A stretch of DNA of 64,000 nt, from the NCBI RefSeq assembly GCF_000337215.1, contig NZ_AOHZ01000082.1, positions 1 through 64,000 of the forward strand, written 5' to 3'. The DNA is from Natronolimnohabitans innermongolicus JCM 12255. Its GTDB lineage: Archaea; Halobacteriota; Halobacteria; Halobacteriales; Natrialbaceae. The notes below the pieces were generated by a model. That model had not been told where the DNA came from. It did not search any database and saw only the letters and a list, made by a program, of their open reading frames with translations. The position numbers and the translations under genes were made by a program. Shown in pieces: positions 1 through 64,000 of this stretch (the first letter of the stretch is position 1; every line of letters begins with the position of its first letter).

Positions 1-2591
1 CCCTGACCAGCCGCGAGGATTCGACCGGCGAGTATCCGATGGCCGGGATTCCGATCGACAACGCCGAGTCGTACATCGAAGAGTTGCTCGAGGCCGGCTA
101 TCGGGTTGCTGTCGCCGACCAGGTCGAAGAGCCCGGCGAGACCTCGGGCGTCGTCGAGCGTGCGGTCACGCGGGTGATCACGCCCGGCACGCTCACCGAG
201 GACGAACTGCTCGCCGGCGACGACAACAACTTCGTCGCGGCGCTGGCCCGGAACGGCGACTCGCTGGGACTTGCCCTACTCGACGTCTCGACCGGCGATT
301 TCCTCGCGACGAGTTCGACGTCGGAATCGGCGATCGAGGACGAAGTGAGTCGCTTCGCTCCCTCGGAGGCCGTCGTCGGTCCCGACGCGCCCACCGATCC
401 CGTCCCCGACGACTGTATGGTCACGCCGTTCGACGCCCGCGCGTTCGATCGCGAGCGGGCCGGCGAGAAGCTCTCGGCGTACTTCCGAAACCGCGACACC
501 TTGCTCGCCAGCGATGCCGAAATCCGAGCCTGTGGGGCCTTGCTCGCCTACGCGGAGTACGTCCGTGGCGGCGAACACGAGGGCGAGCGCGGCGATGGGA
601 GCGACCGAGATGGGGACGACGGCGTCGACCTCGAGGGGCCGACCGAACGTCTCGAGTACATCACACGACTCACCCGATACGACCCCCGCGAGTACCTGCT
701 GTTGGACGCCGTCGCCCTGCGGAGCCTCGAGTTGTTCGAGCCACGGTCGGTCCACGGCCGTGACGAGGCGACGCTCGTCGGCGTCCTCGACGAGACGGCA
801 AGCGCTCTCGGCGGCCGAAAACTCAGGGACTGGCTCCGCCGGCCGCTGCTCGATCCCAGCCGGATCGAGGCGCGCCACGACGCGGTCGCGGAGCTGAAAC
901 GAAGCGTCCGGGAACGAGAGCGACTTCACGAACTGCTACGGGACGTTTACGATCTGGAGCGGCTGATCGGACGGATCTCCCGCGAACGCGCCAACGCGCG
1001 AGACCTGCGATCGCTGCGGGACACGCTGGCGGTCGTCCCTGATATCCGCGAGCAACTCGCCGACGCCGACTGCGACCGGCTGTGTGAACTCCACGAGCGA
1101 CTCGATCCGCTCGCTGACGTCCGCGAGCTGATCGACGACGCGATCGTCACCGACCCACCGATCGAGATCACCGAGGGTGGGATCATCGCCGAGGGGTACG
1201 ACGACGACCTCGACGAACTCCGACGAACCGCACGCGACGGTGAGCAATGGATCGACGACCTCGAGCAGCGAGAGCGCGAACGGACCGGAGTCGACTCGCT
1301 GAAGGTCGGCCACAACTCGGTCCACGGCTACTACATCGAGGTGACGAACCCCAACCTCGATGCGGTCCCGGAGAACTACCAGCGCCGGCAGACGCTGAAA
1401 AACTCCGAGCGGTTCGTCACGCCGGCGTTGAAAGAGCGCGAAGACGAGATCGTCGGTGCAAAGCAGCGTGCGGACGAACGCGAGTACGAACTGTTCCGCG
1501 AAGTCCGACGCGAGATCGCCAAGGACGTCGAGCGCGTCCAGGCTCTCGCCGACGCGGTCGCGACCCTGGACGCGCTCGTCTCGCTCGCCACCGTCGCCGC
1601 GCAGTACGACTACTGTCGGCCCGAGATCCTCGAGCACGGGACCGACGGAAACGCGGCAGGCGAACCGGGAGGCGGCCGCGAGGGACTCGAGATCGAGATC
1701 GAGGGCGGCCGCCACCCCGTCGTCGAGCGCACGCAGGAGTCGTTCGTCCCGAACGACGCGCGGCTCGCGAACGACCGGCGGCTGGCGGTTATCACCGGTC
1801 CGAACATGTCGGGGAAATCGACGTACATGCGCCAGGTCGCCCAGATCGTCCTGCTCGCGCAGGTCGGGAGCTTCGTGCCCGCCCGCGCGGCCAGACTGAC
1901 GCCCGTCGACCGAATCTTCACCCGCGTCGGCGCCAGCGACGACATCGCCGGCGGTCGCTCGACGTTCATGGTCGAGATGGACGAGCTCGCGACGATCCTG
2001 CGCGAGGCCGACGAGCGATCGCTCGTATTACTCGACGAGGTCGGCCGCGGCACCTCGACCGCCGACGGACTCGCCATCGCGCAGGCCATCACCGAGCACG
2101 TCCACGATGAGGTCGGCGCGACGACGCTCTTTGCGACCCACCACCATCCCCTGACCGAGATCGCAGACGACCTCGCGGCCGCGTTCACGCTCCACTTCGA
2201 GGTCGAGCAGGTCGACGGCGAAGTGGTCTTCCACCACGAGATCGCCCCCGGCGCGGCGACCGGCTCCTACGGCGTCGAGGTCGCGACGGCCGCAGGGGTA
2301 CCCGACGACGTCGTCGAGCGCTCTCGAGAACTTGCCGCCGAGGCGGCCGACGAGGACCGGGCGCTCGAGGGAGCCGACGAGGCGACCGACGGACATCGGT
2401 CCATCGAAACCGAGCACGACCACGACCACGCCCGCGCCCGCAACGCGCCAAGCGCTGCTGCCGCCGACGGCGGGGACGTTCCGACCGACATCGCCGCCGA
2501 ACTACGGTCGCTCGACCTCGCGCACCTCACGCCCGTCGAGGCCCTGACGGAACTCGATCGGCTAAAGCAGTTGCTCGAGGAGGCGGACTGA
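1..2591 (+). CDS. mutS: DNA mismatch repair protein MutS (5' end outside window)
   Basis: MutS1 ATPase, which binds DNA mismatches as a dimer and signals to MutL for strand-specific repair. The reading frame is open to the left edge: bases 3-38 encode [12 protein letters not shown] ahead of the ATG at 39, and this matches MutS sequence before the 'MAGIP' motif. The true start therefore lies upstream and the mismatch-reading Phe-x-Glu motif is not visible. Visible parts are the connector, the lever and clamp helices, and the ATPase domain with Walker [10 protein letters not shown] (about residue 586 counting from the ATG at 39), a [13 protein letters not shown] segment and Walker [13 protein letters not shown] (about 663). 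An acidic, His-rich linker precedes the C-terminal helix-turn-helix dimerisation segment ([18 protein letters not shown]). The adjacent genes are not mutL. Confidence 0.97.
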
Positions 2592-2664
2592 TCGAAGCCG
2601 AAAGCAAACAGCGCCGACTACCGTTTGAACCATTTAACGTCGCGACTCCGCAACCCGCGGCCGG

Positions 2665-3117
2665 TCAGTCGTCCCGTTGACCGACCTTCAGGAGCGCGAG
2701 CGCCGCCCCCAGCAGGGCGGTATTCTTCAGGAAGTGGATCAGTTCGTTCTGGCGTTCCTCCGGGTCGTCGACGTTCCAGAAGTCGTGCATCACCGGCGTG
2801 ACGCCGATGAGGAAACTCGCGATGGCCGCGGCGGCGCTGGCCGGTAGCCGCCAGAGAACGAGGCCGATCCCGCCGGCGAGCAGTCCGCCGCTGATCGCGG
2901 GCACCGAAACGCTCGGCGCGGGCGCGCCCTTCGCCTCGGCGTAGGCGATCCGCCCCTCGAGGTTCCGCAGGTTCTCGAGTGCGTTGAACGCGAGGATCCC
3001 GCCGAACAGGGCGGTTCCAAAGCGAAACGCCGGCGTTTCGGTCACGTCGAGTTTCGATTCACCGGCAGCCGCTGTGCCGTCGTCCCGTCGCTGCGTCGTT
3101 CGTGTACGGAGACTCAT
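2665..3117 (-). CDS. DoxX-like small membrane protein
   Basis: A 150-residue protein with a polar 30-residue N-terminus and about four hydrophobic segments (near residues 32-50, 74-91, 94-112 and 131-147). The order of segments and the TPVMHDFW motif after the third helix resemble the DoxX family of small integral membrane proteins, whose biochemical role in archaea is unknown. It is convergent with mutS, with 73 bp between the stops. The start at 3117 fits because the next upstream coding evidence, nucS, ends about 100 bp away. The family call rests on topology and one motif, so the function is open. Confidence 0.7.
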   Translation of the reverse strand: MSLRTRTTQRRDDGTAAAGESKLDVTETPAFRFGTALFGGILAFNALENLRNLEGRIAYAEAKGAPAPSVSVPAISGGLLAGGIGLVLWRLPASAAAAIASFLIGVTPVMHDFWNVDDPEERQNELIHFLKNTALLGAALALLKVGQRDD

Positions 3118-3221
3118 CTATCGTCGACTACGGGACCGATCCGGGTTAGGATCCGCCACGGCAACTGCAGGGTCCCGAACGACCGAGCCGATACGCGGCG
3201 GTAGAAGTGCAGCGCGTACGA

Positions 3222-4022
3222 CTACGTTGGCTCGAGCGAGACGAACTCCAGACCGTGGTCGACGAGCAGGCGGTCGGCGCGGTCGGTCACGGAGGGCGCG
3301 ACGAGGATGCCGCGGACGTCGGCGTCGGCGTGGAGGTCGCGCTCGAGCGCGTCGACGTACCGGCGCAACTGTCCCACGGCGTCCGGGCCGACGCGGCGGC
3401 GTTTGAGTTCGACGACGACGGTCCGGCCCGCGGCGTCCTCGCCGTAGACGTCGACGGCCCCCGCGGACGTCTCGCGCTCGGTCGCCAGCGGCGTAAAGCC
3501 CGTCTCGAGCAGGTCCGGCTCATCGAGGATCCGCTGGCGGAGGTCCTCCTCGGTGCCCGACAGCGAGAGGTCGGACTCGTCGGTGCCGGAGAACGTCGAG
3601 ACCTGCAGCACGCGCTCGAACCGCACTCGCAGGCGCTCCTCGGGCGTCGAGCGAACGCTCTCGAGGACGAGTCTCCGGGGCTCGACGTCGCCGTCCGGTT
3701 CGTCGGCCGACTCCGCGTTCGCCTCCGCGTCGGACTCGCAGAACGCGTCGTGCTCGCAGCCCGGCGGCTGCCAGTTGACCGGCTGTTGGCCTTCGTCGGT
3801 GTGGACCAGCACCGCGCCGTCGGGTTTGAGCATCACGTGGCGATCCCCCGCCTCGAGCGTGCTCGAGGCCCGCCCCTCGTAGTCGACGGTACAGCGCCCG
3901 AAGACCGTCACAAGGGCCTCACGCTCGAGGCCGTCGACGATCGCCTCGCAGGCCGATTCGAGGCCGGGGTGCTCGAGGGTAACGGCTCTCGAGGACTGGG
4001 AGTGGGATGTACCGGTGGTCAC
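3222..4022 (-). CDS. nucS: Endonuclease NucS (EndoMS-type mismatch endonuclease)
   Basis: A 266-residue RecB-like nuclease of the NucS/EndoMS family. In archaea and actinobacteria this family cuts both strands at mismatches or acts on flap and branched DNA, and it interacts with the sliding clamp. The N-terminal DNA-binding half contains EREALVTVFGRC and HTDEGQQPVNWQPPG. The C-terminal catalytic half has a PD-(D/E)xK core, with D191 in AVDVYG and E205-x-K207 in VVVELKRRR. The frame is open to 4205, but the GTG at 4022 is preferred: family similarity starts there, and a TATA element CCTTTTATTC lies 23-32 bp upstream, giving a leaderless transcript. The gene sits about 630 bp from mutS, so two mismatch-processing enzymes are near neighbours. 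Confidence 0.92.
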   Translation of the reverse strand: MTTGTSHSQSSRAVTLEHPGLESACEAIVDGLEREALVTVFGRCTVDYEGRASSTLEAGDRHVMLKPDGAVLVHTDEGQQPVNWQPPGCEHDAFCESDAEANAESADEPDGDVEPRRLVLESVRSTPEERLRVRFERVLQVSTFSGTDESDLSLSGTEEDLRQRILDEPDLLETGFTPLATERETSAGAVDVYGEDAAGRTVVVELKRRRVGPDAVGQLRRYVDALERDLHADADVRGILVAPSVTDRADRLLVDHGLEFVSLEPT

Positions 4023-4044
4023 TGCTCCGACGTAGTCTGCGGGC

Positions 4045-4054
4045 GAATAAAAGG
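4045..4054 (-). promoter_or_regulatory. TATA element of nucS
   Basis: CCTTTTATTC on the minus strand, 23-32 bp before the GTG at 4022. This spacing is typical of leaderless haloarchaeal transcripts and supports the internal start over the longer frame. Confidence 0.6.
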
Positions 4055-4172
4055 GACCCGAACGTCGCGGGCGGTCCGACCGTCGCGGCCCGCTGGCCCT
4101 GATCGTACAGCACTGTGAACATATTCGACTCCTGTTCGATCTGTGTACCGCCTTCTCAACCGTGTCACGAGG

Positions 4173-4179
4173 TTTTATC
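4173..4179 (+). promoter_or_regulatory. TATA element of the lipoprotein gene at 4207
   Basis: TTTTATC lies 28-34 bp before the ATG at 4207. Together with the nucS promoter it forms a divergent promoter region of about 185 bp. Confidence 0.5.
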
Positions 4180-4206
4180 CACGTTCGTCCCTGAACGCCG
4201 GACACA

Positions 4207-4869
4207 ATGACGTCCGATCCGACTCGACGCCGCGTTCTTCAGTTCGCCGGTGCCGGCGCAACCGCGTCGCTGGCCGGCTGTACCGGTCTCCTCGGCGATA
4301 ACGGCGAACTCCAGGCCGACGAGGAACCCGATATCGATCCGTCCGAGGGGATCACCGCGGCGGTCGAGCCGGCCGACGAGGAGATGGCGGCACTCCAACA
4401 GGAGATCCAGACCGAACTCGAAGAGGGCGAACTCGACCAGCAAGCGGCCCAGATGGAGATGTACGAGCGCCAGAGCGAGCTGTTTCTGGAGCGCTCGATC
4501 GAGTTCGAATCCCGGCTGGCGGAGACGGACGAACTCACGGTCGAAGCCGCGATGGGCGAGATGGGCGCGTTCTTGCTCACCGGCTCGGACGAGCGGCTGG
4601 TCGAGTTGCTCCGCGACGGCGACGTCAGCGCGTTGCTGCCCGGCGAAGAGTACGCGGCCGCGCTCGAGGGAGGAGCGGAAGCGCCGCCGGAGGCCGAACC
4701 CGAGCCTGAGCCCGAACCCGAGCCGGACGACGGAGACGAAGAGAGAGATGATGATGATGAGGACGAGGACGATAATAACGGATCGGACGACGATGGCGAC
4801 GGTGCGGACGACGATGAGACGGACGGAGACGCCGACGACGGTACCGACGACGACTCGAGTGACGACTAG
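4207..4869 (+). CDS. Tat-exported acidic lipoprotein
   Basis: A 220-residue secreted protein of unknown function. It opens with a twin-arginine signal (RRR at residues 7-9, then a hydrophobic stretch) and a lipobox LAGC with C25, so a lipid-anchored protein outside the membrane is expected. Residues about 45-145 are Glu-rich and probably helical (many E/Q/L positions). The last 65 residues are almost entirely Asp/Glu with a Pro-Glu ladder (PEPEPEPEP) and are probably disordered. The gene diverges from nucS. It is convergent with the next gene, and the two stop codons overlap within a CTAG tetranucleotide. No catalytic motif is visible. Confidence 0.8.
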   Translation: MTSDPTRRRVLQFAGAGATASLAGCTGLLGDNGELQADEEPDIDPSEGITAAVEPADEEMAALQQEIQTELEEGELDQQAAQMEMYERQSELFLERSIEFESRLAETDELTVEAAMGEMGAFLLTGSDERLVELLRDGDVSALLPGEEYAAALEGGAEAPPEAEPEPEPEPEPDDGDEERDDDDEDEDDNNGSDDDGDGADDDETDGDADDGTDDDSSDD

Positions 4870-5348
4870 TCGACGCTGAACGGACTCTCGCGCTCGGTCC
4901 AGTCCCAGCCCGGGAGCCGTTCCTGAAAGCCGGCCGCGAGCGCCGCCTCGAGGTCGTCGACGCCAGCGTTCTCGTCGGCGTCGCCGTGGACCTGCAGATC
5001 GGCGTAGTGGAAGGTCGCCTCGCCGAGCGTCCGCAGGGGTTGCGTGCCGCCGATCGTCGCGGCCAGTTCGCGGCCCAGAATTTCGTCGACGACGAAGCCC
5101 GGATAATCGCCCTCGACGTCCAGTTCGCGCAGGATCGCGACCATCGCGGCGACGTTGACGGCCAGATCGCCGTCGGCGAAGACGGCGTCGACTTCAGCGA
5201 CGTACTGTCTTTCGGTAACGCGGTCGACGTCGGTGTCGAAGATCTCGCCGAGGTCGTCGCGGACGGTGTTGATGATCGGAACGACGGTTTCGGACCGGTC
5301 AGCGACCCAATTTCGCTCGGTGGCGACGCGTTCGGGAGTGAGCTCCAT
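4866..5348 (-). CDS. Conserved haloarchaeal hypothetical protein
   Basis: A 160-residue soluble acidic protein that I do not recognise as a named family. The frame is open to 5483, but the ATG at 5348 (MELTPERVATERNW) is preferred: the longer extension is Arg/Ser-rich like non-coding frames, and a TATA sequence GTATAAAAG lies at 5389-5397. The body is probably alpha-helical (NTVRDDLGEIF, NVAAMVAILRELD) and ends in a Trp-containing tail (LPGWDWTERESPF). It is transcribed convergently with the upstream lipoprotein gene and shares the CTAG stop overlap. Confidence 0.7.
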   Translation of the reverse strand: MELTPERVATERNWVADRSETVVPIINTVRDDLGEIFDTDVDRVTERQYVAEVDAVFADGDLAVNVAAMVAILRELDVEGDYPGFVVDEILGRELAATIGGTQPLRTLGEATFHYADLQVHGDADENAGVDDLEAALAAGFQERLPGWDWTERESPFSVD

Positions 5349-5388
5349 ACCTCCCGTTCGGACCGCGCGGCCCTGGTTTTTGCGAAGG

Positions 5389-5397
5389 CTTTTATAC
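5389..5397 (-). promoter_or_regulatory. TATA element of the gene at 4866-5348
   Basis: GTATAAAAG on the minus strand, 41-49 bp before the chosen ATG. This implies a short leader of roughly 15 nt, or a start slightly upstream of the one chosen. Confidence 0.5.
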
Positions 5398-5683
5398 TCC
5401 GCAAAGAATAGCCTCGAATAAGCGGGTTCTCCCTGGACTCTTCCCGCAGACCAGGACGACCGACCTGGGAGCGTATTCGTCACGAGACGGTGTTACACAG
5501 GATGATCCGGGATACGAGACGTACTGCGTCGTCTCATCGAGACGGCGCGTCGAACCGGTATCGTCGGGACGGACGAGTTCCGTCGGCCGTCGATTCGACG
5601 TCGACATCCTTTGGACCCTCCAGTTACCGTCCCAGACGGACGCACCCCGGCGGCGAGTACACGCAAGCCACAATCGGCGACCT

Positions 5684-7618
5684 ATGAGTACTGTAGAGCA
5701 GCAACTCGACGACTTGAAAGCAGAGATCACGAGCGAGTTACCGAGCGATATCTCGGTCTCCTCGGTGAAATACGAAGGCCCCGAAGTGGTGGTCTACACG
5801 CGCGATCCGAAGGAGTTCGCCCAGCAGGGCGACCTCATTCGAAAGCTCGCGAGCAAGCTTCGCAAGCGGATCACCGTCCGCCCCGACCCGAGCGTTCTCG
5901 CTCGGCCCGACGAAGCCCGCGAGCAGATCATGAACGTCATCCCCGAGGAAGCGGGCGTGACGGACCTGGACTTCCACGCCGACACCGGCGAGGTCGTCAT
6001 CGAGGCCGAAAAACCCGGCATGGTTATCGGCCGCCACGGGTCGACGCTCCGCGAGATTACCAAGAGCGTCGGCTGGACGCCCGAAGTCGTCCGCACGCCG
6101 CCGATCGAGTCCTCGACGGTCTCGAACGTCCGGAGCTTCCTCAAACAGGAGCGCGACGAGCGCCGCGACATCTTGGAGAAGGTCGGCCGACAGATCCACC
6201 GCGAGGAGATGTCCGACGACGAGTACGTCCGCATCACGACGCTCGGCTGCTGTCGCGAAGTCGGGCGCGCCTCTTTTATCATCTCGACGCCCGAGACGCG
6301 AATTCTCGTCGACTGCGGCGACAAGCCCGGCGCCGAGGGCGAGGTGCCGTACCTCCACGCGCCCGAAGCCCTCGGGGCGGGTCCCCAGACCATCGACGCG
6401 GTCGTCCTCACCCACGCCCACCTCGACCACTCCGCGCTGATACCCCTCCTGTTCAAGTACGGCTACGACGGCCCGATCTACTGTACCGAGCCCACGCGGG
6501 ACCTGATGGGGCTGCTGACGCTCGACTACCTCGACGTCGCGGCCAAGGAAGGCCGCACGCCCCCCTACGACTCCGAGCAGGTCCGCGAGGCGATCAAACA
6601 CTGCATCCCGCTCGAGTACGGCGACGTCACCGACATCGCCCCCGACGTCAAACTCACCTTCCACAACGCGGGTCACATTCTGGGCTCGGCCGTCTCGCAC
6701 TTCCACATCGGCGACGGCCTCTACAACGTCGCGTTCTCCGGCGACATTCACTACGAGGATACGCGACTGTTCAACGGCGCGGTCAACGACTTCCCGCGCG
6801 TCGAGACGCTCGTCCTCGAGTCGACCTACGGCGGTCGCAACGACTACCAGACCGACCAGGAAGATTCCGAGGAGAAGCTAAAGGAGGTCATCAACGAGAC
6901 CTACGACAAGGGCGGGAAGGTGTTGATTCCGGCGTTCGCGGTCGGTCGGTCCCAGGAGATCATGCTCGTCTTAGAAGAGGCGATGCGCAACGGCGACATT
7001 CCGGAGATGCCGGTCCACTTGGACGGGATGATCTGGGAGGCGACGGCGATTCACACCACCTATCCCGAGTACCTCCGTGACGACCTGCGCGACCGGATCT
7101 TCCACGAGGACGAGAACCCGTTCCTCGCCGAGGAGTTCAACCACATCGACGGCGGCGAGGAGGAGCGCCAGGACGTCGCCGACGGCGAACCCTGCATCAT
7201 CCTCTCGACGTCAGGGATGGTCACTGGCGGTCCGATCATGTCCTGGCTCAGCCACATCGGTCCCGATCCGGACTCGACGATGGTCTTCGTCGGCTACCAG
7301 GCCCAGGGGACCCTCGGCCGGCGCATCCAGTCCGGCTGGGACGAGATCCCGACGAGCGAAGTCGGCGCGATGGGCAACGGCGGCGGCCGCGGCACCTTAG
7401 AGCTCAACGTCGACGTCGAAACCGTCGACGGCTTCTCCGGCCACGCCGACCGCGCCGGCCTCGAGAACTTCGTCCGCACGATGAACCCGCGCCCCGAGAA
7501 GGTCCTCTGTGTCCACGGCGACGAACGCTCCACGCAGGACCTCTCCTCCGCGCTCTACCACGAGTTCGATATGCGGACGTTCGCGCCGAAGAACCTCGAG
7601 ACCTTCCGCTTCCTGTAA
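5684..7618 (+). CDS. fttA: FttA / aCPSF1, archaeal transcription termination and 3'-end processing factor
   Basis: A 644-residue KH / metallo-beta-lactamase / beta-CASP ribonuclease, the archaeal relative of CPSF73. In archaea it acts as a transcription termination factor with endo- and 5'-3' exoribonuclease activity. Residues 1-145 hold two KH domains, with the GxxG-like IGRHGS motif in the second. The zinc-binding motif H244-A-H246-L-D248-H249 marks the beta-lactamase core. Further metal and beta-CASP motifs follow (NAGHILGSA, FSGDIHYED, PAFAVGRSQE, STSGMVTGGP, FSGHADR, VHGDERS). The length is normal for the family. The ATG at 5684 gives the conserved MSTVEQQLDDLK start. An antisense frame on the same stretch is Arg-rich and not a gene. 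A 9-bp hairpin follows the stop codon. Confidence 0.96.
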   Translation: MSTVEQQLDDLKAEITSELPSDISVSSVKYEGPEVVVYTRDPKEFAQQGDLIRKLASKLRKRITVRPDPSVLARPDEAREQIMNVIPEEAGVTDLDFHADTGEVVIEAEKPGMVIGRHGSTLREITKSVGWTPEVVRTPPIESSTVSNVRSFLKQERDERRDILEKVGRQIHREEMSDDEYVRITTLGCCREVGRASFIISTPETRILVDCGDKPGAEGEVPYLHAPEALGAGPQTIDAVVLTHAHLDHSALIPLLFKYGYDGPIYCTEPTRDLMGLLTLDYLDVAAKEGRTPPYDSEQVREAIKHCIPLEYGDVTDIAPDVKLTFHNAGHILGSAVSHFHIGDGLYNVAFSGDIHYEDTRLFNGAVNDFPRVETLVLESTYGGRNDYQTDQEDSEEKLKEVINETYDKGGKVLIPAFAVGRSQEIMLVLEEAMRNGDIPEMPVHLDGMIWEATAIHTTYPEYLRDDLRDRIFHEDENPFLAEEFNHIDGGEEERQDVADGEPCIILSTSGMVTGGPIMSWLSHIGPDPDSTMVFVGYQAQGTLGRRIQSGWDEIPTSEVGAMGNGGGRGTLELNVDVETVDGFSGHADRAGLENFVRTMNPRPEKVLCVHGDERSTQDLSSALYHEFDMRTFAPKNLETFRFL

Positions 7619-7623
7619 CTCTC

Positions 7624-7644
7624 CGAAAACGCGTCGCGTTTTCG
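7624..7644 (+). terminator. Hairpin directly after fttA
   Basis: A perfect inverted repeat, CGAAAACGC-GTC-GCGTTTTCG, with a 9-bp stem and 3-base loop, beginning 6 bp after the fttA stop. It is followed by mixed sequence and not by a clean T-run, so termination or mRNA-end stabilisation is only inferred. Confidence 0.4.
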
Positions 7645-8460
7645 AGAAGGAAAAATCGCTCCACGGTTTTGAGTTCTCTCAGCACGACTTGGCGGGCTCG
7701 TTTCGCGGCTTCGCCGTCTTCTCGCGGGCGGCGAGACGGCGGAGCCGCTCGTTCGAGGGGGTTCCACCGCCTCGCTGCCCGCTCGAACGGTCCGTGGAGC
7801 GTTGCTCCACGCGGCTCCACCTCGAGGTCGCTTCGCGACCCCGCACCGCTCGCCCTTTCAGCCCACCGGAAGGCGGTCCTGCTCGCTGCGCTGTGCGGGC
7901 TGGGACTTCCGAGCCCTGGCTCACTGCGTTCGCCAGGACGCCAGGCGCTACCGCAGCGCGGCGCGCGAGTCTGCGCGCCGCGCGGACAGCCTGCCCTTCC
8001 CCGTGACTCGAGGGCGCGCCGCGAACGAACGGCGCACCCTCGAGACGGCCACGTGGGAAGTCACAGCGGTATGCTATCGGCCTCTTCGTCGTCCTCAGCG
8101 CGGTCTGTGCGACTGTCACGTTCGCGCTCAAGTACGTCGGCCCGAGGGCGTTTCATGCGGGTTCCGAGTCGGTGAGCGGGACCAGAATACGCTCGTTCAT
8201 GGCTCGACGTACGGTATCTGCTGGTGTCTGTCGGGTCTGCCACGCCGTTTGACGTGGCGCTTCAGCCGCTTGTGCCGGTCTTGCGCTCGCAAGCGAGCGT
8301 TCATCGCCGTCGGCTCCGCCGCGCAGCGACACGCGTTTCCGCCTCGAGTCGCACGGTTCGAACGAATGGTACGCGACGAGTTGCAGTTACGTGCTCGAGC
8401 GACCGCCGTCGTCGAACACTGCCCGCCGACGATTCGTCGGCGACGCCGGGTGAGCGCGTC
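7645..8460. other. Gene-poor stretch with possible decayed coding remnant
   Basis: About 820 bp without a convincing gene. The open frames here are Arg/Ser-rich and lack family features. The stretch contains a perfect 8-bp hairpin (CGTGGAGC-GTT-GCTCCACG at 7793-7811). At 8076-8150 a plus-strand frame encodes a hydrophobic run (IGLFVVLSAVCATVTFALKY) without a start codon: a TGA at 8004 closes it upstream and a TGA follows about 60 codons later. That piece could be the remnant of a membrane-protein gene. No promoter is obvious. Confidence 0.4.
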
Positions 8461-9417
8461 GTGACGTCGCTCTGGTTCGGCTACGCGCTCCTGACCGCGG
8501 TCGTCTACGCCGGCATCGCTCTCCTTTCGAAGGTCGTCAGCGGCACCGAGATCGACGATCCGATCGCGCTGACGGTCTACAGCTGCGTGCCCTTCTACGC
8601 GGTGTACGTCGTCGGGGGCGCCGCACTGGAGTGGCCGGCGCTCACGGGCGGTGACCGCGGCGTCACGTCGGTTCTCTGGTCGGCGCCGACCGCGACGGCG
8701 CTCGCCATCGGCGTCGTCTCGACGGTCGCCTACGGCGTGTACTACTGGGGGCTGGTCAACGGCGACGTCTCCCGGTTCGTCCCGGCGCTGGCGCTCGAGA
8801 CGATCTTCGTCCTCGTGCTTGGCTACTTACTACTCGGCGAGGCGTTCCCGCCGGGGGTCTACGCCGGCGTCGGGCTGGTCGTCTTCGGCGCGCTGTTCAT
8901 CGCCTACGAGCGCGGCGACGGCGCGTTGCTCGAGCGGCTGGGGCTGCCGACGGTCGCCGTCGCGATGGCCGCCGCCGTCGCCTTCGCGGCACTAAATACG
9001 GGGATGAAGGCGCTGACGGACAGCTTCGGGACGGTCGAACTGCTGTTCTGGATCAGCCTCGGCGGTCTCCTTTCCGTCGTCGCGATCGCGCCGTTTCGGA
9101 TTCGGACCGGCGACGCTTCGGTCGGCCCGCCGTCTCTGCGTCAGTTGACGAGCGGCGAACGGCTGCTGATCGTCGGCGGCCTGTTGAACGCCGTTGCGCT
9201 CTTTACGTTCCTGCGGGCGCTCGAGCACGGCCCCGTCTCGCTGGCGACGGCGATCACCAAACTCGACGTGCTGCTGGTCTTCGTCGGCGCGCTGACGCTG
9301 TCGAAGCTCGCGCCGGCGCTGCTGACGGAGCAGTTCGATCCGTTCACGCTGGCACAGAAAGCGTCTGCGTCGGTGATCATCCTCGCCGGCTGCGTGTTGA
9401 TCCAGTTCAGCTACTGA
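8461..9417 (+). CDS. EamA/DMT-family transporter
   Basis: A 318-residue integral membrane protein with ten predicted helices in two EamA-type halves of five, as in drug/metabolite exporters of the DMT superfamily. Examples are residues 5-22 (FGYALLTAVVYAGIALL), a central Gly-rich turn after GDVSRFVPALALET (typical of EamA repeat 1), and the equivalent HGPVSLATAITKLDVL late in repeat 2. The frame is open to 8224, but the GTG at 8461 is chosen because the first helix begins directly after it; the extra 79 residues upstream are Arg-rich and unlike a transporter. It is convergent with the ABC operon that ends at 9488. The substrate cannot be inferred. Confidence 0.85.
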   Translation: MTSLWFGYALLTAVVYAGIALLSKVVSGTEIDDPIALTVYSCVPFYAVYVVGGAALEWPALTGGDRGVTSVLWSAPTATALAIGVVSTVAYGVYYWGLVNGDVSRFVPALALETIFVLVLGYLLLGEAFPPGVYAGVGLVVFGALFIAYERGDGALLERLGLPTVAVAMAAAVAFAALNTGMKALTDSFGTVELLFWISLGGLLSVVAIAPFRIRTGDASVGPPSLRQLTSGERLLIVGGLLNAVALFTFLRALEHGPVSLATAITKLDVLLVFVGALTLSKLAPALLTEQFDPFTLAQKASASVIILAGCVLIQFSY

Positions 9418-9487
9418 CGGGTGCGCACACCAGCTTCTCGAACCGTGTAGCGATCGAAAACGACGGAAACGGCGGGAGACACTCGAG

Positions 9488-10303
9488 TCAGGACAGCTGT
9501 TTCGAGACCCACTCGAGGTTCGTCGCGATCACGGCGAGTGCGAGCGCGCCGAGGGAGATGAGAATGAGGAACGTCGAGACGACGCTCACCATCGGGTCCA
9601 TCGCCTGTCGGAGTTCGGTCCAGGCCAGAACGGGAATCGTCTGCGTGGTGGACGTCGAGAGGAACAGCGCCATCACGAACTCCTGGAGGCTGATGATAAA
9701 GGCGAGCAGTGCGCCGACGAAGACGCCGTGTTTCACGTTCGGGAGTACGACGTGGACGAACGACTGGACGGGACCCGCACCGAGGTCGTGGGCGGCGTCT
9801 AGCTGTTGCCAGTCGAAGCGGCTGAACACCGATCGCATCACGAAGTAGACCAGCGGCGTCGCCCACAGGGTGTGTGCGAGGATGATGCTCACGTACGAGC
9901 CCCGCAATCCGCCCTCGTTGAAGTACATCAACAGCGTGATTCCGAGGATGACCGGCGGAATCAACAGCGGGATGAGTACCAGCGGCGCCACGACGCTGCC
10001 GAGCGAACTGTCGTCGAACTCCTGGCCGAACGCGCCGAGCACGCCGAGCAACGTCGCGAGCGCGGCGGTACCGACGCCGACGATAATGCTGCTCGTGAAC
10101 GCCTCGAGCCAGCGGATGCTATCGAAGAACTCGACGTACCAGGTCAGCGAGAGGTTCTCGGGCGGGAACGCGATTCGAGCCCCGTCCGAGAACGAGGTTG
10201 CGATGACGACTAACAACGGCACGACCATGAGCGCGAACAGCGCCAGATAGCCGGCGCGGAACGCGACGGTTTCGACGGTTTCTCTATGCAAGTTCGAAGT
10301 CAC
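9488..10303 (-). CDS. potC: ABC transporter permease, PotC-type
   Basis: A 271-residue inner-membrane permease with six helices and the binding-protein-dependent transport signature (AAHDLGAGPVQSFVHVVLPN, the EAA loop that docks onto the ATPase). It resembles the PotC subunit of spermidine/putrescine importers. It is the last gene of a four-gene operon read leftwards (binding protein, ATPase, PotB-like, PotC-like). Its start overlaps the end of the preceding permease gene by 20 bp, which suggests translational coupling. The true substrate may be a polyamine or another small cation or opine-like compound; sequence alone does not settle this. Confidence 0.88.
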   Translation of the reverse strand: MTSNLHRETVETVAFRAGYLALFALMVVPLLVVIATSFSDGARIAFPPENLSLTWYVEFFDSIRWLEAFTSSIIVGVGTAALATLLGVLGAFGQEFDDSSLGSVVAPLVLIPLLIPPVILGITLLMYFNEGGLRGSYVSIILAHTLWATPLVYFVMRSVFSRFDWQQLDAAHDLGAGPVQSFVHVVLPNVKHGVFVGALLAFIISLQEFVMALFLSTSTTQTIPVLAWTELRQAMDPMVSVVSTFLILISLGALALAVIATNLEWVSKQLS

Positions 10304-11162
10304 CTCCGAATCGGTTGAGGACGCCGAAGATCGCGGCGATACAGCCCGACATCAGGCCGAGCATGACGACCGACAGCGCGGCTGCGGTGGGGTAACTCAT
10401 GTCCGAGAGCATCAGTCCCTCGACGTAGATGGCGAACGTGATACTGTTCGAGAGCAGTTCGGGCGCCGCGTAGGCGCCGACACTCCAGGCGAACGAGACG
10501 ACCGCCGCGACGATGATTCCCGGCATCACCTGCGGGACGACGACCTCGAGGACCGACCGCGGGCGACTCGCCCCGAGGTCGCGGGCGGCCTCGACGACGT
10601 GCCAGTCTGTCGTCGCCATGACGCTGTAGATCGCGAGCACGGCGTACGGAAGGACGATGTACAGCTGCGCGACGACGACGCCGGCGGTCCCGGGAACGAG
10701 CCCGGCGGGAACCAGCAACGGATCGAACGCGTAGGTCCGGATGACGAGCGTCGTCAGCAACGGCAGGACGACCGAGAACAGCAGGAGCGACTTGACGACC
10801 CCGCTCGAGCGCCAGATCGCGTACGCGTAGAACAGCCCGATCGCGACGGAAAGCACCGTCACGACGACGCCGAGGAAAAACGAGTAGCCGAGGACGCTCC
10901 AGATCAGGTCGCTGGCGAAGACCTGCTGGTAGGCTTCAAGCGACCACGTTCCCTCGTGGTAGACGCCGTCGCTCGATGGAGCGGCGAAGCTGATCCGCAA
11001 CAGGATGGCAAACGGGATCACGAAGATCAGGAGCTCGAACGCGATCAGCGGCGCCATGAGCAACAGCGCCCGACGCGACCCCGACTGGGTCGCCAGCCGC
11101 GACCGGACGGCACTGATCGGGTTCGGGAGCGCTGACGCCGAGGTGGACGTCGCCTCCGTCAT
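10284..11162 (-). CDS. potB: ABC transporter permease, PotB-type
   Basis: A 292-residue permease with a polar N-terminal segment of about 30 residues, six membrane helices and an EAA loop (VVEAARDLGASRPRSVLEVV). It is the PotB-like partner of the downstream permease, so the two would form the heterodimeric membrane channel. Its ATG overlaps the stop of the ATPase gene (11159-11162, an ATGA-type overlap) and its 3' end overlaps potC by 20 bp, so all three subunits appear to be translated from one message. Confidence 0.88.
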   Translation of the reverse strand: MTEATSTSASALPNPISAVRSRLATQSGSRRALLLMAPLIAFELLIFVIPFAILLRISFAAPSSDGVYHEGTWSLEAYQQVFASDLIWSVLGYSFFLGVVVTVLSVAIGLFYAYAIWRSSGVVKSLLLFSVVLPLLTTLVIRTYAFDPLLVPAGLVPGTAGVVVAQLYIVLPYAVLAIYSVMATTDWHVVEAARDLGASRPRSVLEVVVPQVMPGIIVAAVVSFAWSVGAYAAPELLSNSITFAIYVEGLMLSDMSYPTAAALSVVMLGLMSGCIAAIFGVLNRFGGDFELA

Positions 11163-12310
11163 GGCTCACGAAGCGATACGCGGCTCCCGTCCGCGCGAAA
11201 CGCGAGGACATCTTCGCCGTCCCACTCGAGGGTCACGTCGTCGCCGGCCGACAGCGATCCCGAACTCGCGTCCGTTCGCTCGGCGAACACCGACGCGCCG
11301 TCGATCGACACGGAGTAGCGAACGGTCGAGCCGCGGTAGATCACGTTCGCGACCGTTCCCGCGACGGCGTTGGTCGTGCTGCCGTCGGTGACCGCGCGCT
11401 GGTCGGCGGTGGCGGTCGCCGCCGCGTCCGGCTCCCCCCGGTCGATCGAGAGGATCTCCGGTCGCAACGAGAGCGTTAGCTCGTCGCCGGACTCGAGGCC
11501 GTGGGCGCCGTCGCTCGGAAGGATCAACTCGGCGCCGAGTTCCGTCTCGACGTAGACCGCCTCCCCGTTCGTTCGCGCGACCGTCGCGTCGACGAAGTTG
11601 GTGTCGCCGAGGAAGCCCTCGATGAAGCGGTTCTTCGGATTTTCGTATACCTCGTCGGGGTCGCCGACCTGAATCAGTTCGCCCTCGTTCATGATGCCGA
11701 TGCGGTCGGCGAGCGTGAACGCCTCGTCCTGGTCGTGGGTGACGTGGACGAACGTCTCCTCGAGGTCGTCGTGGATCTCGCGGAGTTCGATCTGCATGTC
11801 TTCCCGAAGCCGCTTGTCGAGGTTCGACAGCGGCTCGTCTAAGAGCAAGACGTCCGGGTTGACGGCGAGCGACCGCGCGAGCGCGACCCGCTGTTTCTGG
11901 CCGCCGCTCAGCGTCGTCGGATCCTCGTCGCCGTAGCCGCCCATCTGGACGCGCTCGAGCATCGCCTGCGCGCGCTCTCGGCGCTCGTCCGTCGGTACGT
12001 CGCGCATCTTGAGCCCGAAGGCGACGTTTTCGAGCACCGTCTTGTGCGGGAACAGCGCCCAGTCCTGAAACACCGTCGACGTGTTCCGGTCGTAGGCCGG
12101 CTGGTCGGTGACGTCCTCGCCGTCGAGTCGGATCGCGCCCTCGGTGGGCGTCTCGAGGCCGGCGAGCATCCGCAGCGTCGTGGACTTGCCGCTGCCGCTC
12201 GGCCCGAGCAGACAGAGCAGTTCGCCGTCGTCGATCTCGACCGAGACGTCTTCGACTGCGGTGGTCTCACCGTATCGCTTCTCGAGTCCCTGTAGCGTGA
12301 TGTCGGACAT
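11159..12310 (-). CDS. potA: ABC transporter ATPase, PotA-type
   Basis: A 383-residue nucleotide-binding subunit that energises import. Motifs in order are Walker A GPSGSGKST (about residues 35-43), the Q-loop in STVFQDWALFPH, signature LSGGQKQRVALARSL, Walker B VLLLDEP with D-loop LSNLD, and the switch His in VTHDQDEA. The C-terminal ~140 residues are a TOBE-type regulatory domain, typical of the polyamine/Fe/maltose (CUT1-like) importers. There is 36 bp between the binding-protein gene and this start. Confidence 0.92.
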   Translation of the reverse strand: MSDITLQGLEKRYGETTAVEDVSVEIDDGELLCLLGPSGSGKSTTLRMLAGLETPTEGAIRLDGEDVTDQPAYDRNTSTVFQDWALFPHKTVLENVAFGLKMRDVPTDERRERAQAMLERVQMGGYGDEDPTTLSGGQKQRVALARSLAVNPDVLLLDEPLSNLDKRLREDMQIELREIHDDLEETFVHVTHDQDEAFTLADRIGIMNEGELIQVGDPDEVYENPKNRFIEGFLGDTNFVDATVARTNGEAVYVETELGAELILPSDGAHGLESGDELTLSLRPEILSIDRGEPDAAATATADQRAVTDGSTTNAVAGTVANVIYRGSTVRYSVSIDGASVFAERTDASSGSLSAGDDVTLEWDGEDVLAFRADGSRVSLREP

Positions 12311-12346
12311 AACTGTTGAAATAGCGTGAAGTGAACGTCGGTTCGG

Positions 12347-13477
12347 TTAGGACGAGTGTTGCATACTGTCGAACGCCTCGGAGAGATCACCGTCGTGCTC
12401 CGAGAGGAACTCCCAGTCGGGGAACGCGACGTCACGGGCCTCCTCGTCGGTCGTCGGGAGGTCGTCCTCGAGCTCCTCGGGGTAGTCGATGTTCTCGTTG
12501 CTGAACATCATCGGATGGTCTTCGGCCCACGTTGACTGGACCTCGGCGTCGAGCAGGAAGTCGATGAACTCCTCGGCCTCGTCCTGTCTGTCGGTCCCGC
12601 GGACGACACACCAGTTGTTGATCCAGCCCGTCGTCTGCTCGGGCATCGTGTGTGTCAGCCCCTCCTCGTCGTCGATGTCGTAGGCCGTCTGGTCGTAGTA
12701 CCACTGGGCGACGTCGATCGTTTCGTTGTCGAACGCCTGCCAGATGTCCTCGCCGGAGCTGGCCCACTCGTCGACGCCCCAGTCATCGACGGCCTCGAGG
12801 ATCTCCTCGTGGTTGTCCTCGTCGTACATTACCTCGGCGTCGCCTTCTTCGCCCATCCCGAGCGCCGCGGCGTACATCGGGTACCACCAGAAACCGGTGT
12901 CGATGCCGACGCCCTCGCTGTTGGCGACGGCGTCACCGGAGAGGTCGGCCCACGTCTCGGGGTCGACGTCGGCGTCCTCGCGGTGGATGATCGTACAGGG
13001 TGCGCCGTCGACCGGCATCCCGTACTCGGGGTCGCGAATCTCCGTGAAGAAGTCCATAATCTCGTCCTCGTTGGAGATGTTGTCCCGGTCGATGGGCTCG
13101 AAGAGGTCGTCCTGTCGACCGTAGTAGTAGAAGTTCCCCTCCGCGACGGTAACGTCGAACGGCGGGTCGTCCTCCGGCGCGTTTCGAATCTGCTCTAAGA
13201 CGCCGTCCCAGCCGCGCTCGACCTGGATGTCGGTATCGTGGTCTTCTTCCCACTGGCTCACGAGGCCCTCCTCGAACCGGTCGGCGTAGTTGCCGCTCCA
13301 AACCATCACGCGGAGCCCGTCCCCGCCGCCGAGGAGTTCCGCACATCCCGCCAGCGCGGTCGCCGATCCGACCGCCGTCGCCGACAATAACCCTCGGCGC
13401 GAAACCGCCGACGAGTCGGCGCCTGATTCGGAACCTGTCTCGCTCGTCTCTGCAACCCGATCTGGGTCTGCAGCCAT
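12347..13477 (-). CDS. potD: ABC transporter substrate-binding lipoprotein, PotD-type
   Basis: A 376-residue extracellular solute-binding protein and first gene of the operon. The N-terminus has an acidic leader, a Tat motif SRRGLL (residues 26-31) and a lipobox LAGC with C45, so the mature protein is lipid-anchored on the outer face. The mature part begins LRVMVWSGNYADRF, the usual first strand of family-1 PotD/AfuA-like binding proteins, and is rich in Trp/Tyr (GFWWYPMYAAALG, VAQWYYDQTAY), as expected for a cation-pi ligand pocket. A polyamine is the family-based guess. Transcription probably starts from a CATTTATG element at 13506-13513. Confidence 0.9.
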   Translation of the reverse strand: MAADPDRVAETSETGSESGADSSAVSRRGLLSATAVGSATALAGCAELLGGGDGLRVMVWSGNYADRFEEGLVSQWEEDHDTDIQVERGWDGVLEQIRNAPEDDPPFDVTVAEGNFYYYGRQDDLFEPIDRDNISNEDEIMDFFTEIRDPEYGMPVDGAPCTIIHREDADVDPETWADLSGDAVANSEGVGIDTGFWWYPMYAAALGMGEEGDAEVMYDEDNHEEILEAVDDWGVDEWASSGEDIWQAFDNETIDVAQWYYDQTAYDIDDEEGLTHTMPEQTTGWINNWCVVRGTDRQDEAEEFIDFLLDAEVQSTWAEDHPMMFSNENIDYPEELEDDLPTTDEEARDVAFPDWEFLSEHDGDLSEAFDSMQHSS

Positions 13478-13505
13478 TGGTGCTCCGGTTCTTCTTTGAT
13501 CGCGA

Positions 13506-13513
13506 CATAAATG
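13506..13513 (-). promoter_or_regulatory. TATA element of the pot-like operon
   Basis: CATTTATG on the minus strand, 29-36 bp before the ATG of the binding-protein gene. It is the only AT-rich box in this region. Confidence 0.5.
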
Positions 13514-13557
13514 GGTTGTGAACTCTCGGCAACAGCTTACTCAGTCGACACTTTCTG

Positions 13558-13580
13558 GACGGTGCGCTAGACGCACCGTC
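13558..13580. promoter_or_regulatory. Perfect hairpin upstream of the pot-like operon
   Basis: GACGGTGCG-CTAGA-CGCACCGTC, a 9-bp perfect inverted repeat 81-103 bp before the operon start and about 45 bp upstream of the TATA element. A second shorter palindrome, GTTTCG-T-CGAAAC, lies at 13591-13603. The position suits a regulator-binding site. Apart from these the 13478-13814 gap shows no gene. Confidence 0.35.
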
Positions 13581-13814
13581 GTCGTTTCGGGTTTCGTCGA
13601 AACGGAGCGGTTCGTACGCCCGCACCTCGATTCTCGGCGAAACCGCAGTCGATCCGTGGTGTTGGTAAGTTCGGGGGGTGGTACTCCGTCTCAGGCGTCG
13701 GATCGGTCGTCGACGAACACGGAACCAGCGAAAACGCGCGTAACTGAGACGCGCGGGCTCTCGAGGCGACCGCAGATCACCCGGCGACGTCGACCAGCGG
13801 GTAGGCGCGACCGG

Positions 13815-14483
13815 TCACTCACTCCCGTCGGCCGCCTCGTCCTCCCAGCGCTCCTCGTGGACTAGCGAGTCGACCGCGAGTCGCTCGCGCCAGCCCTCGC
13901 GCTGGAGGACCGGTTCGTCGGGAAAGCCGTCTTCGGGGTAGCCAAGACAGAGGTAGGCGACCGGCTTCACGTGGGGCGGAATCTCGAGTACCTCCCGAAC
14001 CTCGTGGGGGTAGAGCACGCTCACCCAGCCGACGCCGACCCCTTCGGCGCGGGCGGCCAGCCAGAGGTTCTGGACCGCGAGACAGGTCGAGTAGACGTCC
14101 GTCCGACGCATCGAACTCCGTCCGAGGACGTGGGGAGCGCCCCGCGTCGGATCGCAGGTGACGCAGACGTTGACCGGCGACTCGCGGATCCCCTCGAGTT
14201 TCAACGCGGCGAACTCGCTTCGGCGAGGCTCTCGGTACCCCTCGCGTGCGGCCGCGATCGCCCGGTCGGCGATGTCGGCGATGTCGGCTTTCGTCCCCTC
14301 GTCGCGCACCACCACGAGGTCCCACGGCTGCGAGAAGCCGACGCTCGGGGCGTGGTGGGCGGCCTCGAACAGGCGCTCGAGGACGGCGTCGGGGATCGGA
14401 TCGCGACGAAATCGTCGAATGTCGCGCCGAGCGTAGATCGTCTTGTACACCGCCTCACGCTCGGCATCGCTGAATGCAGCCAT
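13815..14483 (-). CDS. bluB: BluB, 5,6-dimethylbenzimidazole synthase
   Basis: A 222-residue flavin-dependent nitroreductase-fold enzyme. BluB breaks down FMNH2 with oxygen to make 5,6-dimethylbenzimidazole, the lower ligand of vitamin B12. The phosphate-binding RRDIRRFR lies at residues 19-26, and the APSVGFSQPWD motif (46-56) separates BluB from ordinary nitroreductases. RRTDVYSTCLAVQNLWLAA and GVGWVSVL follow as in the family. The frame is open to 14558, but the ATG at 14483 is chosen: it begins MAAFSDAEREAVY and has a TATA element CTTTATAC 25-32 bp upstream. No other cobalamin gene is adjacent. Confidence 0.92.
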   Translation of the reverse strand: MAAFSDAEREAVYKTIYARRDIRRFRRDPIPDAVLERLFEAAHHAPSVGFSQPWDLVVVRDEGTKADIADIADRAIAAAREGYREPRRSEFAALKLEGIRESPVNVCVTCDPTRGAPHVLGRSSMRRTDVYSTCLAVQNLWLAARAEGVGVGWVSVLYPHEVREVLEIPPHVKPVAYLCLGYPEDGFPDEPVLQREGWRERLAVDSLVHEERWEDEAADGSE

Positions 14484-14507
14484 TATTGTCTGTGTTAAAA
14501 TGAATTT

Positions 14508-14515
14508 GTATAAAG
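14508..14515 (-). promoter_or_regulatory. TATA element of bluB
   Basis: CTTTATAC on the minus strand, 25-32 bp before the ATG at 14483. It fits a leaderless transcript and fixes the start. Confidence 0.6.
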
Positions 14516-14574
14516 TCGGTGATCGGCGACAGCCGTCCGGCGAAACGGGCTCGATCACCGTGCGGTGCGCGTCG

Positions 14575-15435
14575 CTACGCGCTCGAGTGGTCGTCCCGTC
14601 CGTCTGTTCCCTCCGTTCCGTCCGCCTCGGGCGCCTCGGCCGGGTCGACGACGTCGTCGGTCTCGGGATAGACGCCCACCTGCTCGCAGCGATCGGCCAT
14701 CGGACAGGCCTCCGGATCCTCGAGGCAGGCCGGCTTGCGCGCGGTGCAGTACTCGCGGCCGAACTGGATTGTCGCCGTGTGTCCGAAGCCGCACTTCGCG
14801 GCGGGGACCTCTCGCTCGAGGACGGCCCGAACGTCCTCGTGGTCGGCGTCGGCGGGTGCGATGCCCAGCCGGCGATAGATCCGGTGGACGTGCGTGTCGA
14901 CGGGGAAAACCCCGCCGCGTCCGCCGGCGAACAGCAGGACGCAGTCCGCGGTTTTGGGTCCGACGCCGCGCACGTCGAGGAGGGTTTCTCGGACCGTTTC
15001 AGGGGCCTCGTCTTTGACGTACTCGTCGAAGGCGACGGCGGAGCCGAACTCCTCGATGACCCACTCGGCGGTCGCGATGATAACCTCGGACTTCTGGTTG
15101 TAGAGGCCCGCGGAACTGATCGTCTCTGCGAGCGCGGACCGTTCGGCCTCGGCGAGCGCCCGCGCGAGGTCGACCCCTTCGGCGTTGTAGCGTTCTATCA
15201 ACGCGTCGTGGGCCGGCTGGCTCGCCTTGTCGCTCGTGTTCTGGCTCAGAATCGTGCGAACGAGGCAGGTGAAGGCGTCCTGTCCGCCGTACGTTTTCTC
15301 CCAGTACAGTTCGCCGAGTCGGTCGACGACCCGTTCCGCGCGCGTGTCGGCGGTCGCGGGGTCGAACTCGGCCGCGACGCCGCCGCCGTCGACGCCGCCG
15401 CTGATGTTCACCGACGGCTCTCGATCGTCGCTCAT
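14575..15435 (-). CDS. nth: Endonuclease III (DNA glycosylase/AP lyase)
   Basis: A 286-residue base-excision repair enzyme that removes oxidised pyrimidines and cleaves the abasic site. The helix-hairpin-helix is LLDVRGVGPKTADCVLL with catalytic K161, and the catalytic Asp is D180 in FPVDTHVHR. Four cysteines for a [4Fe-4S] cluster are C230, C237, C244 and C250, spaced C-x6-C-x6-C-x5-C; the usual Nth spacing is C-x6-C-x2-C-x5-C, so the middle loop is four residues longer. The ATG at 15435 (MSDDREPS) is preferred over the frame's first codon at 15462. N- and C-terminal tails are acidic (…DGTEGTDGRDDHSS), as is common in halophiles. Confidence 0.92.
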   Translation of the reverse strand: MSDDREPSVNISGGVDGGGVAAEFDPATADTRAERVVDRLGELYWEKTYGGQDAFTCLVRTILSQNTSDKASQPAHDALIERYNAEGVDLARALAEAERSALAETISSAGLYNQKSEVIIATAEWVIEEFGSAVAFDEYVKDEAPETVRETLLDVRGVGPKTADCVLLFAGGRGGVFPVDTHVHRIYRRLGIAPADADHEDVRAVLEREVPAAKCGFGHTATIQFGREYCTARKPACLEDPEACPMADRCEQVGVYPETDDVVDPAEAPEADGTEGTDGRDDHSSA

Positions 15436-15504
15436 ACGGCACCGTTGGGGCCAGCGGGACAAAACGACGGCGGACGACGGGGTCTCGTACGGCCCCAGTC
15501 CGCC

Positions 15505-15924
15505 TCACTCCGCGTCGACGCTGATCGTCACGGTCGCCTCGGCGCCGTCGGCAAGCGCCGCGACGAGGTCCCGATCGAACCCCTCGGCGGCGAACGCGGC
15601 GCCGTTGAGGATCGTTCGGTCGTCGATGTAGTCGCTCGTCCGTCCGACCGCGCTTCGCTCGTTGGTGAACTCGAGGTCGGGGTCGCCCCGTCCGGTCACC
15701 GAGTCGCTGTGGCCGCCGGCTTCGATTTCGACCGTGATCGTCGCGTCCGCGTCCCGACACGCGTCGACGAAGTCGGGATCGAAGTCCGCGGGCGCGCGGT
15801 CGGCCTCGATAGCGAGGATGCAGTCGCCCGCCGGCGTGAGATAGTCGTCGGTCGTCACCTCGAACGTGCTCGCGTGCTCGGCGGTCACGTTCTCGTGGCC
15901 GCGAGCGCGGATTACTTCGTCCAT
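15505..15924 (-). CDS. DUF371 family protein
   Basis: A 139-residue archaeal protein of the DUF371 family. The start MDEVIRARGHENVTAEH and the downstream DYLTPAGDCILAIEAD segment are the family's characteristic opening, with a conserved His in RGHENV and a repeated 'TITVEIEA / TVTISVDA' strand pattern. Biochemical function is unknown. The frame is open to 16188, but the added N-terminus is Arg-rich noise and the ATG at 15924 matches the family start. The gene is read in the same direction as nth, 69 bp upstream of it, and diverges from the histidine kinase gene. Confidence 0.85.
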   Translation of the reverse strand: MDEVIRARGHENVTAEHASTFEVTTDDYLTPAGDCILAIEADRAPADFDPDFVDACRDADATITVEIEAGGHSDSVTGRGDPDLEFTNERSAVGRTSDYIDDRTILNGAAFAAEGFDRDLVAALADGAEATVTISVDAE

Positions 15925-16045
15925 GCCTGCCGGTTCGGCCCCGGGCGGAAAACGAACTCGAAGTCGAGCGAGAGTACCGGTCCTCGGGAAGCGCGAACTC
16001 GTCCCTCCGTAACGCCCATAACCGTCACCTCGAATACGTGTAGTA

Positions 16046-18949
16046 GTGGCCGACTGGAATCCGTTCTCCGCACCGAGGGGGGCGAATCGGTCTATCGCTC
16101 TTCTCGGGTGGCTATTCGTCGTCCTCGCCGCCGGACGGGCGTATCTGCGACTCGACCAGGGGGCGACCGTCAGCGACATCCTCGTCATTACGCTGCTGAT
16201 CGCCGCGCCCGGGTTCGTGCTCGCCGCCGCGAGCTACTGGCTCTCGAGGGTCGACGTCGACGAGCAGTTCTATCCCGACGTACTTCGGTGGTGTCTCGCC
16301 GGATTCGGCCTCATGGCGGGCGTGTTGGTCCTGTACCACCTCCAGCCGGACGCCAGCATCACCTCGCCGACGACGGCCCCGCCCATACTGCTGGCACTTA
16401 GCACCCTCGCCGGCTTCGCAGTCGGCCTCCACGACGGGCGAGCCAAAACGCGCACGCACGAACTCGAGCAACGAAACAACGACCTCGAGCGGACGCAGGC
16501 GGAACTCGAGGAGACGGTGGCCGAACTCGAGGCGTCGAACGAGCGTCTCGAGCGCTACAGACGATACACCGACGACGTGTTAGACGCCATCAGCGACATC
16601 TTCTACGTGTGCACGGCCGACGGAACGTTGCGGCGCTGGAACCGAAGCCTCAACGAGGTGACCGGCTATTCGGACGCCGAGATCGCGTCGATGAGCGTTC
16701 CGGAGCTTATCGGCGGTCCAGACCGTGAGACCGTCGAATCGACGATCGATGCGGGGTTCGAACGGGGACGCGTTCAGGTCGAAACGAAACTGCTGACCAG
16801 CGGCGGCGACCGAATCCCCTACGAGTTCACTGCCTCGCGCCTCGAGACGCCCGACGGCGAGCCAGTGCTGGCGGGAATCGGGCGCGACGTCTCCGACAGG
16901 AACGCCCGCGAACGAGCCCTCGAGGAATCCGAGCAACGCTACCGCACGCTCGCCGAGAACTTCCCCAACGGCGCCGTCGCGCTGATCGACGACGAGTTGC
17001 GACACACGCTCGTCGAGGGCCAGGGCTTCGAGAAGCTGGATTTCGACGCCGACGAACTCAGGGGAAAACGGATCGGAGAGGTGTATCCGTCGCCGATCGA
17101 GGACGAACTCGAGTCGCAGTTCCGAACCTCGCTCGAGGGGGAGGCGACCGCCTTCGAACTCGAGTTACAGGATCGCACGTTCGAGTTCCGAACGATTCCG
17201 TTAACGGACGACGAGGGCGACGTCTTCGCCGTGCTGGCGATGTCACAGGACGTGACCGAACGCAAGATCCGCGAGCGCGCCCTCGAACGAACCGAGCGGC
17301 GCTTCGAGGCGATTTTCAACGATCCGAACATCCTGGTGGGGCTGCTCGAACCCGACGGGACCGTCCTCGACATCAACCAGACGGCGATGGAGTACGTCGA
17401 CGCCGACCTCGCGGACGTCGTTGGCGAACCGTTCTGGGAGACGCCGTGGTGGAACGCGGCCGACGGAAGCGAGTCGGGCGAGTGCGCCGGCGTGGCCACG
17501 GACGTCGAACGCTGGACCAAGCGGGCGGCGACCGGCGAGTACGTCGACTTCGAGGCCGACCTCACGCGTCCGGACGGCGAGGAGTACACGCTCAGCGGCT
17601 ACTTCAGGCCGGTCACCGACGAGCATGGCGACGTCGTCTCGCTCATCGTCTCTGATCGCGACGTCACCGAGCGCAAGGAACGCGAGCGCGAACTCGAGCG
17701 GCGGGCCCACCAACAGCAGATCGTCGCCGACCTCGGACAGTTCGCCCTCGAGACCGACGATCTGGACGAACTCATCGACGAAGCGTGTCGGAAGGTGGCC
17801 GACGTCCTCGACACCGAATACTGCAAGGTGCTCGACCTCGACGACGACGGCGAGACGCTCTTGCTTCGACAGGGGGTCGGCTGGCGGGACGGTATCGTCG
17901 GCGAAGCGACGATTTCCGCAATCGAGGCAGACTCGCAGGCCGCCTACACCCTGGCGAACGATCAGCCGATCGTCGTCGAGGACCTCTCGTCCGAAACGCG
18001 TTTTGGCGGCCCCGACCTGCTCCGAAATCACGGCGTTCGATCCGGTATCAGTACCGTTATCGGCCCGTTCGACGAGCCGTGGGGTATCCTCGGAACGCAC
18101 GACACTGCGCCCCGAGAGTACACGGACGAGGACGTCACGTTCGTCCAGAGCGTCTCGAACGTCCTCGCCGAGGCGATCGAGCGCCACCAGTACCGGGCCG
18201 ACCTCGAGGAACTAGTGGCCGATCTCGAGGAGTCTAACACGCGCCTCGAGGAGTCGAACAGACGCTTAGAGCAGTTCGCCTACGCGGCCAGCCACGACTT
18301 ACAGGAGCCGTTGCGGATGGTCTCGAGCTACCTTCGGTTGATCGAGCGCCGGTACGGCGACGCGCTCGACGAGGACGGCGAAGAGTTCCTCGAGTTCGCG
18401 GTCGACGGCGCCGACCGAATGCGCGAGATGATCGAGGGACTGCTTCAGTACTCTCGCGTCGAGACGCAAGGCGAGGCGTTCGAACCGGTCGATCTCGAGG
18501 ACGTTCTCGACGACGCACGCGACGACCTCCGGATGCGAATCGACGAGACCGACGCCGAAATCACCGCCGACTCGCTCCCTCGCGTTCGAGGCGACAGCGA
18601 CCAGTTGCGGCAGGTGTTCCAGAACCTGCTCGCCAACGCGATCCGATACAGCGGCGAGGGGCCGCCGCGGGTACACGTCTCTGCCGAACGGAACGGATCG
18701 ACGTGGACGGTCTCGGTCGCCGACGAGGGGATCGGGATCGACCCCGGCGATCAGGACCTGATCTTCGAGGTCTTCGAGGGACTCCCCGTCGACGGCGAGT
18801 ACGCGGGGACGGGGATCGGACTGGCTGTCTGTGAACGGATCGTCGAGCGCCACGGCGGCGAGATCTGGGTCGACTCCGAGCCCGACGAGGGTGCGACGTT
18901 CTCGTTTACGCTGTCGGCTGTATCCGACGAACCCGGAACGGGCGACTGA
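16046..18949 (+). CDS. Membrane-bound PAS/GAF sensor histidine kinase
   Basis: A 967-residue sensor kinase starting at GTG. The N-terminal ~115 residues hold four to five membrane helices. A coiled coil follows (about 130-160), then three PAS-type domains (about 165-285, 290-410 and 420-545), a GAF domain (about 560-705), a second coiled coil, a HisKA domain with phospho-acceptor H at about 750 (ASHDLQEPLR), and a HATPase_c domain (N-box QNLLANAIRYS, G1 DEGIGIDP, G2 GTGIGLAV). There is no receiver domain and no response regulator next door, so it is an orphan kinase typical of haloarchaea. A CCATAACC sequence about 30 bp upstream could serve as TATA element. The signal is unknown. Confidence 0.93.
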   Translation: MADWNPFSAPRGANRSIALLGWLFVVLAAGRAYLRLDQGATVSDILVITLLIAAPGFVLAAASYWLSRVDVDEQFYPDVLRWCLAGFGLMAGVLVLYHLQPDASITSPTTAPPILLALSTLAGFAVGLHDGRAKTRTHELEQRNNDLERTQAELEETVAELEASNERLERYRRYTDDVLDAISDIFYVCTADGTLRRWNRSLNEVTGYSDAEIASMSVPELIGGPDRETVESTIDAGFERGRVQVETKLLTSGGDRIPYEFTASRLETPDGEPVLAGIGRDVSDRNARERALEESEQRYRTLAENFPNGAVALIDDELRHTLVEGQGFEKLDFDADELRGKRIGEVYPSPIEDELESQFRTSLEGEATAFELELQDRTFEFRTIPLTDDEGDVFAVLAMSQDVTERKIRERALERTERRFEAIFNDPNILVGLLEPDGTVLDINQTAMEYVDADLADVVGEPFWETPWWNAADGSESGECAGVATDVERWTKRAATGEYVDFEADLTRPDGEEYTLSGYFRPVTDEHGDVVSLIVSDRDVTERKERERELERRAHQQQIVADLGQFALETDDLDELIDEACRKVADVLDTEYCKVLDLDDDGETLLLRQGVGWRDGIVGEATISAIEADSQAAYTLANDQPIVVEDLSSETRFGGPDLLRNHGVRSGISTVIGPFDEPWGILGTHDTAPREYTDEDVTFVQSVSNVLAEAIERHQYRADLEELVADLEESNTRLEESNRRLEQFAYAASHDLQEPLRMVSSYLRLIERRYGDALDEDGEEFLEFAVDGADRMREMIEGLLQYSRVETQGEAFEPVDLEDVLDDARDDLRMRIDETDAEITADSLPRVRGDSDQLRQVFQNLLANAIRYSGEGPPRVHVSAERNGSTWTVSVADEGIGIDPGDQDLIFEVFEGLPVDGEYAGTGIGLAVCERIVERHGGEIWVDSEPDEGATFSFTLSAVSDEPGTGD

Positions 18950-19019
18950 TCGGACGCAGTCAGAGCGCGCTTCGCAGTCGAAAACAGACGGTTCGCTCGA
19001 GTCGGAAGACGCGAGTTCC

Positions 19020-20363
19020 TTAGACCAGGCTCGCGCCGTCGAACTCGCCGCGGCTGTACTCGACGTCGAGCAGGTCGAGGATCGTCGGCGCGATGTCGAA
19101 GAGGTCGGCGTCGCCGATCGTCGCCTCGGAGTGGTCGATGTACAGCGAGGTGTTGTCGAAGCTGTGCATGCCGTTTCGCGGCCCGGTCGTGAAGATGTCG
19201 GAGTCGGCCTTGAAGCCCGACTTGAGGTCGAAGCCCTTGTTCGGGATCGCAACGAGGTCGGGCGCGATATCGTCGTGGTCGCCGCGGAACGCCGTTTCCT
19301 TCTCGACGACGCGTTCGACGACCGTGTTCCCGTCGGGGCCTTCGAGCGCCTCGAGGTCGGCTTTGAGTTCGTCTCGAACCCGATCGTACTCGTCTTCGGG
19401 GACCGACCCGCGCGGTTCGCGGCCCTCGAGATTGATGTAGAATCGACCCGGAATGAACGAGTAGGCCTTCGTGTCGTCGGAGATGTCGCCCAGTTCCTCG
19501 GGGTCGTCGGTGTCGAAGGAGAGCCATCCCTCCTCTCGGAGCCACTCGTTGAAGTGGACCTCGTAGTCGAGGCTGGTAAAGCCGTGGTCGGAGGCGACGA
19601 TCATGGTGACGTCGTCGGGCAGCGCGTCCCGGAGCTGGCCGATGTAGTCGTCGACCTTCTGGTAGAATTCGATAAACTCGTCTTTGTACTCGCCGTCGCG
19701 CTCGTAGTCTTTGAACAGGAAGTGGTTGACCCGGTCGGTCGTCATGAAGACGCCGAAAAAGAGGTCCCAGTCGTCCTCCTCGATGTAGTGCTGGAAGGCT
19801 TCGAAGCGCGCGTCGATCGTCTCGTGGGCGTCCTGGATGAACTCGGCTTTGTCCGTCTCGTGGCCGAGTTTCGGATTGACGTCGATCCGGTAGTCGAGCG
19901 TCTCCAGGTAGTCGCGTACGTCGTCCGGGTACGCCGCCTTCTCCAGCCCTGGCGAGAGAAAGCCCGAGACCATCCGCTGGACGTTGCGCTGGGGCGGGAA
20001 GGTGACGGGGACGTTCATGACGGTCGCCTTGCGACCCTCCTCTTGGACGCGATCCCAGACGCGATCAGCCTGGACCTCACGGCCCATCGGAACGTAGGTG
20101 TCGTAGGTGCCGACCTCTCGGTCCTGAAAGCCGTAGACGCCGGTCTCGCCGGGGTTCATTCCGGTCGTCAGTGCCGGCCAGCAGGCGCTGGATTCGGGCG
20201 GCACGATACTCGAGATCTCGCCGGCCGTCCCGTCGTCTGCGATCGCGGCGAAGTTGGGAAACAGTTCTTCGTTCTCCGAAAGGAGACTGTACGGCACGCC
20301 GTCGACCCCAATAAATGCGACGCGGGGGGTGTCGTCGCCCCGCAATCGATCGAACAGACCCAT
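19020..20363 (-). CDS. Alkaline-phosphatase-superfamily phosphodiesterase/nucleotidase
   Basis: A 447-residue metal-dependent hydrolase of the type I phosphodiesterase/nucleotide pyrophosphatase group. Metal ligands and nucleophile are recognisable: D21 in IGVDGVP, the Ser nucleophile region PPESSACWPALTTG (residues 55-68), TTDRVNHF, SDHGF and GMHSFDNTS near the C-terminus. It ends with LFDIAPTILDLLDV, the usual closing helix of the family. Archaeal members are annotated as AP3A hydrolase-like or 'phosphoglycerate mutase-like'; the substrate is not predictable. The ATG at 20363 (MGLFDRLRG) is preferred over the frame's start at 20444. It is convergent with the histidine kinase gene. Confidence 0.85.
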   Translation of the reverse strand: MGLFDRLRGDDTPRVAFIGVDGVPYSLLSENEELFPNFAAIADDGTAGEISSIVPPESSACWPALTTGMNPGETGVYGFQDREVGTYDTYVPMGREVQADRVWDRVQEEGRKATVMNVPVTFPPQRNVQRMVSGFLSPGLEKAAYPDDVRDYLETLDYRIDVNPKLGHETDKAEFIQDAHETIDARFEAFQHYIEEDDWDLFFGVFMTTDRVNHFLFKDYERDGEYKDEFIEFYQKVDDYIGQLRDALPDDVTMIVASDHGFTSLDYEVHFNEWLREEGWLSFDTDDPEELGDISDDTKAYSFIPGRFYINLEGREPRGSVPEDEYDRVRDELKADLEALEGPDGNTVVERVVEKETAFRGDHDDIAPDLVAIPNKGFDLKSGFKADSDIFTTGPRNGMHSFDNTSLYIDHSEATIGDADLFDIAPTILDLLDVEYSRGEFDGASLV

Positions 20364-20503
20364 GGGCGTCCGTAGTCCGACCGCATACAAGAAGGTTCGT
20401 TTCGAGACACTGTACTGAGAAGGGCATGACAGCGTCTCACGCACGGACGGCGTCGGATCTCGGACCGCGCCAGTCTCACTCGAGTCCGATGAAGTGCGTG
20501 GTT

Positions 20504-20586
20504 CATACGGTCTGCTGTAACGTTTTGCCGGAGCGACCGTAGGACGACTCGGGGTCGCTCCGGTAACGACTTACAGCAGTCCGTAT
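20504..20586. repeat. Dispersed palindromic element, family A, copy 1
   Basis: An 83-bp imperfect palindrome. The left arm begins ATACGGTCTGCTGTAA and the right arm ends TTACAGCAGTCCGTAT; inside, GCCGGAGCGACC pairs with GGTCGCTCCGG. It lies in the gap 20364-20691 between the phosphodiesterase gene and a small ORF. Two related copies occur at 25448-25529 and 28311-28392. Relative to them this copy is inverted, because its CTGATACGG end is on the right. The rest of this gap shows no gene. Confidence 0.75.
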
Positions 20587-20691
20587 CAGTCGCTTGGCCT
20601 GCACTCGAGCGCGATAGAATGGATGGTGGGACGTGGCGCCGACGGACGGGGACCGCGACAGCGATCCGACGGTCAGCTACCGACGAGAACC

Positions 20692-20814
20692 TTACTCGTC
20701 GTCTCCGTCGTCGTCCGGCTCGAAGTTCGCGGGGACGACCGTCAGGTGGGCCATACCGACGCTCGGTCGGTCGTCCTCCTCGGTCGACGGACGGGGTGGA
20801 GTGGATGCTGCCAT
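20692..20814 (-). CDS. Small acidic protein of 40 residues
   Basis: A 40-residue ORF. It starts MAASTPPRPSTEEDD, contains a second Met (GMAHLTVVPANFEP) and ends in an acidic tail (DDDGDDE, TAA). A TATA element AATTTTATCC lies 27-36 bp upstream of the ATG at 20814, and the composition is halophilic (9 Asp, 4 Glu), so it is probably a real microprotein. I do not recognise a family. It is read in the same direction as the pyrophosphatase gene, about 180 bp downstream of it. An in-frame GTG 24 bp further up is an alternative start, but it would lie only a few bases from the TATA box. Confidence 0.5.
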   Translation of the reverse strand: MAASTPPRPSTEEDDRPSVGMAHLTVVPANFEPDDDGDDE

Positions 20815-20840
20815 AACGAGTACGTCTTTGGCTGCCACGG

Positions 20841-20850
20841 GGATAAAATT
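20841..20850 (-). promoter_or_regulatory. TATA element of the 40-residue ORF
   Basis: AATTTTATCC on the minus strand, 27-36 bp before the ATG at 20814. It is the main evidence that the small ORF has its own leaderless transcript. Confidence 0.5.
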
Positions 20851-20992
20851 ACCCATGTTCATACTGCATACAGCGGACGGGTGTCCATAACCCGTGGGTA
20901 TTTCGTTGCAACTCGGATCGGTATCTGGAAGCGAGCGTAATATCGTACAGAAAACGGCGTGTGGCGAGCCGTTGTCGATCAGTCGGCGGTGA

Positions 20993-21526
20993 CTACTGGA
21001 AGTTCTCTTCGTAGAGCTCCTGGGCGTGTTCGATCGCGTCGTAGGCGGCCTGCTTGTCTTCCCAGCCCTGGGTCTCGACTTCTTTGCCTTCCTCTAAGTT
21101 CTTGTAGGTCGCGAAGAACTCGTCGATCTCGTCGAGTTGCTGCTGTGGGATGTCGTCGAGGTCTTCGATGTGATCGTAGCGCGGGTCCTCGCTCGGCACC
21201 GCGATGACCTTGTCGTCTTGCTCGCCGTCGTCGTCCATCTTCATCAGGGCGACGGGGCGGGCTTCGATGACGCAGCCGGGGAACGTCTGATCCTCCACGA
21301 GGACGAGCACGTCGAAGGGGTCCTCGTCGTCGTAGTACGACTGCGGGATGAAGCCGTAGTCGCTCGGATAGTGGACGTTGCTGTGGAGCACGCGGTCGAG
21401 GACGACGCCGGGAATGTCCTTCTCGTACTCGTACTTGTTTCGCTCGCCCTTGAGACACTCGACGACGGCGTAGATCTCTTCTGGCGGATTCGGTCCAGTC
21501 TCGAGGTCTTCCCAGAGATTGACCAT
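20993..21526 (-). CDS. ppa: Inorganic pyrophosphatase
   Basis: A 177-residue soluble family I pyrophosphatase that hydrolyses PPi to phosphate and drives nucleic acid synthesis and aminoacylation. The family signature D-E-D-P-F-D-V is at residues 67-73, and the nearby DYGFIP (56-61), the Lys/Arg residues in GERNKYEYEK and PSEDPRYDHI complete the active site. The length is normal. A T-rich stretch (ACTTTTTGATC on the minus strand, about 25-35 bp before the start) may be the promoter. It diverges from the PadR-type regulator gene, a neighbourhood also known in other haloarchaea. Confidence 0.95.
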   Translation of the reverse strand: MVNLWEDLETGPNPPEEIYAVVECLKGERNKYEYEKDIPGVVLDRVLHSNVHYPSDYGFIPQSYYDDEDPFDVLVLVEDQTFPGCVIEARPVALMKMDDDGEQDDKVIAVPSEDPRYDHIEDLDDIPQQQLDEIDEFFATYKNLEEGKEVETQGWEDKQAAYDAIEHAQELYEENFQ

Positions 21527-21701
21527 GTACCGGAAACTCCACGGTGGATCAAAAAGTACTTTCGTAATCGAGTGTCAATTGCTAAATGACGGTTACCAGA
21601 TACCCTGACGATGCTATCCGGGCATTACCCACCAGCGTCCGGCGATGTCGGCCCCGTTCGACGAGGTCTCGATCGGTACCCCAACGGATTAGTTGACAAG
21701 T

Positions 21702-21709
21702 CTTAAATA
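21702..21709 (+). promoter_or_regulatory. TATA element of the PadR/RosR gene
   Basis: CTTAAATA, 23-30 bp before the ATG at 21732; a leaderless-type promoter. Confidence 0.5.
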
Positions 21710-21731
21710 GTCTGGTGACATTTGCACAAGT

Positions 21732-22091
21732 ATGTCAGAGGCACAATCAATCACCGGCGAACAGAGCATTGCGCGTGAACTCACGGCGTTCCAGACAAAC
21801 ATCCTCACGATCCTCGCGAAAGAGCCGATGTACGGTCTGGCGATCAAACGCGAACTCGAGGATTACTACGGGACGGAAGTAAACCACGGTCGACTCTACC
21901 CGAACCTCGACGAGCTCGTCGAGCTCGGCCTGGTCGAGAAGAGCGAACTCGACAAGCGAACGAACCAGTACTCGCTGACCGACGACGGCTACGACGCCGT
22001 CCTCGACGGCATCCAGTGGTCGCTCTCGAAAGTCGTCACCGGCGACGACCGCGCCGACGAGATCGCCGAAATCGTCGACAACAGCTACTGA
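21732..22091 (+). CDS. rosR: PadR-family regulator, RosR-like
   Basis: A 119-residue winged-helix DNA-binding protein of the PadR family. The core is LTAFQTNILTILAKEPMYG, then LAIKRELEDYYG, NHGRLYPNLDELVELGLV (recognition helix and turn) and the wing KRTNQYSLTDDGYD; a C-terminal helix would dimerise. The sequence pattern and the position divergent from ppa match RosR, the Halobacterium regulator that reprogrammes transcription under oxidative stress. The RosR identity is from family knowledge and gene context. A TATA element lies at 21702-21709. Confidence 0.8.
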   Translation: MSEAQSITGEQSIARELTAFQTNILTILAKEPMYGLAIKRELEDYYGTEVNHGRLYPNLDELVELGLVEKSELDKRTNQYSLTDDGYDAVLDGIQWSLSKVVTGDDRADEIAEIVDNSY

Positions 22092-22152
22092 ACGACGCAA
22101 CTGCGGCAGCCACCAGAGCCGCAACTGCGCTCACGGTCGCACCACCGAGCGA

Positions 22153-22794
22153 TTACCGCTCCCGATCGTCGGGAACCGGTTCGTCGGCCGTCTCGTAAAC
22201 GAGCGTGATCGAGTCCTCGATCGCGTCTCGCTGTGCGTTCGACGGCCAGGCATTTCTCACGAAGTACTCGTCGCGAAACTCCCGGAGCTCCGCCGCCGTC
22301 AGGTCCTCGATTCGCTTCGCGTAGTGGTTGCCGACGAAATCGGCGAGCGCGGCGGCGTTGTCCCCGTGGACCTCGCCGTGGGCGTCCCGAACCTCGGCGA
22401 CCAGTTCGCGGTTCCGTTCGTCGACGGTGTCCCAGTCGTCGGGATCGCCCGTCCCCTCGAGTCGGATTTCGACCGCGCGCGAGATGTCGTCGATGCGGTC
22501 GGTCCGGATGACGCCCGCGTCGGCGTCGTGCCACTCGTCGGGGTGAAGCACGAGGACGTCGTCGCCGTCGTCGTCGCGAATACGCGAGGTGAACTCGTGG
22601 TCGGTGAGCAACGCGTCTCGCCGCTCGCGCCGGGCGTCAGCCTCGTTCGGATCGGGCGTTTGACGCGCGATCCGAGTGAGGCGTTCGGCCTCGTCGACGA
22701 CGTCGGCGGGCAGTTCGTCGTTCGGTTCGTCGGCGTCGTCTCGAGCATCGTCGCTCGCGTCGGCGCCGCTCGCAGGATCGGTCGAATCGGCCAT
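22153..22794 (-). CDS. rnhA-operon conserved haloarchaeal protein
   Basis: A 213-residue acidic protein of unknown function that accompanies rnhA in haloarchaea. The N-terminal ~45 residues are Asp/Glu/Ala-rich and probably disordered. The middle has a repeated Arg-rich helical segment (EADARRERRDALL) and HPDEWHDADAGVIRTD. The C-terminal part (ALADFVGNHYAKRIEDLT, FRDEYFVRNAWP) looks folded. The frame is open to 22968, but the ATG at 22794 (MADSTDPASG) is chosen because upstream codons are Arg-rich and overlap the rnhA end region. It lies 95 bp after rnhA, read in the same direction, so co-transcription is likely. Confidence 0.75.
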   Translation of the reverse strand: MADSTDPASGADASDDARDDADEPNDELPADVVDEAERLTRIARQTPDPNEADARRERRDALLTDHEFTSRIRDDDGDDVLVLHPDEWHDADAGVIRTDRIDDISRAVEIRLEGTGDPDDWDTVDERNRELVAEVRDAHGEVHGDNAAALADFVGNHYAKRIEDLTAAELREFRDEYFVRNAWPSNAQRDAIEDSITLVYETADEPVPDDRER

Positions 22795-22889
22795 ATTCGT
22801 CGTACGCACTCGAGGGCTTTTCCCTTGCTGATCGGGCTCGCCGAGCGAGTTCGACGGATTCTCGCCGCGCTGTCGTCGCCCTGGCCGGC

Positions 22890-23483
22890 CTAGGCTCGAT
22901 CCAGCGCCTCGTTGACGAGCCCGTCGGCGCGCTCGTTGACCTCGCGGGGAACGTACTCGAGGGTCCACTCCTCGAACTCGCGAAGCAGTTCGTGGACGGT
23001 GACGCGTTTTTCGCGCAGTTCGGGGTTGTTGGTGTCGTACTCGCCGCGGACCTGTTTGACGATCAGCTCGGAGTCGCCGCGGATGTGGATCTCATCGTAG
23101 CCGTAGTCGCTGGCGGCCTCCAGACCGGCGATCAACGCCTCGTACTCGGCCTGATTGTTCGTCGCCGTGCCGATCGTCTCCCCGTCCTCGGCGACGATTC
23201 CGTCGCCGGTGACGATCACCCAGCCGATCGCGGCCGGCCCGGGGTTGCCGCGGGAACCGCCGTCGAAGTAGACGTGTGCGCGCCCGCCGCCCTCGCGCAG
23301 CAGCGATTCGATCTCCTGTGGACTCCCGCCCTGAATCACGACTTTGCCGTCGTAGGCGACAGCCGTCGCTGAGCCGCGGCTAGCCCGCCAGCGCTCGTGA
23401 TCCGTGTTTCCGGGTTCGACCGACACGCCCGCTTCCTCGAGTCGTTCTCGAGCCGTCTCGACGTCACACTCGATGACCGGCAT
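22890..23483 (-). CDS. rnhA: Ribonuclease HI with an N-terminal accessory domain
   Basis: A 197-residue enzyme that degrades RNA in RNA-DNA hybrids. The catalytic carboxylates are complete: D74 (YFDGGSRGN), E113 (NNQAEYEAL), D137 (RGDSELIV) and D187 (NERADGLV). It lacks the basic protrusion of E. coli RNase HI, as archaeal members do. The N-terminal ~68 residues are extra. They contain AVAYDGKVVIQGG, which resembles the TBP-like substrate-binding domain of bacterial RNase HIII; that assignment is an inference. The ATG at 23483 is supported by a CTTTATCCC box 24-32 bp upstream; the frame itself is open to 23903. Confidence 0.92.
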   Translation of the reverse strand: MPVIECDVETARERLEEAGVSVEPGNTDHERWRASRGSATAVAYDGKVVIQGGSPQEIESLLREGGGRAHVYFDGGSRGNPGPAAIGWVIVTGDGIVAEDGETIGTATNNQAEYEALIAGLEAASDYGYDEIHIRGDSELIVKQVRGEYDTNNPELREKRVTVHELLREFEEWTLEYVPREVNERADGLVNEALDRA

Positions 23484-23506
23484 TCGTAGCTGTTGTCGGC
23501 CAGAAC

Positions 23507-23515
23507 GGGATAAAG
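23507..23515 (-). promoter_or_regulatory. TATA element of rnhA
   Basis: CTTTATCCC on the minus strand, 24-32 bp before the ATG at 23483. It supports the short start and a leaderless message. Confidence 0.55.
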
Positions 23516-23610
23516 TCTTTCCGGTTCCAAATCGTAAACCTCGCTCGAGAAGGCGCCTGTGTGCCGATTTCGGCACTTTCGGTGTAGTCTGACAAAACAC
23601 TTCCCAAGGA

Positions 23611-23619
23611 CTTATATAG
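23611..23619 (+). promoter_or_regulatory. TATA element of tfb
   Basis: CTTATATAG, 27-35 bp before the ATG at 23646. A second AT-rich block (CTATAAAA) lies directly before the start at 23633-23640. Confidence 0.6.
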
Positions 23620-23645
23620 TGTGGTGATACTACTATAAAAGTGCG

Positions 23646-24608
23646 ATGACACGGTCCACCCGCCAGCGGGAGCGAACGCGTGAGACGGACGAGACCGAGG
23701 ATCAGGAAGGGGTACGTGCCTGCCCTGAGTGTGAATCGGACAATCTCGTAAAGGACTCTGACCGGGGTGAGCTCATCTGTGAAGACTGTGGGCTCGTCGT
23801 GGAAGAAGAGAAGATCGATCCCGGTCCTGAGTGGCGGGCGTTCAACCACCAGGAGCGGCAAGAGAAGTCCCGCGTCGGCGCGCCGACGACCCAGACGATG
23901 CACGACAAGGGACTGACCACGACGATCGACTGGAAGGACAAAGACGCCTACGGGCGGTCAATTTCCTCGAAAAAGCGCAGTCAGATGCACCGACTGCGCA
24001 AGTGGCAAGAGCGTATTCGGACCAAAGACGCCGGGGAGCGAAACCTGCAGTTCGCACTGTCCGAAATCGATCGAATGGCCTCCGCGCTGGGTGTCCCGCG
24101 GTCGGTCCGCGAGGTTGCGTCGGTCATCTACCGGCGCGCGCTCAAAGAAGACCTCATCCGCGGGCGCTCGATCGAGGGCGTCGCGACCTCTGCGCTGTAC
24201 GCCGCCTGTCGAAAGGAAGGCATTCCGCGCAGTCTAGAGGAGATTTCCGAAGTCTCACGCGTCGAACGCAAAGAGATCGGTCGTACGTATCGGTACATCT
24301 CGCAGGAACTCGGTCTCGAGATGCGCCCCGTCGACCCGAAAAAGTACGTCCCCCGATTCTGTTCCGAACTCGAACTCTCCGAAGAAGTCCAGACCAAGGC
24401 CAACGAGATCATCGAGAAGACGGCCGAGGAAGGACTGCTCTCGGGGAAGTCGCCGACGGGCTACGCCGCGGCCGCGATCTACGCCGCGTCGCTGCTCTGT
24501 AACGAGAAGAAGACCCAGCGGGAAGTCGCCGACGTCGCACAGGTGACCGAGGTCACCATCCGGAATCGGTACCAGGAGCAGATCGAAGCGATGGGGATCC
24601 ACGGCTAA
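23646..24608 (+). CDS. tfb: Transcription initiation factor TFB
   Basis: A 320-residue archaeal TFIIB homologue that bridges TBP-TATA complexes and RNA polymerase. The N-terminal zinc ribbon uses C26, C29, C45 and C48 (CPEC…CEDC). The B-reader/linker ([28 protein letters not shown]) follows. Two cyclin-like repeats, about residues 115-210 and 210-305, carry the BRE-binding helix-turn-helix ([20 protein letters not shown]). The length is standard. Haloarchaea have several TFB paralogues; this one, next to rnhA, looks like a general-purpose copy. The gene diverges from rnhA across 162 bp with both TATA boxes visible. Confidence 0.97.
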
Positions 24609-24712
24609 GCCGTCTCGCACCGTTTTGCCGTTTCTCGACGCGTTCTCATCCTCGAGAGCGGCCGCTCGATCGACGGCACGCGACGCGGCACGCTGAGACG
24701 CCTCGCAGCACG

Positions 24713-25312
24713 TTACGTTTCGTCGTCTCCGTCGTCGCCGTTCTCGTCCGTGCCGTTCTCCTCATCACCGTCTTCGTCGTCAGCGCCGTTCTCGTCGTCT
24801 TCGACGACTTCGATGGTGATCTCGTCGGTCATGTCGTAGGCGTTGTGCTGTGCGTCGCCCGTCTGCGCACAGAGGTCGTACTCGCCCGGCTCGAGTTCGA
24901 CCTCGGTCTCCTCCTCGCCGTCCTCGAGGTGGTAGTAGCCGTCCTCGTGCGGGATGACGTACCCCGGATCGACGCAGCCTTCGTCGACGATGACGTGGTG
25001 GTGGCCGGCGCCGTCCTCGGGCGTCGGATCCTGGTCGCCCTCGTCTTCGACCGGCTGAAGTTCGAACTCCGTCGCCTCGAGTTCGACGTCGACGGGGCTC
25101 GACACCTCGGCGCCGTCTTCGGGTCCGACGAACTCGACCTCGCCGTCGTGATTCTCGTGATCGACGTCGTCGATCGGGACCTCCTCCTCGCCGTCGTCCG
25201 GCGATTCGTCTTCGTCGTAGTCTTCGACGATATCGCTACAGCCGGCGATCGTAGCGAGGGCGGCGACTGTCCCTCCAGAGAGCCACTGTCGTCGCGTCGG
25301 TGTTCGTGTCAT
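24713..25312 (-). CDS. Tat lipoprotein with a DUF4399-like domain
   Basis: A 199-residue exported protein. The twin-arginine signal (RR at residues 7-8) and lipobox IAGC with C25 predict lipid anchoring. The domain between about residues 58 and 170 has an Ig-like strand pattern (VEFVGPEDGAEVSSPVDVEL) followed by GAGHHHVIVD and a LEPGEYDLCAQTGDAQHN segment, typical of DUF4399 proteins, which may bind a metal through the His cluster. The last 30 residues are an Asp/Glu/Asn-Gly tail. The frame extends to 25411, but the ATG at 25312 gives the Tat signal. Function unknown. Confidence 0.82.
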   Translation of the reverse strand: MTRTPTRRQWLSGGTVAALATIAGCSDIVEDYDEDESPDDGEEEVPIDDVDHENHDGEVEFVGPEDGAEVSSPVDVELEATEFELQPVEDEGDQDPTPEDGAGHHHVIVDEGCVDPGYVIPHEDGYYHLEDGEEETEVELEPGEYDLCAQTGDAQHNAYDMTDEITIEVVEDDENGADDEDGDEENGTDENGDDGDDET

Positions 25313-25447
25313 GGTATCATAGTTCGACGATCGATTCGGGGGGAGCGTTGCGGCGCATCCGCTGGCAGTGCTCAGTGCTCCGATCTGGTGCCGTCGCGGC
25401 GAAAAGTCCACTCCCTGTGCTCGCTACGGCGTCGAGAACTGGGTCTG

Positions 25448-25529
25448 ATACGGATTGCGGTACCGATTTACCGGCGCAACCGCCGCCCGAGTCGCGGTTG
25501 CGCCGGGAATGACGGACAGTAAACCGTAT
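25448..25529. repeat. Dispersed palindromic element, family A, copy 2
   Basis: An 82-bp imperfect palindrome. It is bounded by (CTG)ATACGG on the left and CCGTAT(GAA) on the right, with CCGGCGCAACCG pairing with CGGTTGCGCCGG around a short loop. It occupies the middle of the 25313-25628 gap between two lipoprotein genes. The rest of that gap shows no gene. Confidence 0.75.
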
Positions 25530-25628
25530 GAATGGGCGTGCGAGACCGTCGCCTGGACCGACTGGTGCGAAAGAACGGGGCGGCGGTCGTCGGACGTGCG
25601 CCAATGATTGGTCCGCCACTACGCAGCG

Positions 25629-25946
25629 TTACTCGTCGTCTTCGTCGTCGTCCATCCCGTTTTCTTCGTCGTCTTCGTCGTCGTCCATCCCGTTTTCTTC
25701 GTCGTCTTCGTCATCGTCCATCCCGTTCTCCTCGTCGTCGTCCATCCCGTTTTCTTCGTCGTCTTCGACGTCGTCGTCCATCCCGTTTTCTTCGTCGTCT
25801 TCGACGTCGTCGTCCATCCCGTTCTCCTCGTCGTCGTCTTCGACATCATCGTCATCGTTTCCGTTGTCGTTACAGCCAGCCAGCGCCGCGAGACTGACTG
25901 CACCGCTCAGTGCAACCATCCGTCGTCGAGTGAGTCGTTCCGTCAT
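25629..25946 (-). CDS. Tat lipoprotein with acidic tandem repeats
   Basis: A 105-residue protein with RRR at residues 7-9, a hydrophobic stretch and lipobox LAGC (C25). Everything after residue 31 is low complexity: six copies of an EENGMDDD unit joined by VEDD, EDD or nothing. At DNA level this is a tandem array of about 36-bp and 21-bp units over roughly 25630-25850, so copy number could vary by slippage. No globular domain is visible. A highly negative surface tether, possibly cation-binding, is a guess. The following gap 25947-26263 (317 bp) shows nothing further. Confidence 0.7.
   Translation of the reverse strand: MTERLTRRRMVALSGAVSLAALAGCNDNGNDDDDVEDDDEENGMDDDVEDDEENGMDDDVEDDEENGMDDDEENGMDDDEDDEENGMDDDEDDEENGMDDDEDDE
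25630..25850. repeat. Tandem repeat coding for the EENGMDDD units
   Basis: Six near-identical units read on the plus strand as variants of CATCCCGTT(T/C)TC followed by TCGTC runs. They encode the repeat part of the lipoprotein at 25629-25946. Unit spacing is 36-39 bp, except for one shorter unit of 21 bp. Confidence 0.8.
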
Positions 25947-26263
25947 AGTACCTCAATCGAGTCCCGGAGACAGACGGTCAAGAGAATTCGGAGCCTAGCC
26001 GTCGGCGGTTCGAGCCAACTCGCCGTTTATGCCAATCGATCCGAAAACCGAGCGTTTGAGGAGAATTCGGCCGATCCAGTCGGTTTCCGAACGGGTGAGC
26101 TGAGCGACCGTTTCACCTGAAACTCGCCGCAGTAACGACGGTCTCGAGGCTTGGAAAACAGACGGTTACTCGAGTCGGCGTGGTGGTGATCGCTGAAACG
26201 GTCGCCATTGTCTCGAGTTGTGACGCCCCGCTTCCGCCGGCTGACCCGCCGTCGGTCGACGTC

Positions 26264-26914
26264 TCAGTCGTCTTTACCGACGCTGATCACCTGCAACAGC
26301 GAGTAGACCGGGACGCCCTCGAGTTCCTCGACGCCCTGTTTGTCCGCGATGACGACGCAGGCGAGCGGATCGCCACCTTCCGCGCGGATCGCGCCGATCG
26401 TCTCGCGCATCGTGGTGCCGCTGGTGATGGTGTCGTCGACGATGTAACACTCGCGATCACGAATGCCCGAGAAGTTTCGGCTGAACGTGCCGCCGAGGTC
26501 CTCGATGTCGCCTTCTTCCCACTGGTGTTTCGCCGGTGTGTACGTGCCGAGGTCGGTCTCGAGTTCGCGCGCGACGAGCGTCGCGATGGGGCCGCCGGCT
26601 TTCTCGATCCCGATCGTCAGATCGACGTCTTCGCCGTGTTTGGCCAGCAGATCGGCCATCGCCTCGGCGATGGCGCTCATTCGTTTGCTGTCGCGACCGA
26701 TAGCGGACCAGTCGACGTGGATGTCCTGCGGGCCGCCCGTGCCACCGCGGGGTTCCTGTTGCTGGTCGCTCGGCTCCGTCGTCGCGCCGCTTCGCTCGAC
26801 GAGCCAGCTCGCCGTCTCTCGGGAGACGTTCAGTTCGTCCGCGATCTCGCCCTTCGAGAGCCCGCGAGCGGCGAGTTCTGCCGCGCTCTCGATGAGGTCG
26901 TCTACGTTTTTCAT
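26264..26914 (-). CDS. gfcR: GfcR, PRT-domain transcriptional regulator
   Basis: A 216-residue regulator with an N-terminal helix-turn-helix (residues about 5-42, LSKGEIADELNVSRETASWL) fused to an orotate-phosphoribosyltransferase-like domain. The PRPP motif CYIVDDTITSGTTM is at 157-169. GfcR was described in Haloferax as an activator of sugar-catabolic genes (semi-phosphorylated Entner-Doudoroff and lower glycolysis), probably sensing a phosphorylated sugar intermediate. It is often mis-annotated as PyrE. The ATG at 26914 follows from the TATA element CCTATAAAAA 23-32 bp upstream. It diverges from the HAD-family gene. Confidence 0.88.
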   Translation of the reverse strand: MKNVDDLIESAAELAARGLSKGEIADELNVSRETASWLVERSGATTEPSDQQQEPRGGTGGPQDIHVDWSAIGRDSKRMSAIAEAMADLLAKHGEDVDLTIGIEKAGGPIATLVARELETDLGTYTPAKHQWEEGDIEDLGGTFSRNFSGIRDRECYIVDDTITSGTTMRETIGAIRAEGGDPLACVVIADKQGVEELEGVPVYSLLQVISVGKDD

Positions 26915-26936
26915 ATATCCGTGAATTCGACCGCCG

Positions 26937-26946
26937 TTTTTATAGG
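26937..26946 (-). promoter_or_regulatory. TATA element of gfcR
   Basis: CCTATAAAAA on the minus strand, 23-32 bp before the ATG at 26914. It rules out the longer frame to 26974, which would run across the box. Confidence 0.6.
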
Positions 26947-27009
26947 CGTGTCGTCGTCGACGAGCGAGTACCACAAACGGTTATCCCGCTTCCACCGCCT
27001 CTATGGGAC

Positions 27010-28311
27010 ATGGAGCGATACGATCTCGTCTACCGCCTCTACGACGAGTACGATACGGATCGGCTGCGGGAGTATCAGGCGTTCGTCGACGTCTTTCCGG
27101 CCGTCGACTCCCGCGTCGCGCTGGAACACTGGCAGGACGCGAGCGAGGAACTCGAGCGCCGGAAAGACGAGATTCGGTCGGCGTTCGCGGCCGGCGAGAC
27201 GTTCGCCGAAATCGCCGCACGAGCCGACCGCGACCAGGCCTTTACCGCGCTCGACCTCGAGGCCAAGTACGGCCGCGCGGTCAACGTGCTCGTCCTCGAC
27301 GTCGACGAGACGCTGCGGTCGGCGGGCAACACCGACAACGAAATCCCGCGCGATACGCTCCACGTCCTGACGGAGTTTCACGAGGCAGGGATCCCGATCG
27401 TCATCTGCACGGGCCAGACGCTGGAGAACGTCAAGGGATTCGCGATCCAGGGACTGGGCAGCGAGATCGTCCACTCGGGGGCGCTCTCGATCGTCTACGA
27501 GGCCGGAACGGGCGTGTTCACGCCGGGCCACGGCGCCGATACGAAGCAGTTGCTCTACGAGGAACTCGACGCCGAGATCCGGGACGTGTTCGACGACGTT
27601 CGCTCCCGCGTGCTTCCGGAGGCGCCCGAGGAACTCCGCCGGGGCTGTCACCTCCAGGGCAACGAGTTCAACGTCACGATGAAGCCGAACTACGAGACGG
27701 GCTCTTCGAAGGCGCGCGAGACCATCGATACCGCGCTGGTCTACCTGATCGACCTGCTGGCCGACGCCGTGGGCGCGACGCTCGCGGACGACTCCGCGGC
27801 CGATCGGGAGGGTGACGAGTCGACGGGCAACGGCACTCGCGAACTCGAGGCCGAATCGATCGTCGACTGGACGCGAGCGTTCTACGCCGATCAGGATCCC
27901 GAGATTCGGGCCGTCCTCGAGGGAGAAGGCGCCTATCCGAACCTCGAGGCCGAGGCGGTACCGTCGGCGCTCGCGGACGTCTTAGCGCGGATCGACGTCG
28001 CCTACTACGAGGCCGATGCGGCCGAGATCGGTAGCCTCGAACTGAACAAAGTCGTCGGCGTCGAGCGGGCGCTCGACGTCTTGGGCGTCGAAGATCCGTT
28101 CGCGCTCGTGATGGGCGACTCCAAGAGCGACCTCCGCGTCATGGAGTGGGTAGACGAGATCGACGCGGGAATCGCCGCCGCGCCCGAACATGCCTCGCAG
28201 GACACCCTCGAGCACGTTCTCGAGACGGACGAACTCATCTTCGACCGGGGAAAAAGCGTCGACGTATTGCGGACAGTGTACGCGATGAACCGACTGGCAC
28301 GGCTGGACTGA
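27010..28311 (+). CDS. HAD-superfamily hydrolase
   Basis: A 433-residue protein with a haloacid-dehalogenase core. Motif I VLDVDETLRSAG contains D97 and D99, and the motif II region is VICTGQTLENV. A long insertion (about residues 180-340) forms a cap, and motif IV is MGDSKSDLRVMEW (about residue 365). This Cof/SPP-like layout suggests a phosphatase, possibly for sugar or nucleotide phosphates. The first 90 residues are a helical extension found in haloarchaeal relatives. It diverges from gfcR with 95 bp between starts, so shared regulation with sugar metabolism is possible. The stop codon overlaps palindromic element A3 by one base. Confidence 0.82.
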   Translation: MERYDLVYRLYDEYDTDRLREYQAFVDVFPAVDSRVALEHWQDASEELERRKDEIRSAFAAGETFAEIAARADRDQAFTALDLEAKYGRAVNVLVLDVDETLRSAGNTDNEIPRDTLHVLTEFHEAGIPIVICTGQTLENVKGFAIQGLGSEIVHSGALSIVYEAGTGVFTPGHGADTKQLLYEELDAEIRDVFDDVRSRVLPEAPEELRRGCHLQGNEFNVTMKPNYETGSSKARETIDTALVYLIDLLADAVGATLADDSAADREGDESTGNGTRELEAESIVDWTRAFYADQDPEIRAVLEGEGAYPNLEAEAVPSALADVLARIDVAYYEADAAEIGSLELNKVVGVERALDVLGVEDPFALVMGDSKSDLRVMEWVDEIDAGIAAAPEHASQDTLEHVLETDELIFDRGKSVDVLRTVYAMNRLARLD

Positions 28312-28392
28312 TACGGATCGCTGTACCGATTTGCCGGCGCAACCGCTGGCTGGGCCACGGTTGTGCCGGAAACGACGGACAGTAAACCGTAC
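28311..28392. repeat. Dispersed palindromic element, family A, copy 3
   Basis: An 82-bp imperfect palindrome with the same CTGATACGG left end and AAACCGTAC right end as copy 2. Its inner arms CCGGCGCAACCG / CGGTTGTGCCGG match. Its first base is the last base of the HAD-gene stop codon, so it could form a hairpin directly after that stop. Confidence 0.75.
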
Positions 28393-28664
28393 GGGACGGC
28401 AGGCCCCACTCGAGCGGATCGCCCGCACGAACTCACGTTCGTTCTCGAGGTCGTTCGACTGGCCCGACAGACACCCTGAACTGACCGTCATCGGGCGTGA
28501 GAGACTGTCTTAAACGACTGGAAGTCAAAAGCCTGCTCATCAACCACACGCGAGCAGTAGCCGGGTGTAGCACGATCCGAGCGGGTGTGGCGCACCGACA
28601 CGTCGGTATCGCCGCGTATTGGCGGCGCTTTCGCCACCCCAGCGCGTGGATCGGTGAGACAATT

Positions 28665-28784
28665 ATGAGTGAATTCCGAGCCACAGACCGAGACCTTGAA
28701 CCTAACATGGGCACGGACACGAACGCCCTTGGCATCGTTCACCGATCAGAGTCGGGCGATCACGCGGGGGTGACTGTCCGGTGA
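28665..28784 (+). CDS. Possible 39-residue ORF coupled to the Bat-type gene
   Basis: A short frame starting MSEFRATDRDLEP and ending GDHAGVTVR. Its TGA overlaps the GTG of the next gene (a GTGA junction), the pattern of translational coupling. No TATA element at leaderless spacing and no family are visible, so it may be chance. The surrounding gap 28393-28664 shows no other gene. Confidence 0.25.
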   Translation: MSEFRATDRDLEPNMGTDTNALGIVHRSESGDHAGVTVR

Positions 28785-29461
28785 CCACGATCGCGGAACT
28801 CTCACTGTCCACCGCCGAGTTCGCCCTCGCGGAGACGTTCGACCGCCTCCCGGAACTCGAGGTCCGCGTCGAGAGCGTCGTCGCAGAAGGGCCGGCGCGG
28901 ACGGTCCCGCTCGTCTGGTTTACACACGCCGACCACGACGCGATCGAGGTAGCCCTCGAGGCGGATCCGACGGTCGCCGACTACCAGCGACTCCTCGAGA
29001 ACACCGACGAAGAGATGGAGTGGTTCTACCGACTCGAGTACGACGAAGACGTCAGCTCCGTTTGCCAGGCCGTCTACGCGAACGGCGGCACGCTCCTCGA
29101 CGCGCAGGTTGCCGACGACCAGTGGACGCTGCGGTTGCTCTTTCCCGAACGCGAGGAGCTCTCCGACGCCGTCTCGGCGATCGAAGACAGCAGCACTCGC
29201 GTCGACGTCCGACGAATGGTCGAGGCCGGACAGGACGAGGGGCTCGAGACGACGGCGGCGCTGACCGACCCCCAGCAGGAGGCGATCGCCGAGGCCTATC
29301 GCCAGGGTTACTACGACGTCCCCCGCGAAATCTCGCTCGAGGAACTCGCGAGCGAACTTGACATCTCCCATCAGGCGCTCTCCGAGCGCCTGCGACGAGC
29401 GAATCGGGTGCTCGCCAGCGAGCAGTTAGACGAGCCGGCAGGGGAACTGGCGACCGACTGA
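28781..29461 (+). CDS. Bacterio-opsin-activator-type HTH regulator
   Basis: A 226-residue transcription regulator of the haloarchaeal Bat family without the PAS/GAF part. The N-terminal ~150 residues form the conserved beta-rich domain (IAELSLSTAEFALAETF, LLDAQVADDQWTLRLLFP). The C-terminal HTH_10 domain begins LTDPQQEAIAEAYRQGYYDV and ends with LASELDISHQALSERLRRA. Such proteins control individual metabolic or stress genes. The start is GTG at 28781 and gives the usual family N-terminus. It is followed by the DapA-family gene 81 bp downstream on the same strand, a possible target. Confidence 0.88.
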   Translation: MTTIAELSLSTAEFALAETFDRLPELEVRVESVVAEGPARTVPLVWFTHADHDAIEVALEADPTVADYQRLLENTDEEMEWFYRLEYDEDVSSVCQAVYANGGTLLDAQVADDQWTLRLLFPEREELSDAVSAIEDSSTRVDVRRMVEAGQDEGLETTAALTDPQQEAIAEAYRQGYYDVPREISLEELASELDISHQALSERLRRANRVLASEQLDEPAGELATD

Positions 29462-29511
29462 CGCGGTCGACGGCGAGGTGAACGATCGCGCCCGACCGTG
29501 CGAAAAGCGGC

Positions 29512-29518
29512 CTTTATG
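29512..29518 (+). promoter_or_regulatory. TATA element of the DapA-family gene
   Basis: CTTTATG, 25-31 bp before the ATG at 29543. It excludes the earlier in-frame start codons at 29498 and 29516. Confidence 0.55.
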
Positions 29519-29542
29519 CGAATCCGCGGCGGACGAACCCGC

Positions 29543-30454
29543 ATGGCTCACTCCGATCCCGGGACCGACGATCCGCTCGCGCTCCGCGGCGTCGTCCCGC
29601 CGACGATCACCGCGTTTCGCGACGACGAGTCGGTCGACTACGAGACGACCGCCGACCACGCTCGGTTCGTCGTCGACCGCGGCGTTCACGGGGTGTTTCC
29701 GCTGGGTACGAACGGCGAGTTCCCGTTGCTCACCGGCGAGGAGCGACGGCGCGTCGTCGAGTGCGTCGTCGACGAAGTCGGCGGCGAGGTTCCCGTCATC
29801 GCCGGCGTCGGCGCACCGAGTACCCGTGAGACTGTCGCCCACGCCGAACACGCCGACTCCGTCGGTGCCGACGGCGTCGTGGTGGTGACGCCCTACTACT
29901 ATCCGATCGACCGCGACGCTGCACTCTTCCACTACCGGCGAATCGCCTCGGCCGTCGATCTCCCCATCTACGTCTACCACATTCCGAGCAAGACCGGCAC
30001 CGAACTCTCCCTCGAGACGCTCGCAGAACTGGCCGAGATCGACGCGATTGCCGGCGTCAAGGACTCGAGCAAGGACGTCCCCTGGCTCGCTCAGGCGGCC
30101 GACGCCCACCCCGAACTGACCTTCCTCGCCGGCTCGGACTCGCTGTTAGAGACGGGCCTCGAGGTCGGCTGTTCGGGACTGGTCAGCGCCGTCGCGAACG
30201 TCTTCCCGGCGCTCGTCGTCGACCTCTACGAGAGCTACGACGACGGCGACGACGCTCGCGTCCGCGAACTCCAGAGCCACGTGTTCGCCGTCCGCGACGC
30301 GTTCAAGTCGGGCGGCGCCTACATGTCCGGCGTCAAGACCGCGCTCCGCCTCCGCGGATTCGACGCGGGGCCGCTTCGAAGCCCGCTCCGGCTGAAAGAC
30401 GACGACGCGACGGCGACGTTTCGTGCGGAACTCGAGGACCTCGAGTTGCTTTAA
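29543..30454 (+). CDS. DHDPS/NAL-family aldolase (KDG aldolase or DapA-like)
   Basis: A 303-residue TIM-barrel lyase of the dihydrodipicolinate synthase / N-acetylneuraminate lyase family. The Schiff-base lysine is K173 in AGVKDSSKD and the catalytic tyrosine is Y145 in YVYHIPSKTG. GTNGEFPLLT (residues 55-64) is the substrate-binding loop. In haloarchaea this group includes the 2-keto-3-deoxygluconate aldolase of sugar degradation as well as DapA-like enzymes, and residues alone do not decide. Nearby gfcR makes a sugar-degradation role attractive, as inference only. The ATG at 29543 is set by the TATA element upstream. Confidence 0.82.
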   Translation: MAHSDPGTDDPLALRGVVPPTITAFRDDESVDYETTADHARFVVDRGVHGVFPLGTNGEFPLLTGEERRRVVECVVDEVGGEVPVIAGVGAPSTRETVAHAEHADSVGADGVVVVTPYYYPIDRDAALFHYRRIASAVDLPIYVYHIPSKTGTELSLETLAELAEIDAIAGVKDSSKDVPWLAQAADAHPELTFLAGSDSLLETGLEVGCSGLVSAVANVFPALVVDLYESYDDGDDARVRELQSHVFAVRDAFKSGGAYMSGVKTALRLRGFDAGPLRSPLRLKDDDATATFRAELEDLELL

Positions 30455-30518
30455 ACGCCGTCGCTCGCTGGACTTGCGGTCGGTCCGAAACGAATGGACC
30501 AAAAAACGGATCGCGACG

Positions 30519-31649
30519 CTAGAAGAGCGCCCGCGTCCGAACCTCTCCGGTGAGGATCAGCACGCGGCCGTCGGCGTCGATCGAGTAATCCTCGAGCGTG
30601 GCCCAATCGTCGCCGATGTCGCGGTTCCGCTCGACGTGTTCTTGCAGGGCGTCGCTGTCGGCTTCGCCCTCGCTCTCGTAGACGAAGACCTCGCAGATGT
30701 CGGTGGTGCTCCCGTCGACGTCCTGTGAGCGCGCCTGTCCGACGAGGCCGTACTCCCAGTCCTCGATCCTGTCTCTGATCGCTTCGCGCTCCTCCTCGCT
30801 CGCGTCGTCCGGATCGTCGTACTGATCCTCGAGTTCGTTCTCGACCGTCCGCGGCTGCGTGAGAATTCCGAATGCGGCGCCCCCGCTCTCGAGTTCCGAG
30901 AGCAGGAGTTCGCCGTCGTCGTCGTCGGTCCAGCGGTTCTGCTCGTCGTCCTTGGTGTCGATCGTCGACTCGACGAGCGAGACCGCGTCGATCAGTGCGG
31001 GCGCGTCGGTGGCGACCACGTAGTCGTCGCTGACGCCGAACGCGTAGTCCTCGACCGTGTAGAGGTCGAAGTCGCCCTGGCTCCCGGCGCTCTCGAAGCC
31101 GTCGTCGTCATCGTCATCGTCATCATCGTCGTCGAAATCGAACTCGTCGTCGACCCACCGCTCGAGCGCGTCTTCGACGTCGTCCGTGTCGAAGTCGCCG
31201 GCGAGCACCGTCGTGCTCCCCTCGGTCGTCCCGGATCCACCGTAGGAGAGATCGAACTCGTACTCCCAGTTCGCGCTCTGTTGAAGCGCCCAATCGATTT
31301 CGGACGCCGTCACACCCACCTTGCCACGGAGTTCACTGCCGCTCTCGAGTGGCGCGTACGTGTCGATATCGCTCTCGTTGTCGAAGATCATCTCGGGTTC
31401 GACGTACGAGAACATCCGAACTAGCTCCTCGGTCTCCTCGAGGTCGGCGTCGTCGTACTGCTCCTCGACCGTCTCGTCGTCGAGAACGTCTTCGAACGAG
31501 ACCGTCGTGAGCCACTGATCGACCTCGAAATCGCCGCTGCCGACGAAGGGGAGGCTGCTCGTACAGCCGGCAAGACCACCCATTCCGATCGCAAGTGCAC
31601 CCGCGCCACCGTTCCGAATAAACTGTCGTCTGCTATAGTCGCCAGACAT
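30519..31649 (-). CDS. Tat lipoprotein of unknown function
   Basis: A 376-residue exported protein with a twin-arginine motif SRRQF (residues 6-10) and lipobox LAGC (C29). The mature part has an alpha/beta-like pattern without a known catalytic motif. It contains an Asp run of about eleven residues near position 170 and a segment VEDYAFGVSDDYVVATDAPALI. Similar 'gas-vesicle-distant' haloarchaeal lipoproteins are annotated only as hypothetical. The ATG at 31649 (MSGDYSRRQF) is chosen over the frame start at 31673 because it gives a normal Tat signal length. It is convergent with the DapA-family gene. Confidence 0.72.
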   Translation of the reverse strand: MSGDYSRRQFIRNGGAGALAIGMGGLAGCTSSLPFVGSGDFEVDQWLTTVSFEDVLDDETVEEQYDDADLEETEELVRMFSYVEPEMIFDNESDIDTYAPLESGSELRGKVGVTASEIDWALQQSANWEYEFDLSYGGSGTTEGSTTVLAGDFDTDDVEDALERWVDDEFDFDDDDDDDDDDDGFESAGSQGDFDLYTVEDYAFGVSDDYVVATDAPALIDAVSLVESTIDTKDDEQNRWTDDDDGELLLSELESGGAAFGILTQPRTVENELEDQYDDPDDASEEEREAIRDRIEDWEYGLVGQARSQDVDGSTTDICEVFVYESEGEADSDALQEHVERNRDIGDDWATLEDYSIDADGRVLILTGEVRTRALF

Positions 31650-32132
31650 TACGCTACAAAGGAAAGTAACCACAGTTAACAGCTTCGGTTCGGATGCTTC
31701 TCGCGGTCGGTTTCAGTGCGCTGAGCCGTGTTACGAAGTCTACACCGAACTGTTCCTGAACAGTGGCCACAATCACTATATATTGTTACACGTCTGCAGC
31801 CAGCCGTCGGTCTGCTCCGACGACAGTGCACAACAGTCGGGACCCGTCGCGCAGTGTCCCCCGCTTCCGGTTCCCTCACGGCGACGGCCTGTCACAGACA
31901 GGTTCTCGCCGAGCTGGGACGCGAACGCGGGCCATCGCTTGCAAACACAGTCGCGACCAGGCAATCAACAGGGTGCACTCGAGGCGACGATCACGACGTC
32001 CGTCGTCAGCGAAATCGTACCGGGCGGGTCGACTGAGACGATTGGAACGCTAGCAGCGACCGAACACCATGCCACTCGCAGGCATACCGTTTATCGAGAT
32101 ACCTGTGATAACACGAGTACTACGGAGTAACG
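31650..32132. other. Intergenic region with palindrome and TATA-like box
   Basis: About 480 bp between divergent genes. It holds a perfect palindrome ACTGTTC-CT-GAACAGT (31749-31764), directly followed by a TATA-like CACTATATATT (31773-31783). No gene begins at the matching distance on either strand. Open frames in the region have no recognisable features. A second TTTATC box at about 32091 probably serves the ferredoxin gene. Confidence 0.4.
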
Positions 32133-32189
32133 ATGGATACCGATCGCAATCAGTCTCAGTCGGCCGTATCCGGTGGTGAGGCGTGGTGA
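32133..32189 (+). other. 18-codon ORF overlapping the ferredoxin start
   Basis: An ATG with a GGAG sequence 9 bp upstream opens MDTDRNQSQSAVSGGEAW and stops at 32187-32189, overlapping the GTG at 32183 in another frame. It could be a leader peptide, or the real N-terminus joined to the main frame by a frameshift (biological or assembly error). Confidence 0.35.
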
Positions 32190-33823
32190 CTTTCGACGAC
32201 GGGCGGGACGATGACGAGACGTTCCATCCGCTCGGCGAGCAGTGGCAAGACGACCTCGAGGAAGCGCTCGAGGACACGGAGTACGACGCGGATCTCGGGA
32301 TGGAGATGGCCAAAGACGCCATGCGCGTCACCAAGGGCGAACTCTCCGAGGAGACGTTCAACGAGCGCTACCGCGACGACGTCCTCGAGGAGTTCGGCGA
32401 GGACGGAGAGGCGCTCGCCGAAGAGATGGAGTCGAAAGACGGCGGCTACGTGGAAGGGGCGCTTTCCGCGGTCGGGGCTGGGGAGGATTCCCGCCGCGAC
32501 GTCATGAAGAAGATGGGTGGCGCCGGTGCGGTGGGCCTCGGCGCCTGGGGCGCGGCCGGCGGGAACGATGGTCCCTCGAGTCCCGTCCCCGCACAGGACG
32601 ACCAACAGGAAGCCGACGAACCCGACGACGCGAACGGCGAGGGGACGCAGTACGGGATGACCCTCGACCTCGAGCACTGTGACGGCTGTCTCTCCTGTGT
32701 CGTCGCCTGTGCCGAAGAGCACGACTGGGATCAGGGAGCGAACTGGATGTACGTACTTGCCTACGAGGACGACACCGTTAGCTCCCCGCCTGCCGACGAT
32801 TTCGACTCGACGGAGGATTTCGAGTACCTGATCCGGCCGTGTCAACACTGTACCGACGCGCCCTGTGAGAAAGTCTGTCCGACGACGGCGCGGCACACGC
32901 GCGACTCGGACGGACTCGTGTTGACCGACTACGACGTCTGTATCGGCTGTCGGTACTGTCAGGTCGCCTGTCCCTACGGCGTCAACTACTTCCAGTGGGA
33001 AGAGCCGGAAGTCGGGGAGGACGAACTCGACGAAGACCACATGTACGACGTGCGAGACCGGCCAGTCAGCGCGCGCGGACCGCGAGGAGTCATGGAGAAG
33101 TGTACGTTCTGTCCGACGCGAAACGACGGCAGTCTCGGCGAAGAAATGGTCGGCACGACCGCCTGCGAGGACGCTTGTCCGCCCGAAGTAATCCAGTTCG
33201 GTAATATGAACGATCCGAACAGTGATCCGCAGCGGTACAATAACAACACCGCCAAGAGTCGGACGCTCGTTCGGACGGCCGGCAACCTCCCGTCGCTCGA
33301 GGAGTTCGAGGAAACGATCGACGGCGAAGACGAAGAGATAGATGCCGTCATCGACGCCGTCGAAGACCTCGACGAGGAGATGGTTGGACTGCTGTTGGCC
33401 ATCTACATCGTCGGCGAAGACGGCGAACCGGAGGGCGACGAGAGCAGTTCTCTCGCCGAGCAGGAAGCCGAGGCGATGGAGTACGTCGAGGCGCTCGCCG
33501 ACCACGGGATCGACCTCGAGGACGAGGATCTGCTCCTCGAGTTCGACCTCGCCGAAGAACCGGACGACGACGAGGAGTTCGACGGTGCGAGCGAAGACCT
33601 CGCTCAGGAAGTCCTCGACGACTTCGCGGGCGACGTCGAGTCTCGGTTCAAGCTCCTCGAGGACGTCGGGACGGATCCAAACATCATCTACCTCGGTAAC
33701 GAACCGGGTCCGGACGCCGAACAGGTCGAAGGACCGGTTGCCTACGACAGCGTCGATCAGACGGACAACCGCAAGGACGTTCTCGACGAAGGCACCGTCG
33801 GTCCGGACGGCCCTTCCATCTGA
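32183..33823 (+). CDS. Four-cluster ferredoxin subunit (DmsB/PsrB/NrfC-type)
   Basis: A 546-residue iron-sulfur protein of the DMSO-reductase electron-transfer class. Sixteen cysteines form four [4Fe-4S] sites: C166/169/172/176, C220/223/228/232, C253/256/259/263 and C307/310/328/332. The N-terminal 100 residues are acidic and helical (HPLGEQWQDDLEEALE). A twin-arginine-like motif SRRDVMKKMGG with a Gly/Ala stretch sits internally at residues 103-121, so export, if any, would need an unusual long n-region. The C-terminal 190 residues are acidic and lack cysteines. No molybdopterin subunit or NrfD-type membrane anchor lies nearby, so its partner is unknown. The GTG start is uncertain because of the overlapping short ORF. 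Confidence 0.85.
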   Translation: MVTFDDGRDDDETFHPLGEQWQDDLEEALEDTEYDADLGMEMAKDAMRVTKGELSEETFNERYRDDVLEEFGEDGEALAEEMESKDGGYVEGALSAVGAGEDSRRDVMKKMGGAGAVGLGAWGAAGGNDGPSSPVPAQDDQQEADEPDDANGEGTQYGMTLDLEHCDGCLSCVVACAEEHDWDQGANWMYVLAYEDDTVSSPPADDFDSTEDFEYLIRPCQHCTDAPCEKVCPTTARHTRDSDGLVLTDYDVCIGCRYCQVACPYGVNYFQWEEPEVGEDELDEDHMYDVRDRPVSARGPRGVMEKCTFCPTRNDGSLGEEMVGTTACEDACPPEVIQFGNMNDPNSDPQRYNNNTAKSRTLVRTAGNLPSLEEFEETIDGEDEEIDAVIDAVEDLDEEMVGLLLAIYIVGEDGEPEGDESSSLAEQEAEAMEYVEALADHGIDLEDEDLLLEFDLAEEPDDDEEFDGASEDLAQEVLDDFAGDVESRFKLLEDVGTDPNIIYLGNEPGPDAEQVEGPVAYDSVDQTDNRKDVLDEGTVGPDGPSI

Positions 33824-33968
33824 TCGCGCGCTTTTAGCTCCCCTTCCTTTCACCTTCCGTTCCGCCGACTCGGCTCCGATCGGACCACGTTCAGAACCGT
33901 TTCGGCTCGTTTCGGTTCGGTTCGGTTCGACTCGCCGTCTTCATTACGACCCCCACGAACACCCACGT

Positions 33969-34172
33969 ATGGACATGCGTCAGCGGGTCATCGTCGCCGC
34001 GCTCTGGATCGGCGTCGCGGCACTGATGGCTATCACGCTCGAGCCGGGAGTACCGTCGGACGCGGGCGAAATCGCACGGCTGTTCGTCGTCGTCGTCGCG
34101 CTCTTTCTCGCCGGCGTCTATCTGCTCGATCCGAAGGGTGTCGTTACGCAGTTTTCGGATCAGAAACAGTAG
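33969..34172 (+). CDS. Small two-helix membrane protein
   Basis: A 67-residue protein starting MDMRQRVIVAALWIG, with two hydrophobic helices (about 7-24 and 37-54) separated by a short acidic loop and a polar tail VTQFSDQKQ. Family and function are unknown. The last 25 bp of the gene are duplicated in tandem directly after its stop codon (34173-34197). It is convergent with the isopropylmalate-synthase-like gene, 59 bp away. Confidence 0.6.
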   Translation: MDMRQRVIVAALWIGVAALMAITLEPGVPSDAGEIARLFVVVVALFLAGVYLLDPKGVVTQFSDQKQ

Positions 34173-34197
34173 TACGCAGTTTTCGGATCAGAAACAG
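34145..34197. repeat. 25-bp tandem duplication at a gene end
   Basis: TACGCAGTTTTCGGATCAGA plus AACAG occurs at 34145-34169 and again at 34173-34197, separated only by the TAG stop codon. This is a recent small tandem duplication of the 3' end of the membrane-protein gene. Confidence 0.9.
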
Positions 34198-34231
34198 CAG
34201 GAGAGTCGATGGCGCGCGTTCCGTCGTGTCG

Positions 34232-35809
34232 TCAGTCGTCGGCCGGCGCGAGCGGCTGCTGGTCGGCCGCGAGCAGTCGATCGAGGGCGTCGACCATCGC
34301 CTCGACGCTGGCGCGGGTGATGTCGGCCTCGCTTCGCGCGACGGTGACCGAGCGATCGTTGCGGACCATCGTCACCTCGACCGTGACGACGGCGTCCGTG
34401 CCGCCGGTGACGGCGTCGACGTGGTAGGAGTCGAGTTCGGCGTCGGCCATCGAACCGAGCGCCTCGCGGACCGCCGAAACCGCCGCGTCGACGGGACCAG
34501 AGCCGGTGCCGCTGGCGACGCGTTCCTCGCCGCCGACCTCGAGGCGAATGCTCGCCGTCGGAACCGGCCCGCCGCTGGTCGCGTTGAGATCGAGCAGGTC
34601 GACGACGCGTTCGCGGTCGTCGCCGGTGACGTCCTCCGCGATCGCCAGCAGGTCGGCGTCGGTCACGCGGCGTCCGCGGTCGCCCAGTTCCGTGACGCGC
34701 GTCGCGATCTCGGCGATTTCCTCGTCGGACGCCTCGACGTTGTGCTCCTCGAGGGTCGCCTTGACGCCCGCGCGGCCCGTGTGCTTGCCGAGGGCGAGTC
34801 GGCGCTCGCGGCCGACCGTCTCGGGCGCGTAGGGCTCGTACATCTTGTCGTCCTTCAGCGTCCCGTCGGTGTGGATGCCGCTCTCGTGGGTGAAGGCGTT
34901 CTCGCCGATGACGGCTTTGTTCGGCGCCAGCTGAACTCCCGTCGCCCGGGAAACGAGCTGTGCGAGGTCGTAGAGCTGCTCGAGTTCGAGCGTCTCGACG
35001 TCGTAGACGTGTGAGAGCGCGATTGCGACCTCCTCCAGGGCGACGTTGCCGGCGCGCTCGCCTAAGCCGTTTACCGTACAGTGGACGAGGTCGGCGCCCG
35101 CGGAGACCGCGGAGAGGGCGTTCGCGACGCCCAGCCCCAGATCGTCGTGGGTGTGTGCGCTGACCGGCCCGATCTCCGCGAGTCGGGAGACCGCCTCGGC
35201 GGTACGCTCCGGGCCCGTGTGGCCGACGGTGTCGGCGAAACAGAGCCGATCGGCGCCGGCGTCCGCGGCCGTCGCCATCAGCTCTTCGAGGTAGTCCAGA
35301 TCCGCGCGCGAGCCGTCCTCGCCGATGACCTCGACCCAGAGGCCGTGGTCGGTCGCGTACTCGACGAGTTCGGCCGTCGTCGCGAGGTTGTCCTCGCGGG
35401 AAGTGCCGACCTTCCCCTCGACGTGACGGTCGCTCGAGGGAACGACGATGTGGACGCCGTCGACGTCACACTCGAGTGCGAGGTCGACGTCGGACGTCAT
35501 CCCGCGACAGAAACTCGTCACGAGGGCGTCGAGATCGAGGTCGGTCACCCTCGAGATGGCCTGGCGCTCGCCGGCGCCGGTACAGGCGCTGCCCGCCTCG
35601 ATGACGGCGACGCCCGCGCGCTCGAGGCCGCGAGCGATCTCGACCTTTTCGTCGGGCGACAGCGAGACGCCGGGGGCTTGCTCGCCGTCGCGAAGGGTGG
35701 TATCGAGAAGGCGGACTGTACGGTCTGGTGCGATCGTGTCGGCGGCGGAGTGAGTCACAGGTAGAAGCGAATCGGTTGGTGTAGCAGGCTGTTCATCGGA
35801 GAATTTCAC
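34232..35809 (-). CDS. 2-isopropylmalate / (R)-citramalate synthase family enzyme
   Basis: A 525-residue DRE-TIM metallolyase that condenses acetyl-CoA with a 2-oxoacid, for leucine (isopropylmalate) or isoleucine (citramalate) synthesis. The catalytic motif LLDTTLRDGEQAPG covers residues 34-47 (R40, D41), metal-binding HTHDD is near residue 223, and NGLGERAGN follows. The last ~125 residues form the LeuA-type regulatory domain for feedback inhibition. It stands alone, away from leuBCD or ilvBNC genes, which mildly favours the citramalate branch; active-site residues do not decide it. The GTG at 35809 is the longest start. The first 30 residues are non-conserved, so a later start is possible. 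Confidence 0.85.
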   Translation of the reverse strand: MKFSDEQPATPTDSLLPVTHSAADTIAPDRTVRLLDTTLRDGEQAPGVSLSPDEKVEIARGLERAGVAVIEAGSACTGAGERQAISRVTDLDLDALVTSFCRGMTSDVDLALECDVDGVHIVVPSSDRHVEGKVGTSREDNLATTAELVEYATDHGLWVEVIGEDGSRADLDYLEELMATAADAGADRLCFADTVGHTGPERTAEAVSRLAEIGPVSAHTHDDLGLGVANALSAVSAGADLVHCTVNGLGERAGNVALEEVAIALSHVYDVETLELEQLYDLAQLVSRATGVQLAPNKAVIGENAFTHESGIHTDGTLKDDKMYEPYAPETVGRERRLALGKHTGRAGVKATLEEHNVEASDEEIAEIATRVTELGDRGRRVTDADLLAIAEDVTGDDRERVVDLLDLNATSGGPVPTASIRLEVGGEERVASGTGSGPVDAAVSAVREALGSMADAELDSYHVDAVTGGTDAVVTVEVTMVRNDRSVTVARSEADITRASVEAMVDALDRLLAADQQPLAPADD

Positions 35810-36267
35810 GCCCAGCCGGGTTGCCCCGACTTCCTCTATCCTCGGACATGGTATGCGATGCTATTGCATCATGTGCTCTTAAATCCGCCGGTCCCAGATC
35901 GTCGGTGGCCGTCGAGATCGACGAAACGAACGTTTCACTGGTTTCACTGGGCTCTCCAGGCTGTTCAAACCATGTGCGGTAGCGCACGCTGAAACGAGGT
36001 GAGCCACTGGCAAATGAGCCACTGGCAAACTGCGCTTCGGCGTCGTGTGGGGCTGTTACAAGCGCTAGCGAGTGACGGCTTGGGAGTGACGGCTCGGAAG
36101 ACGCACGCGTCTGCCAGTGGATAAGCGAGGGAGCGCCGCGACCGACCGAATCGGTCGGAGAGTGGGAATCTCGCCGCCAGCAGTAGTCGCGTCCTCCGAT
36201 CCGTTTCCCCACGAGTGAGAGCCCACCCGAACACCCTTCCACCCCCCCGTTGTATCGTCCCGCGAGC
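35810..36267. other. Regulatory intergenic region upstream of the LeuA-type gene and hpt
   Basis: 458 bp between divergent genes. On the minus strand it has a TATA-like GATTTAAG (35878-35885), a perfect palindrome GATGC-TATT-GCATC (35857-35870) at the expected transcription start, and a short ORF beginning MSEDRGSRGNP that overlaps the synthase start. Nearer hpt, two short tandem duplications are seen: GAGCCACTGGCAAA (36001-36014 and 36016-36029) and GAGTGACGGCT (36070-36080 and 36084-36094). No further gene. Confidence 0.5.
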
Positions 36268-36834
36268 ATGGATTCGAACCTGGAGCCGCTCGCCCGCTCG
36301 CTCCGCGACGCGCCGGTCGTCGACCGCGACGGCTACGAGTACTTCGTCCACGGCGTCACCGACGGCATCCCGCCCCTCGAGCCGGCCGTCCTCGAGGCGG
36401 TCGCCGACGGCATCCGCGACCGAATCGACCTCGAGGGCGTCGACAAACTCGTCGCGCCCGAGGCGATGGGTATCCACCACGGAACGGCGCTCTCGATCGC
36501 GACGGGGATCCCGCTGGTCGTCGTCCGCAAGCGCGAGTACGGCTTCCCCGAGGAGGTCGCCGTCCACCAGACGACCAGCTACGGCGAGGACGAACTCTAC
36601 CTCAACGGCGTCGACCCCGGCGACCGCGTCGTGCTGGTCGACGACGTGCTCTCTTCGGGCGGCACGATCGAGGCCGTCTGTGAGGCCCTCGAGGCAGCCG
36701 AAGCCGAGGTATCCGATATCGTCGTCGTTCTCAGACGCGTCGATGCGGATCACGAGGACGTCTCGCGCGAGGTAACGAACCTGCTCGACGTTCGGGTTCG
36801 AGACGGCGCGCTCGAGGTTCTGGATTCCGAGTGA
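36268..36834 (+). CDS. hpt: Hypoxanthine/guanine phosphoribosyltransferase
   Basis: A 188-residue purine-salvage enzyme of the archaeal HPRT type, which transfers the PRPP ribose-phosphate to hypoxanthine or guanine. The PRPP-binding motif VVLVDDVLSSGGT covers residues 121-133 with D125 and D126. LVAPEAMGIHHGTALS and VRKREYGFPEEVAVHQ are the family's further substrate loops. The ATG at 36268 (MDSNLEPLARSL) is chosen over a TTG-led extension. Related archaeal proteins are sometimes annotated as adenine phosphoribosyltransferase, so base preference is not certain. Confidence 0.87.
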   Translation: MDSNLEPLARSLRDAPVVDRDGYEYFVHGVTDGIPPLEPAVLEAVADGIRDRIDLEGVDKLVAPEAMGIHHGTALSIATGIPLVVVRKREYGFPEEVAVHQTTSYGEDELYLNGVDPGDRVVLVDDVLSSGGTIEAVCEALEAAEAEVSDIVVVLRRVDADHEDVSREVTNLLDVRVRDGALEVLDSE

Positions 36835-36888
36835 ACGAGCCGGTGGTCTAGATGGGGTCGTCCTCGAGCACGTCGAATACGCACCGCG

Positions 36889-37365
36889 TTACGGCGGATC
36901 GACGACTCCGTTCGGCTCTTCGAGCGATTCCGCGTCGTACAGCGTTCGCCAGAGCGTGACCGTTGCTCGCGCGACGAGTTGAACCTGCCGAACGTCGATA
37001 CACGACGCTTCGACGGCGCCGTCGTCGCTCGACGCGTCCGGCGGTGGATGGAAGTGTGACTCATCGTCGGGCGCCGGATACTCGTGTGGATGAACGTCCC
37101 AGCGGAGGTTTCGACCGCGATCGTCCGTGTAGTGGATGTTGTAATCGTTCGTCGTCGACCATCGCACGTCGAACCGTCCGCGACTCGCAGGACCGATTCC
37201 ATCGGCGAGCGAAATTCGCAGTTCGTCCGGGTTCAGCGGATCGTCCAGCGCGGCGGTCGCCAGCGGTTCCATCCCTTCGACGACGTCGCGAAACTCGAGG
37301 AGGGAACGCCGGTCCGAGGCCCCGCGAAGCGAGTGGGATTCGGTCCCGTCGTCACCACCAGACAT
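36889..37365 (-). CDS. DUF6516 (TumE-like) putative toxin
   Basis: A 158-residue protein resembling the DUF6516/TumE toxin-like family. The central block RGRFDVRWSTTNDYNIHYTD, then GRNLRWDVHPHEYPAPDD and SHFHPPPDAS, carries the conserved aromatic, His and Asp residues. In TumE-type systems this protein is the toxin partner of a helix-turn-helix antitoxin. It starts three bases after the stop of the winged-helix gene, so the two are one transcriptional unit. The C-terminal part (LVARATVTLWRTLYDAES) is helical. Toxicity is inferred from the family and gene pair, and no activity can be read from the sequence. Confidence 0.65.
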   Translation of the reverse strand: MSGGDDGTESHSLRGASDRRSLLEFRDVVEGMEPLATAALDDPLNPDELRISLADGIGPASRGRFDVRWSTTNDYNIHYTDDRGRNLRWDVHPHEYPAPDDESHFHPPPDASSDDGAVEASCIDVRQVQLVARATVTLWRTLYDAESLEEPNGVVDPP

Positions 37366-37368
37366 CGC

Positions 37369-37896
37369 TCACGCCGACCCCTGATTCGGCTCTCCGACGA
37401 CGTCTCCGGCCTGATCCAATGCGAGCGCAACTTTCGCAAAGCTCAGGTTCCGCCGCGTCGACCGCCAATCCCACAGCAATTCGCGATCGATATCGCCCTC
37501 GTTCCACGCGACGTCTTCCGGACTCTCGAGTCCCGTCTCCTCCCGATAGGCCTCGAGTTCGTCTTGCATCTCGTTTACTTTCGCGAACAGCGTCGACGAA
37601 TCCGTGTTGCGGAGCATATCCCGCGCCTGTTCGAACACCAACGACTCCCACGAGCGACGATAGCGCGTCGCCCCGCTATCGGGTGCCGCCGTTTTCTCGA
37701 CGAATCCCTGGTCGGCGAGCGCTTCAAGGTGTCTCCGAGCGGTGGTTTCCGAAACCAGCGCCTCGGTGGCCGTCTCGCCGGCTGTCAGTCCGTCGTACTC
37801 GGTACTCACGACCGCCCGGACGCGCTGTTGTGTCGTCGTCTCGGCTTTCCACGCGGCCCTGGACGCTTCGTTGATGTCGTCGGGTGACCCTCCCAT
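37369..37896 (-). CDS. Winged-helix protein (DUF7342-like), putative antitoxin/regulator
   Basis: A 175-residue DNA-binding protein. Residues about 18-75 form a winged helix (TTQQRVRAVV, LVSETTARRHLEALADQGFV, then the wing TRYRRSWESLVF). A long helical C-terminus follows with LFAKVNEMQDELEAYREETG and a Trp-containing RELLWDWRSTRRNLSFAK segment. Such proteins pair with DUF6516 genes in haloarchaea. The ATG at 37896 (MGGSPDDINEASR) is supported by a TATA element GATTAATTATTG 21-32 bp upstream; the frame itself extends to 38172. Autoregulation by the pair is plausible but not shown. Confidence 0.72.
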   Translation of the reverse strand: MGGSPDDINEASRAAWKAETTTQQRVRAVVSTEYDGLTAGETATEALVSETTARRHLEALADQGFVEKTAAPDSGATRYRRSWESLVFEQARDMLRNTDSSTLFAKVNEMQDELEAYREETGLESPEDVAWNEGDIDRELLWDWRSTRRNLSFAKVALALDQAGDVVGEPNQGSA

Positions 37897-37916
37897 ACCA
37901 GTGGCTACAATAGCTC

Positions 37917-37928
37917 CAATAATTAATC
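37917..37928 (-). promoter_or_regulatory. TATA element of the wHTH/DUF6516 operon
   Basis: GATTAATTATTG on the minus strand, within an unusually AT-rich 37910-37960 block, 21-32 bp before the ATG at 37896. It fixes the operon start. Confidence 0.55.
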
Positions 37929-38011
37929 TGCGGAATAGTATATTACTCTCGATGGGAGAAACATCTCGGTTACTACCGACCCCTAACCGATTCGCCCGCC
38001 GATAGCGACCG

Positions 38012-38401
38012 TCAGCCGTCCTCGAGAACCACCCGATCGCCGGCCTCGACGCCCTCGGCGGCGCCGGCGGGCAACTCGAGCATGAGATCGCACTCCTCGC
38101 GGGCGAAACTCCGCCACGGCCGTAGTCGTTCGACGCGCTGGACGACGCCGTCGGCGACCCAGATCGCGTCAATCGGGAAGAAGACGAACAGCATGTGAAC
38201 GTCGCGAACCGAGGTCGTCTCGAACCGAAACGCCAGCGCGTAGTCGTCGGGAATCGAGCGACGAAACATCAACCCGCGAGTCTGACTGAGCAGCGTGTCG
38301 GCGACGTCGACGGTCGTCGCCAGTAGCCGTCGGTCACTCACGTCGCCGCGATCGCCGTTACCCGACTCGCCGCCCGCAACCGGTTCGTGTACCAAACGCA
38401 C
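38012..38401 (-). CDS. DUF192 family protein
   Basis: A 129-residue small protein of the DUF192 (UPF0127) family. The conserved core is TLLSQTRGLMFRRSIP, ALAFRF, VHMLFVFFPIDAIWV, then VVQRVERLRPW and LELPAGAAEGVEAGD, a compact beta-barrel of unknown function often found as a secreted or membrane-associated protein. It starts at GTG 38401 (VRLVHEPVAGG); the much longer upstream frame runs antisense-like through the transporter gene. It lies 65 bp downstream of the MFS gene and may be co-transcribed. Confidence 0.85.
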   Translation of the reverse strand: MRLVHEPVAGGESGNGDRGDVSDRRLLATTVDVADTLLSQTRGLMFRRSIPDDYALAFRFETTSVRDVHMLFVFFPIDAIWVADGVVQRVERLRPWRSFAREECDLMLELPAGAAEGVEAGDRVVLEDG

Positions 38402-38466
38402 GCCCTCGAGTCCGTAGTCGGGGACGAAAAAGCTTCTCGCCCGTTCCTGCCCGATTCCGGACGGAG

Positions 38467-39792
38467 TCACCGCGGACCGGACCGCGTCGAACTCGCCGCG
38501 GTCGCCGCGTCGGCCCGGTCGCGCCGGTCGCGAACGACGAGCCAGCACGCACAGAGGAAGCCGACGGCGACGGTGCCGGCGAGGATGCCGAACGCGATCC
38601 GGTAGCCGAACTCGGTGTAGGCGACGGTGCCGCCGACGGTCTCGCCCGTCTGGTAGGCGTCGAGAGCGACACCCATGATCGTCGGCAGGATCGTGCCGCC
38701 GACGAAGCCGGCGGTGTTTACGGTCGCCGTCGCGACGCCGCTCGCGCCGGCGGGGTAGCGTTCTTTGACGACCGACAGCGAGAGCATCGCGGCGCCGAAG
38801 AGAAACCCGCTGGCCAGGTAGGCCAGCGCGACGACGGGCAGCGGCGGCCGTCCGAAGACGGGAATCGTCGCGAGCGCGGCCGCGTACACGCCGATACCAA
38901 CTGCCATCGGAAGCAGGCGCCGCTCGAGTCGGTCCGAGAGCCAGCCGATGGTCGTCGGGCCGAAGAGGACGCCGACCGAGGCGAGCAGCGTGAAGTAGGA
39001 GGCCGTCGTCACGTCGAGGTCGTAGACGACGACCACGTATGGGACGCCCCACATGCCGACGAGGGTCAACATCGCGCCGTTGCCGGCGAAGAAGACGACC
39101 GACAGCAGCCACTGATCGAGGTCCGTCGCGAGCGTTCGCAGGTGACCGCCCAGCTCCGAGAGGGTAACCGATGGCTGCTCCGGGACGCCCTCGATCGGCT
39201 CGAGGCCGGCGGCGGCCGGCGACTGGCGCGCGAGGACGAAGACCGAACCCGCGGCGACGACGCCGACGGCGCCCAGTCCGGCGATCGTCGGCCGCCAGCC
39301 GAACGCGTCGACGGTGACCGCAAGCGGCGTCGTCGCGAGGATCGCACCGAGACCCGCGATGCTGCCGGTGAGGCCGGTCATCGTCGCGAACTCGTCGTCG
39401 CGGTACCAGTTCGCGCAGAATCGGAGGATGGAGACGAAGATCACGCCGCTGCCGAGCCCGATGAGCGCTCTCGAGGCGAACGCCGCGAGGTAGCTCTCAC
39501 TGAGCGCGAAGCCGACCGCGCCCAGACTCAGAACGACGCCGCCGATCGAGCCGACGTAACGCGGACCCACGCGGTCGGCGAGGACGCCGGTGGGGATCTG
39601 GATCGCCGCGTAGATGAGGAAGAACGAGGCGTGCAGCGTCCCCAGCTGGGCCGCGGTCGTCTCAAAGTCGACGGTCAGGCGCTCCGAGAGGACGGCCGTC
39701 GAGAGCCGGTGGAGGTTCACCAGCAAGAAGACGGTCGCTAGCGCTCCCCACGCGAGCCACCGCCGTTTCGTCGGGTCCGACAGCACGTTCAC
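38467..39792 (-). CDS. MFS transporter
   Basis: A 441-residue permease of the major facilitator superfamily with twelve predicted helices. The loop 2-3 signature appears as GVLADRVGPRYVGSIGG (G-x-L-aDR-x-G-x-R/K). The second half has GWLSDRLERRLLP at the equivalent place. The opening MNVLSDPTKRRWLAW followed by VFLLVNLHRLSTAVLSERL is similar to hexuronate/nitrate-type and other anion-cation symporter members, but substrate motifs are not clear. It shares direction with the DUF192 gene behind it. The acidic, Ser-rich tail is short. Confidence 0.88.
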   Translation of the reverse strand: MNVLSDPTKRRWLAWGALATVFLLVNLHRLSTAVLSERLTVDFETTAAQLGTLHASFFLIYAAIQIPTGVLADRVGPRYVGSIGGVVLSLGAVGFALSESYLAAFASRALIGLGSGVIFVSILRFCANWYRDDEFATMTGLTGSIAGLGAILATTPLAVTVDAFGWRPTIAGLGAVGVVAAGSVFVLARQSPAAAGLEPIEGVPEQPSVTLSELGGHLRTLATDLDQWLLSVVFFAGNGAMLTLVGMWGVPYVVVVYDLDVTTASYFTLLASVGVLFGPTTIGWLSDRLERRLLPMAVGIGVYAAALATIPVFGRPPLPVVALAYLASGFLFGAAMLSLSVVKERYPAGASGVATATVNTAGFVGGTILPTIMGVALDAYQTGETVGGTVAYTEFGYRIAFGILAGTVAVGFLCACWLVVRDRRDRADAATAASSTRSGPR

Positions 39793-39944
39793 GCGGAAAC
39801 CGTTTCACGAGCGGACGTGTAAGCGTTCCGAGCGTGAGAACGCGCAACCGCTGGCGAGCATGTAAACGGTTCGAGCGAGGAAGCCGCTGCTCGCAGGAGT
39901 GGTTGTGGTCGTACGGAGAAACGGCTCGCCGTGCGAGCGGCCGC

Positions 39945-40211
39945 TCAGATACGGCCGACGTTCTCGACGCCGACGCTTTCGACGCCGTCGACCTCGGTGA
40001 AGTTCTCCTCGACGGCTTCCGTGCCGCCCGCGCCGTCGGGGACGATCACGGTCGGGTAGAGCGCGACGAGGCCGAACGCGACCTCCTCACGTTCGACGCC
40101 GTTGATCTTGGCGCCCTCGGGGAGGCTGCTCTCGAGTCGCTCCTGGAGCGCGTCCAGGTCGATTTCGGGGCTGTCCGGCATGACCTTGATCTTGGCAGCT
40201 ACTTTTCCCAT
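39945..40211 (-). CDS. ef1B: Translation elongation factor 1-beta
   Basis: An 88-residue archaeal EF-1beta, the guanine-nucleotide exchange factor for EF-1alpha. It opens [18 protein letters not shown] and has the typical ferredoxin-like fold segments [21 protein letters not shown] and [22 protein letters not shown]. It is the second gene of a two-gene unit: the zinc-finger microprotein gene ends only 7 bp before its ATG. The frame is open to 40355, but the family start is clear. This gene pair is known in other haloarchaea. Confidence 0.95.
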
Positions 40212-40218
40212 GGTACTC

Positions 40219-40398
40219 TCAGGGTCCGGTGAATTCGCAGTCGGGGCACTCGTAGAGGTTGCTCTGCTTGCGGCACTTGGCACAGCGGTAAATCTGGGCG
40301 CCACAGTCGGGGCACTTGAACGCCGCGGCGTTGGTGCCCGCGATGTTGATCCCACAGGAGACGCAGGATCGAGCCTGCTGATCGTCCGTCGTACTCAT
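40219..40398 (-). CDS. Zinc-finger microprotein (HVO_2753-like)
   Basis: A 59-residue protein with four CPxCG-type knuckles making two zinc sites: C12-x2-C15, C28-x2-C31, C38-x2-C41 and C49-x2-C52 ([32 protein letters not shown]). Length and motif order match the haloarchaeal HVO_2753-type protein, studied in Haloferax for effects on swarming and biofilm. It is the first gene of the EF-1beta operon. A TATA element AGTTTAAAAA lies 23-32 bp upstream. It is too short for typical gene finders. Confidence 0.88.
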
Positions 40399-40420
40399 AC
40401 CCCTCCCTTTCCGCCCGGCG

Positions 40421-40430
40421 TTTTTAAACT
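40421..40430 (-). promoter_or_regulatory. TATA element of the zinc-finger/EF-1beta operon
   Basis: AGTTTAAAAA on the minus strand, 23-32 bp before the ATG at 40398; leaderless spacing. Confidence 0.6.
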
Positions 40431-40515
40431 ACTCGATACCGGATTCCCGGGCGCCGACTCACGCCGACGGACGCGGTCGCTCGAATCGTCGCGGTCGATG
40501 ACTGACAGTGGCACC

Positions 40516-40599
40516 TATAGTAACAACTGAAACTGTTCACACACCAATCGCACAGCGCTCGTGCGATTGGGTGTGCACTGACTTTCAGTGGCTACTATA
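40516..40599. repeat. Dispersed palindromic element, family B, copy 1
   Basis: An 84-bp imperfect palindrome with TATAGTAAC / GGCTACTATA ends, inner arms containing ACTGAAAC / ACTTTCAGT and CCAATCGCAC / GTGCGATTGG, and a central AGCGCTC. It lies in the 40399-41042 gap. Related copies are at 40659-40718 (partial) and 48168-48247. Confidence 0.75.
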
Positions 40600-40658
40600 T
40601 CTTTCTTCGAGGAGAGAATCCCGCCGTTTACGCCGGGGAGGATGTCACCGTAGCTCTT

Positions 40659-40718
40659 GTACGTCACTGCACACCCGATCGCAGGACTGCGTTGCGATCG
40701 GTGCGTAAATCGTTGTTA
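40659..40718. repeat. Dispersed palindromic element, family B, copy 2 (degenerate)
   Basis: Shares the core ACGTCACTGCACACCCGATCGCA…TGCGATCGGTG with copy 3 but has lost the TACTA ends; a CCCACTGAAAC piece survives at 40724-40734. It is 60 bp from copy 1. The remainder of the 40399-41042 gap (about 40740-41042) holds no recognisable gene. Confidence 0.65.
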
Positions 40719-41042
40719 GAGTACCCACTGAAACGAGTTGCACGCCGACCGAGGCGCCCGTCCCCGCGTGTTTTCAGGTTCAGAAAACGCGCGACTATAT
40801 ACATAACGTTGCTCCCGAAAGGGTTGATCGAGGTTCGGTGGGTCGACGCCAGGCCGGACCTCTGCCTCTGACATTCCTGGCGTTCGTCGCGTTCGGACGA
40901 CTGGTGGAATCCGTCGCGACCGCCGTTCTCCGTCGACGTTGTCGTCGCTCTTCGTCACGCACAGCTCCGTGTAGACCAGAGACGGTTCGGTCGACCGACC
41001 GAAATGCAACATTCAAACGGGTTGGCCCCTTACACTCGCTGA

Positions 41043-42344
41043 ATGCGCCTCGACGACTACATCGAGGAGTTAGAGCCCGACGAGGAGGCCGAGCGACGCC
41101 GCCTCGCCAAGGAGAAGTCCTACGCGATCACGGACCACCTGGAAGAGTTCGAGCGCAACTTCGAGCAATCGCTGTCGGGCGACTCCCTCGTGGGCTCGAC
41201 GGCGCCATCGATTTTCGTCGGGCGGTCGAACTATCCGGACATCCCCGTCGGGTTGCTCTCGCCGGTCGGCGACGAGGACGCCGCCGAAGAGTACGTCACC
41301 GACGGCAACTGGTACCAGCAGGGCTACGACATCCCCGACGTCCTCCAGCGTCGGACCGGCCTGCTAAACTCCAACAAGCGCGCGAACGTCGACTCGCCGA
41401 GCATCGCGAGCCGACTGACGCCGAACGTCCACGACGCCTGGGACGGGTTCGTCGGCGTCCAGCGAGAGGTCGCCATCGCCGGCCGGCCGGTCGACCTCGA
41501 GATCGGCCTCGACGACACGCCGGATCTCGGCCTCGACGCGGGCACGGACGTCGCGACGCCCCGCGGGCCGCGGGCCAACGCCCGTAACGCCGAACTGCGG
41601 GAGAACCCTTACGTGCCGAAACCGGTCAAGAAGACCCTCGAGGACGACGACTGGCAGGCCCAGGGGGCCATGACCTTCCTCTACCGGCGCGGCTTCGACG
41701 TCTACGACATCAACTCGATCCTCTCGGCGGGCGCTCTCGGCGAGGCGAAACAGCGCCGTCTCGTCCCGACGCGCTGGTCGATCACGGCGGTCGACGACAC
41801 CGTCGGCCAGTACCTCCGCGGACGCATCCGCAACGAACCCAGCGTCGACGAGGTGCAGGTGTGGGCCAACGAGTACATGGGCAACCGCTACTGGGTCGTC
41901 CTCGCGCCGGGCAACTGGGAGTTCGAACTCGTCGAGATGAAGGCGCCCGGCAGCATCTGGAATCCGAATCCCGGCGACGACGTCTGGCTCCAGAGCGCCA
42001 GCGAGGGCTACGAGGGGCGCTCGAGCTACGTCGAGGAAACCGCCGGGGCCTACTACGCCGCCCGACTCGGCGTGCTCGAGTACCTCGAGTCGATCGGTCG
42101 GCAGGCGAAGTGTCTCGTCCTCCGGGAGGTCAGCGACGACTACTGGGCGCCCGTCGGCGTCTGGCAGGTTCGCGAGAGCGTCCGCAACGCCTTCGACGGC
42201 ACCTACGGCGAGGCCGAGACGTTCCACGACGCCGTCGCCGAGATTTCGACGCAGCTGCCGGTTTCGCACGCGCGTCTGCGCCGGAAGTCCGAACTGGCCG
42301 CGGGGCTGCAGGCCAACCTCAGTTCCTTCACCGGCCAGGAGTGA
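41043..42344 (+). CDS. nreA: DNA repair protein NreA
   Basis: A 433-residue archaeal DNA repair protein. NreA is involved in the response to mitomycin-type damage in Haloferax and binds PCNA through a C-terminal PIP box. The box is visible as Q423-ANLSSF, just before the terminal TGQE. The opening MRLDDYIEELEPDEEAERRR and blocks such as SIFVGRSNYPDIPVG, NVHDAWDGFVGVQREVA, VPTRWSITAVDDT and NEYMGNRYWVVLAPG are the conserved family core. The length is normal. The antisense frame over the same stretch is not a gene. Its promoter is not obvious. Confidence 0.94.
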   Translation: MRLDDYIEELEPDEEAERRRLAKEKSYAITDHLEEFERNFEQSLSGDSLVGSTAPSIFVGRSNYPDIPVGLLSPVGDEDAAEEYVTDGNWYQQGYDIPDVLQRRTGLLNSNKRANVDSPSIASRLTPNVHDAWDGFVGVQREVAIAGRPVDLEIGLDDTPDLGLDAGTDVATPRGPRANARNAELRENPYVPKPVKKTLEDDDWQAQGAMTFLYRRGFDVYDINSILSAGALGEAKQRRLVPTRWSITAVDDTVGQYLRGRIRNEPSVDEVQVWANEYMGNRYWVVLAPGNWEFELVEMKAPGSIWNPNPGDDVWLQSASEGYEGRSSYVEETAGAYYAARLGVLEYLESIGRQAKCLVLREVSDDYWAPVGVWQVRESVRNAFDGTYGEAETFHDAVAEISTQLPVSHARLRRKSELAAGLQANLSSFTGQE

Positions 42345-42390
42345 CCCGACGAATCCGAGCCCCTAACTCGCTCGAGCCCCACGTCGACCT

Positions 42391-42591
42391 ATGACACTCG
42401 CGCTGGTCAGCGCCGAGCTCCTTACCGTGATAGCGATGCTCGCGCTTCTCATCGGCGTGCCGCTGTTCGTCGTCGCCGTCATCGCGGTCGTGTCGGCGTA
42501 CCTGCAGTACGACGCCGAGCAGTACCTCGAAGAACTGGAGGCCAAGGGGGAAACGGGCGAGGCGCCGGCCGACGAGGACGGTCCACGATAA
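42391..42591 (+). CDS. Small single-pass membrane protein
   Basis: A 66-residue protein with one long or two short hydrophobic helices (residues about 3-38, TVIAMLALLIGVPLFVVAVI) and a charged C-terminal half (YDAEQYLEELEAKGETGE) that would face the cytoplasm. It begins 46 bp after nreA on the same strand and may be co-transcribed. Family unknown. Confidence 0.6.
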   Translation: MTLALVSAELLTVIAMLALLIGVPLFVVAVIAVVSAYLQYDAEQYLEELEAKGETGEAPADEDGPR

Positions 42592-42628
42592 CGCGCTGTA
42601 CCCGAAGACGGTTCGGTTGCGGCTGCGG

Positions 42629-43774
42629 TTAATCCGATTCGGCGACCGGTCCCTCCGAGCCGGGTGGAGCCGGTGGCTCTGACTCGGACCCGGATTCGGG
42701 ATTCGGTTCAGAGTCGGGATCGGGCTCAAAACCGGTCGTCGAATCGTCAGTAGCGCCGGCGTCGTCGACGACTCGACTGAAGACGTTCACTCCGGCTTTG
42801 AACACCGCGAGCAACACGGGGCCGAGGAACAGCCCCATGATCCCGAGCAGGTAGATGCCGCCGATAACGCCGACGACGACGACCGCGGGGTGGAGTCCGG
42901 AGCCCCGATCGACGAAGATCGCCCGCAGGTAGTTGTCGATGACCGCGAGGACCGTCACGCCGTAGATTAGGAGGAAGGCGGCGGCGACCACGCCGTCGGT
43001 CATCGCGAGGTAGCCGACCGCGGGTCCCCAGACGAGCCAGACGCCGATCGCCGGCAGGAAGGAGACGACGATCATGATCACCGTCCAGAAGGCGACGTTC
43101 GGGACGCCGAGCAGGTAGAGTCCGAGACCGCCGAGCAGCCCCTCGACGAGCGCGACGAGAACGTGACTGTACATCACCGCCCAGGTGACGACGCTGACCT
43201 CCTCGACGAGTTCGTCGCGGACGTGTGGGTCGATCGGTGCGACGTCGCCGAGCCAGGTGACCAACGTCGCTCCGTCGAGCAGCAGATAGTACAGCAAGAA
43301 GACGAAGACGATCAATCCGAGCCCCATCTCGACGCTCGTGTTCAACAGCCCGATCAGTTCGTACAGGACGAGTTCGACCGCCTCCGACAGCGACGATTCG
43401 ACCTCGGTTACGACCGTGGCCTCGACGGCGTCGACGTGTTCGGCCTCGAGGCCGAGGTCGTCTTCGGCGAGCGTCCGCGCGGTCTCGAGGACGGCTGTCT
43501 CGTCGAAGCCGTTGAGAAACGAGACGACGGTCTGGAGGACGACGACGGAAATAATCAGCAGCGGGACGACGGCGGCGACGATCGCGAATCCGGTCAGCGA
43601 GAGCGCCGAGAGTCTGGGACCGAGTATCGGCTCGAGTCGTTCGTAAGCGGGGTAGAGAACGAACGCGAGGAGGGCGGCCGCCAGGACGTACTGCAGTAGC
43701 GGCGCGATCATCAGCGTCGCAATCGCGCCGAGGAGGACGAGCAGGAGGGCGAAGAACGCGGTGCGGACGTCCAT
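42629..43774 (-). CDS. AI-2E family transporter (PerM-like)
   Basis: A 381-residue integral membrane protein of the AI-2E/PerM family. Helix pairs occur at the N-terminus (about 5-45 and 60-85). A long periplasmic-type helical stretch (EDDLGLEAEHVDAVEATV) follows, then the conserved second half with LLLDGATLVTWL, LLGVPNVAFWTVIMIVVSFLPAIG and a C-terminal GIMGLFLGPVLLAVF signature. Members export small solutes or act as Na+/H+ antiporters. The last 45 residues are a Pro/Glu/Ser tail. A GATTTACTTAC box 21-31 bp upstream of the ATG could be the promoter. Confidence 0.88.
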   Translation of the reverse strand: MDVRTAFFALLLVLLGAIATLMIAPLLQYVLAAALLAFVLYPAYERLEPILGPRLSALSLTGFAIVAAVVPLLIISVVVLQTVVSFLNGFDETAVLETARTLAEDDLGLEAEHVDAVEATVVTEVESSLSEAVELVLYELIGLLNTSVEMGLGLIVFVFLLYYLLLDGATLVTWLGDVAPIDPHVRDELVEEVSVVTWAVMYSHVLVALVEGLLGGLGLYLLGVPNVAFWTVIMIVVSFLPAIGVWLVWGPAVGYLAMTDGVVAAAFLLIYGVTVLAVIDNYLRAIFVDRGSGLHPAVVVVGVIGGIYLLGIMGLFLGPVLLAVFKAGVNVFSRVVDDAGATDDSTTGFEPDPDSEPNPESGSESEPPAPPGSEGPVAESD

Positions 43775-43972
43775 ACGTACTCGTGGCGCGTCGTGTAAGT
43801 AAATCTTAACATTATTATTTGCTGAGTTGTGGGTGCGGATAGAGACGGCAAGAATAGCTCCGGAAAAACCGCCATCGGGCAGCCGGACGCACGCTCGAGA
43901 GACGACGCACCGTCGATCGAACGGCGACGAAAACGGGAGACGACGGGCAAACGGATGCCGGGGGCCGACCGG

Positions 43973-44437
43973 TCAGTCGGTGACTTCGGTTTCGACGCTG
44001 TCGAGTCGTTCGAACGCTTCCTCCGTGATGTCGCCGGTCCGATCGATGATGTCCGCCCACTCGTCGTTGTCGGGCGCCATGCCGAGCAGCCGCGCGATCT
44101 TCATGATCGAGACGTGATAGACGCGCTGGCGACCGGGCTCTTCCTCCCAGATGATCACGTTACAGGGGAAGAGGCCGCCGATTCGCAGCGTTTCGCCGAG
44201 CGCTTCGTTCGCGACCTCGGGGTTACAGGCGCCGAGGACGTAGTAGGGGTCGCGGTCGGCGTCGACCTTCTCGTTCAGTAGGTCCGAGGGCGAGAACTCG
44301 ACGGGGATCCCGAAGCCGACGTCCGTACAGACCTCCCGAACGTGCTCGATCGCTTCCTCGTGTTCCATCTCGAGGATGGCCTGTTTCTCGCCGTACTCCT
44401 CCGGGTCGAGTGCCGCCGGATCGATTGGCAGTGACAT
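43973..44437 (-). CDS. DUF302 family protein
   Basis: A 154-residue soluble protein of the DUF302 family. It shows the family blocks IEHVREVCTDVGFGIPVEFSP, YYVLGACNPEVANEAL and GLFPCNVIIWEEEPG; the Cys residues in GACNP and FPCNV are typical. The last 45 residues (about 110-154) are an acidic extension. Function is unknown; some relatives occur with sulfur or copper genes, but none is present here. The ATG at 44437 is the only sensible start. Confidence 0.88.
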   Translation of the reverse strand: MSLPIDPAALDPEEYGEKQAILEMEHEEAIEHVREVCTDVGFGIPVEFSPSDLLNEKVDADRDPYYVLGACNPEVANEALGETLRIGGLFPCNVIIWEEEPGRQRVYHVSIMKIARLLGMAPDNDEWADIIDRTGDITEEAFERLDSVETEVTD

Positions 44438-44509
44438 ACCGGAGGTTGGCGCTCGGCGGTAAAATACGTGGGGATCGGAGTGGTCGACGACCGGAACCGC
44501 GTCCGACAG

Positions 44510-45208
44510 CTACAGCGGTACCGGTAGCCACTCGAGGTACTCGAGTACGGTTGTCGGATCGAACAGCGGGTCGTGGACGACGAGCCAGTCGAGGAGGACC
44601 AGCCCCGCGCCGTGGGCGATCACGGAGGGCAGGATCGAGTTCGACTTGTAATCGACGGCGCCGAAGAGGATATCCGTCGGCCCCGACAGGAGGAACTCGA
44701 TCGGCGGCTTTCCGTAGTGGTGGAGCATGTAGACGACGGGGCTGATGAGCACCGCCTTGAAGCCGATGTCCTTGACGCCCACACAGAGCAGGCCGCGGTA
44801 GTAGGTCTCTGCGGCCAGCGCGAGGATGAATAGCTGGACGGCGTGTGGTAGGAACTCGCCTAACGCGGCCGAGGTCGGCCACATCGGGTAGTACTCCCGG
44901 ATCGTCGGCAGCGTCGAACCCACGAGGTAAAACGGGAGCACGAACAGCGAGAGCAACACGGCGTTTCGGACGGCGACGCGGTTGACGTTCCAGCCGATAT
45001 GGCGACCGTGAGTGAGCCCCAGCGCGAGCGGCCCGCCGATCAGCAAGGCGCCGTCGACGTAGACCCGTCTGTCGAGTTCGGGCGGAACGAACTGCATCCA
45101 CAGCACAGTCAGAATCGCCCCCGTCAGCAGTGACTTCTGGACCCACGAGAGGCGGTCGAACTGCTTTCGAATCCAGCGGTCGCCGCCGTCGGCCCGCTCG
45201 GTCGCCAC
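44510..45208 (-). CDS. CPBP-family intramembrane protein (Rce1-like)
   Basis: A 232-residue membrane protein with about seven helices resembling CPBP/CAAX-type intramembrane proteases. Candidate active-site positions are E134-TYY-R138, H163/H164 in VYMLHHYG and H199 in VIAHGAG. The canonical first motif is EExxxR, whereas here the first Glu is Ala (A133-E134), so activity may be altered or absent. It is followed 6 bp upstream by the DUF5789-like gene in the same direction, forming a two-gene unit. Confidence 0.72.
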   Translation of the reverse strand: MATERADGGDRWIRKQFDRLSWVQKSLLTGAILTVLWMQFVPPELDRRVYVDGALLIGGPLALGLTHGRHIGWNVNRVAVRNAVLLSLFVLPFYLVGSTLPTIREYYPMWPTSAALGEFLPHAVQLFILALAAETYYRGLLCVGVKDIGFKAVLISPVVYMLHHYGKPPIEFLLSGPTDILFGAVDYKSNSILPSVIAHGAGLVLLDWLVVHDPLFDPTTVLEYLEWLPVPL

Positions 45209-45214
45209 GGCTGA

Positions 45215-45499
45215 TTACTCGTCTGCCGTCGGGATCGGTCCGGTGCCGATGACCGCTTCGACGTGTGACCTGAACTCCTGGCGGCGCTGGAAGTAGGTCT
45301 CGTCGATCTCCTCGAGCACGCTCGCGAGTTCGCGGGGACCGTCCGGCGTCCGGATGACGCTGTCGCCCTCGAGGCGCTCGATCTCGCTTTTCTCCTTCGG
45401 CCAGACCAGCCGGGAGGTGACGCGGGCGAGCGGGGCGCCCTCGACGGGCGTTCGTTCACCGAGCGCGACGGCCGGCTCCTCGTCTTCCTCGTCGCTCAT
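45215..45499 (-). CDS. DUF5789-like small haloarchaeal protein
   Basis: A 94-residue acidic protein. It opens MSDEEDEEPAVALGE and contains LARVTSRLVWPKEKSEIERL, then IRTPDGPRELASVLEEIDETYF. This layout resembles DUF5789-type haloarchaeal proteins and is probably a small alpha/beta domain. The frame begins at 45529, but the first 10 residues (Arg-rich) are unlikely. It is the first gene of a unit with the CPBP protein. Function unknown. Confidence 0.7.
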   Translation of the reverse strand: MSDEEDEEPAVALGERTPVEGAPLARVTSRLVWPKEKSEIERLEGDSVIRTPDGPRELASVLEEIDETYFQRRQEFRSHVEAVIGTGPIPTADE

Positions 45500-45636
45500 G
45501 CGCGGTCGTTTGCGAGCGCGTCGATTCAAGCTTTCGTTTCCGGGGGTCGCCGCGGGTGCGACTCGACGGCGAAACTCTCCGACTGCCGAGATGTGTCTGA
45601 CGTAGCGTTTTGTGATAGGCGCTCAAATCCCTGTTC

Positions 45637-46680
45637 ATGACAAGTCTGACGGAGGTCTACGACGGGACCGCACGGGAGGTGGCGAGCCCCTGGCGGCTGT
45701 ACGGGGGGACGGCGCTCGTCCTGCTTGGCGCGCTCCTGGCGGTGGTCGCCGTGGTCGTGGCGACGACCGACCTCTTCAGTGGCGCCGCGGCGGCGGTGTC
45801 GCCGGGGATGGACGCCCACTACGCCTCGATTCGCGTCGCCGGCGTACTCGCCGGCCTCGGCGTTCCGATCGCACTGGTCGGCGTCTTTCTCGTGTTGCCC
45901 GCCGGTCGCCGCGTCCACGCCGCCGCGGCGATCAGCGTGAGCCTGTGTCTGCTCGGGGTCGTCCTCTTCTGGGACGCCTACCCCCACGACTGGCGCAGCT
46001 ACGGCGCCGATCACACGCTCCGGGTGTCGGCGGTCTACCTGCTCGGACTGTTCATGGCCCTCTGGAGCCTGTTTACCGCCGTCGTCAACTTCAAGACGCG
46101 AAACGACCCCGGCGGCGCCCTCGAGATGAACGTCACGCGCCAGAACAAGACCGTCGTCGAGGTCACCGAATCCGACCGATCCGGCGGACTCGGCGGAATC
46201 GGCTTCCTCGGCAGCACCCCCGACGGCGAGGTCGAAACCCAGACCAACGCGGACGATTCCAACGGCGAGACGCTCTCCTATGACGAGTCGTCGACCGTCT
46301 CCGGATCGACCGAAAGTGGAAACTCGAGCCCCCGTTCGACCGCTGGTACGGCGGCCTCGAGTTCGACGGGCGGTTCCGGAAGCGGGGGCCGCAAGCGGCG
46401 ACCGACGCCCGGCGTCGCGACCAGCGACGGCGGGACGGCCGCGTCGGACATCACGTCGCCGCTCGACGCCGGAGACGGCCGCGACGCCGAGATCGTCGAC
46501 GGCGACACCACGCCACAGACCACGCCGCAGGAGCCGGCAGCGCCGACGGACCGATACTGCGGCAACTGCCAGCACTTCGAGTACGTCCGCTCGTCGGAGG
46601 GGATGGTCCCCTACTGCGCTCGCCACGAGCGGGCGATGGACGACATGGACGCCTGCGAGGAGTGGGCGCCGAACCGCTGA
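45637..46680 (+). CDS. Membrane protein with C-terminal cysteine domain
   Basis: A 347-residue protein. Four hydrophobic helices occupy roughly residues 22-45, 65-88, 95-112 and 130-150. A Ser/Thr/Asp-rich disordered linker spans about 190-300. The last 40 residues carry a zinc-binding-like cysteine set (RYCGNCQHFEY, then VPYCARHER and DACEEW). The N-terminal part resembles haloarchaeal DUF7139-type permease-like proteins; the cysteine tail resembles small rubredoxin-like knuckles that could bind zinc on the cytoplasmic side. Function unknown. Confidence 0.72.
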   Translation: MTSLTEVYDGTAREVASPWRLYGGTALVLLGALLAVVAVVVATTDLFSGAAAAVSPGMDAHYASIRVAGVLAGLGVPIALVGVFLVLPAGRRVHAAAAISVSLCLLGVVLFWDAYPHDWRSYGADHTLRVSAVYLLGLFMALWSLFTAVVNFKTRNDPGGALEMNVTRQNKTVVEVTESDRSGGLGGIGFLGSTPDGEVETQTNADDSNGETLSYDESSTVSGSTESGNSSPRSTAGTAASSSTGGSGSGGRKRRPTPGVATSDGGTAASDITSPLDAGDGRDAEIVDGDTTPQTTPQEPAAPTDRYCGNCQHFEYVRSSEGMVPYCARHERAMDDMDACEEWAPNR

Positions 46681-46756
46681 GTCGAACGCCGAACCGTCGC
46701 CGCGGGCCGTTCGATTCAGGCTCAACTGCTTTTCGCCCGCCGAGTGAACGGGCGGT

Positions 46757-47791
46757 ATGGACGTCGACGACTTGCCGTCGACCGATACGCTCCGGGGTCG
46801 AACCGGCGAGAACCCGGTGGCTCACTGGATTCTGCTCGATGCGAACCGCTGGCTTCTGGCCGGCCTCCTCTCGCTCGCGACGTTCGCATCGTTCGTCGCC
46901 GCCGGGTCGCTGTCGATCTCGCTGCAAGACGCCATGGCTTCCGGCTCGCCCGTCGAGACCGCGTTTCAGGCGCTGATCGCCGCAGTTATCACCGGCGTTA
47001 CGCTCGTCGTCGCGATCAACCAGCTCGTCCTCTCACAGGAGCTCGGCCGGCTGGGCGATCAACAGACCTGGATGAACGAGGCGATGGACTACCGTCGAAA
47101 CGCCGAGGAACTGTTCGGCACGACGGGGCCGCCCGATCCCGCGCGATTTCTGCAGGCGCTCGTACAGACGAGCAGCGAGACCGCCGAGGCGCTTCGGACG
47201 GCCGTCACCGACAGCGACGAAGAGGCGCTGCGACGGCGTACCGATCGGCTCGTCGACAACATCTGTCGAAACTCCGACGAGATTTACTCGCAGCTCGAAA
47301 CCGCCGAGTTCGGCGAATTCGGCGTCCTGCGGTCGGGCCTGAACTACAACTATTCGTGGAAGATCTACGCGGTCCGTCGGCTGTGCCACGAACACGAGGA
47401 GACGCTTGACAACGACCAGCGGGCGGCCTTCGACGACCTGATCGACAGCCTGACGTTGTTCGGCCCGGCGCTCGAGCACTTCAAGTCGCTGTACTTTCAG
47501 TGGGAGCTCGTCCACCTCACTCGGTCGATGCTGTACTCCGGTCTGCCGGGCGTCGTCATCGCGACGGCGACGGTGCTCTATCTCGAGCCGGGAATGGCGG
47601 CTGGGACGACCTTCGGCGTCGACGATCTGGTGTGGATAGTCAGCATGAGTGCGACGGTTTCGCTGGTTCCGTTCTTCTTGCTCGCGACCTACGTCGCGCG
47701 AATCGCGACCGTTTCGAAGCGAACCGGATCGCTCGGGCCGTTCATTCTCCGCCACTCGGAACGGACGGGAGAAATCGACTGGGAAGAGTAG
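46757..47791 (+). CDS. Four-helix membrane protein, unknown function
   Basis: A 344-residue protein. Two membrane helices near the N-terminus (about 33-55 and 72-92, TAFQALIAAVITGVTLVVAI) and two near the C-terminus (about 262-280 and 290-318) flank a cytoplasmic alpha-helical domain of about 165 residues (DYRRNAEELFG, DNICRNSDEIYSQLE, VRRLCHEHEE). This helical-bundle-between-helices layout is like signalling or stress-related membrane proteins, but I recognise no family. It has 76 bp to the previous gene on the same strand. Confidence 0.65.
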   Translation: MDVDDLPSTDTLRGRTGENPVAHWILLDANRWLLAGLLSLATFASFVAAGSLSISLQDAMASGSPVETAFQALIAAVITGVTLVVAINQLVLSQELGRLGDQQTWMNEAMDYRRNAEELFGTTGPPDPARFLQALVQTSSETAEALRTAVTDSDEEALRRRTDRLVDNICRNSDEIYSQLETAEFGEFGVLRSGLNYNYSWKIYAVRRLCHEHEETLDNDQRAAFDDLIDSLTLFGPALEHFKSLYFQWELVHLTRSMLYSGLPGVVIATATVLYLEPGMAAGTTFGVDDLVWIVSMSATVSLVPFFLLATYVARIATVSKRTGSLGPFILRHSERTGEIDWEE

Positions 47792-47799
47792 CGGAGACC

Positions 47800-48155
47800 T
47801 CCTCCTCGCCGTAAACGGCGAGGCTTCCCACGGCACTGCACCGCTGGGTTGGGATATTTGCTGGTTTACAACCCGTCGGTATGACAGGCCGATGGCAGGG
47901 CCACACTGCCGTTACTCCTATCCCGGCAGGGGACTCGGAGTTATCTTGTGACCGAGACACCACAGCGGTTCGAGAGTGTGTCTCGAACGTTCTGGTTCTC
48001 GGAGTCCCGATATTGTGCATTTGAGTGGGCGGTGTGACCGCCTCGGTGTTCGTCATGCTGCGGTACGATGTCACTTAAATATCCGTGTTGTTGCTTAACG
48101 TGGTCGGTGTAAGAGTTGTCGGATTTACGCCCGCCGTGAACGGCGGGATTCTCTC
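47800..48155. mobile_element. IS200/IS605-like remnant (non-autonomous)
   Basis: About 350 bp bounded by two closely similar hairpins: CTCGCC-GTAAAC-GGCGAG at 47805-47822 (followed by GCTTCCCAC) and CCCGCC-GTGAAC-GGCGGG at 48130-48147 (followed by ATTCTCTCC). Terminal hairpins with these flanks are known from haloarchaeal IS200/IS605 elements and their palindrome-associated derivatives. No transposase or TnpB frame is present inside, so it would be a passive, internally deleted copy. It starts directly behind the membrane-protein gene and abuts palindromic element B3. Confidence 0.55.
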
Positions 48156-48167
48156 CTCGCAGAAAGA

Positions 48168-48247
48168 TAGTGGTCAGTGAACGTCACTGCACACCTGATC
48201 GCAGTACGGCGTTACGATCAGTGTGTGAATCGTTTCACTGACTACTA
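48168..48247. repeat. Dispersed palindromic element, family B, copy 3
   Basis: An 80-bp imperfect palindrome with TAGTGGTCAGTGAA / TTTCACTGACTACTA ends and CTGATCGCA / TTACGATCAG inner arms. Its right end supplies the stop codon (CTA on the plus strand, 48245-48247) of the hydrolase gene on the minus strand. Confidence 0.75.
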
Positions 48248-48730
48248 GAACCCGACCATCTGCTGGCCCATCTCGAAGCCCCACTGCGGGACCTCGTAGA
48301 CGATCAGCGCCACGAGTACCAGTTCGAGGCCGGTGACGACGACCGTCACCGCGTCCGCGTACTTGCTGCTGACCGTGACGCCGATCGGAAGGCCGTACTC
48401 CTTCTTCCAGAGCGGGTAAAACAGCGCGATGCCGCGCTTGCTGCCCGCGACGTCTAACACGTAGTGGGTCAACACGCCGATCCAGACGTACTCGAGGTTG
48501 CCGAAAACGTAGGGAAAGACGATAAACAGGGCCAGAACCGGGAGATTGTGCAGCGTCTTGCGGTGTTTGCCAAACGCCGTGTCGACGTCCGGAAACAGCG
48601 CGCCGAGGGTGACCGGGACGGTGATCGCGACGATCGTCTCGAACGTCTCGAGGTCGCCCGCGGGCTCGAGGAGATAGCCGAGCCCGATGCTCAAGAGCAC
48701 CGCATTGAGAACGTGTCCCTTCTTGTTCAT
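48245..48730 (-). CDS. YdjM/DUF457-family membrane-bound metal-dependent hydrolase
   Basis: A 161-residue membrane protein. It starts MNKKGHVLNAVLLSIGLGYL and has about four helices with the polar motifs LFPDVDTAFGKHRKTLHN and LTHYVLDVAG, whose His and Asp residues match the putative metal site of the YdjM/DUF457 family. Its role is unclear in archaea. The 3' end is unusual: the stop codon lies inside palindromic element B3, so the original C-terminus may have been trimmed or extended when the element inserted. Confidence 0.8.
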   Translation of the reverse strand: MNKKGHVLNAVLLSIGLGYLLEPAGDLETFETIVAITVPVTLGALFPDVDTAFGKHRKTLHNLPVLALFIVFPYVFGNLEYVWIGVLTHYVLDVAGSKRGIALFYPLWKKEYGLPIGVTVSSKYADAVTVVVTGLELVLVALIVYEVPQWGFEMGQQMVGF

Positions 48731-48905
48731 TCACTCGGTACTGGTGAGGCCGGCACCGAATAGCTTTCTCTCGAGAGTGTCATCGATTCGGAACCGTTCG
48801 GCGCGGGCGAATGGACTGTAGGAGACGGCGAGCCGAAACGGACGACGGCGGCCGGCAGCGATAACGAGGGTGGCAGCGACGGCGACGACGACGGCGGCGT
48901 GTGAC

Positions 48906-49421
48906 TTACTGCAGTTCGTCGATCGCCTCGAGCAGGTCCTCGAGGGCCTGATCGACGGTCCGTGCGCGGACGTCGGCACGGTCGCCGTCGAAAACGTACC
49001 GCGAGACGGTGGCGAAGGAGGTCTCGCTGCCCCACGGTCCGGCGTAGGCGACGCCGATGTAGACGGTTCCGACCGGGTTCTCTTCGGTCCCGCCTGTGGG
49101 TCCCGCGACGCCAGTCGTCGCGATTCCCCACGTCGTGTCCGTCACGTCGCGGACCCCCTGGGCCATCTGGCGGGCGACGGGTTCGGAGACGGCGCCGTGT
49201 TCGTCGAGCGCCTCGCGGCTGACGCCGAGGTGGCGGCGCTTGGCGTCGTAGGCGTAGGTCGTCAGCCCCGAATCGAAGTAGTCGCTGGCGCCGGGTACGG
49301 CCGTTATCGCGGCGCCGATCAGGCCGCCGGTACAGGATTCGGCGACGGCGAGCGTCTCCTCGCGGTCCCGGAGCGCGTCGGCGACGTCCATCGGCAGTTC
49401 GCGATCGATGTCGTCGTTCAT
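48906..49421 (-). CDS. CinA-family nicotinamide-nucleotide amidase
   Basis: A 171-residue CinA C-terminal-type protein (PncC), which deamidates nicotinamide mononucleotide in pyridine-nucleotide recycling. Motifs are LAVAESCTGGLIGAAITAVPG (Ser/Lys-type catalytic region), SGLTTYAYDAKRR, EHGAVSEPVARQMA and GIATTGVAGPTGGT. The N-terminal MoeA-like half of full-length CinA is absent, as in many stand-alone archaeal proteins. The ATG at 49421 (MNDDIDRELP) is chosen over a long Arg/Ser-rich extension. It diverges from the aminotransferase gene with 139 bp between the starts. Confidence 0.88.
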   Translation of the reverse strand: MNDDIDRELPMDVADALRDREETLAVAESCTGGLIGAAITAVPGASDYFDSGLTTYAYDAKRRHLGVSREALDEHGAVSEPVARQMAQGVRDVTDTTWGIATTGVAGPTGGTEENPVGTVYIGVAYAGPWGSETSFATVSRYVFDGDRADVRARTVDQALEDLLEAIDELQ

Positions 49422-49560
49422 ACCGGAGGCAACGAACCGTCGGTACGTCAAAGCGCGGCTTTCTGCCGGGCGCCGACAGCGGCTCCTCGGGCGGCCGATC
49501 GAGTCACCGTCGCGAGCGCGAACGGAAAGAACGACGGTCCGCGCGCCCGCTGGATCCGGT

Positions 49561-50661
49561 ATGGAGTACGAGACGCCGTTGTTCTTCCACGTCATGCAGT
49601 ACGCCGACCGGGCCGACCGCGACGTCGTCGACATGGTCAGCGGAAACCCCGACTGGGAGCCCCCCGAGGCACTCCGGGAGGGACTGCGCGACTACGCCTC
49701 ACTCGAGCCCGATCGGTTCCAGTACGGCCCCAGCGAGGGCCTCCTCGAGCTTCGCGAGGAGATCGCGGCTCGTCGGGGCGTCGACGCCGAGCAGGTGATC
49801 GTCACCAACGGCGCGGGCGAGGCGAACTACCTCGCGATGGCTCGCGCCCTCGAGCGCGATAGCGGCGACGAGATTCTCCTGACCGATCCCGTCTACCCCT
49901 ACTATCCCGGAAAGACGACGATGCTCGGCGGCACGCAGCGGTTCGTCGCGACCGACGAGACGGGCCAGCTCGATCCCGCCGACGTTCGCGACGCGGCGAG
50001 CGAGGAGACGGCCGCGATCGTCGTCAACTCGCCGAACAACCCCACGGGCGCGGTCTACCCCGCGGAGACGATGGAAGCGCTCGTCGAGATCGCCGAGGCG
50101 TACGACGCGATCCTCGTCAGCGACGAGGTCTACGACCACTACGACCTCTCGGGCGAGTTCGCGAGCGCGCTCGAGTCCGATTCGGCCCACCGGATCGTCA
50201 CCAACGCGTTCTCGAAGTCGATGGCGATCACGGGCTTTCGTGTCGGCTACGCGATCTTCCCACCCGAACTGGTCGAGAACGCAAAGAGCCGTCATATGCT
50301 GGTCAACGTGGCGACGACGCGGCCCCCACAGTACGCGGTGTTGCGGGCGCTGCGGGAGACGCCGCCGGAGTACTACGAGGAAAACCGCGCCCTGCTCCGC
50401 GAGCGCGTCGACACCTTCACCGACGCCCTGGACGCCGCGGGCGCAGAGTACACCACGCCCCGGGGCTCGTTCTACGTCATGGCTCGCTTCGAGGACTATC
50501 CAGGCACGCTCGAGAACGTCGAGCGGCTGATCGACGAGGCCGGCGTCGCGGGAATGCCCGGCGAGGCCTTCGGCGACTCGCGGTCGGCGTGGCTGCGGTT
50601 CGCGCTCGTAACGCCCCGCGTCGAGGAGGCCGCCGAGCGGCTGGCGACGTACTTCGGGTGA
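49561..50661 (+). CDS. Class I/II pyridoxal-phosphate aminotransferase
   Basis: A 366-residue aminotransferase. The PLP lysine lies in TNAFSKSMAITGFRVGY (about residue 220), with NSPNNPTGAVYP (about 160), SDEVYDHYD and the C-terminal Arg in SAWLRFALV completing the aspartate-aminotransferase-fold active site. Substrate specificity cannot be read; aspartate, aromatic or other amino acids are possible. The ATG at 49561 begins MEYETPLFFHVMQY, while the upstream in-frame codons are Arg-rich. The plus-strand gene is followed by a gap of 431 bp without gene evidence. Confidence 0.88.
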   Translation: MEYETPLFFHVMQYADRADRDVVDMVSGNPDWEPPEALREGLRDYASLEPDRFQYGPSEGLLELREEIAARRGVDAEQVIVTNGAGEANYLAMARALERDSGDEILLTDPVYPYYPGKTTMLGGTQRFVATDETGQLDPADVRDAASEETAAIVVNSPNNPTGAVYPAETMEALVEIAEAYDAILVSDEVYDHYDLSGEFASALESDSAHRIVTNAFSKSMAITGFRVGYAIFPPELVENAKSRHMLVNVATTRPPQYAVLRALRETPPEYYEENRALLRERVDTFTDALDAAGAEYTTPRGSFYVMARFEDYPGTLENVERLIDEAGVAGMPGEAFGDSRSAWLRFALVTPRVEEAAERLATYFG

Positions 50662-51092
50662 GCGACTCTCGAGCGACGGTCGGCTACGTCGATACGCGGC
50701 GGTATCGTCCGTCCCCGTGCAGCTGTCGTGCGGTGGCGCGTGCTGTCGGCTGGCCGAACGACGGTGAGGACAGTCGACGACATCGTGCGAGGGATGAGCG
50801 ACGGAACGAAGTGACCGAGCGAATCGGCTGGGGAGGGCGAGGCCACCTCTGACGGGCACGATAGCAGCGTCAGAGTTCTGTCATTGTCCTCGGGGAACAC
50901 GACGGTCAACGGCCGGTGATTAAAATCTGTACGCTTCCGCGTACGATGACCGTGTGATCGGCGTCCGACCGCTACTGCTGTCCGATTAGCGCACGGTCGG
51001 CTTCAGTTGGTGCTGCAAGGGACGCCGATCCGAATCGAACGGGAGACGACGGGACGGCCGCAATACAGATACGCCGCGAGACGAGTGGTTGA
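50662..51092. other. Intergenic gap without gene evidence
   Basis: 431 bp. Open frames are Arg-rich and lack start or family evidence. The stretch at about 50770-50850 has the direct-repeat-rich, GAGCGA-type character often found in haloarchaeal non-coding spacers. No clear promoter was seen for the following gene. Confidence 0.4.
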
Positions 51093-52574
51093 GTGAAGAT
51101 GGTCCTCGAGGTCGTGCTCGTCGCGTTCGTCGCGACGCAGCTGTGTTATTTCGTTGCCAACTGCGGGCTGCTCGCGCTGTTTCTCCGCCGACCGATGAAC
51201 CGCGTCGACGAGCGAACGCTCGGGACCGTCCTCGAGCGCGCGGAGAAACGGCGCGATGGCGAAACGAGGACAGAGATCGAACGCGGACCCGGCCCCGACT
51301 GTCGGCTCCCCGCCGACCTCCGGCGGCGGGTCCACGTCTTCGTCCCGCTGGTCGGCGAGCAGTGGGACGCCCTCGAGTCGACGCTTGCGAGCCTCGCCGC
51401 CCAGAGCTACCCCGCGTCGTCGCTCACCGTCCACGTGGTCTACGAGCCGCGAGACCGGACGGCGCTCGAACTCGAGGGGGCGATCGAACCGCGCCGTCCG
51501 CCGGGCCTCGAGATCGAAACCGTCGCGGTCGACGGCGAGACGAACGCGGTCGGGGCGATGGCTGGCGATGACAGCAGCCGAGACGAACGCGACGGACAGG
51601 ACCGAGGCTCGTGGCTCGCGCCGACCGGCGTCCCGCCCGCGACGGCGGCGATGCTGGCAGCCGCCTACGAAGACGACGGTCGCGGCGTCGCTGGCGACGA
51701 CCTCGTCACCGTTATCGACGCCGACACGTGGCTTCCCGTCGACGCCCTCGAACTCGCCGTCGCCGGTCTCGAGGAGTACGATATCGTCCAGGCCAAACGC
51801 TCCGTTCGCAACGTCGACTTCGGGATCCTCCCGCTGCTCGAGTCGACGGCGGCCGCAGTCCGTTCGGACCTGTTGCCGACCTCGAGTTCGGGCCCCTACG
51901 CCATTCAGGAGACGGGCTACGTGACCGAAGCGCGCGTCCTCGAGGACGTCGCACGGTGGCACCGCGAGCGAGACGAGGGTGGGGCGCTGCCGCTCGGGCT
52001 GGCGGCCTCGCGGCGAGGGTACGACCTCGGCGTCCTCGATCGGTTCGTTCTCGAAGGCTGTCCGCCGGGGCTCGAGGCGTGGTTCGAGCGAAAGCGATCG
52101 TCGTCGCGGGAACTGTACCGACGCGTCGCCGCTCACGGCTGGACGGCGATCGACGACGTTCGGTGCTGGTCGGGACGGCTGTTGTTGCAGTCGATCGCGC
52201 TCGTCAGCGTCGTCGGGGTGCCGGCCGCGGCGCTCGTCGCGTGGCCGACACTCACGGGGAGCGGAGCCGAATCGTGGTCGGTCCCGCTCTCCCTGCAGTT
52301 GCTCGTCGGCTTCAACGTCGTGCTCTGGGGGTACTACAGCGTGCGGGCGTACCGGGCCGCGTGGCGGGCGTACCCGTTCCGGAATCGGCTGCACCGGCTC
52401 GCGTACTCGCTTCTCTCGAACCCGTTCACGCAGGCGCTGTACGCGATGGCGTCTGCGGCGCCGATCGCGCTCGCTGCCGTCGATCTCGCGACGGGAGGCG
52501 ACTCGAGTCCGACTGAGCCGACCGAACCAACTGCGTCGCCCGAATCGACCGACGGGAGCGGCGGGCGGGGATAG
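51093..52574 (+). CDS. Membrane-anchored family 2-type glycosyltransferase
   Basis: A 493-residue protein with an N-terminal membrane helix (about 3-30), a cytoplasmic GT-A-like domain and a C-terminal membrane region (about 365-470, three helices). The nucleotide-sugar/metal motif is D209-A-D211 in VTVIDADTWLP, preceded by strands HVFVPLVGEQWDALESTL and LTVHVVYEPRD. An EE-like acceptor region (ALPLGLAASRRGYDLG) and QETGYVTEARVLEDV follow. The layout suits a polymerising or lipid-linked sugar transferase. GTG at 51093 or ATG at 51099 could be the start. The C-terminal tail is Pro/Glu/Thr-rich. It is isolated from known glycosylation genes except the O-antigen-ligase-like gene 2.3 kb further on. 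Confidence 0.82.
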   Translation: MKMVLEVVLVAFVATQLCYFVANCGLLALFLRRPMNRVDERTLGTVLERAEKRRDGETRTEIERGPGPDCRLPADLRRRVHVFVPLVGEQWDALESTLASLAAQSYPASSLTVHVVYEPRDRTALELEGAIEPRRPPGLEIETVAVDGETNAVGAMAGDDSSRDERDGQDRGSWLAPTGVPPATAAMLAAAYEDDGRGVAGDDLVTVIDADTWLPVDALELAVAGLEEYDIVQAKRSVRNVDFGILPLLESTAAAVRSDLLPTSSSGPYAIQETGYVTEARVLEDVARWHRERDEGGALPLGLAASRRGYDLGVLDRFVLEGCPPGLEAWFERKRSSSRELYRRVAAHGWTAIDDVRCWSGRLLLQSIALVSVVGVPAAALVAWPTLTGSGAESWSVPLSLQLLVGFNVVLWGYYSVRAYRAAWRAYPFRNRLHRLAYSLLSNPFTQALYAMASAAPIALAAVDLATGGDSSPTEPTEPTASPESTDGSGGRG

Positions 52575-52669
52575 CTCGAGTTCGGACGCCGTCGCGGAGT
52601 CGAGAGCTCCTGACCCGGCAGGCGCACCGAAAGCGGCGTCCGTTGCGCCGGAGATAGTGTTGGCTACCG

Positions 52670-53431
52670 ATGTGGGTCGCGCTCACCCAGCCGTTCGACG
52701 GCGGGGCGGTCGCCACGGCGCTCCTCGTCTGCGTCGTCGCGCTCGTCCACCTCCTTCCCGAGACGCTCCCGATTTCGAGCGGCGTCTCGCGTCGCAGCCT
52801 GCTGTCCCTCGCGGGCGGTATCTCGACCGTGTACGCGTTCCTCCACCTGTTTCCGGAACTCGAGACGCGCCGGGGCGCACTCGAGACGACCGAGCCCGCG
52901 CTCGGATCGACGCTCGTCCAGCACGGATACGCGCTCGTCTTCCTCGGACTGGCGTTATTCTACGGCCTCGAGCGAGTCGCGACAATATCCCGGTCCCACG
53001 AGTTCGACCACGAACTGGGCTCGCTCGCCGACGAGCCCGTCTTCTGGATTCATGTCAGCTCGTTCGCGGTCTACAACGCCTTCATCGGGTACGTGCTGGT
53101 CGCGGGGGAGACCGGCACCGAATCGACGGCGCTGTTCGCGGTCGCGATGGCGTTTCACCTGCTCGGCAACGACGAAGCGATGAGCCAACACCACCGCGAG
53201 TCGTATCAGCGACTCGGGCGGTGGGTTCTCGCGGCCGCGGTTTTCGTCGGCGCCGCCGTCGGCGTCGTATACGCGTTGAGCGACGTCGCGTTCACGGCGC
53301 TGCTCGGACTCCTGACGGGCGGCGTCGTCTTCAACGCGATCAAGGACGAACTGCCGCGGACTGAAAAGAGTCGATTCTGGGCGTTCGCCGCCGGATCGGG
53401 CGTCTACGCAGTCGTGCTCCTCGCACTCTGA
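52670..53431 (+). CDS. ZIP-like integral membrane protein
   Basis: A 253-residue hydrophobic protein with about seven to eight helices. It contains VHLLPETLPISSG and FLHLFPELETRRG in the first half, a His-rich cytoplasmic stretch (FDHELGSLADEP) and a second half with HLLGNDEAMSQHHRESYQ and FNAIKDELPRTEKSR. The His/Glu-bearing motifs resemble ZIP metal transporters but the match is not exact, so it may be a distant member. It follows the glycosyltransferase on the same strand with a 95-bp gap. Confidence 0.55.
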   Translation: MWVALTQPFDGGAVATALLVCVVALVHLLPETLPISSGVSRRSLLSLAGGISTVYAFLHLFPELETRRGALETTEPALGSTLVQHGYALVFLGLALFYGLERVATISRSHEFDHELGSLADEPVFWIHVSSFAVYNAFIGYVLVAGETGTESTALFAVAMAFHLLGNDEAMSQHHRESYQRLGRWVLAAAVFVGAAVGVVYALSDVAFTALLGLLTGGVVFNAIKDELPRTEKSRFWAFAAGSGVYAVVLLAL

Positions 53432-53565
53432 CCGTCCTCTGACCGTCCGATTCGGCGGCGGCCAGTCCCGCGTCGGTGCCGTCGCGAGGGACCGCCGCGG
53501 TCGTCAGCGCGACCGGACCGCTCGAGACCGACGAATACTCGTGACGGGACGGCGAAGCGATCGGT

Positions 53566-54825
53566 ATGAGTGGAGCCGACGCCGAACGCGTCGAAGCGGA
53601 AGACGATGGGGCAGCGGCCGACGGCGACAGCGACGGCGGCGCACACACCATCGAGGTGACGCCGACGGAGTCCGTCGGTGAGGAGCGAGAGACGATCGAC
53701 GTGGAGCCCTCGGACGAGCCGATCGAGGGGCCCGACTACGTCCTGTACGGCGGGAAAGGCGGCGTCGGAAAGACGACGATGGCCGCCGCGACGGCCCTCG
53801 ACAGCGCCCGCGGCGGAACCAGCACGCTCGTCGTCTCGACCGATCCCGCACACTCGCTGTCCGACACCTACGAGACCGACGTTCCCGCCGATCCGACCCG
53901 GATCCGCGAGGACGTCCCCCTCTACGCGGCCGAGATCGACCCCGAAGCCGCGATGGAGCAGGGCGAGGCGGTCTTCGGCGGCGAGGGCGGCGGTGACGGA
54001 TTCGGCGACGACGTGGCTGACAGTCCTTTCGACGATACCGGCGAGAGCAGTGGTGCTGGCGCCGGCGGGCCGTTCGGCGGCGCCGACGCCGGCGGCCCGG
54101 ACGCGATGGGCGGCATGGGCGGTCTCGGCGAGATGCTCGGCGGCGACTCGCCGATGGACGCCCTCTTCGGCGGCGCGATGCCCGGTGCCGACGAGGCCGC
54201 CGCGATGCAACTGCTGCTCGAGTACATGGACGATCCGCGCTTCGAGCGCGTCGTCGTCGACACCGCGCCGACTGGCCACACCCTTCGACTGCTGAAACTG
54301 CCCGAACTGATGGACTCGATGATGGGCCGGATCATGAAGATGCGCCAGCGGCTGAGCGGGCTCTTCGAGGGAATGAAGGGGATGTTTCCCGGCCAGGAGG
54401 CTCCCCAGGAGGGCGACCTCGACGACCTCGACGAACTGCGCGAACGGATCGAACGACTGCGCGCGGCGCTGCAGGACCCCGCGCGGACGGATTTCCGGAT
54501 CGTGATGGTCCCCGAAGAGATGAGCGTCTTCGAATCGAAGCGACTGCGCCAGCAACTCGACGAGTTTGCCATCCCCGTCGGGACGGTCGTCGTCAACCGC
54601 GTCATGGAGCCGCTGTCGGACGTCACCGACGACGTCCGCGGCGAGTTCCTCCAGCCGAACCTCGAGGACTGCGAGTTCTGCCAGCGGCGCTGGGACGTCC
54701 AGCAGTCGGCGCTCGCGGAGGCCCAGAACCTCTTTCGCGGCACCGACGTCAAACGGGTACCGCTGTTCGCCGACGAGGTCCGCGGCGAGGGGATGCTCGA
54801 GGTCGTCGCCGCCTGTCTGCGGTGA
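53566..54825 (+). CDS. ArsA/Get3-family ATPase
   Basis: A 419-residue P-loop ATPase of the arsenite-transport/tail-anchored-protein-targeting class. Deviant Walker A GGKGGVGKTT covers residues 62-71 and switch I is STDPAHSL (91-98). A C-x2-C pair (C369, C372) suits the zinc-linked dimer of Get3 and the NRVMEP block follows switch II. Switch II itself is DTAPTGHTLRLLKLP. A Gly/Asp/Met-rich insertion of about 60 residues (about 135-205) is unusual and could replace the client-binding groove. The first 55 residues are an acidic tail. No arsenic genes lie nearby, so a membrane-protein-targeting role is at least as likely. Confidence 0.88.
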   Translation: MSGADAERVEAEDDGAAADGDSDGGAHTIEVTPTESVGEERETIDVEPSDEPIEGPDYVLYGGKGGVGKTTMAAATALDSARGGTSTLVVSTDPAHSLSDTYETDVPADPTRIREDVPLYAAEIDPEAAMEQGEAVFGGEGGGDGFGDDVADSPFDDTGESSGAGAGGPFGGADAGGPDAMGGMGGLGEMLGGDSPMDALFGGAMPGADEAAAMQLLLEYMDDPRFERVVVDTAPTGHTLRLLKLPELMDSMMGRIMKMRQRLSGLFEGMKGMFPGQEAPQEGDLDDLDELRERIERLRAALQDPARTDFRIVMVPEEMSVFESKRLRQQLDEFAIPVGTVVVNRVMEPLSDVTDDVRGEFLQPNLEDCEFCQRRWDVQQSALAEAQNLFRGTDVKRVPLFADEVRGEGMLEVVAACLR

Positions 54826-54851
54826 CGCTCGGGGCTGTGGAACCTGGTCGA

Positions 54852-56240
54852 TTACGCTTTTCCTCTCGAGTCGCGACGTGAATCCGTCGCGTCGCGCTCG
54901 GCGATCCACGTTCGAACGCGAGTGAGCGCGCGGGCGAACCGGCTGGTCGCGAGCGCCGCCCGCGTGCCAACCGGCTGCGTCTGCGCGTTAGCGCCCTCGT
55001 GCTCCGGTAGCAGCATGAGGCCGACGAACAGCCCGAAGACGATCGACGAGACGCTCAACCCGCCGAGAAAGTGCGATTCGAAGGCCATGAAAACGTAGAT
55101 GCCGGCTGCGGTGCCGACGACGTAGGCCTTCCAGGTCGTCCAGTGACCCCTGATTCCGCGGCCGAGCGCGTAGACCAGCGAGCCGAGGTACAGCGAGCCG
55201 GCGATCACTCCCGTGCTGAGCAGCGGGTAGACGTAGGAGTTGTGCGGACCGCTGCTGGTGCCGGTATCCGAACTGAGCGGCGGATAGATCGACGAGTGGT
55301 CGAACTCCCGTCCGATTCCGAGCTGCGATCCGACGTCCGCGAATCCGATCCCCCACAGCGGCTCGTCAGCGAGGAGTTCGACGGAGCGCACCCACCGTTC
55401 GATTCGGTTCAGCAGCGTCGTCTGCATCACTTCGGGGACGTGACCGGTTCGGATCATCCCGTACAGCCCGACGATCCCGACGCCGATTCCCAGAAACGAG
55501 AGCAGCCGGTGGCGTCCGGCCAGCACGATAACCGAGCCGACGCTCACCCCGGCGAGCGCGGCGTCCCCCTCGCTCATGACCAGCCCGAGCACGCAGAGTC
55601 CGAGCGCGGCCACCCAGACGAACCCGCCGCGGACGAGGACGGTATACAGCGCGGCCAGACAGCCGACCATCATGAAAAAGCCGTACGGGTTGGGGTTGCC
55701 GAACACCGAGACAGTTCGGATCGCATAGAGACCCATGACCTCCTCGCCGACGAAATCGGGAAGGTCGGTGTCGGCCGTTCCGGCCCACCAGAGCACCAAG
55801 AGTCCGATCAGAGCGGCGGCGACGGCCGCGAGCGTGAGGGCCATCGCGAACGTCTGGCGTCGTCCCGCGACGAATCGAGGGAGGACGACCACGGTCGCGA
55901 ACACGGCGAGCGGAGCGCTGAGCGCGACGTAGAAGAGTTCCGTGTGCGGATCGTGGAACCGGTACTGTGCCACCAGTCCGAGCCAGTACCCGCCGAAGAG
56001 GACGAGAAAGGCGGGATCCGCCGACAGCCGCACGCTCGTAAACAACACCCCGTATACGATGATAGCGGCGAGGACCGCACCCGATAGCAGATAGCCCTGG
56101 TCCGTCGAAAAGTACCACGTCGAGGGTGCGACGCTCGCGACGATGGCGAAGACGGCGAGCAGTGGATAGTGTCGCGGCACCGTCGGAGAATCATCGGAGG
56201 ATTGGCCCAACAACTGCTCGAGGCCTCGTCCATCGCGCAT
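54852..56240 (-). CDS. O-antigen ligase/polymerase-like membrane protein (Wzy_C)
   Basis: A 462-residue protein with about eleven to twelve membrane helices and the large extracytoplasmic loop of the O-antigen ligase family. That loop contains LNRIERWVRSVELLADEP and SSGPHNSYVYPLLSTG (the conserved Arg and His positions of WaaL/PglL-like proteins). This family links or polymerises sugars from a lipid carrier, so the protein may act in surface-glycan assembly with the glycosyltransferase 2.3 kb away, as inference. The C-terminal ~40 residues are an Arg-rich cytoplasmic tail. It is convergent with the ArsA gene. Confidence 0.82.
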   Translation of the reverse strand: MRDGRGLEQLLGQSSDDSPTVPRHYPLLAVFAIVASVAPSTWYFSTDQGYLLSGAVLAAIIVYGVLFTSVRLSADPAFLVLFGGYWLGLVAQYRFHDPHTELFYVALSAPLAVFATVVVLPRFVAGRRQTFAMALTLAAVAAALIGLLVLWWAGTADTDLPDFVGEEVMGLYAIRTVSVFGNPNPYGFFMMVGCLAALYTVLVRGGFVWVAALGLCVLGLVMSEGDAALAGVSVGSVIVLAGRHRLLSFLGIGVGIVGLYGMIRTGHVPEVMQTTLLNRIERWVRSVELLADEPLWGIGFADVGSQLGIGREFDHSSIYPPLSSDTGTSSGPHNSYVYPLLSTGVIAGSLYLGSLVYALGRGIRGHWTTWKAYVVGTAAGIYVFMAFESHFLGGLSVSSIVFGLFVGLMLLPEHEGANAQTQPVGTRAALATSRFARALTRVRTWIAERDATDSRRDSRGKA

Positions 56241-56442
56241 TCTATTCGGTGATCGGTACCCACCGATAGTTCGTCATTGTGGTCGTTCTCTCTGGCTGAA
56301 CAACCGGACGGGACTGACGGCGACCGAACCTGACGTTTCAGTCCCTCGTACAGTCGGTAATCACGAGAATCGCGGTGCTGCTCGAGCGTTGCCGTGAAAC
56401 CTCTGCCCGCGTCGGGTTACCAGCGCTTCGTCGCTCGAACGA

Positions 56443-56910
56443 CTACTCGCTCTCTTCGCCCACGGGGACCACCGTCACCGGCCGGTCGCTGTCGAGGATC
56501 ACCGCCTGGACGACGCTGCCAAACAGCACCTTCCCGACCGGCGAGCGCCGTCCGACGCCGAGGACGATCGCGTTGCTGTCGAACTCGGTCGCGGCCTCGA
56601 GGATCTTCACTGCGGGTTCACCGGACGTCTCGTGAACCGCGAACTCGACGTCGCTTCCTTCGAGGACGTCGACGGCCGCTTCGATCGAAGCCGGAAGTCG
56701 GTCAGCACCTCGAACGGCCTCCATCTCTTCGGCGAACGTCTCGGCGAATCCGCCGCCGGCGGCCCATTCGGCGTCGGACGCCGACAGGTCGTCGTGGACG
56801 TGTAACAGATCGACGGCGATGCCGTCGTCGGCCGGAATCTCGAGGACGGCCTCGGCCTGGGCTCGAGCGCGCGGTGCGTTCTCGTCGACCGGCAGGAGAA
56901 GGCGGTACAT
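56443..56910 (-). CDS. Universal stress protein (UspA family)
   Basis: A 155-residue single-domain UspA protein. It opens MYRLLLPVDENAPRAR, has the ATP-binding loop GVGRRSPVGKVLFGSVVQ (G-x2-G-x9-G-S/T type), and ends SDRPVTVVPVGEESE. Haloarchaea have many such proteins in stress and regulation. The ATG at 56910 is chosen over the frame start at 56946, whose extra residues are basic. The spacer before it (56241-56442) shows nothing else. Confidence 0.88.
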   Translation of the reverse strand: MYRLLLPVDENAPRARAQAEAVLEIPADDGIAVDLLHVHDDLSASDAEWAAGGGFAETFAEEMEAVRGADRLPASIEAAVDVLEGSDVEFAVHETSGEPAVKILEAATEFDSNAIVLGVGRRSPVGKVLFGSVVQAVILDSDRPVTVVPVGEESE

Positions 56911-56991
56911 GATCGTTCTTCGTCGGTGGGGTCCAAAAGCTTTCACACGCTTGCGTGGATGGCGGCGATTCGACGGCTGCTCGGTCGAGCG

Positions 56992-58188
56992 TCACTCTCG
57001 CATCGCCGGCTCGTCGATCGGCGACTCGAGGCGGACGGCGTAGACGAGCAGGCAGGCGGCGACGACGGAGCCGGCGGCGAGCAGCCACCACGAGCCGCGG
57101 TAGCCGACGGTGTCGGCGAGATAGCCGAACGCGGGTGGTGCGACGACGGAGCCGGCGACCAGCGAAAGCTGTCCGCCGGCCGTCGCGCCGCCCATCTCGT
57201 CGCTGGCGACCAGCGTCGCCATGTACGAGTAGTAGACGCCGGTGTTACCCATGACGAAGAAGCCGAGCACCGAGAAGGCGACGGCGGCGCCGATTGCGGT
57301 GTCAGTTGCGGCGACGACGACGAACAGTCCGGCGCCCGCGGCGGCCTGAACGATCAAGATGGCGCCGATTCGACGCTGCGGATCGCCGGGCAGCGTGTCG
57401 CTCAGCCAGCCGCCGGCGATGCGGCCGACGCTGCCGAACAGCTGGACGAGCGCGAGGACGATTCCGCCGACGACGACCGAGGCACCGATCGACTCCTCGA
57501 CGTAGAGGACGGTGTACCCGGTCGTCGTGAACAGCGCGGCCCCGAGGAAGAAACCGGCAGCAACGAGAATGCGATACGGTCGGTTGTGCGAGAGCGCCCG
57601 GAAATCGGGATACTCCGCCGCGCCGTCCGCGTTCGCACCGCCGTAGGCGAACGCGAAGACGCCGGCGACGATCAGCCCGAACCCGGCGGCGATCAGAAAC
57701 CCAGCCTGCCAGAAGAACACGCCCGCCAGTCCGGTGACGAGCAGCGAACTGATCCCGCTACCCGCGGTGACGCCGACCTGTTTGATCCCCATCGCGAGGT
57801 TCTGCCGGCCCGCTTCGATAGTGTCGTAGACGGCCTTGTTCGTCCCCGGAATCGCCGTCGAGTACAGCGACCCGAGGAAGAACGCAGCCGCTAGCAACAG
57901 TCCGTACGTCGGCGCGCCGGCGACCATCACGGCGCCCGCAGCCAGTCCAAGGAGTCCGAGCGTCAGCGTTCGCTTCTCGCCGAAGCGATCGATCAGTGCA
58001 CCGACCGGGAGGAGCCAGGTCGCGTAGCCGAGCGTGAGCGCCGTCACGACGAAGCCGACCGTAAAGCGGGAGAGTCCGAACTCGTCGCGAAAGAGCGGCG
58101 TCGCCGCGAACACCGTGTAGTAACAGATGCTCGCGGACACCTGCCACATCGTCACGAGCGACACCGTTCGCCAGTACGACCGATCCAT
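56992..58188 (-). CDS. MFS transporter
   Basis: A 398-residue permease with twelve helices and the MFS loop motif LPVGALIDRFGEKRTLTLG between helices 2 and 3. GWLSDTLPGDPQRRIGA sits at the equivalent position of the second half. The opening MDRSYWRTVSLVTMWQVSASICYY and the conserved LGSLYSTAIPGTNKAVYD fit oxalate/formate- and monocarboxylate-like carriers, but the substrate is not determined. It lies 81 bp upstream of the UspA gene, same direction. Confidence 0.85.
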   Translation of the reverse strand: MDRSYWRTVSLVTMWQVSASICYYTVFAATPLFRDEFGLSRFTVGFVVTALTLGYATWLLPVGALIDRFGEKRTLTLGLLGLAAGAVMVAGAPTYGLLLAAAFFLGSLYSTAIPGTNKAVYDTIEAGRQNLAMGIKQVGVTAGSGISSLLVTGLAGVFFWQAGFLIAAGFGLIVAGVFAFAYGGANADGAAEYPDFRALSHNRPYRILVAAGFFLGAALFTTTGYTVLYVEESIGASVVVGGIVLALVQLFGSVGRIAGGWLSDTLPGDPQRRIGAILIVQAAAGAGLFVVVAATDTAIGAAVAFSVLGFFVMGNTGVYYSYMATLVASDEMGGATAGGQLSLVAGSVVAPPAFGYLADTVGYRGSWWLLAAGSVVAACLLVYAVRLESPIDEPAMRE

Positions 58189-58313
58189 TCGACGTCGCCT
58201 CCTTTCTCGAGGACGCGCTTGTGTGCCTCGGTGGCGGAGACACGTTCCGGGTCGATGTGGTCGAACGGGCTGTTCACCAGTGCGGTGGCTGGCCGTCTCG
58301 TGTCGGCAGCCAT
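58152..58313 (-). CDS. Possible small protein between tautomerase and MFS genes
   Basis: A 53-residue frame starting MAADTRRPATALVNSPFD, with plausible coding character (EAHKRVLEKGGDVEWIGR). It overlaps the first 37 bp of the MFS gene in another frame and lies 37 bp downstream of the tautomerase gene on the same strand. No family is recognised. It could also be a chance frame. Confidence 0.35.
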   Translation of the reverse strand: MAADTRRPATALVNSPFDHIDPERVSATEAHKRVLEKGGDVEWIGRTGERCRS

Positions 58314-58350
58314 CGGGGCGACTCGAGGAACGCCCTGGGACCAGTCGCCG

Positions 58351-58725
58351 CTACTCGCCGTCCCACTCACCGCCGACGCGATCGACGCCCATCATCTGCT
58401 CGCCCTGATGTTCGGTGAAGACGACTTTCATGTTCGCGTCCGGAACGTCGAACGTCTCGGCGAAATACGCCATGACGTCGAGTGCGAAGCGTCGTTTCCG
58501 GTCGACGGACCGACCGCGTCGAATGTCGGCGTCGAGAAAGACGATAGGGCCGTCGACTGCACGCCCGAGGTGGAGATCGGCAGGCTCGCGGGCGCGGATC
58601 GACACTGCGACGTGCCCCGCAGTCGTCGCCATTTGCTCCGTGTAGACGTCGGTGACGAACTCGGCCAACGCGGCTTTCTCGTCGGCCGACAGCGACAGCG
58701 TGGTATCGAACTGAAGGAGCGGCAT
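58351..58725 (-). CDS. Tautomerase-superfamily protein
   Basis: A 124-residue protein of the 4-oxalocrotonate tautomerase/MIF superfamily. The start MPLLQFDTTLSLSADEK places Pro2, the catalytic proline after Met removal, at the N-terminus. The beta-alpha-beta core (KAALAEFVTDVYTEQM, HVAVSIRA, FLDADIRRGR) and VFTEHQGEQMMG follow, as in the longer single-domain members. The substrate is unknown. The frame is open to 58833, but the Pro2 start at 58725 is clear. Confidence 0.87.
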   Translation of the reverse strand: MPLLQFDTTLSLSADEKAALAEFVTDVYTEQMATTAGHVAVSIRAREPADLHLGRAVDGPIVFLDADIRRGRSVDRKRRFALDVMAYFAETFDVPDANMKVVFTEHQGEQMMGVDRVGGEWDGE

Positions 58726-58896
58726 GGCTCGAGAGAGGGAGCCAGCGGAGTTGTGTGTTCGGACTGTGCGATTCGACCGACCAGCGGGAATGGGCGTCCT
58801 TACCGCTCGGTCGAAGCCCACCGAGACGGTCACTGCTGTTGTATGTCACAGCGGCCATAATAAATCCACAACAGTTCTATCGAACTAAATCGCCAT

Positions 58897-58906
58897 TGTT
58901 TATACC
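58897..58906 (+). promoter_or_regulatory. TATA element of the SLC13-type gene
   Basis: TGTTTATACC, 23-32 bp before the ATG at 58929. It excludes the longer frame to 58755. Confidence 0.6.
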
Positions 58907-58928
58907 TACAGACTGGAAGGGCAGAAAA

Positions 58929-60794
58929 ATGGTGTCTGATCCTACGCGAGCATATAAGAGATATGTTCTCCCGTTCTGGGCGTATCTCTGGCGTCTCAAC
59001 GACCAGACGAAGGCCTACCTCAGACTCGACGCGCCCGCAATCGCGCGGGATATGAACGATCTTTCCGAGGAGGAACGGCGTCTCGCCGAGCACGCGTTCG
59101 CCGACGGTGGCCGAGAGCAGGCCGACGACGGCGAACTGCGCGGCGCCGATGGTGGTGGTCCCGGCGACGGTGACGACGGGAGTTCGGGTTCCGATGGAAA
59201 CCCGTTCGACGTCGGCGGGTCGTACGGACTTCGACAGAAAGTCGGATTCGTTCTCGGCCCGTTGCTGTTCGCGCTCATCTATTTCTCCCCGACGCCTGAG
59301 GGACTCACTCCCGAAGGGCAGGCCGTCGCGGCGGTCACCGCCTGGGTCGCCGCCTGGTGGATGTCCGAGGCGATTCCGATCCCGGCGACCTCACTGTTGC
59401 CGATCCCACTGTTTCCGCTGACCGGTGCGCTTCCGGCCGAAGCGACGACGCCGTCCTACGCTGATCCGTTGATATTCCTCTTTATGGGCGGCTTCTTCCT
59501 CGCGATGGCGATGCAGCGGTGGGGGCTCCACCGGCGCATCGCACTGCGGACGATCAAGGCCGTCGGCACCGAGCCCTCGAGACTTATCCTCGGGTTCATG
59601 CTGGCGACCGCGTTCCTCTCGATGTGGGTCTCCAACAGCGCGACCGTCATGATGATGGTCCCTATCGCGCTGGCGGTTATCTACAAGACCGCCGATCTGG
59701 TCGAGGACAGCGGACTCGACATCGACACCAGCGAAGGAAACTTCTCGTTCGGGGTCGCGCTCATGCTCTGTATCGCCTACGGCGCGTCCGTCGGTGGCGT
59801 CGCGACGCTGATCGGGACGCCGCCGAACATCCTCTTTGCCGGACAGGCCAACGAGCTCTTCGGCGAGTCGATCTCCTTCGCACAGTGGATGCTCTACGGC
59901 GTCCCGATCTCGATCGTGGGCCTCGCGACCGTCTACCTCTACGTCACCCGCGTCGCGATCTCGCCGCAGTTCGACGAACTTCCGATCGGCGCGGACACGA
60001 TCGATCGACAACTCTCCGAACTCGGTTCGATGACCAAACAGGAGCGACTGGTGCTCATCGTCTTCGTCGGGATGGCCGTCGCCTGGATCGGCGCGAGCCT
60101 GGTCGATCAGTTCGACGCTGCGCCGGCGTTCCTTCCCGGGCCGCTCGCGACCGGACTCGAGTTACTCCTCGGCATTCCAGTCCCCGACGACGCCGACACT
60201 GTCGTCGCGATCGGCGGAGCGATGGTCCTCTTTACGCTCCCGACGAAAACCGAGGACGGCGACCACACGTTCTTGCTCGACTGGACGAACGCCGTCGACA
60301 TCCCGTGGGGCGTCATCCTTCTGTTCGGGGGCGGCCTTGCCATCGCCGGCGGCTTCGGCGAAACCGGGCTCGCGGTCTGGATCGGCGAACAGCTGCAGGC
60401 GCTCGAGGGAGTCAACATGATCTTCATCCTGCTCGCGGTCGTCGTCATGACGATCTTCCTGACGGAGGTCACCTCGAACACGGCGACGACCGCGATGTTG
60501 ATGCCGATTCTCGCAAGCGTCGCGATCGGCATCAGCGTCCATCCCTTCGGGCTGATGATCGCGGGCGCGACCGCGGCGTCGTTCGCGTTCATGCTCCCGG
60601 TGGCGACGCCGCCGAACGCGATCGTCTTCGGCAGCGGCTACATCACGCTGCCCCAGATGGCTCGGATCGGTTCCGGACTCAACATCCTCGGCGTGATACT
60701 GATCACGCTGGTTGCGATCCTCTGGCTCCCGATGGCCTGGGGGATCGACATCACGACGCTGCCGGACGCGTTCGCGGCGGCCTGGGATTCGTAG
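58929..60794 (+). CDS. SLC13/DASS-family anion-sodium symporter
   Basis: A 621-residue sodium-coupled carrier for dicarboxylates, sulfate or related anions. The two family SNT motifs are visible: SNSATVMMMVPIALAV (about residue 236) and SNTATTAMLMPILASV (about 515), with FMGGFFLAMAMQRWGLHRR before the first. About 11 helices fit between residues 105 and 615. A soluble N-terminal stretch of about 100 residues (acidic, Gly-rich) is an extension. The ATG at 58929 (MVSDPTRAYKRY) is fixed by the TATA element upstream. The preferred anion cannot be deduced. Confidence 0.9.
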   Translation: MVSDPTRAYKRYVLPFWAYLWRLNDQTKAYLRLDAPAIARDMNDLSEEERRLAEHAFADGGREQADDGELRGADGGGPGDGDDGSSGSDGNPFDVGGSYGLRQKVGFVLGPLLFALIYFSPTPEGLTPEGQAVAAVTAWVAAWWMSEAIPIPATSLLPIPLFPLTGALPAEATTPSYADPLIFLFMGGFFLAMAMQRWGLHRRIALRTIKAVGTEPSRLILGFMLATAFLSMWVSNSATVMMMVPIALAVIYKTADLVEDSGLDIDTSEGNFSFGVALMLCIAYGASVGGVATLIGTPPNILFAGQANELFGESISFAQWMLYGVPISIVGLATVYLYVTRVAISPQFDELPIGADTIDRQLSELGSMTKQERLVLIVFVGMAVAWIGASLVDQFDAAPAFLPGPLATGLELLLGIPVPDDADTVVAIGGAMVLFTLPTKTEDGDHTFLLDWTNAVDIPWGVILLFGGGLAIAGGFGETGLAVWIGEQLQALEGVNMIFILLAVVVMTIFLTEVTSNTATTAMLMPILASVAIGISVHPFGLMIAGATAASFAFMLPVATPPNAIVFGSGYITLPQMARIGSGLNILGVILITLVAILWLPMAWGIDITTLPDAFAAAWDS

Positions 60795-60966
60795 CGGCTG
60801 GCAACCGTTCCAGCCCGCTTCACCCAGCGGTCGACGGAACCCGATGCGATCTGCTGAATGCGTCCATTCTCCACCAGAATATTACCAATGGTTACCGCTT
60901 TCCAAGCCGCTGGGAACCGACTGCGCGCTTCATACTCTCGACCGAATAAGTAGTATTTGAGACGGT

Positions 60967-61239
60967 ATGCCAGACCATGACTACCCAGACCAGACGCAGG
61001 CCGACGCGATCCTCGAGACCCTCGAGGAGGCCAGTCCGGCGACGATCGCCGAACTGGCGGCCGCTCTCGATGACCACCCCGTGACCGTCGAGCGGCGCTG
61101 TCGCGCCCTGCAGCGCGCTGGGGAGATCCGTCAGAGCACGGGCGGCGTCTACACGCTCGTCGAGTCCGACCTGAGCGCTCGGCCGACGGCGACGCCGGAC
61201 GCTCCCGCCGACCAGCACACGACGAATCCGGCCGACTGA
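60967..61239 (+). CDS. Small winged-helix protein
   Basis: A 90-residue DNA-binding-type protein. The helix-turn-helix (QADAILETLEEASPATIAELAAAL, then VTVERRCRALQRAGEIRQ) and short wing (STGGVYTLV) occupy residues 8-65; the last 25 residues are a disordered Ala/Thr/Asp tail. It may regulate the adjacent carrier gene, which ends 172 bp upstream on the same strand. The 60795-60966 spacer contains no gene. Confidence 0.7.
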   Translation: MPDHDYPDQTQADAILETLEEASPATIAELAAALDDHPVTVERRCRALQRAGEIRQSTGGVYTLVESDLSARPTATPDAPADQHTTNPAD

Positions 61240-61280
61240 TCGCCGCCACCTCGAGCGAGGGCCACCGTGACTCGAGCGAA

Positions 61281-61367
61281 CGTCCCATAGCACCGTTTCG
61301 CTCGGGGACCGCGACACACCACCCAGCCCCGTCCCATAGCACAGCACTTCGTCTACCGTTTCGCTCG
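61281..61367. repeat. Imperfect direct repeat in an intergenic gap
   Basis: CGTCCCATAGCAC and ACCGTTTCGCTCG occur at 61281-61304 and again at 61330-61367; the second copy has a 12-bp insertion between the two motifs. The gap 61240-61508 contains no gene. Confidence 0.6.
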
Positions 61368-61508
61368 AGGGCGCGTCGACCGTTCGGCACGGCTGGCCGT
61401 CGTCCGTCTCAACAGTATCTCAGCGGCGTCGTCGACTGCCGACGACTGTTCGTTCTCACCGCGGTCTCAGCTCGGTACCAGATCGTCACTTCGCGACGCC
61501 GATCCAGT

Positions 61509-62585
61509 TCAGACCAGCTTACGCAACAGTCGGTAGCCAGTGTCGCGCAGCGTATCGGGCAGGAATCTGGCGTAGACGCCGTACTGAGCGAGCGGACCGA
61601 CCGGATACCGAGCCGGCGGCTCCGGCGCCCGTGCACTCTCGAGGATCGCCTCGGCGACGTCGTCGGGTTCGGAAGCGAAGGGGCCGCCGCTGCCGCCGCC
61701 GATGAGTCGCATCTCTTCGTAGAGTTCGTACAGCGTCTCGTAAGCCGGTGATCGCTCGGTTTCGGGGAGCTCCTCGCCGACCCGATCGGCGAAGTTCGTC
61801 TCGACCGGGCCAGGCTCGATGACGACCACGTCGATGTCGAACTCTTCGACCTCGGCGCGCAGCGAGTCGCTCATCGCCTCGAGGGCGTGTTTCGAACCCG
61901 AGTAGGCGCCCGAGCCGGCGAACGAGACGCGGCCGAAGACGCTCGAGACGTTGATGATTCGGCCGGCGCCCTGTGCGCGCATGTGAGGCAGTGCGGCGCG
62001 GACGAGCCGGTGTGGTCCGTAGACGTTGACGTCGAACTGACGGTGTAGGTCCGACGTGGAGATGTCCTCCATCGGCCCCATCTGCGCGTAGCCGGCGTTG
62101 TTGACCACGCAGTCGATCGCGTCCGCTTCGTCGACGACGCGTTCGACGGCTCGCGAGACCTGATCCGGGTCGGTCACGTCCAGTTCGAACGTCGTACAGC
62201 CGGCCTCCGCGAGCGCCTCGATATCGTCGGTGTCGCGCGCGGTCGCGAACACCTGCCAGTCGTCGTGGAGAAACGCCGTCGCGGTCGCGCGGCCGATCCC
62301 CGACGAACAGCCCGTGATCAGCACCGACTTCTTGCGCGTGTAGCGGTCGTCCTCGTCGCCGACGGTCGCGGTCTGCGAGTCGGATTTGGGTTCGGAGTCG
62401 GAGTCGGCGTCGCTCGAGGCGGAACGGGTCGACGCGCTCGCGCTCGCGGCGGTCTCCCGTTTCTCGGTGTCGTCTCGCTCCTCGATCGTCGGTCCGTCCA
62501 CGGTCGTTTCGACTCCCTGCTCGTCCTCGAGCACCTCGTCGTGTTCCTCCTCGCCGGACCCCTCGGCGTCGTCGACGTTAGTCAT
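61509..62585 (-). CDS. Short-chain dehydrogenase/reductase with acidic N-terminus
   Basis: A 358-residue SDR oxidoreductase. The Rossmann glycine motif TGCSSGIG is at residues 91-98, NNAG at 162-165, catalytic Ser at 214/215, Y228-x3-K232 in GAYSGSKHAL, and the closing PGPVETNFADR segment follows. It is similar to the classical type that oxidises or reduces small alcohols, ketones or lipids. The first 85 residues are a Glu/Asp/Ser-rich extension that is not part of the fold. The ATG at 62585 (MTNVDDAEG) is chosen over 62783. It diverges from the UspA-like gene. Confidence 0.85.
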   Translation of the reverse strand: MTNVDDAEGSGEEEHDEVLEDEQGVETTVDGPTIEERDDTEKRETAASASASTRSASSDADSDSEPKSDSQTATVGDEDDRYTRKKSVLITGCSSGIGRATATAFLHDDWQVFATARDTDDIEALAEAGCTTFELDVTDPDQVSRAVERVVDEADAIDCVVNNAGYAQMGPMEDISTSDLHRQFDVNVYGPHRLVRAALPHMRAQGAGRIINVSSVFGRVSFAGSGAYSGSKHALEAMSDSLRAEVEEFDIDVVVIEPGPVETNFADRVGEELPETERSPAYETLYELYEEMRLIGGGSGGPFASEPDDVAEAILESARAPEPPARYPVGPLAQYGVYARFLPDTLRDTGYRLLRKLV

Positions 62586-62766
62586 ACGTGACCGGTTCGA
62601 GCGACGATACCTAAGTATCGACGGTTTGTCGCGCTCACCGTACCGTTCGAATCGGCAGGCGCCGGCGCCAGTGGGCACCCGCCGACGGTGCGTGCTCGAA
62701 TTCGAACTACGCACTTGGTCAGTTTCGGTGACTGTCCTGATTTCCGTCCGTGAGCTATTCACTATG

Positions 62767-62783
62767 GTGGTACTTAGTACCAC
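62767..62783. promoter_or_regulatory. Perfect palindrome at the UspA-like start
   Basis: GTGGTAC-TTA-GTACCAC, a 7-bp perfect inverted repeat ending 2 bp before the ATG at 62786, with a weak TATA-like CTATTC at 62755-62760. A dimeric regulator bound here would block initiation. Confidence 0.5.
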
Positions 62784-62785
62784 AC

Positions 62786-63679
62786 ATGAGTTCCGAGACG
62801 ACGAACCGACCCGTGTTGGCCGCGGTCGGGAATCCGGCCCACACCGAACAGCTCGTCCGAACGGCCGGTGATCTCGCCCGCGCGAACGACGGCGCCGTCG
62901 AGATCGTGTCGGTCGTCGTCAAGCCGTACGAATCGCCGTTTTCGGTCTACTCGGACGAAACGATCCTCGAACAGTACGCCGGCCGAAGCCAGCAACTGAT
63001 CGACGACGCCGTCGCGGTCGCGCCCGCGGACGTGACGGTCGAGGCCTCCCTGGTCGTCAGCCACTCGGTGGCGGACGGACTGCTCGCGGCGGTCGACGAA
63101 ACCGACGCGCGGGCGCTCGTCATCGGCTGGCACCAGCGGGACAGCCGCACCGACGCGCTCCTCGGTACCGCCGTCGACCGCGTCCTCGAGCGCGCGCCGT
63201 GTGACGTCTACGTCGAACGTATCGGCCACGAAGCAAACGGCGTCGACTCGATTCTGGTGCCGGTCGGCGGCGGCCCCCACGTCAGGCCCGCGGTCGAGGT
63301 CGCGAAAGCGATCGCCGCCCGAAACGACGCGACCGTCGGGCTCTGCTCGGTCGACGACGAAACGACGCCGGCGGCGGCCCGCGGGTACGTCGACGACGCG
63401 TTGGCGCTTCTGGAATCGGCGCCGGGGCCGCCCGTCCGGACGGAATCGTCGGTTCTCCAGGGCGAGAACGTCGTCGAAACGCTGCTCGAGCGGGCAGACG
63501 AACACGACGTGCTCGTCTTCGGAACGACCCGTCAGGGTGCGTTACAGCGGCGACTCGTCGGCTCGATTCCACAGACGGTGACGCGACGGGCCGATCGAAC
63601 GGTGTTGCTAGCTCGCGACGGCGAGTCGGTCGGCCGGTCGCCGCTCGAGCGGGTTCGACAGTTCTGGCCGGTTTCCTAG
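62786..63679 (+). CDS. Tandem UspA-domain protein
   Basis: A 297-residue protein with two UspA-like domains. The first (about 8-145) has VLAAVGNPAHTEQLVRTAGDL at its start and DSRTDALLGTAVDRVLERAPC at its end. The second (about 150-285) has SILVPVGGGPHVRPAVEVAK and VFGTTRQGALQRRLVGSIPQ. The ATP-binding glycines are only partly kept, so nucleotide binding is uncertain. Such tandem proteins are common near transport or stress genes. The ATG at 62786 is 2 bp after a perfect palindrome that probably controls it. Confidence 0.82.
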   Translation: MSSETTNRPVLAAVGNPAHTEQLVRTAGDLARANDGAVEIVSVVVKPYESPFSVYSDETILEQYAGRSQQLIDDAVAVAPADVTVEASLVVSHSVADGLLAAVDETDARALVIGWHQRDSRTDALLGTAVDRVLERAPCDVYVERIGHEANGVDSILVPVGGGPHVRPAVEVAKAIAARNDATVGLCSVDDETTPAAARGYVDDALALLESAPGPPVRTESSVLQGENVVETLLERADEHDVLVFGTTRQGALQRRLVGSIPQTVTRRADRTVLLARDGESVGRSPLERVRQFWPVS

Positions 63680-63692
63680 TATCGCTGCTCGC

Positions 63693-64000
63693 TCACGGCT
63701 CCTCGCCCTCGAGGAACTCCCGCTTCGCTTCGGTCGCGTAGCTGTCGGCCCGACGGACGGGTTCGGGGAGTTTGTACGACGAGGCGAGCGCGAGCGCGGC
63801 GTCGGCCGCTGTCTCGGGGCCGACGCGGTGGCCCGGACTCACGTAGAGCGGGTTGATGTAGCGGTCGGGCGACTCGTACTGTCGCGTCTGGACCGCGTAG
63901 CCGAGCAGCGTCCCCGCGGGCGCGTCGACGCGCTCGGTGGCCTCAATGGGGACTCGAGTGCCGACCTCGAGGTGCTCCGTCGACCCCTGCGGCTCACCAC
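63693..64000 (-). CDS. nfi: Endonuclease V, C-terminal part (start outside window)
   Basis: The last 102 codons of a gene that begins beyond the right edge. The visible C-terminus VGTRVPIEATERVDAPAG, then SPDRYINPLYVSPGHRVGPE and ALALASSYKLPEPVRRADSY, matches endonuclease V, which cuts DNA next to deaminated adenine (inosine). The His in SPGHRVG lies in the conserved block; the catalytic Asp residues are outside the window. It stops at 63693-63695 and is convergent with the UspA-like gene. Confidence 0.85.
   Translation of the reverse strand, partial: GEPQGSTEHLEVGTRVPIEATERVDAPAGTLLGYAVQTRQYESPDRYINPLYVSPGHRVGPETAADAALALASSYKLPEPVRRADSYATEAKREFLEGEEP

Follow-up and report, generated by a model that had tools for sequence, protein, structure and literature searches.

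The window, that is, the whole stretch of 64,000 nucleotides analysed here, carries a gene whose product is probably (we would put it near 0.6, judging from its sequence and that of its relatives) the exported four-cluster iron-sulfur subunit of a quinol-oxidising complex with an NrfD membrane subunit, which would replace the cytochrome bc complex. At the level of sequence, several features of this protein and its relatives (FN-FeS proteins, from their Ferredoxin_N or FN domain) can be considered firm: the order FN, Tat motif, Fe-S domain; the internal twin arginine (RR); the three arrangements in which FN occurs; a recurrent leader ORF; the orphan NrfD gene; and a distribution complementary to that of cytochrome b. 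From these we infer how FN would act, the pairing with the orphan NrfD, a quinol:halocyanin or quinol:HiPIP activity, and a role as complex III. For a more complete proposal we consider the odds about even: FN-FeS and NrfD would form the complex III of haloarchaea without a bc complex, a menaquinol:halocyanin/HiPIP oxidoreductase without a separate catalytic subunit, FN would be an archaeal maturation module for Tat export acting in cis or in trans, and the window copy would be coupled via a micro-ORF. A literature search that covered titles and the opening lines of abstracts, with subscription journals largely outside it, returned no proposal of FN-FeS/NrfD as complex III. The distribution and the neighbouring genes give concrete candidate genes for the step from quinol to halocyanin in bc-less haloarchaea; if the proposal is true, aerobic archaea have swapped the bc complex for an NrfD module in several lineages.

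The petABC genes are described as absent in about a third of the haloarchaea, especially the Natrialbales, where the electron path is unresolved (PMC8305020, in the part of the article used here), and the same gap is described for Natrialba magadii, Haloterrigena turkmenica and Natronomonas pharaonis (PMC3403918, likewise from part of the text). In one sample of 391 haloarchaeal genomes, cytochrome b (PF00033) was detected in 292 and the NrfD of the operons, used as query, in 137. NrfD was found in 96 of the 99 cytochrome-b-negative genomes versus 41 of the 292 positive ones (Fisher p = 7e-54; this and the following p-values are too small, because related genomes are not independent); 41 genomes have both, 251 cytochrome b only, 96 NrfD only and 3 neither. 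Nine cytochrome b matches are weak (E 1e-26 to 1e-31) and none of those genomes has NrfD; when these nine are counted as absent, NrfD is present in 96 of 108 negatives (p = 3e-44). Within the family to which the window belongs, all 80 cytochrome-b-negative genomes have NrfD and all 10 NrfD-less genomes have cytochrome b (p = 2e-8). The pattern recurs in the genera g58 and g74 and in the families f9 and f10. In the genome of the window itself, the PF00033 search gave no cytochrome b match.

The window gene lies in a 546-codon ORF on the forward strand (32183-33823, the stop ending at 33823), bounded by an in-frame TGA one codon 5' of the first GTG; the GTGs at 32183 and 32186 are the sole starts upstream of residue 40, and the second is the more likely one (Table 1). 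Gene calls in the window and in the other loci were made with a codon-score script. The match to PF16947 (residues 15-74, E = 1.2e-28, 99.4 bits versus a curated cut-off of 25) is followed by Fer4 domains, and the four-cluster ferredoxin subunit recognised in the first-pass annotation was borne out by 16 Cys in four groups (residues 166-176, 220-232, 253-263 and 307-332), which would ligate four [4Fe-4S] clusters. Sequence and fold comparison gave ArrB, the C-terminal part of ActB, and PsrB as solved relatives of this domain, ArrB and ActB being the closest. DsrO and QrcC, the top NCBIfam matches, are both far under their cut-offs (for the DsrO equivalog NF045797, 126.9 bits versus a curated 200), and in Pfam the protein has FN and iron-sulfur binding domains only, with no MopB-like domain. 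In the AlphaFold model FN forms three helices (block pLDDT about 77-91), residues 87-152, which carry the Tat motif, are disordered (pLDDT <50), and the Fe-S core comes next. The model of a stand-alone FN likewise has three helices, at modest confidence (mean pLDDT 72), and for this fold the PDB gave no significant match by sequence search or Foldseek. Shorter homologues lack much of the acidic helical insert, and an element similar to the TATA-like TTTATC aligns in loci L031-L034.

Table 1. Features of the window gene and its surroundings.
Feature	Position	Strand	Basis or remark
TATA-like TTTATC, 43 nt 5' of the leader ATG	32090..32095	+	Read in the sequence; putative role
Leader ORF, 18 codons (MDTDRNQSQSAVSGGEAW, stop TGA)	32133..32189	+	Overlaps the main start as GTGA
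Shine-Dalgarno-like GGTGAGG within the leader ORF, ahead of GTG 32186	32175..32181	+	Sequence
FN-FeS subunit gene	32186..33823	+	First possible GTG at 32183
Ferredoxin_N domain (FN), PF16947, residues 15-74	32225..32404	+	Pfam; predicted three-helix, model
Internal twin-arginine signal SRRDVMKKMGGAGAVGLGAWGAAG, residues 103-126	32489..32560	+	Sequence; homologues
Four-cluster [4Fe-4S] domain (predicted), 16 Cys	32651..33205	+	Related to ArrB, C-terminal part of ActB, PsrB
Acidic helical insert near the C-terminus, residues about 355-482	33245..33628	+	Model, pLDDT mostly >90
67-aa two-TM protein after the FN-FeS gene	33969..34172	+	Relatives in 36 of 56 homologue rows without nearby NrfD

The motif SRRDVMKKMGG is internal, as it had been described at first, with its RR at residues 104-105; the stretch before it is acidic but does not consist of 100 acidic residues, since the first 100 positions include 34 D/E and 7 K/R. 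By eye there is no signal at the true N-terminus, in agreement with the initial description. The RR precedes the first cluster in all 86 homologues picked by similarity alone, and stands between FN and the first cluster in 41/41 homologues of an earlier set; it is also invariant in a 48-row alignment, partly by construction because the rows were selected for a detected RR signal. The unusual topology that had been considered is a property of the family, in which Ferredoxin_N stands before an internal Tat motif. Among the 49 proteins of class B (defined below) the RR falls at residue 77-133 (median 103), and a lipobox comes after it in three (L060, L066, L182), as it also does in L252, a protein from a Natronomonas MAG. 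A conserved RR followed by an uncharged stretch, the features by which we recognise a Tat substrate, is what was found, and the window protein would be a Tat-exported, electron-carrying Fe-S subunit.

FN occurs in three ARRANGEMENTS, into which we sorted 99 FN genes at 97 loci, a non-random set drawn from search listings. In class B (49 genes) FN is fused to an Fe-S subunit with its own Tat motif behind FN, and downstream of many of these genes come NrfD, a small 2-TM protein and an Mrp/NUBPL-type Fe-S ATPase; L182, labelled a Mo protein by its profile, was counted here and the label treated as an error, while L057 belongs to the 41-homologue set and the 86-row tree and lies outside the 99. 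In class C (11 genes) FN is fused to a Tat-less Fe-S subunit, in an operon with NrfD, a Tat-bearing Mo subunit and TorD. In class A (39 genes) FN is a separate gene of 59-87 aa, located in every case upstream of a Tat-bearing ORF (38 Mo subunits and one part of a split Mo subunit). The spacing to the next gene, scored in 37 of these after excluding the two outer copies of tandem FN pairs, is an 8-nt overlap in 29, a 4-nt overlap in 4 and a gap of 0-2 nt in 4. In the two tandem pairs (L145:8920-9459 and L165:15567-16109), two different stand-alone FN genes precede one Mo subunit. A Halorubrum plasmid annotated by PGAP, apparently the L111 record, has the class-A layout too.

Fused and separate FN are homologous (profile comparison, probability 99.8%). 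PF16947 matched in 197 of the 391 genomes examined from the class and in 27 of 294 genomes sampled across the phylum, all 27 from the order of the window; among 14 control genomes it was present in one, Haloferax volcanii. When named genomes were scanned with one FN protein, Cellulosimicrobium also matched, over 24 residues (E = 5e-5), probably by chance. TorD accompanies the Mo subunits of FN operons, and FN occurs also where no Mo subunit was seen. The three arrangements suggest that FN works before export, and it is not strictly tied to Tat, because the 11 class-C proteins have FN without a Tat motif. If the proposal is true, FN would represent a new kind of Tat maturation domain, known in fused, separate and Tat-less arrangements.

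In agreement with the first-pass annotation, no catalytic partner gene adjoins the window gene; nor does an NrfD gene. The sole follower on the same strand is the 67-aa two-TM ORF, for which no Pfam family scored above cut-off. The genome has two NrfD genes (PF03916), one in a paralogous operon on contig C2 and a lone orphan on contig C75, and the latter is likely the membrane partner of the window protein. Matches to the window protein at E<=0.001 were obtained in 53 of 61 related genomes, counting those to the Fe-S part only; the orthologues L198 and L200 have one in-frame TGA inside the match and are decayed copies or contain sequence errors. In 86 FN-FeS rows, NrfD is just downstream in 30, the 2-TM gene in 36 and neither in 20, and in a tree of these proteins (quick method, midpoint root, some forks weak) the NrfD-less rows near the window gene nest among NrfD-linked ones. 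The 30 loci that best match the orphan NrfD have no FN-FeS gene within flanks of about 1.5 kb, and their NrfDs form one clade versus 24 operon NrfDs (support 100/99), an outcome favoured by the choice of these loci as best matches to the orphan of this genome. In-frame stops in orphan NrfDs were treated as an alignment artefact: upon re-alignment of the seven flagged loci, four had them at the extreme C-terminal end only and three had none. In the family of the window, FN-FeS (E<=1e-60) and NrfD are each present in 114 of 125 genomes and the same 11 lack both; the number of copies per genome is equal in 93 of the 114 and differs in 21. Four genomes of genus g12 with two FN-FeS genes and one NrfD count against the pairing.

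The genes that adjoin some FN-FeS loci include candidate electron acceptors. In 6 of the 49 class-B loci the gene immediately upstream of FN-FeS is halocyanin-like (PF00127), its product showing a Tat motif and a lipobox by eye; at the 39 class-A and 11 class-C loci no such gene occurs within four genes of FN. In Halomontanus rarus, an annotated halocyanin is directly upstream of FN-FeS. The sole three HiPIP matches among 1158 called proteins are from divergent genes adjoining FN-FeS (L047, L295, L298), and in Halostagnicola larsenii a HiPIP gene (barely over the Pfam HIPIP cut-off) is two genes upstream. Genes for cytochrome oxidase stand alongside FN-FeS at L295 and L298. Halocyanin or HiPIP adjoins a minority of the loci, and near the window gene neither was noticed, which we count against the complex-III reading.

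Other neighbours are recorded as observations. In the window, the gene adjoining FN-FeS at 30519-31673 (-) encodes a protein with RR, a lipobox-like motif and an Asp run, with no Pfam match and with a relative in the same place in L032. An HTH_10/BAT regulator with a DmsR_N-like domain is encoded at 28781-29461 (+); many NrfD-linked loci have a member of this family a short way upstream of FN-FeS, but in the window it is farther off. At 34232-35758 (-) there is a LeuA/HMGL-type synthase, kept next to the NrfD-less FN-FeS gene in several genera.

At the start of the window gene, the overlap with an 18-codon ORF that has its own ATG and GGAG was readily seen: GGAG stands 5' of the leader ATG, and the TGA of the leader overlaps the second GTG as GTGA. 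Similar Shine-Dalgarno (SD)-like motifs precede the main start in many relatives. In the NrfD-less subclade to which the window gene belongs, a leader is present in 43 of 51 usable rows (ATG 28-60 nt upstream, end at -2 to +8 relative to the main start; mostly ATG at -53, -50, -47 or -44, all in one frame), and in 8 of 29 NrfD-linked relatives; rows without a start were dropped (2 of 53 and 1 of 30, respectively), and L193, L196 and L047, for which the leader script chose a start that differs from the other assignment, were kept as scored. Among control genes (other genes of the window and of sampled relative loci with >=120 nt upstream) a leader was found in 12 of 248, and in 11 of 96 when restricted to NTGA starts. 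Conservation of the leader as a peptide is not supported: in close pairs (13 of 18 chosen were usable, one locus twice, last codons excluded) the differences at codon positions 1, 2 and 3 were 19, 24 and 28, with no clear third-position bias and, for this reason, no clear selection on the peptide.

A stop/start overlap with an SD inside the upstream ORF is the arrangement expected of termination-reinitiation, which is the simplest reading, and the leader probably serves for translational coupling of the main gene. In Haloferax the SD is not used to initiate at 5'-UTRs (PMC3986360, as far as the portion consulted goes), and translation is coupled in overlapping gene pairs of Haloferax volcanii, the SD contributing to a variable extent (PMC6728339, in part). 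The first-pass annotation had offered, as a possible origin of the real N-terminus, the leader fused to the protein through a frameshift; this was rejected, given that orthologues start near the codon equivalent to GTG 32186 and conserve the leader in another frame. Among the outcomes that would speak against it, it had named orthologues that begin exactly at the GTG and lack the motif; half of this was found, as they begin at the equivalent codon but retain the motif. The long N-terminus is therefore genuine and a frameshift unneeded, because orthologues start near the equivalent codon and the RR is family-wide.

The proposed sequence of events would be as follows. Ribosomes would initiate at the leader ATG, terminate at the UGA that overlaps the main GTG, and then reinitiate with the help of the internal SD. 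FN, in the cytoplasm, would act as a maturation or quality-control domain that retains the Tat signal until the clusters are inserted; encoded as a separate gene, it would perform the same task for Tat-bearing molybdoenzyme subunits. The folded protein would then leave via Tat, with FN either cleaved off or kept on the cytoplasmic side, and outside the membrane the Fe-S subunit would dock on the orphan NrfD and accept electrons from menaquinol. These would pass to halocyanin or HiPIP and on to the terminal oxidases, in place of the missing bc complex.

The main competitor of this scheme, which we regard as unlikely though still to be reckoned with, is that FN-FeS/NrfD would be an ordinary reductase or dehydrogenase module (PsrBC-, DmsBC- or ArrB-like) with its catalytic subunit encoded elsewhere, the complementarity with cytochrome b reflecting lineage. 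The Fe-S domain is indeed akin to ArrB and PsrB, FN is also found in operons with a Mo subunit, and the genome of the window encodes three proteins with a Molybdopterin domain; upstream of one operon there is, moreover, an EB_dh-domain protein with RR (L054:10977-12575, directly upstream of a class-B operon), perhaps an electron carrier or a catalytic subunit. However, a Mo subunit is listed in one of 49 class-B operons (L049), and there it is first trailed by a different Fe-S gene and TorD. As for lineage, the complementarity holds outside the family of the window (NrfD in 16 of 19 cytochrome-b-negative versus 30 of 271 positive genomes, p = 9e-12, with the same reservation on relatedness) and inside genus g58 (6 of 6 listed negatives versus 1 of 5 positives); the halocyanin, HiPIP and oxidase neighbours indicate aerobic respiration. 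Against the scheme proposed here, genomes without bc could also be relying on quinol oxidases.

Doubts of a different kind concern the parts of the protein. That FN serves structurally, as a subunit of the exported complex, and not as a cytoplasmic maturation domain, is doubtful, if somewhat less so than the previous alternative: in class C it stays attached to an Fe-S subunit that has no Tat motif itself, yet in class B it is located on the side of the signal expected to be cytoplasmic, and cleavage at a lipobox, if present, would remove it, and stand-alone FN has no signal by eye. Very improbable, in our judgement, is that the internal RR is unused for export, the protein being cytoplasmic and the motif a structural remnant. 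In its favour, about 100 residues separate the start from the RR, the hydrophobicity of the h-region is weak, the lipobox is confined to three of the 49 class-B proteins and the RR signal was recognised by a criterion of our own; against this stand its presence in every one of the 86 rows, the four members with a lipobox Cys after it, the 11 of 11 operons with a Tat-bearing Mo subunit in which the FN-fused Fe-S subunit has no RR signal, and three bacterial TAT-variant ActB-like proteins in which the RR is likewise some 50-70 residues in. An untranslated leader ORF, arising by chance from ATGA starts, is also improbable, to a lesser degree; NTGA starts are common and supply a free stop, and the peptide is not clearly conserved, but the control genes with NTGA starts have a leader far less often than the NrfD-less subclade, and in six rows with a shifted frame (L204, L211, L212, L216, L217, L230) the end is still kept at +5 or +8.

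Several known systems resemble parts of the one proposed here. The reinitiation pairs of Haloferax volcanii (PMC6728339, from the section used above) share with the leader and FN-FeS a stop/start overlap and an SD inside the upstream ORF; they differ in that the upstream ORF of FN-FeS has about 12-18 codons and a product that is not clearly conserved. In haloarchaeal operons of the dmsREABCD type (a name taken from the part of PMC1447603 consulted), a stand-alone FN occupies, by position, the slot of dmsE, with an HTH regulator on one side and the catalytic subunit on the other; in contrast with FN-FeS, FN is separate there and it is the Mo subunit that bears the Tat signal. With cytochrome bc/b6f (petABC), FN-FeS/NrfD would share the role of passing electrons from quinol to halocyanin, whereas the protein families are others and the distribution is complementary. 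QrcC/QrcD and DsrO/DsrP also combine a four-cluster subunit with an NrfD-type membrane partner (PMC8076601, in the part seen); the window protein differs from them by its scores (126.8 versus a cut-off of 400 for QrcC, 126.9 versus 200 for DsrO), and no QrcAB or DsrMKJ partners were noticed in FN-FeS loci.

The alternative complex III (ActABCDEF) likewise contains an NrfD-type subunit with the quinol site and a four-cluster Fe-S module, a pairing that would apply here as well, and ActB-like TAT-variant proteins share with FN-FeS a Tat motif behind an N-terminal extension. No homology between FN and this bacterial extension was found: in a profile comparison with three bacterial proteins only the RR stretch aligns; the bacterial extended Tat domain is, we take it, the one named TIGR04519, and the window protein has no NCBIfam match of that kind. 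The FN-FeS Fe-S subunit is missing the MopB-like domain, and is for that reason not a member of the alternative complex III; no pentaheme gene was noticed beside FN-FeS and no multiheme gene among its neighbours, the candidate acceptor genes being those for halocyanin or HiPIP. The proposed reaction is nonetheless shared, with quinol as donor and a small one-electron carrier as acceptor, which for the alternative complex III is cytochrome c or HiPIP (PMC8076601, same part), and the sequences suggest that FN-FeS/NrfD would work like the core of the alternative complex III or of QrcCD.
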